This document shows, in pieces, positions 1-8,874 of a stretch of DNA of 8,874 nt. How positions within the stretch are numbered: position 1 is the first letter of the stretch; each line of letters starts with the position of its first letter. The stretch comes from a bacterium (GTDB lineage Bacteria; T1Sed10-126), in NCBI GenBank assembly GCA_003557545.1, contig PWOD01000053.1, positions 1-8,874 of the forward strand. Direction: 5' to 3'. Below the pieces are notes generated by a model. That model was not told the origin of the DNA, did no database searches, and saw only the letters and a program-made list of their open reading frames with translations. The position numbers and the translations under genes were made by a program.

Positions 1-502
1 AATTAAGCTTTTTAACGAACATAATCTTACCTTAATTTCAAAAAATATTTAATTTTTCACCCGGCAAAATCTCTGCATCAGTTACTAACCCATCTAAAAT
101 CTTTTTGAACTATTCGAGATTTTCGAACAGTTGATTTTTGAGTATGTGCATTATTTTGCACTTACTAATTTTACCCCTGTTTCTATTCAAATCATCTTAC
201 CTGATTCTACAGCAATTTGAAAGTATTTGAACACGATTATCCGTTCTATCCTGCTGATTTATAATCAAGACTGCCACGGCTTATTTTTTATTTTAGCATT
301 GATTTTTACGGCGGAAAGATTGAGTTTCAAAACTACATGTAGTTTTGGCGCTAGATTAGGAAACAACAGTCGAAAGTCGAAGGCCCGCTTAAACGCCTCC
401 TCACAAGGTTCTTAGTAGCATAAACAGTGCTCAACAATTACTCCGTCATTAGACAGTATTTACAAAATCAAAACGCAAAACCGAAAAAAATAAAATAACC
501 AC
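1..502. other. Non-coding or decayed A+T-rich stretch
   Basis: I see no convincing gene here. On the minus strand, positions 38-217 can be read in one frame interrupted by a single TAG at 110-112. The product would contain MHILKNQLFENLE before the stop and FKKILDGLVTDAEILPGEK after it. This has protein-like composition and could be a decayed gene, but I do not recognise a family. The short plus-strand open frame at 227-415 has no recognisable motif or ribosome binding site. Confidence 0.35.
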
Positions 503-526
503 TTGAAGGTTTGTTCAAACCTTCAA
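503..526. repeat. Operator-like inverted repeat, copy 1
   Basis: A perfect 11-bp inverted repeat (TTGAAGGTTTG / CAAACCTTCAA) separated by two bases. Its right arm CAAACCTTCAA (516-526) recurs at 601-611 and 688-698, so this belongs to a three-member set. It could be a repressor operator or a replication/partition site. It lacks a T-run, so a terminator is less likely. Confidence 0.6.
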
Positions 527-583
527 ATGCTAAAATTGCTTTATAAACAAGCCCCCCACAAATAACCCACCTCCCCCCAAAAC

Positions 584-611
584 ACGTTTGAACAATTGAA
601 CAAACCTTCAA
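584..611. repeat. Operator-like element, copy 2
   Basis: Contains ACGTTTGAACAATTG (584-598), identical to 671-685, followed by the shared CAAACCTTCAA (601-611). The central 20 bases are an imperfect palindrome: outer GTTTG/CAAAC and inner CAATTG pair, while the two intervening AA steps do not. It lies 87 bp from copy 3. Confidence 0.6.
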
Positions 612-670
612 GCGATTGGGAGGGTTTTTTAAAACAAAGCCTTACAAGGGATCATAGCTATGGTTCCAAG

Positions 671-698
671 ACGTTTGAACAATTGTTCAAACCTTCAA
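671..698. promoter_or_regulatory. Operator-like element, copy 3, with LexA-like core
   Basis: Positions 673-692 form a perfect 20-bp palindrome whose core GAAC-AATT-GTTC (677-688) fits the GAAC-N4-GTTC pattern of Gram-positive SOS boxes. It is followed by the shared CAAACCTTCAA (688-698). The palindrome is directly visible. LexA binding is only an inference, since no SOS gene lies beside it and copies 1 and 2 lack the full core. A TetR- or ArsR-type operator is equally possible. Confidence 0.5.
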
Positions 699-760
699 CA
701 GGGTGCCCTCCCCACCCTCTATCTAACCTTCCCCGAACTTCTCACCATTTTTTCTATCAA

Positions 761-787
761 ACCCTACCTGGCGGTAGCTTGTAGGGT
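761..787. repeat. Small hairpin with alternative pairing
   Basis: ACCCTAC (761-767) pairs with GTAGGGT (781-787). Inside it, CTACC (764-768) can alternatively pair with GGTAG (773-777). The two hairpins exclude each other. No T-run follows on either strand and no gene start lies close by, so its role is unknown. Confidence 0.3.
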
Positions 788-833
788 CGTCACAATTTAT
801 GCTCCCTCCCTTTATACCTGTTTACTCAAAATG

Positions 834-1337
834 TTATTCAAAAATTATCTTCCAGTATCCCTCTTTTCTTTCCCCCACACGTTTTAAAATACCCTCTTTT
901 TTTAGATTTTTAATATTTTTCTGGATCGCCCGGTTACTGATACCTATTTCTTCAGCAAGATGTGAAATCGTAACCTCACTATCCTGATCAATTAAAACCA
1001 GAATTTTTTTAGCACTGTCTCCAAACCTTCCCTGAACCTTTTCCCAACCTTCCCCGCCATTCTGGTCATCCTTTATCAATTTCAGCGGAAAAATGGTTTC
1101 AAACAGATCTCCATCAATAAATTTCAGACTTTTTCCTGTGGTGTAAACCCGGCAATATTTAAAGCTGTTACGGACGCCGAAACCTGGTTCATCCGCACGC
1201 CCAATTTACTTAAAAAATCTGACAATGACGGGATTCTTGGGATAGGGAGAAAAGTTTTCCGGATCGATCTCCTCCGCGATACGGGGACGGTTGGCGTTTT
1301 CAGTACCCAGGTCAACGGTCAAGAATCGAGGGAAAAT
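834..1337 (-). pseudogene. C-terminal remnant of AlbA_2/RecG-like ATP-binding regulator
   Basis: Reading the minus strand in one frame from the TGA at 1338-1340 down to the TAA at 834-836 gives a continuous family-like sequence broken once, by TAA at 1206-1208. Upstream of the break it reads ENANRPRI, then IDPENFSPYPKNPVI and RFFK. Downstream it reads IGRADEPGFGVRNSFKYC, then a spacer with FIDGDLF and IFPL, and finally a winged helix with LAEEIGISNRAIQKNIKNL. From memory of the family, this order (NRP, NFSPFPKNP, GRADELGSGVRN, EGD.F..IIPL, HTH) is typical of the C-terminal half of AlbA_2-domain, RecG-related ATP-binding transcriptional regulators. Homologues usually carry E where the stop sits (FFKEIGRADE), so one GAA-to-TAA change would explain it. 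The N-terminal AlbA_2 and ATPase parts are missing or scrambled beyond 1338. The downstream winged helix alone (81 codons, TTG start at 1079) could still be expressed, but no good ribosome site precedes it. Confidence 0.75.
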
Positions 1338-1339
1338 TC

Positions 1340-1367
1340 AAAAACAAGAAACCAAGAACTTGTTTTT
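1340..1367. repeat. A+T-rich inverted repeat
   Basis: AAAAACAAG (1340-1348) is the exact inverted complement of CTTGTTTTT (1359-1367), with a 10-base loop. It sits exactly where the recognisable homology of the AlbA_2-like remnant stops, so it may mark a small insertion or rearrangement junction. The stem is too weak in G+C to call a terminator. Confidence 0.35.
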
Positions 1368-1462
1368 CAACCCCTGAATTCCGGCTCACGGGGCAAAATT
1401 ACCGACAGGTGGGTTGGCGTGCAGATAAACGCTGTATACGCGGAACAAGTTCAAAACTTAAG

Positions 1463-1506
1463 CTGTAAAGTTACTGTGAAGTTACTGTGAAGTTACTATG
1501 ACTTTT
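1463..1506 (-). promoter_or_regulatory. Four 11-bp tandem repeats resembling PhoP boxes
   Basis: On the plus strand the units are CTGTAAAGTTA (1463), CTGTGAAGTTA (1474), CTGTGAAGTTA (1485) and the weaker CTATGACTTTT (1496). On the minus strand this gives TTTACA, TTCACA and TTCACA hexamers repeating every 11 bp. That matches the TT-A/T/C-ACA direct-repeat pattern, one hexamer per helical turn, used by PhoP-type (OmpR-family) response regulators in Bacillota. The repeat is certain, the regulator is inferred. Read on the minus strand it lies upstream of the decayed AlbA_2-like gene, so its original target may have been lost. Confidence 0.5.
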
Positions 1507-1512
1507 GATTTT

Positions 1513-1728
1513 TCACTTTAATTCATAGAACGCTGTTGGATCCGTCTGGGATTCAGCCACTTTTCTTATGATTTTTTCTTCAACTAACTTCTTTAATTTT
1601 TTACTTGCCGTCATCTTGGACTTCCCAGTGAGTTCCTGAGTTTCCTTAAACTATAGCCCAGCATAAACTCGGTCCTTTCCCATGACTAACATGAGTTTAC
1701 CTAAATAAATTATCCTACCGTGATAAGC
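1513..1728 (-). pseudogene. Decayed winged-helix protein fragment
   Basis: The minus strand is open from after the TAG at 1729-1731 to the TGA at 1513-1515, apart from one TAG at 1651-1653. Before the internal stop it reads GKLMLVMGKDRVYAGL. After it comes FKETQELTGKSKMTASKKL, then a stretch with LVEEKIIRKVA, ending DPTAFYELK. This has the helix-turn-helix-wing shape of the DNA-binding tail found on Fic- and AlbA_2/RecG-like regulators (ELTG.S..TAS..L..LVEE.II..V). The length (~70 codons), lack of an N-terminus and internal stop suggest a relic rather than a working gene. An ATG at 1617 (start of MTASKKL) would give only 34 residues. The parent family cannot be fixed from this piece. Confidence 0.5.
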
Positions 1729-1736
1729 CTATCACG
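1719..1736. terminator. Hairpin downstream of clamp-like gene
   Basis: CGTGATA (1719-1725) pairs perfectly with TATCACG (1730-1736) around a 4-base loop, 63 bases beyond the stop of the clamp-like gene. On the minus strand it is followed by an A+T-rich segment but no clean T-run, so it would be a weak terminator. The GTGATA-N4-TATCAC symmetry would also suit a protein operator. Confidence 0.35.
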
Positions 1737-1799
1737 AATCTTCTAAACTTAACGATAACCGTCTCATAAAAAACAGGTTTATAAATTCTATTCTTACTT

Positions 1800-3641
1800 C
1801 TAAAAAAGTCTATCGAGGTGCTTTATTTTAATTCTCTCAAAATCTGGGCCCTCTTCAACAAATTTTTTCAAATTTTCAGGTTTGTGACAATCATTCAAAA
1901 TCTTAACAAAATAATGAGGGGGTAGATCCAACTCCGTCATTTCATACCAGCATGCAGATACTTCCTTAAACTTTTCTTCAATATGTTTAGCATACCGATA
2001 TAAACCGCGTTTTTTCACCTCTTCAATTCCCTCCTTCGCATACAAATCAAACACTTCTCCAAAAGGAACACCCAGTCCAACCCCAGGATCTATATCCTCA
2101 CGAAACATTTCTGCCTCTATTTTAAATTGGCCAAATTTAATCAAGCCGTTCGCATAGGATAATCCTACATACTCACCATCTTCACTTTCACAATAATTTT
2201 TCAAATCTTTTAAAATACTAGTAGGAACTCTCGCCGTACCTCTCCACTTTCCCCGGGCTGGAACTATTTTCTCCATGCCTGGCAATCTAAAAAAACATTC
2301 ACCCCTTTTATAAGCAATAAACATCCAGGGCATTTTGGAAGGACAATAATAATTTTCAAAACCTAACAAACTTGCTTGTAAACAATCTTTTTGCATATAT
2401 AACTCAAAAGTTTTTTTCGTCCCGGCATCTGTCTTTATAATATTTTCAAGGCCTTTTTTTTGATAGGGCATTATATAAAAACTATAAAAATCTGTTTCCA
2501 ATTCACTAATTTTTATCAGGGAAATACCATCACTAAATTCAATACAAATATTTTTTGATTCTAAACTCTCTAATGCTTCCATTAGATATCTGCTATTCAT
2601 AACAATGGTTTTATTTGGTCCCGTAGTCGAACAGGTAATACTAGATCTTCCAATTACTTTTTTATCTTCAATAACCACCATTTTTAACTTGCTCTTTTCA
2701 ATTTCCATCCAAACTAAAGTTTTTTCATCACCAGCATGAGCATGTAAGCTTTTCAATAATGCTAAAAATTCAAAACAATTGATTTTACATTTAATTTTAA
2801 ATTGTTCTGGAATAACGGAATTCCAGAATAATCGATCTTTTTCCAAGGATGTCTGATAACTAATTCTATCCGTTTTTACAGTAAGATTTTTTATATAGCC
2901 AGCAGGACCTGGAAATAAATGTTGATTGAAGGAGTCATCGGAACCAATCATCCCAGTTCCATCACCTAAATCATCAAAATCAGGATATAAATAAATATCA
3001 CCAGATTCATGTTTGATAATCTCATTAATAAATTTTAACTCTGAGGATTTAATACAAAATTGAAATCTTTTCCTCAAACTCTGTTCAACTTCAAAATTAT
3101 AAACTCCAAAACGATGATTTGTCGCCGCACAAATAGTCGCAGAATCAGCAGAAAATTCTAAAAAAACATACGTCCAACAGCCAAATAAACAATTTAATTT
3201 TTCTTTTGCATGAAGCATTGTCTCTATATCTGCCAAAATATAATTTTGGTTTTCTTTGATTTTTTCCCCATCTGTCAAACACACAATTTTGTCCTCTACT
3301 TCAAATTTATATTTAAAGTTATTTTCCAACAGTAAAAGTTCTGCTTCACCAGGCTTATTTTGCTGAAATATCGGTTCGGCTTCTGAAGTTCCTAATACTG
3401 CAGCTATATTCTTCAGTATGGAAAAATCAAGACTGATTTTCCCCGGTTCCTGAATATCAGCATTCACTTTATATTCAAAATGATTCTTGAAAAATTTAGG
3501 ACAAAAAAATAAATCACCTCCATCAGTATACAAAGCAGCACGATCCAGTTCCCTGAAAATCCCCTTACCACTATTAAGATCTATTTTGCTCAGAACCTTT
3601 ACTCCATTTATAAATTCTTCACGGGTTGTTTTAAATTTCAA
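1800..3641 (-). CDS. Divergent DNA polymerase III beta (sliding clamp)-like protein with C-terminal extension
   Basis: A 613-residue protein whose first ~393 residues follow the beta-clamp layout. Domain 1 (1-125) starts MKFKTTREEFINGVKVLSK and has a GKISLDFSILKNI strand-helix. Domain 2 (~133-265) carries ICAATNHRFGVY at 170-181, the counterpart of the clamp ATDGHRLA motif. Domain 3 (~285-393) holds MNSRYLMEALESLESKNI (348-365) and ends FYIMPYQ, where normal clamps end near IMPMRL. Clamps encircle DNA and tether polymerases and repair enzymes. Usual length is ~365-380, so ~220 residues are extra. Residues ~408-512 have strand-helix-strand texture (RGTARVPTSILKDLKNY, then LIKFGQFKIEAE) resembling a fourth clamp domain. 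The last ~100 are charged and mostly helical, with no family I recognise. Start is TTG at 3639-3641 with a strong GAGGGGGG site (3648-3655) 6 nt away. The gene is more A+T-rich than its right-hand neighbours, suggesting transfer. The clamp assignment is by motif reading. Confidence 0.75.
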   Translation of the reverse strand: MKFKTTREEFINGVKVLSKIDLNSGKGIFRELDRAALYTDGGDLFFCPKFFKNHFEYKVNADIQEPGKISLDFSILKNIAAVLGTSEAEPIFQQNKPGEAELLLLENNFKYKFEVEDKIVCLTDGEKIKENQNYILADIETMLHAKEKLNCLFGCWTYVFLEFSADSATICAATNHRFGVYNFEVEQSLRKRFQFCIKSSELKFINEIIKHESGDIYLYPDFDDLGDGTGMIGSDDSFNQHLFPGPAGYIKNLTVKTDRISYQTSLEKDRLFWNSVIPEQFKIKCKINCFEFLALLKSLHAHAGDEKTLVWMEIEKSKLKMVVIEDKKVIGRSSITCSTTGPNKTIVMNSRYLMEALESLESKNICIEFSDGISLIKISELETDFYSFYIMPYQKKGLENIIKTDAGTKKTFELYMQKDCLQASLLGFENYYCPSKMPWMFIAYKRGECFFRLPGMEKIVPARGKWRGTARVPTSILKDLKNYCESEDGEYVGLSYANGLIKFGQFKIEAEMFREDIDPGVGLGVPFGEVFDLYAKEGIEEVKKRGLYRYAKHIEEKFKEVSACWYEMTELDLPPHYFVKILNDCHKPENLKKFVEEGPDFERIKIKHLDRLF

Positions 3642-3647
3642 AATATA

Positions 3648-3655
3648 CCCCCCTC
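3648..3655 (-). promoter_or_regulatory. Shine-Dalgarno of clamp-like gene
   Basis: GAGGGGGG on the minus strand, 6 nt before the TTG at 3641. It fixes the non-ATG start, which is also where clamp homology begins (MKFK). Confidence 0.7.
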
Positions 3656-3691
3656 AATTTTAATAACAACTATCCCTCACACTTGCTACAC

Positions 3692-4843
3692 TCAATCAAC
3701 GATAGCCTCCCCAGCCCGGGCTGCTTTAATGAGCTGGCGGGCTTCCTCGCCGGCCAGCTGCCAGCTTAAACAACGAAGATTTCCTCCAAACGAACAGACT
3801 GCCTCAGCGTTAACAGTCACAACCTGTTTTTCCGTATGATTTTTGACTGTTTTCAGAAAAACTTCATCGGTCGGATGACCAAAAACAGGAACGTAAATAA
3901 ATCGCTCCGTTGTGACTGAGTTGACATTCAAACCACAGGCAGAACCAAAACCATCCCTGGTTTCAGGCGAAAACTCCGCCGCCACCTCCACTAACTCAAT
4001 TCCGGGCAGCCCACTTTTCAGAGCCGCTCTAACTCTGCTTCTAAAAGGTTCATCATACTGATTTATAAACAAAGTTTCCGGTGAAACCCACATCACCATT
4101 CCATCAGCATGTCCGGTAATATCCCCTTCCTCTTCAGGTATGATGGCCAGACCGGTCAAGCCGAGCAGCTGTTTTAAAGCGGCCCGCGCATCCTCGGAAG
4201 ACAATCCCGGATTGTCTGTTAAAAACCGCGTGGTAACCACAGCCTTACCCCGCCCATTTTCCACCATGTTTCCACCATCAAGAACTAAGTCAGAATGCTT
4301 AAATTCAAGCCCGTAAAGCTGCACAAATCTATCGAAACTATCCCTGATATAAGACGCATCAGAGGGCTTCAAATACTCGGGTTGATAAGCAAATCGAACA
4401 GTTTTTTCAGCCACCACCGGGGCAAAATCTCGAATCCAAATGTCAGCCAGGTCAGCCGGTAAAAGCAGCTCTTCCGGAACTCTATGCCTCAGTCTACTGT
4501 AAGCCTCTCGATCAACTAATATCAACAGATTATCACGGCCAACAACAGCCGAAGCAAATCTCACTTGAAAATCCAGTATCTCTTCATAATCGCTTTGATA
4601 ATACGGATCATGAGCGCCGGGTGCGACCAGCACAATCAACTGGCGATCCTCATCAAGCTTGTTAAAGTAACCATCAGTTTCAGGATCAATCACTGCTCTA
4701 TTAGTAGCCCGAGCCATTCCTCCCATCATCAGTAACAACAGTATTATTAGTAAACTAACTTTACCGAACATTTGAACCGCTCGGTTGGAGAGAATAGATT
4801 TTTCCAATAAATCTGAGCCACAAGAACAGCTACTGACTAACAT
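3692..4843 (-). CDS. Exported agmatine deiminase / peptidylarginine deiminase (PAD_porph) family protein
   Basis: The 383-residue product has the guanidine-modifying motifs of the Porphyromonas-type PAD/agmatine deiminase family: WIRDFAPV (136-143), LDGGN (188-192), GHADGMV (244-250, with the His and Asp that handle the guanidinium) and a catalytic Cys at 358 in GGNLRCLSWQ. Family members hydrolyse agmatine to N-carbamoylputrescine or protein arginine to citrulline, releasing ammonia. Agmatine deiminases are normally cytosolic, but this one has a hydrophobic segment at ~29-42 followed by GGMARA, a good signal peptidase I site, so it is probably secreted or wall-side. The first 24 residues (including CSC) precede the signal. 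A start at Met25 (4771) would give a cleaner signal peptide, but neither start has a strong ribosome site; the upstream one has only GGGG. The gene lies 50 bp upstream of the clamp-like gene and 66 bp below msrA. The substrate cannot be told from sequence. Confidence 0.85.
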   Translation of the reverse strand: MLVSSCSCGSDLLEKSILSNRAVQMFGKVSLLIILLLLMMGGMARATNRAVIDPETDGYFNKLDEDRQLIVLVAPGAHDPYYQSDYEEILDFQVRFASAVVGRDNLLILVDREAYSRLRHRVPEELLLPADLADIWIRDFAPVVAEKTVRFAYQPEYLKPSDASYIRDSFDRFVQLYGLEFKHSDLVLDGGNMVENGRGKAVVTTRFLTDNPGLSSEDARAALKQLLGLTGLAIIPEEEGDITGHADGMVMWVSPETLFINQYDEPFRSRVRAALKSGLPGIELVEVAAEFSPETRDGFGSACGLNVNSVTTERFIYVPVFGHPTDEVFLKTVKNHTEKQVVTVNAEAVCSFGGNLRCLSWQLAGEEARQLIKAARAGEAIVD

Positions 4844-4909
4844 AAAAAGCCCCGTTTAATAAGTTTTTCACAGAAGATTAATATTTTAATGCATGCCTAA
4901 ACTTTTCTA

Positions 4910-5443
4910 TTATTCATCAAACAACTTCTCATACTTATCTAATTTAGGTTTTATCACTGAAACACAGTACGGCTGATCAGGATGTTTTTTGTAATAATCC
5001 TGATGAACTTCTTCGGCTGGATAAAACGCTTCAAATGGTTTCAACTCGGTAACTATTTCTGCATCATAAACAACATCCTCATTCAACCGAGAAATCATCT
5101 CCCCGGCAATCCTACGCTGGGTTTCATTATGGTAAAAAATAACCGACCGGTACTGCGTTCCGATATCGGCTCCCTGGCGATTAAGTTGCGTCGGGTCATG
5201 CGCAGCGAAGAAGCGTTTAAGAATCTCCCTGTAACTTATAGCCTCCGGATCAAAACTCAACTGGATTACTTCAGCATGACCGGTTTTTCCACTGCAAACC
5301 TGCTTATAAGTTGGATTTTCAACATCTCCTCCACTGTATCCGGAAATAACCTCAACCACCGGTTCAACCCGCTGAAAGACCGCTTCCAGACACCAGAAAC
5401 AACCGCCGCCTATCGTCGCCTTTTCCAGATTTGATTGCGTCAT
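4910..5443 (-). CDS. msrA: Peptide-methionine (S)-S-oxide reductase MsrA
   Basis: A 177-residue cytosolic enzyme that reduces the S-epimer of methionine sulfoxide in proteins or free, using thioredoxin. The signature GGGCFWC lies at 12-18, with catalytic Cys15. It is followed by SGYSGG, GHAEVIQLSFDP and the DPTQLNRQGADIGTQYRS block, and ends in the EEVHQDYYKKHPDQPYC region typical of the family. Length is normal. The frame is open upstream to 5644, but that part only overlaps msrB in another frame. I place the start at the ATG at 5441-5443, just before the conserved core. An AGGGGG site (5455-5460) overlapping the msrB stop codon precedes it by 11 nt, a little long. The 16-bp gap to msrB argues for one transcript and translational coupling, so both sulfoxide epimers would be repaired together. 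Confidence 0.95.
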   Translation of the reverse strand: MTQSNLEKATIGGGCFWCLEAVFQRVEPVVEVISGYSGGDVENPTYKQVCSGKTGHAEVIQLSFDPEAISYREILKRFFAAHDPTQLNRQGADIGTQYRSVIFYHNETQRRIAGEMISRLNEDVVYDAEIVTELKPFEAFYPAEEVHQDYYKKHPDQPYCVSVIKPKLDKYEKLFDE

Positions 5444-5459
5444 CGCCCGAACAACCCCC

Positions 5460-5876
5460 TTAGTTTTTGTCAGACTCTTCACGATCGAATTCAAGCGCAA
5501 CAGAATTAATACAGTATCGCTTACCTGTTGGTTTCGGACCGTCAGAAAAAACATGGCCCAAATGACCACCACAACGGGCGCATAATACCTCGGTTCGCGA
5601 TCTGGCCAATTTAGTATCAATCTGCTTGTTAATCGATTTTTCACTTAAAACATCAAAAAAACTGGGCCATCCACTCCCCGAATCAAATTTGTCTTCCGAT
5701 GAAAACAACTCCTTGCCACAACCGGCGCAACGATAAATCCCCCGACCCTTATGGTTATAGTATTTACCACTAAACGGCCGCTCAGTTCCAGCCTGACGCA
5801 AAACTCGGAACTGTTCCTCTGATAATTCTGTCCGCCATTCTTCTTCACTCTTTACAATCTTTTCATCAGCAGCCAA
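5460..5876 (-). CDS. msrB: Peptide-methionine (R)-S-oxide reductase MsrB
   Basis: A 138-residue enzyme reducing the R-epimer of protein methionine sulfoxide, the partner of MsrA. The structural zinc is held by two CxxC pairs, C50/C53 (YRCAGCG) and C99/C102 (LCARCGG). GSGWPSF (67-73) and GHLGHVFSDGP (104-114) are family hallmarks, and the catalytic Cys is C122 in KRYCINS. The start is TTG at 5874-5876. A stop codon lies a few codons upstream in frame, and a GGGAGG site (5887-5892) sits 10 nt away, so no ATG start is available without losing the N-terminal region. No promoter is obvious just upstream. A short hydrophobic open frame overlaps its start by 23-25 bases. Confidence 0.95.
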   Translation of the reverse strand: MAADEKIVKSEEEWRTELSEEQFRVLRQAGTERPFSGKYYNHKGRGIYRCAGCGKELFSSEDKFDSGSGWPSFFDVLSEKSINKQIDTKLARSRTEVLCARCGGHLGHVFSDGPKPTGKRYCINSVALEFDREESDKN

Positions 5877-6010
5877 AGATCATCATCCTCCCAAACCTCT
5901 GAGTCAGTTAGCCGACTAACCAGCAAAAATACTCCGGCAGTTATAAAAACCACTACCGCTATTATGTTGTTTTTTGAACTCTCACCTTCGCTTATTTTTC
6001 CAGTCCTGCT
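5852..6010 (-). CDS. Possible small single-span membrane protein (uncertain start)
   Basis: The minus strand is open for 52 codons between TGA at 6011-6013 and TAA at 5852-5854. It reads ISEGESSKNN, then the hydrophobic IIAVVVFITAGVFLLV, then SRLTDSEVWEDDDLWLLMKRL. The hydrophilic-membrane-acidic layout looks like a real small membrane protein, and the frame runs ~25 bases into msrB, as coupled genes do. However, no ATG, GTG or TTG precedes the membrane segment; the first is a GTG inside it (5951-5953). An ATG at 6010-6012 in another frame encodes MKQDWKNKRR before a stop at 5980-5982, so a one-base frameshift would join a charged start to this segment. It may be a recently frameshifted gene. 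I recognise no family. Confidence 0.3.
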   Translation of the reverse strand, partial: SRTGKISEGESSKNNIIAVVVFITAGVFLLVSRLTDSEVWEDDDLWLLMKRL

Positions 6011-6023
6011 TCATCCCAAACTT

Positions 6024-6362
6024 TTAAAAAGTCCCACCATTCCAACCCCACATAGCACCAGGAGAATCAGTAAATTCAATATAAACTCTGCTTTTTTCTA
6101 TGGCTAATTCATTTTCTATAAAATCACAGATAAAATCAGACAGTTCAGCGGTAGCGGCTCTGTCCAAACCAATGCTTTTAACCTCAACGAAAGCTGTTTT
6201 CGCGGAATTTCCAGCGAAACTCATCTGAATATCCGGCTGCAGAGCTGTCATAATATATGACTCAGGTTTTCCCAGCTTCTCCGCCATTGCCGCCGATAGT
6301 TTCTTCAAAAAATTCTCTTCAGTTGCCACCGTTTGATTTGTCTGAATCTTAATAAATGGCAT
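6024..6362 (-). CDS. MIF-like tautomerase (phenylpyruvate tautomerase family)
   Basis: A 112-residue member of the macrophage migration inhibitory factor branch of the tautomerase superfamily, which forms trimers and uses the N-terminal proline as general base. The protein begins MPFIKIQTN, so Pro is exposed once Met is removed. Family positions visible are EKLGKPESYIM (29-39, with the active-site Lys), FVEVKSIG (58-65), SRVYIEFTD (91-99) and GWNGGTF at the end. Mammalian MIF has Asn where this has Glu in VYIEF, and its CxxC motif is absent. The start is decided by a GGGAG site (6371-6375) 8 nt before the ATG at 6360-6362. An in-frame GTG three codons upstream overlaps that site and would bury the catalytic proline. 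The physiological substrate is unknown. The gene appears to be transcribed from its own promoter. Confidence 0.9.
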   Translation of the reverse strand: MPFIKIQTNQTVATEENFLKKLSAAMAEKLGKPESYIMTALQPDIQMSFAGNSAKTAFVEVKSIGLDRAATAELSDFICDFIENELAIEKSRVYIEFTDSPGAMWGWNGGTF

Positions 6363-6370
6363 CAGAATCA

Positions 6371-6375
6371 CTCCC
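6371..6375 (-). promoter_or_regulatory. Shine-Dalgarno deciding the tautomerase start
   Basis: GGGAG, 8 nt before ATG 6362. It overlaps the alternative GTG at 6369-6371, ruling that start out and leaving Pro as residue 2. Confidence 0.7.
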
Positions 6376-6437
6376 TTTTAATATATTTAACCGTTTCTAT
6401 AAAATTCAGATTATTCGCCTGACTTCCCTATTTTTTG

Positions 6438-6446
6438 ATTATAACA
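6438..6446 (-). promoter_or_regulatory. Extended -10 promoter for the tautomerase gene
   Basis: On the minus strand this reads TGTTATAAT, a perfect TATAAT with the TGn extension, about 75 bases before the tautomerase start. No good -35 is present at 16-18 bp, which extended -10 promoters can tolerate. The 188-base gap to the upstream gene leaves room for independent transcription. Confidence 0.5.
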
Positions 6447-6559
6447 TTTACCTTCAAAACAGCAGCATCCTGTTCAATTTTTTTCATGCTTACAGCAAAA
6501 TAATCAACATATCAAACAGCCAGAAGTTTTAATTGTAAAACATAACTGACCTTCGCCGG

Positions 6560-7684
6560 CTAAATTATCTCGGAAGCTGCTTTTTTCAACCGATTCATAA
6601 CCGCCAGCCCTTCTTTTTCATAACCTATACCTTCGACAACAATCACCTCAGACCCTTTATTGTCGAGAGCCCGTAAGGAAGCAAATAACTCCCTGGCCAC
6701 CAACTTCGAATCATGTTCGCGTGAATCCAGCTTACCCGCTGGAGTAAGATCAACCACGGAAGTTCGGCTATCCTGTTTTATTTCCTCCGGCAGTTCAATC
6801 TTCCCGCTGGTATGTATCCAACCGACCCGCTTCTCTTTTTGATGATATTTCTCCCAGATTTTTGTTAAATAACCAGCTGTTCTGGCCATTGGTTTTTCGA
6901 TCAAAATCAAATAGGCTTTTGGCGAATAATGTTTATATTTCAAACCCGGCGTGGTCGGGCGCTCAATTAATTCTCCGGGCAAATTGTCATCATTTTTTGA
7001 CCCCCTCTCGACGAGCTCAAGCTGCGGAATCAACTGCTGGAGTTCCTCATAATTTAACCCTCCTGGACGCAGCAGCACGGGAGGGTCTCGATCTAAATCA
7101 ATCACCGTTGATTCAACTCCCAACTCCGACTTGCCACCATCGATGATCAACGGAATTTTCCCCTTTAGATCATGATAAACATGCTCAGCAGTCGTCGGAC
7201 TTGGCCGGCCAGAAAGATTGGCACTCGGAGCAGCCACTGGAGCACCGGCAAGCTCAATCAATTTGCGGGCCACCTGATGCGACGGCATTCGCACCGCCAC
7301 TGTAGACAGACCCGCAGTTACTATTTCAGGAACCAGGGGGGATTTTTTAAAAAGAACAGTTAGAGGACCGGGCCAGAATTTACGACAGAGTTTTTCAGCC
7401 CCACGGGGTAGCTCTAACACCAACTCGTCAAGCATCTGAAAATCAGAAATATGAACAATTAATGGATTGTCCGGGGGACGATTTTTAGCCTCAAAGATTT
7501 TTCCGATCGCTTCCGGCCGGGTTATCAAACCTCCCAGCCCATAAACCGTTTCAGTCGGAAACCCGACTACTTCTCCAGATCTTAAAAGTTCAACAGCCGG
7601 GATGAATTGATTATCACCCAGCTGTTGTCGATCTATTTTAATAGTTTGTGTTTTAAAGGAATCAGCTTTTCTACTCATCAGCAT
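6560..7684 (-). CDS. ywlC: L-threonylcarbamoyladenylate synthase, Sua5/YwlC type
   Basis: Makes threonylcarbamoyl-AMP from threonine, bicarbonate and ATP, the first step of t6A formation at position 37 of ANN-decoding tRNAs; the product is used by TsaD with TsaB and TsaE. The YrdC domain spans ~23-210: GFPTETVYGLGG (41-52), KNRPPDNPL (67-75), FWPGPLT (103-109), APSANLSGRPSPTT (152-165), ESTVIDL (191-197) and LRPGG (205-209). The linker TPGLKYKHYSP (245-255) leads into the C-terminal Sua5 domain (~257-374) that closes over the active site. The length of 374 is slightly above the usual ~340-350 of the long type, partly because of an insert around 226-242. The start is ATG at 7682-7684 (MLMSRK); Met3 is an alternative, and neither has a clear ribosome site. 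A good promoter lies 50 bases upstream. Confidence 0.95.
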   Translation of the reverse strand: MLMSRKADSFKTQTIKIDRQQLGDNQFIPAVELLRSGEVVGFPTETVYGLGGLITRPEAIGKIFEAKNRPPDNPLIVHISDFQMLDELVLELPRGAEKLCRKFWPGPLTVLFKKSPLVPEIVTAGLSTVAVRMPSHQVARKLIELAGAPVAAPSANLSGRPSPTTAEHVYHDLKGKIPLIIDGGKSELGVESTVIDLDRDPPVLLRPGGLNYEELQQLIPQLELVERGSKNDDNLPGELIERPTTPGLKYKHYSPKAYLILIEKPMARTAGYLTKIWEKYHQKEKRVGWIHTSGKIELPEEIKQDSRTSVVDLTPAGKLDSREHDSKLVARELFASLRALDNKGSEVIVVEGIGYEKEGLAVMNRLKKAASEII

Positions 7685-7734
7685 TCACTATATTTTAGGC
7701 CAGTTATTCCGGCAAAGATCAGTCGAACTCGCTT

Positions 7735-7763
7735 ATTATATACCGCGAATCAGTTTATAACAA
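7735..7763 (-). promoter_or_regulatory. Sigma-A-type promoter of ywlC
   Basis: On the minus strand, TTGTTA (7758-7763), a 17-bp spacer and TATAAT (7735-7740). The -10 is perfect and the -35 matches at four of six positions. It lies about 50 bases before the ywlC ATG, so ywlC need not depend on the gene to its right. Confidence 0.65.
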
Positions 7764-7899
7764 ATCACGCACATGCCAGCAATCTTGAACTATAACTTGT
7801 ATTTACCTCAGATGAAGAGTTTTCCGACTAAACCAACCCGGAAACAATCAACTGCAAACCAGAGCTGCTTTACACACACAACAACTTAACTCTGCAAAC

Positions 7900-8403
7900 T
7901 CAAAGACAAAGATTATTTTCTGTCACACCACGCCGACAGTGATGACGATTTTCAACCGACTTAATTCGATAAAGTTTATCCCCTTCGTCAATTATTATTC
8001 GATAATCTGCCCCGGCGACACTGTCATCCTTAAATCCCCACAGTTGAATTAAATATTCTATCAGGTTAGTTTCCAGCTGCCGGTAAGCTGTCCGATGAAA
8101 ATGATTTTCTGTGATCCCCGGCTGAGTCTCTCTTAATTTACTGTCTATTTCCTCCAGAGACCGAACATCCGCTCCAATCAAACCTTCAATTTCAACTGAA
8201 CTCCAGCTTGTACTGCCCGGTTCCCAGTCAACATCCGGTGGTATTTGCTTCTGCAACGAGTTCAACGGCTGATTAAGATAAAACTCCTCATCCGAAATAT
8301 AACTCTCCTCCCCCACGTGGTAGAAGAATCTAACTGCACCACCGATTACTAAAAAAAATACCAATACAACACCCACCAACAAAAAACTATTTCGTAAAAC
8401 CAT
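7900..8403 (-). CDS. Membrane-anchored protein of unknown function
   Basis: A 167-residue protein I do not recognise. It starts with a short basic-hydrophobic stretch (about residues 5-27: NSFLLVGVVLVFFLVIGGAV) that is either an uncleaved N-terminal anchor or a signal peptide without a clear cleavage site, so the remaining ~140 residues probably lie outside the membrane. That part is acidic and polar, with two possible helices (SLEEIDSKLRE and QLETNLIEYLIQLWG) and a later strand-rich YRIIIDEGDKLYRIKSV. There are Cys and His residues near the C-terminus (HHCRRG, LCL) but no known motif. Two ATGs are adjacent. I take the second, which has GAAAGGG (8410-8416) at 6 nt, over the first at only 3 nt. 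It lies 100 bp below the receiver gene, so the two could be cotranscribed, but nothing here ties it to signalling. Confidence 0.7.
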   Translation of the reverse strand: MVLRNSFLLVGVVLVFFLVIGGAVRFFYHVGEESYISDEEFYLNQPLNSLQKQIPPDVDWEPGSTSWSSVEIEGLIGADVRSLEEIDSKLRETQPGITENHFHRTAYRQLETNLIEYLIQLWGFKDDSVAGADYRIIIDEGDKLYRIKSVENRHHCRRGVTENNLCL

Positions 8404-8472
8404 CATTATCCCTTTCTATTACCCTAAAAAATCCCTCCGCCCGTATAAACCTCATTCTCGCCATAATCAAAC

Positions 8473-8508
8473 CGGAAACGTAAAACGTAGTGTCTGACCC
8501 CGGATTTT
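8473..8508. repeat. Possible REP/RAYT-associated repeat motif
   Basis: The plus strand contains ACGTAGTGTCTGACCCCGG (8485-8503), bracketed by CCGG at 8472-8475 and 8500-8503. It overlaps the end of the receiver gene. From memory, GTAGTGTCTGACCCC-type motifs recur in many genomes beside IS200-like/RAYT transposases. Only one copy is present in this window, so the repeat nature is not shown here. Confidence 0.35.
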
Positions 8509-8874
8509 AGTTGGATATGTATTTTTTGATAGTTTCGATTAATTCTTGTTTTCTTATCGGTTTGGCAAGATGGTCGTCGCAACCACAGTCGACTGCCTTT
8601 TGCCGAGCAGTTTCCATGGCGTGAGCGGTCAGGGCCATTATATACTGATGATCTTTCCTGTTCTCCTGCTCCCACTGACGATAACGGCGAGTCGCTTCAT
8701 AACCGTCCAGATTCGGCATCTCGAGGTCCATAAGCACCAGATCATATCTCTTTTGTTTCATCTTTTCTAACCCCTCAACCCCATCTGCTGCCTCATCTAT
8801 CTCTATATCTTCTTCGCCCAGGTAGGCGGTAACCACAAGCCGGTTGTTGGCATTATCCTCAACCAGCAGCACAC
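8507..8874 (-). CDS. Response-regulator receiver domain, partial (window edge)
   Basis: This is the C-terminal part of a longer minus-strand gene entering from beyond 8874. The 121 codons seen form one CheY-like receiver. LLVEDNANN holds the acidic pair (E5, D6), LVLMDLEMPNLDGYEATR holds the phospho-acceptor D49, LTAHAM holds the switch Thr (T82), and LAKPIRKQEL holds the conserved Lys (K104). It ends right after the last helix (ELIETIKKYISN), with no output domain. The wording LLVEDN.NNR, MDLEMP..DGYEATR and ALTAHAM..D/T fits receivers fused to the C-terminus of hybrid sensor histidine kinases better than stand-alone regulators, so I infer a hybrid kinase. The GTG at 8870-8872 corresponds to a Val of the first beta strand and is not proposed as a start. 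Confidence 0.9.
   Translation of the reverse strand, partial: VLLVEDNANNRLVVTAYLGEEDIEIDEAADGVEGLEKMKQKRYDLVLMDLEMPNLDGYEATRRYRQWEQENRKDHQYIMALTAHAMETARQKAVDCGCDDHLAKPIRKQELIETIKKYISN

Follow-up and report, generated by a model that had tools for sequence, protein, structure and literature searches.

The clamp gene and its setting

The window analysed here, one entire contig of 8,874 bases, belongs to a metagenome-assembled genome (2.15 Mb in 239 contigs) of a bacterium from a little-known phylum. It contains a real open reading frame of 613 codons on the minus strand (3641..1800), with a TTG start codon at 3641, a stop codon at 1800-1802 and a ribosome-binding site 6 nt before the start. The features of the gene and of its product, a sliding clamp protein with a long C-terminal extension, are listed below; the standalone proteins named in the list are one-domain relatives of this extension.

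3648..3655, minus strand: ribosome-binding site GAGGGGGG, read from the sequence
1800..3641, minus strand: whole coding sequence, 613 aa, TTG start, from the listing of open reading frames
3267..3641, minus strand: clamp domain 1, residues 1-125 (hhalign of residues 1-130 with the clamp domain-1 profile, probability 88; AF2 pLDDT mostly 80-95)
2856..3266, minus strand: clamp domain 2, residues ~126-262; an insertion near 226-244 is poorly modelled (alignment and AF2; weak when taken alone, hhalign probability 20)
2460..2855, minus strand: clamp domain 3, residues ~263-394, with an altered ring-closing face at A301, H302, K327 and S333 (PF02768, E 3.1e-11; hhalign probability 99; residue mapping)
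2424..2459, minus strand: linker, residues 395-406, as judged from the ends of the flanking domains
2091..2423, minus strand: fourth clamp domain, by homology, of the domain-1 type, residues ~407-517 (profile of the standalone family, 23 bits on residues 441-549; family homologous to clamp domain 1)
1803..2090, minus strand: helical tail, residues 518-613 (alignment with standalone proteins; AF2 helices at 527-569, pLDDT ~75-81 over 531-560)

The two sides of the gene differ. The upstream region (3692-8874) is densely packed with ordinary chromosomal genes, beginning with an agmatine-deiminase-like gene (PF04371) 50 bases upstream of the clamp gene on the same strand; other upstream minus-strand frames we take to be MsrA/MsrB, tautomerase and Sua5-type genes. 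The downstream region (1-1799) is gene-poor and holds only decayed remnants. The gene-poor setting with decayed genes described in the initial annotation therefore applies to the downstream part but not to the upstream one, and apart from the clamp gene the window yielded no mobile or defence genes but only decayed winged-helix (wHTH) remnants. One of these (834-1204, minus strand) is what remains of the C-terminal part of a protein with a final winged helix (HTH_11), of which only the helix part matched Pfam; the read-through residues before it, GFGVRNSFKYCRVYTTGKSLKFIDGDLFETIFPL, presumably correspond to the end of an AlbA_2/ATP-binding (COG2865-like) protein. Another (1530-1690, minus strand), FKETQELTGKSKMTASKKLKKLVEEKIIRKV, resembles the end of a further wHTH protein and has no Pfam match. 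Finally, a ~31-bp element, GTTTGAACAATTGTTCAAACCTTCAA, is present at 496-698 in three palindromic copies spaced 85-87 bp apart; as related copies occur on contig C120 of the same genome, the element is either a dispersed repeat or a regulator-binding site.

The clamp core and its interaction surfaces

Residues 1-395 form a complete three-domain beta clamp fold, in agreement with the initial annotation of residues 1-393. PF02768 matches residues 275-393 (E 3.1e-11), three consecutive clamp domains are recognised in residues 1-396 by hhalign against a profile of 22 cellular clamps (probability 99.7), and the AF2 model, computed with 57 viral clamps as the alignment, is confident over residues 1-395 except for a few loops. 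VIA-align places this model on a bacterial clamp with Z 33.5 over residues 1-397 (354 residues aligned). Likeness to DnaN (PF00712/PF02767/PF02768) is closest in domain 3, while domain 2 is the most diverged of the three; the core fold residues N349, Y352, M391 and P392 are kept.

On contig C31, the same genome has a separate canonical dnaN gene (380 aa), flanked by dnaA and recF, and the window protein is therefore a second clamp. The gene under study lies outside the dnaA-dnaN-recF operon, whose clamp position is occupied by a different gene, so the proposed status of an accessory clamp holds, and the suggested check for a canonical dnaN beside dnaA came out positive: the window clamp is not the only one in the genome.

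The 220 residues beyond the normal clamp end are likewise as unusual as had been supposed, since 79 of 80 clamps from viral contigs end no more than 6 residues past domain 3 and the longest tail, in the remaining one, is 39 aa. This bears on the possibility that the protein came into the genome as the processivity clamp of a phage or mobile element and persists beside decayed DNA. Many phages carry their own clamps, the phage beta clamps of PHROG 947 have the same overall fold and match domain 3 weakly, the DNA downstream is decayed, and the G+C content of the part encoding domains 1-3 (0.31) is low compared with that of the adjoining chromosomal genes (0.44). However, viral clamps stop after domain 3 and none of those examined carries the additional module; searches of phage and plasmid records and of viral contigs yielded no relative apart from the weak domain-3 matches, and no phage or plasmid genes, hallmark genes included, were recognised beside the clamp gene in the window. 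We consider such an origin quite unlikely.

To compare interaction surfaces, residues were mapped to E. coli DnaN in three alignment modes and set against 22 cellular clamps. On the domain-3 face of the dimer interface, all three modes give the same replacements (E. coli to window protein): I272 to A301, L273 to H302, E298 to K327 and E304 to S333. Nearly all of the 22 cellular clamps, the genome's own DnaN among them, have hydrophobic residues at 272/273 and acidic residues at 298/304. According to a 2024 review (PMC11139829), the conserved interface residues are I78, F106, I272 and L273 and, among the charged ones, only R103, E298 and E304; I272 and L273 hold the E. coli dimer together, and the double mutant I272A;L273A is a monomer unable to tether Pol III, with an about 50-fold tighter binding of the delta subunit. 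Thus, the conserved head-to-tail dimer interface is missing from domain 3. The domain-1 side fares better: I79 (I78 in E. coli) is kept and Y111 and K110 probably are, the register of the edge strand being uncertain by two residues. A charge swap of R103 to glutamate on domain 1, seen in one alignment, was dropped, as other alignments shift this strand by two residues.

The DNA-facing side and the partner-binding pocket are altered as well. Among the 22 columns that are mostly basic in viral clamps, 19 are not basic in the window protein and three are kept. In the inner channel, K198 corresponds to S200 and R269 to S298, and the positive charge typical of a replicative DnaN was not found there, with the reservation that single positions are uncertain at such low identity. 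In the pocket, H175 (H176), R176 (R177), M362 (M391) and P363 (P392) are kept, and four positions are changed (T172A, G174N, L177F and V360Y).

With the fold kept, the ring interface dismantled on one side and the DNA side and pocket altered, the protein is unlikely to be a replication clamp; by these aligned positions, it is a clamp in fold but not a replicative DnaN in its surfaces. The joint erosion of these hallmark surfaces, like the decay of the downstream DNA, might suggest that a clamp duplicate, joined accidentally to a clamp-like gene, is degenerating and has no present function. Yet the frame runs through 613 codons without a stop behind a good ribosome-binding site, and residues of the fold such as N349, Y352, M391 and P392 have been retained, so that we regard degeneration as very unlikely.

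The C-terminal module and its standalone relatives

When the extension was searched directly in Pfam, PHROGs, NCBIfam, PADLOC and PDB, no match was obtained, and the single extension sequence gave no hhalign signal with clamps; a family profile was needed as an intermediate. The family was discovered only through a weak genome match, which led to a 181-aa protein of a BRC1 bacterium and from it to a Microvirga protein and two proteins from one bacterial phylum. Its members, about 185 aa long, consist of one clamp-like half with a G-x-W-x-G strand followed by a helical tail. Four intact standalone genes or proteins were identified:

WP_173949816.1, Microvirga plasmid pR24_2: 185 aa, annotated as 'hypothetical protein'
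L059:6001-6543: standalone member
L153:9768-10316: standalone member
L154:9662-10234: standalone member

A fifth copy (L063; G083:C38:7915-8232) is broken by an in-frame TAG. An AF2 model of one standalone protein, computed without an alignment, had a pLDDT of 39 and was set aside.

The profile of the four standalone proteins, built with the window sequence excluded, matches the extension with 26.5 bits in hmmsearch (best of 2000 shuffles, 1.7), the match ending near residue 549, and hhalign of the extension with the family gives probabilities of 91-94. The alignment with the standalone proteins extends over residues ~407-600 and takes in the G-x-W-x-G strand as well as the first helices of the tail, at an identity of only ~14-17%. 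The first part of the tail aligns with the tails of the standalone proteins both by eye and in MAFFT, whereas the last ~30 residues are specific to the window protein; the tail searched alone gave no match. Hence, of the fourth domain and charged helical tail initially proposed, the helices are borne out, but the tail seems not to be independent: domain 4 and the tail appear to constitute one module, which occurs alone elsewhere and is fused here behind a complete clamp. At the C-terminus, HLDRLF is reminiscent of a clamp-binding motif, but a terminal stretch of six residues is too short to call one.

The family is in turn related to clamp domain 1. Its profile aligns with that domain in hhalign with a probability of 92 and a score of 43-44 (maximum 22 for 120 column-shuffled clamp profiles and 18 for reversed ones). 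Against 177,635 PDB sequences, the top 16 matches were all beta clamps, mostly aligned on domain 1, at E-values of 0.016-0.33 each; against 396 genomes, the profile found one canonical DnaN, in genome G714, over the whole of domain 1 (E 1.6e-6), and this gene sits in the dnaA-dnaN-recF position. Taken together, these profile comparisons indicate that domain 4 is homologous to clamp domains; the initial ~110 residues of the extension thus match the fourth clamp domain predicted earlier, via the standalone family. The architecture (complete clamp, fourth clamp domain, helical tail) is very probably as given above. In the AF2 model, whose alignment held no relatives of domain 4, this domain is poorly resolved (pLDDT below 50 over residues 463-525). 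A Foldseek search with the four-domain model returned BFVD entry A0A1C7A3Q1_1 from Haloarcula californiae icosahedral virus 1 (804 aa; 592 columns, rmsd 16.9), a protein in which clamp-like domains may be repeated.

So far, only one fused four-domain protein is known: no second one emerged from exact-peptide scans of viral and genome contigs or from tblastn against phages and plasmids. This, together with the small size of the contig (8,874 bases in an assembly of 239), would be expected if the fusion were an assembly artefact of the metagenome bin. Such an artefact is nevertheless extremely improbable: the reading frame crosses the junction without a stop, and the third-codon G+C contents on its two sides (0.22 and 0.30) do not differ significantly, as 113 of 500 shuffles reach the same difference. 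Searches of the open-access literature turned up neither a bacterial clamp subunit of four domains nor a family of one-domain clamps, which is weak evidence of absence; the ~185-aa family appears to be previously undescribed.

All four intact standalone genes adjoin genes for PADLOC-modelled proteins. Two are inside loci of Hma, in company with HmaA, HmaB, TmtA-like and GmrSD_N genes; Hma is among the candidate defence systems of PADLOC (PMC8565338) and has since been given the name DUF499-centred BREX-related (PMC12839542). The gene orders are:

G679: HmaA helicase, TmtA-like sacsin ATPase, clamp-like gene, 597-aa protein, GmrSD_N, HEPN, HmaB methylase
G424: HmaA, split TmtA-like gene, M78-like protein, GmrSD_N, clamp-like gene, HmaB, HTH protein, HmaC

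The 597-aa protein, encoded between the clamp-like and GmrSD_N genes (L153, 7958-9748, minus strand), has no Pfam or PADLOC match. For the other two standalone genes, the adjoining genes are defence candidates: the PADLOC candidate PDC-S41 is matched (E 1.9e-279) by the gene upstream of the BRC1 copy, and a DEDDh exonuclease with a PDC-S48 match is encoded next to the copy on the Microvirga plasmid. Clamps are not mentioned in the two Hma papers (PMC8565338, PMC12839542). The module was ruled out as a core Hma gene, since a clamp-like gene was absent from all 20 further regions examined around genes of the HmaB type. Moreover, no HmaB was found at E 1e-5 in the genome of the window (91.9% complete), which consequently lacks the combination of HmaA, HmaB and HmaC in one locus. 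The module is therefore an optional accessory at most, and the window protein is not an Hma component in its own genome.

Ring assembly and possible functions

The sliding clamps of cells and viruses are described as rings of six domains to which each subunit contributes two or three, and in the normal ring of three-domain subunits the contact is between domain 3 of one subunit and domain 1 of the other. The window protein probably does not form the standard two-subunit ring, because at the edge of its domain 3 both the paired hydrophobic residues and the acids by which canonical clamps are held together have been replaced. The different assembly initially envisaged for a four-domain subunit is thus likely, as far as can be judged from the replaced ring-closing residues (PMC11139829).

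We lean towards a clamp paralogue that may have been repurposed away from replication and act as an open or monomeric scaffold or decoy, an explanation to which, taken as a whole, we give close to an even chance. Under this explanation, domain 4 would probably sit on or near the edge of domain 3 in the same chain, as it comes immediately after domain 3 and is similar to domain 1, with which this edge normally pairs. That it actually caps domain 3 in cis is a more doubtful proposal: since domain 4 is poorly modelled, no contact between the two domains is predicted. Such a placement would leave a monomeric or open clamp, which could hold the clamp loader or clamp-binding proteins away from DNA. 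The likeliest purpose would be interference with foreign replication, because the free module sits in defence neighbourhoods. Two observations temper this scheme: some ring closure could still occur, as domain 1 keeps much of its interface side, and a decoy binding normal clamp motifs is made less plausible by the four changes in the pocket.

Alternatively, the two-subunit ring may still be formed around DNA; domain 4 and the tail would then be a tethered regulator or recruiter suspended from the C-terminal face, next to the cleft for partners. The clamp C-terminus sits beside the partner pocket, so a C-terminal extension could reach it, and both I79, Y111 and K110 of domain 1 and H176, R177, M391 and P392 of the pocket are kept. 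Against this, the domain-3 interface lacks both hydrophobic residues and the conserved acids, and most of the conserved basic clamp positions are lost; we think a tethered regulator unlikely.

Returning to the repurposed, non-replicative clamp, a role in defence is conceivable by analogy with the standalone relatives, but somewhat less than an even bet. The earlier idea of a mobile-element or defence clamp survives in its defence part, for which the evidence is circumstantial and comes from the loci of these relatives and not from the window locus, while nothing was found in favour of a phage origin. A more specific proposal is that one-domain clamp modules act in immunity as accessories of Hma (BREX-related) loci, and that the window protein is such a module fused to a full clamp with a rebuilt ring interface, binding the replication machinery without forming a standard ring. 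In this full form we rate the proposal as improbable, though worth stating.

How clamp rings are assembled, and how they arose in evolution from one repeated domain, can be examined with the four-domain subunit and the one-domain family. Should the one-domain proteins indeed act together with Hma loci, antiviral systems would have a new kind of component, clamps or clamp mimics, by which they could sense or block replication.
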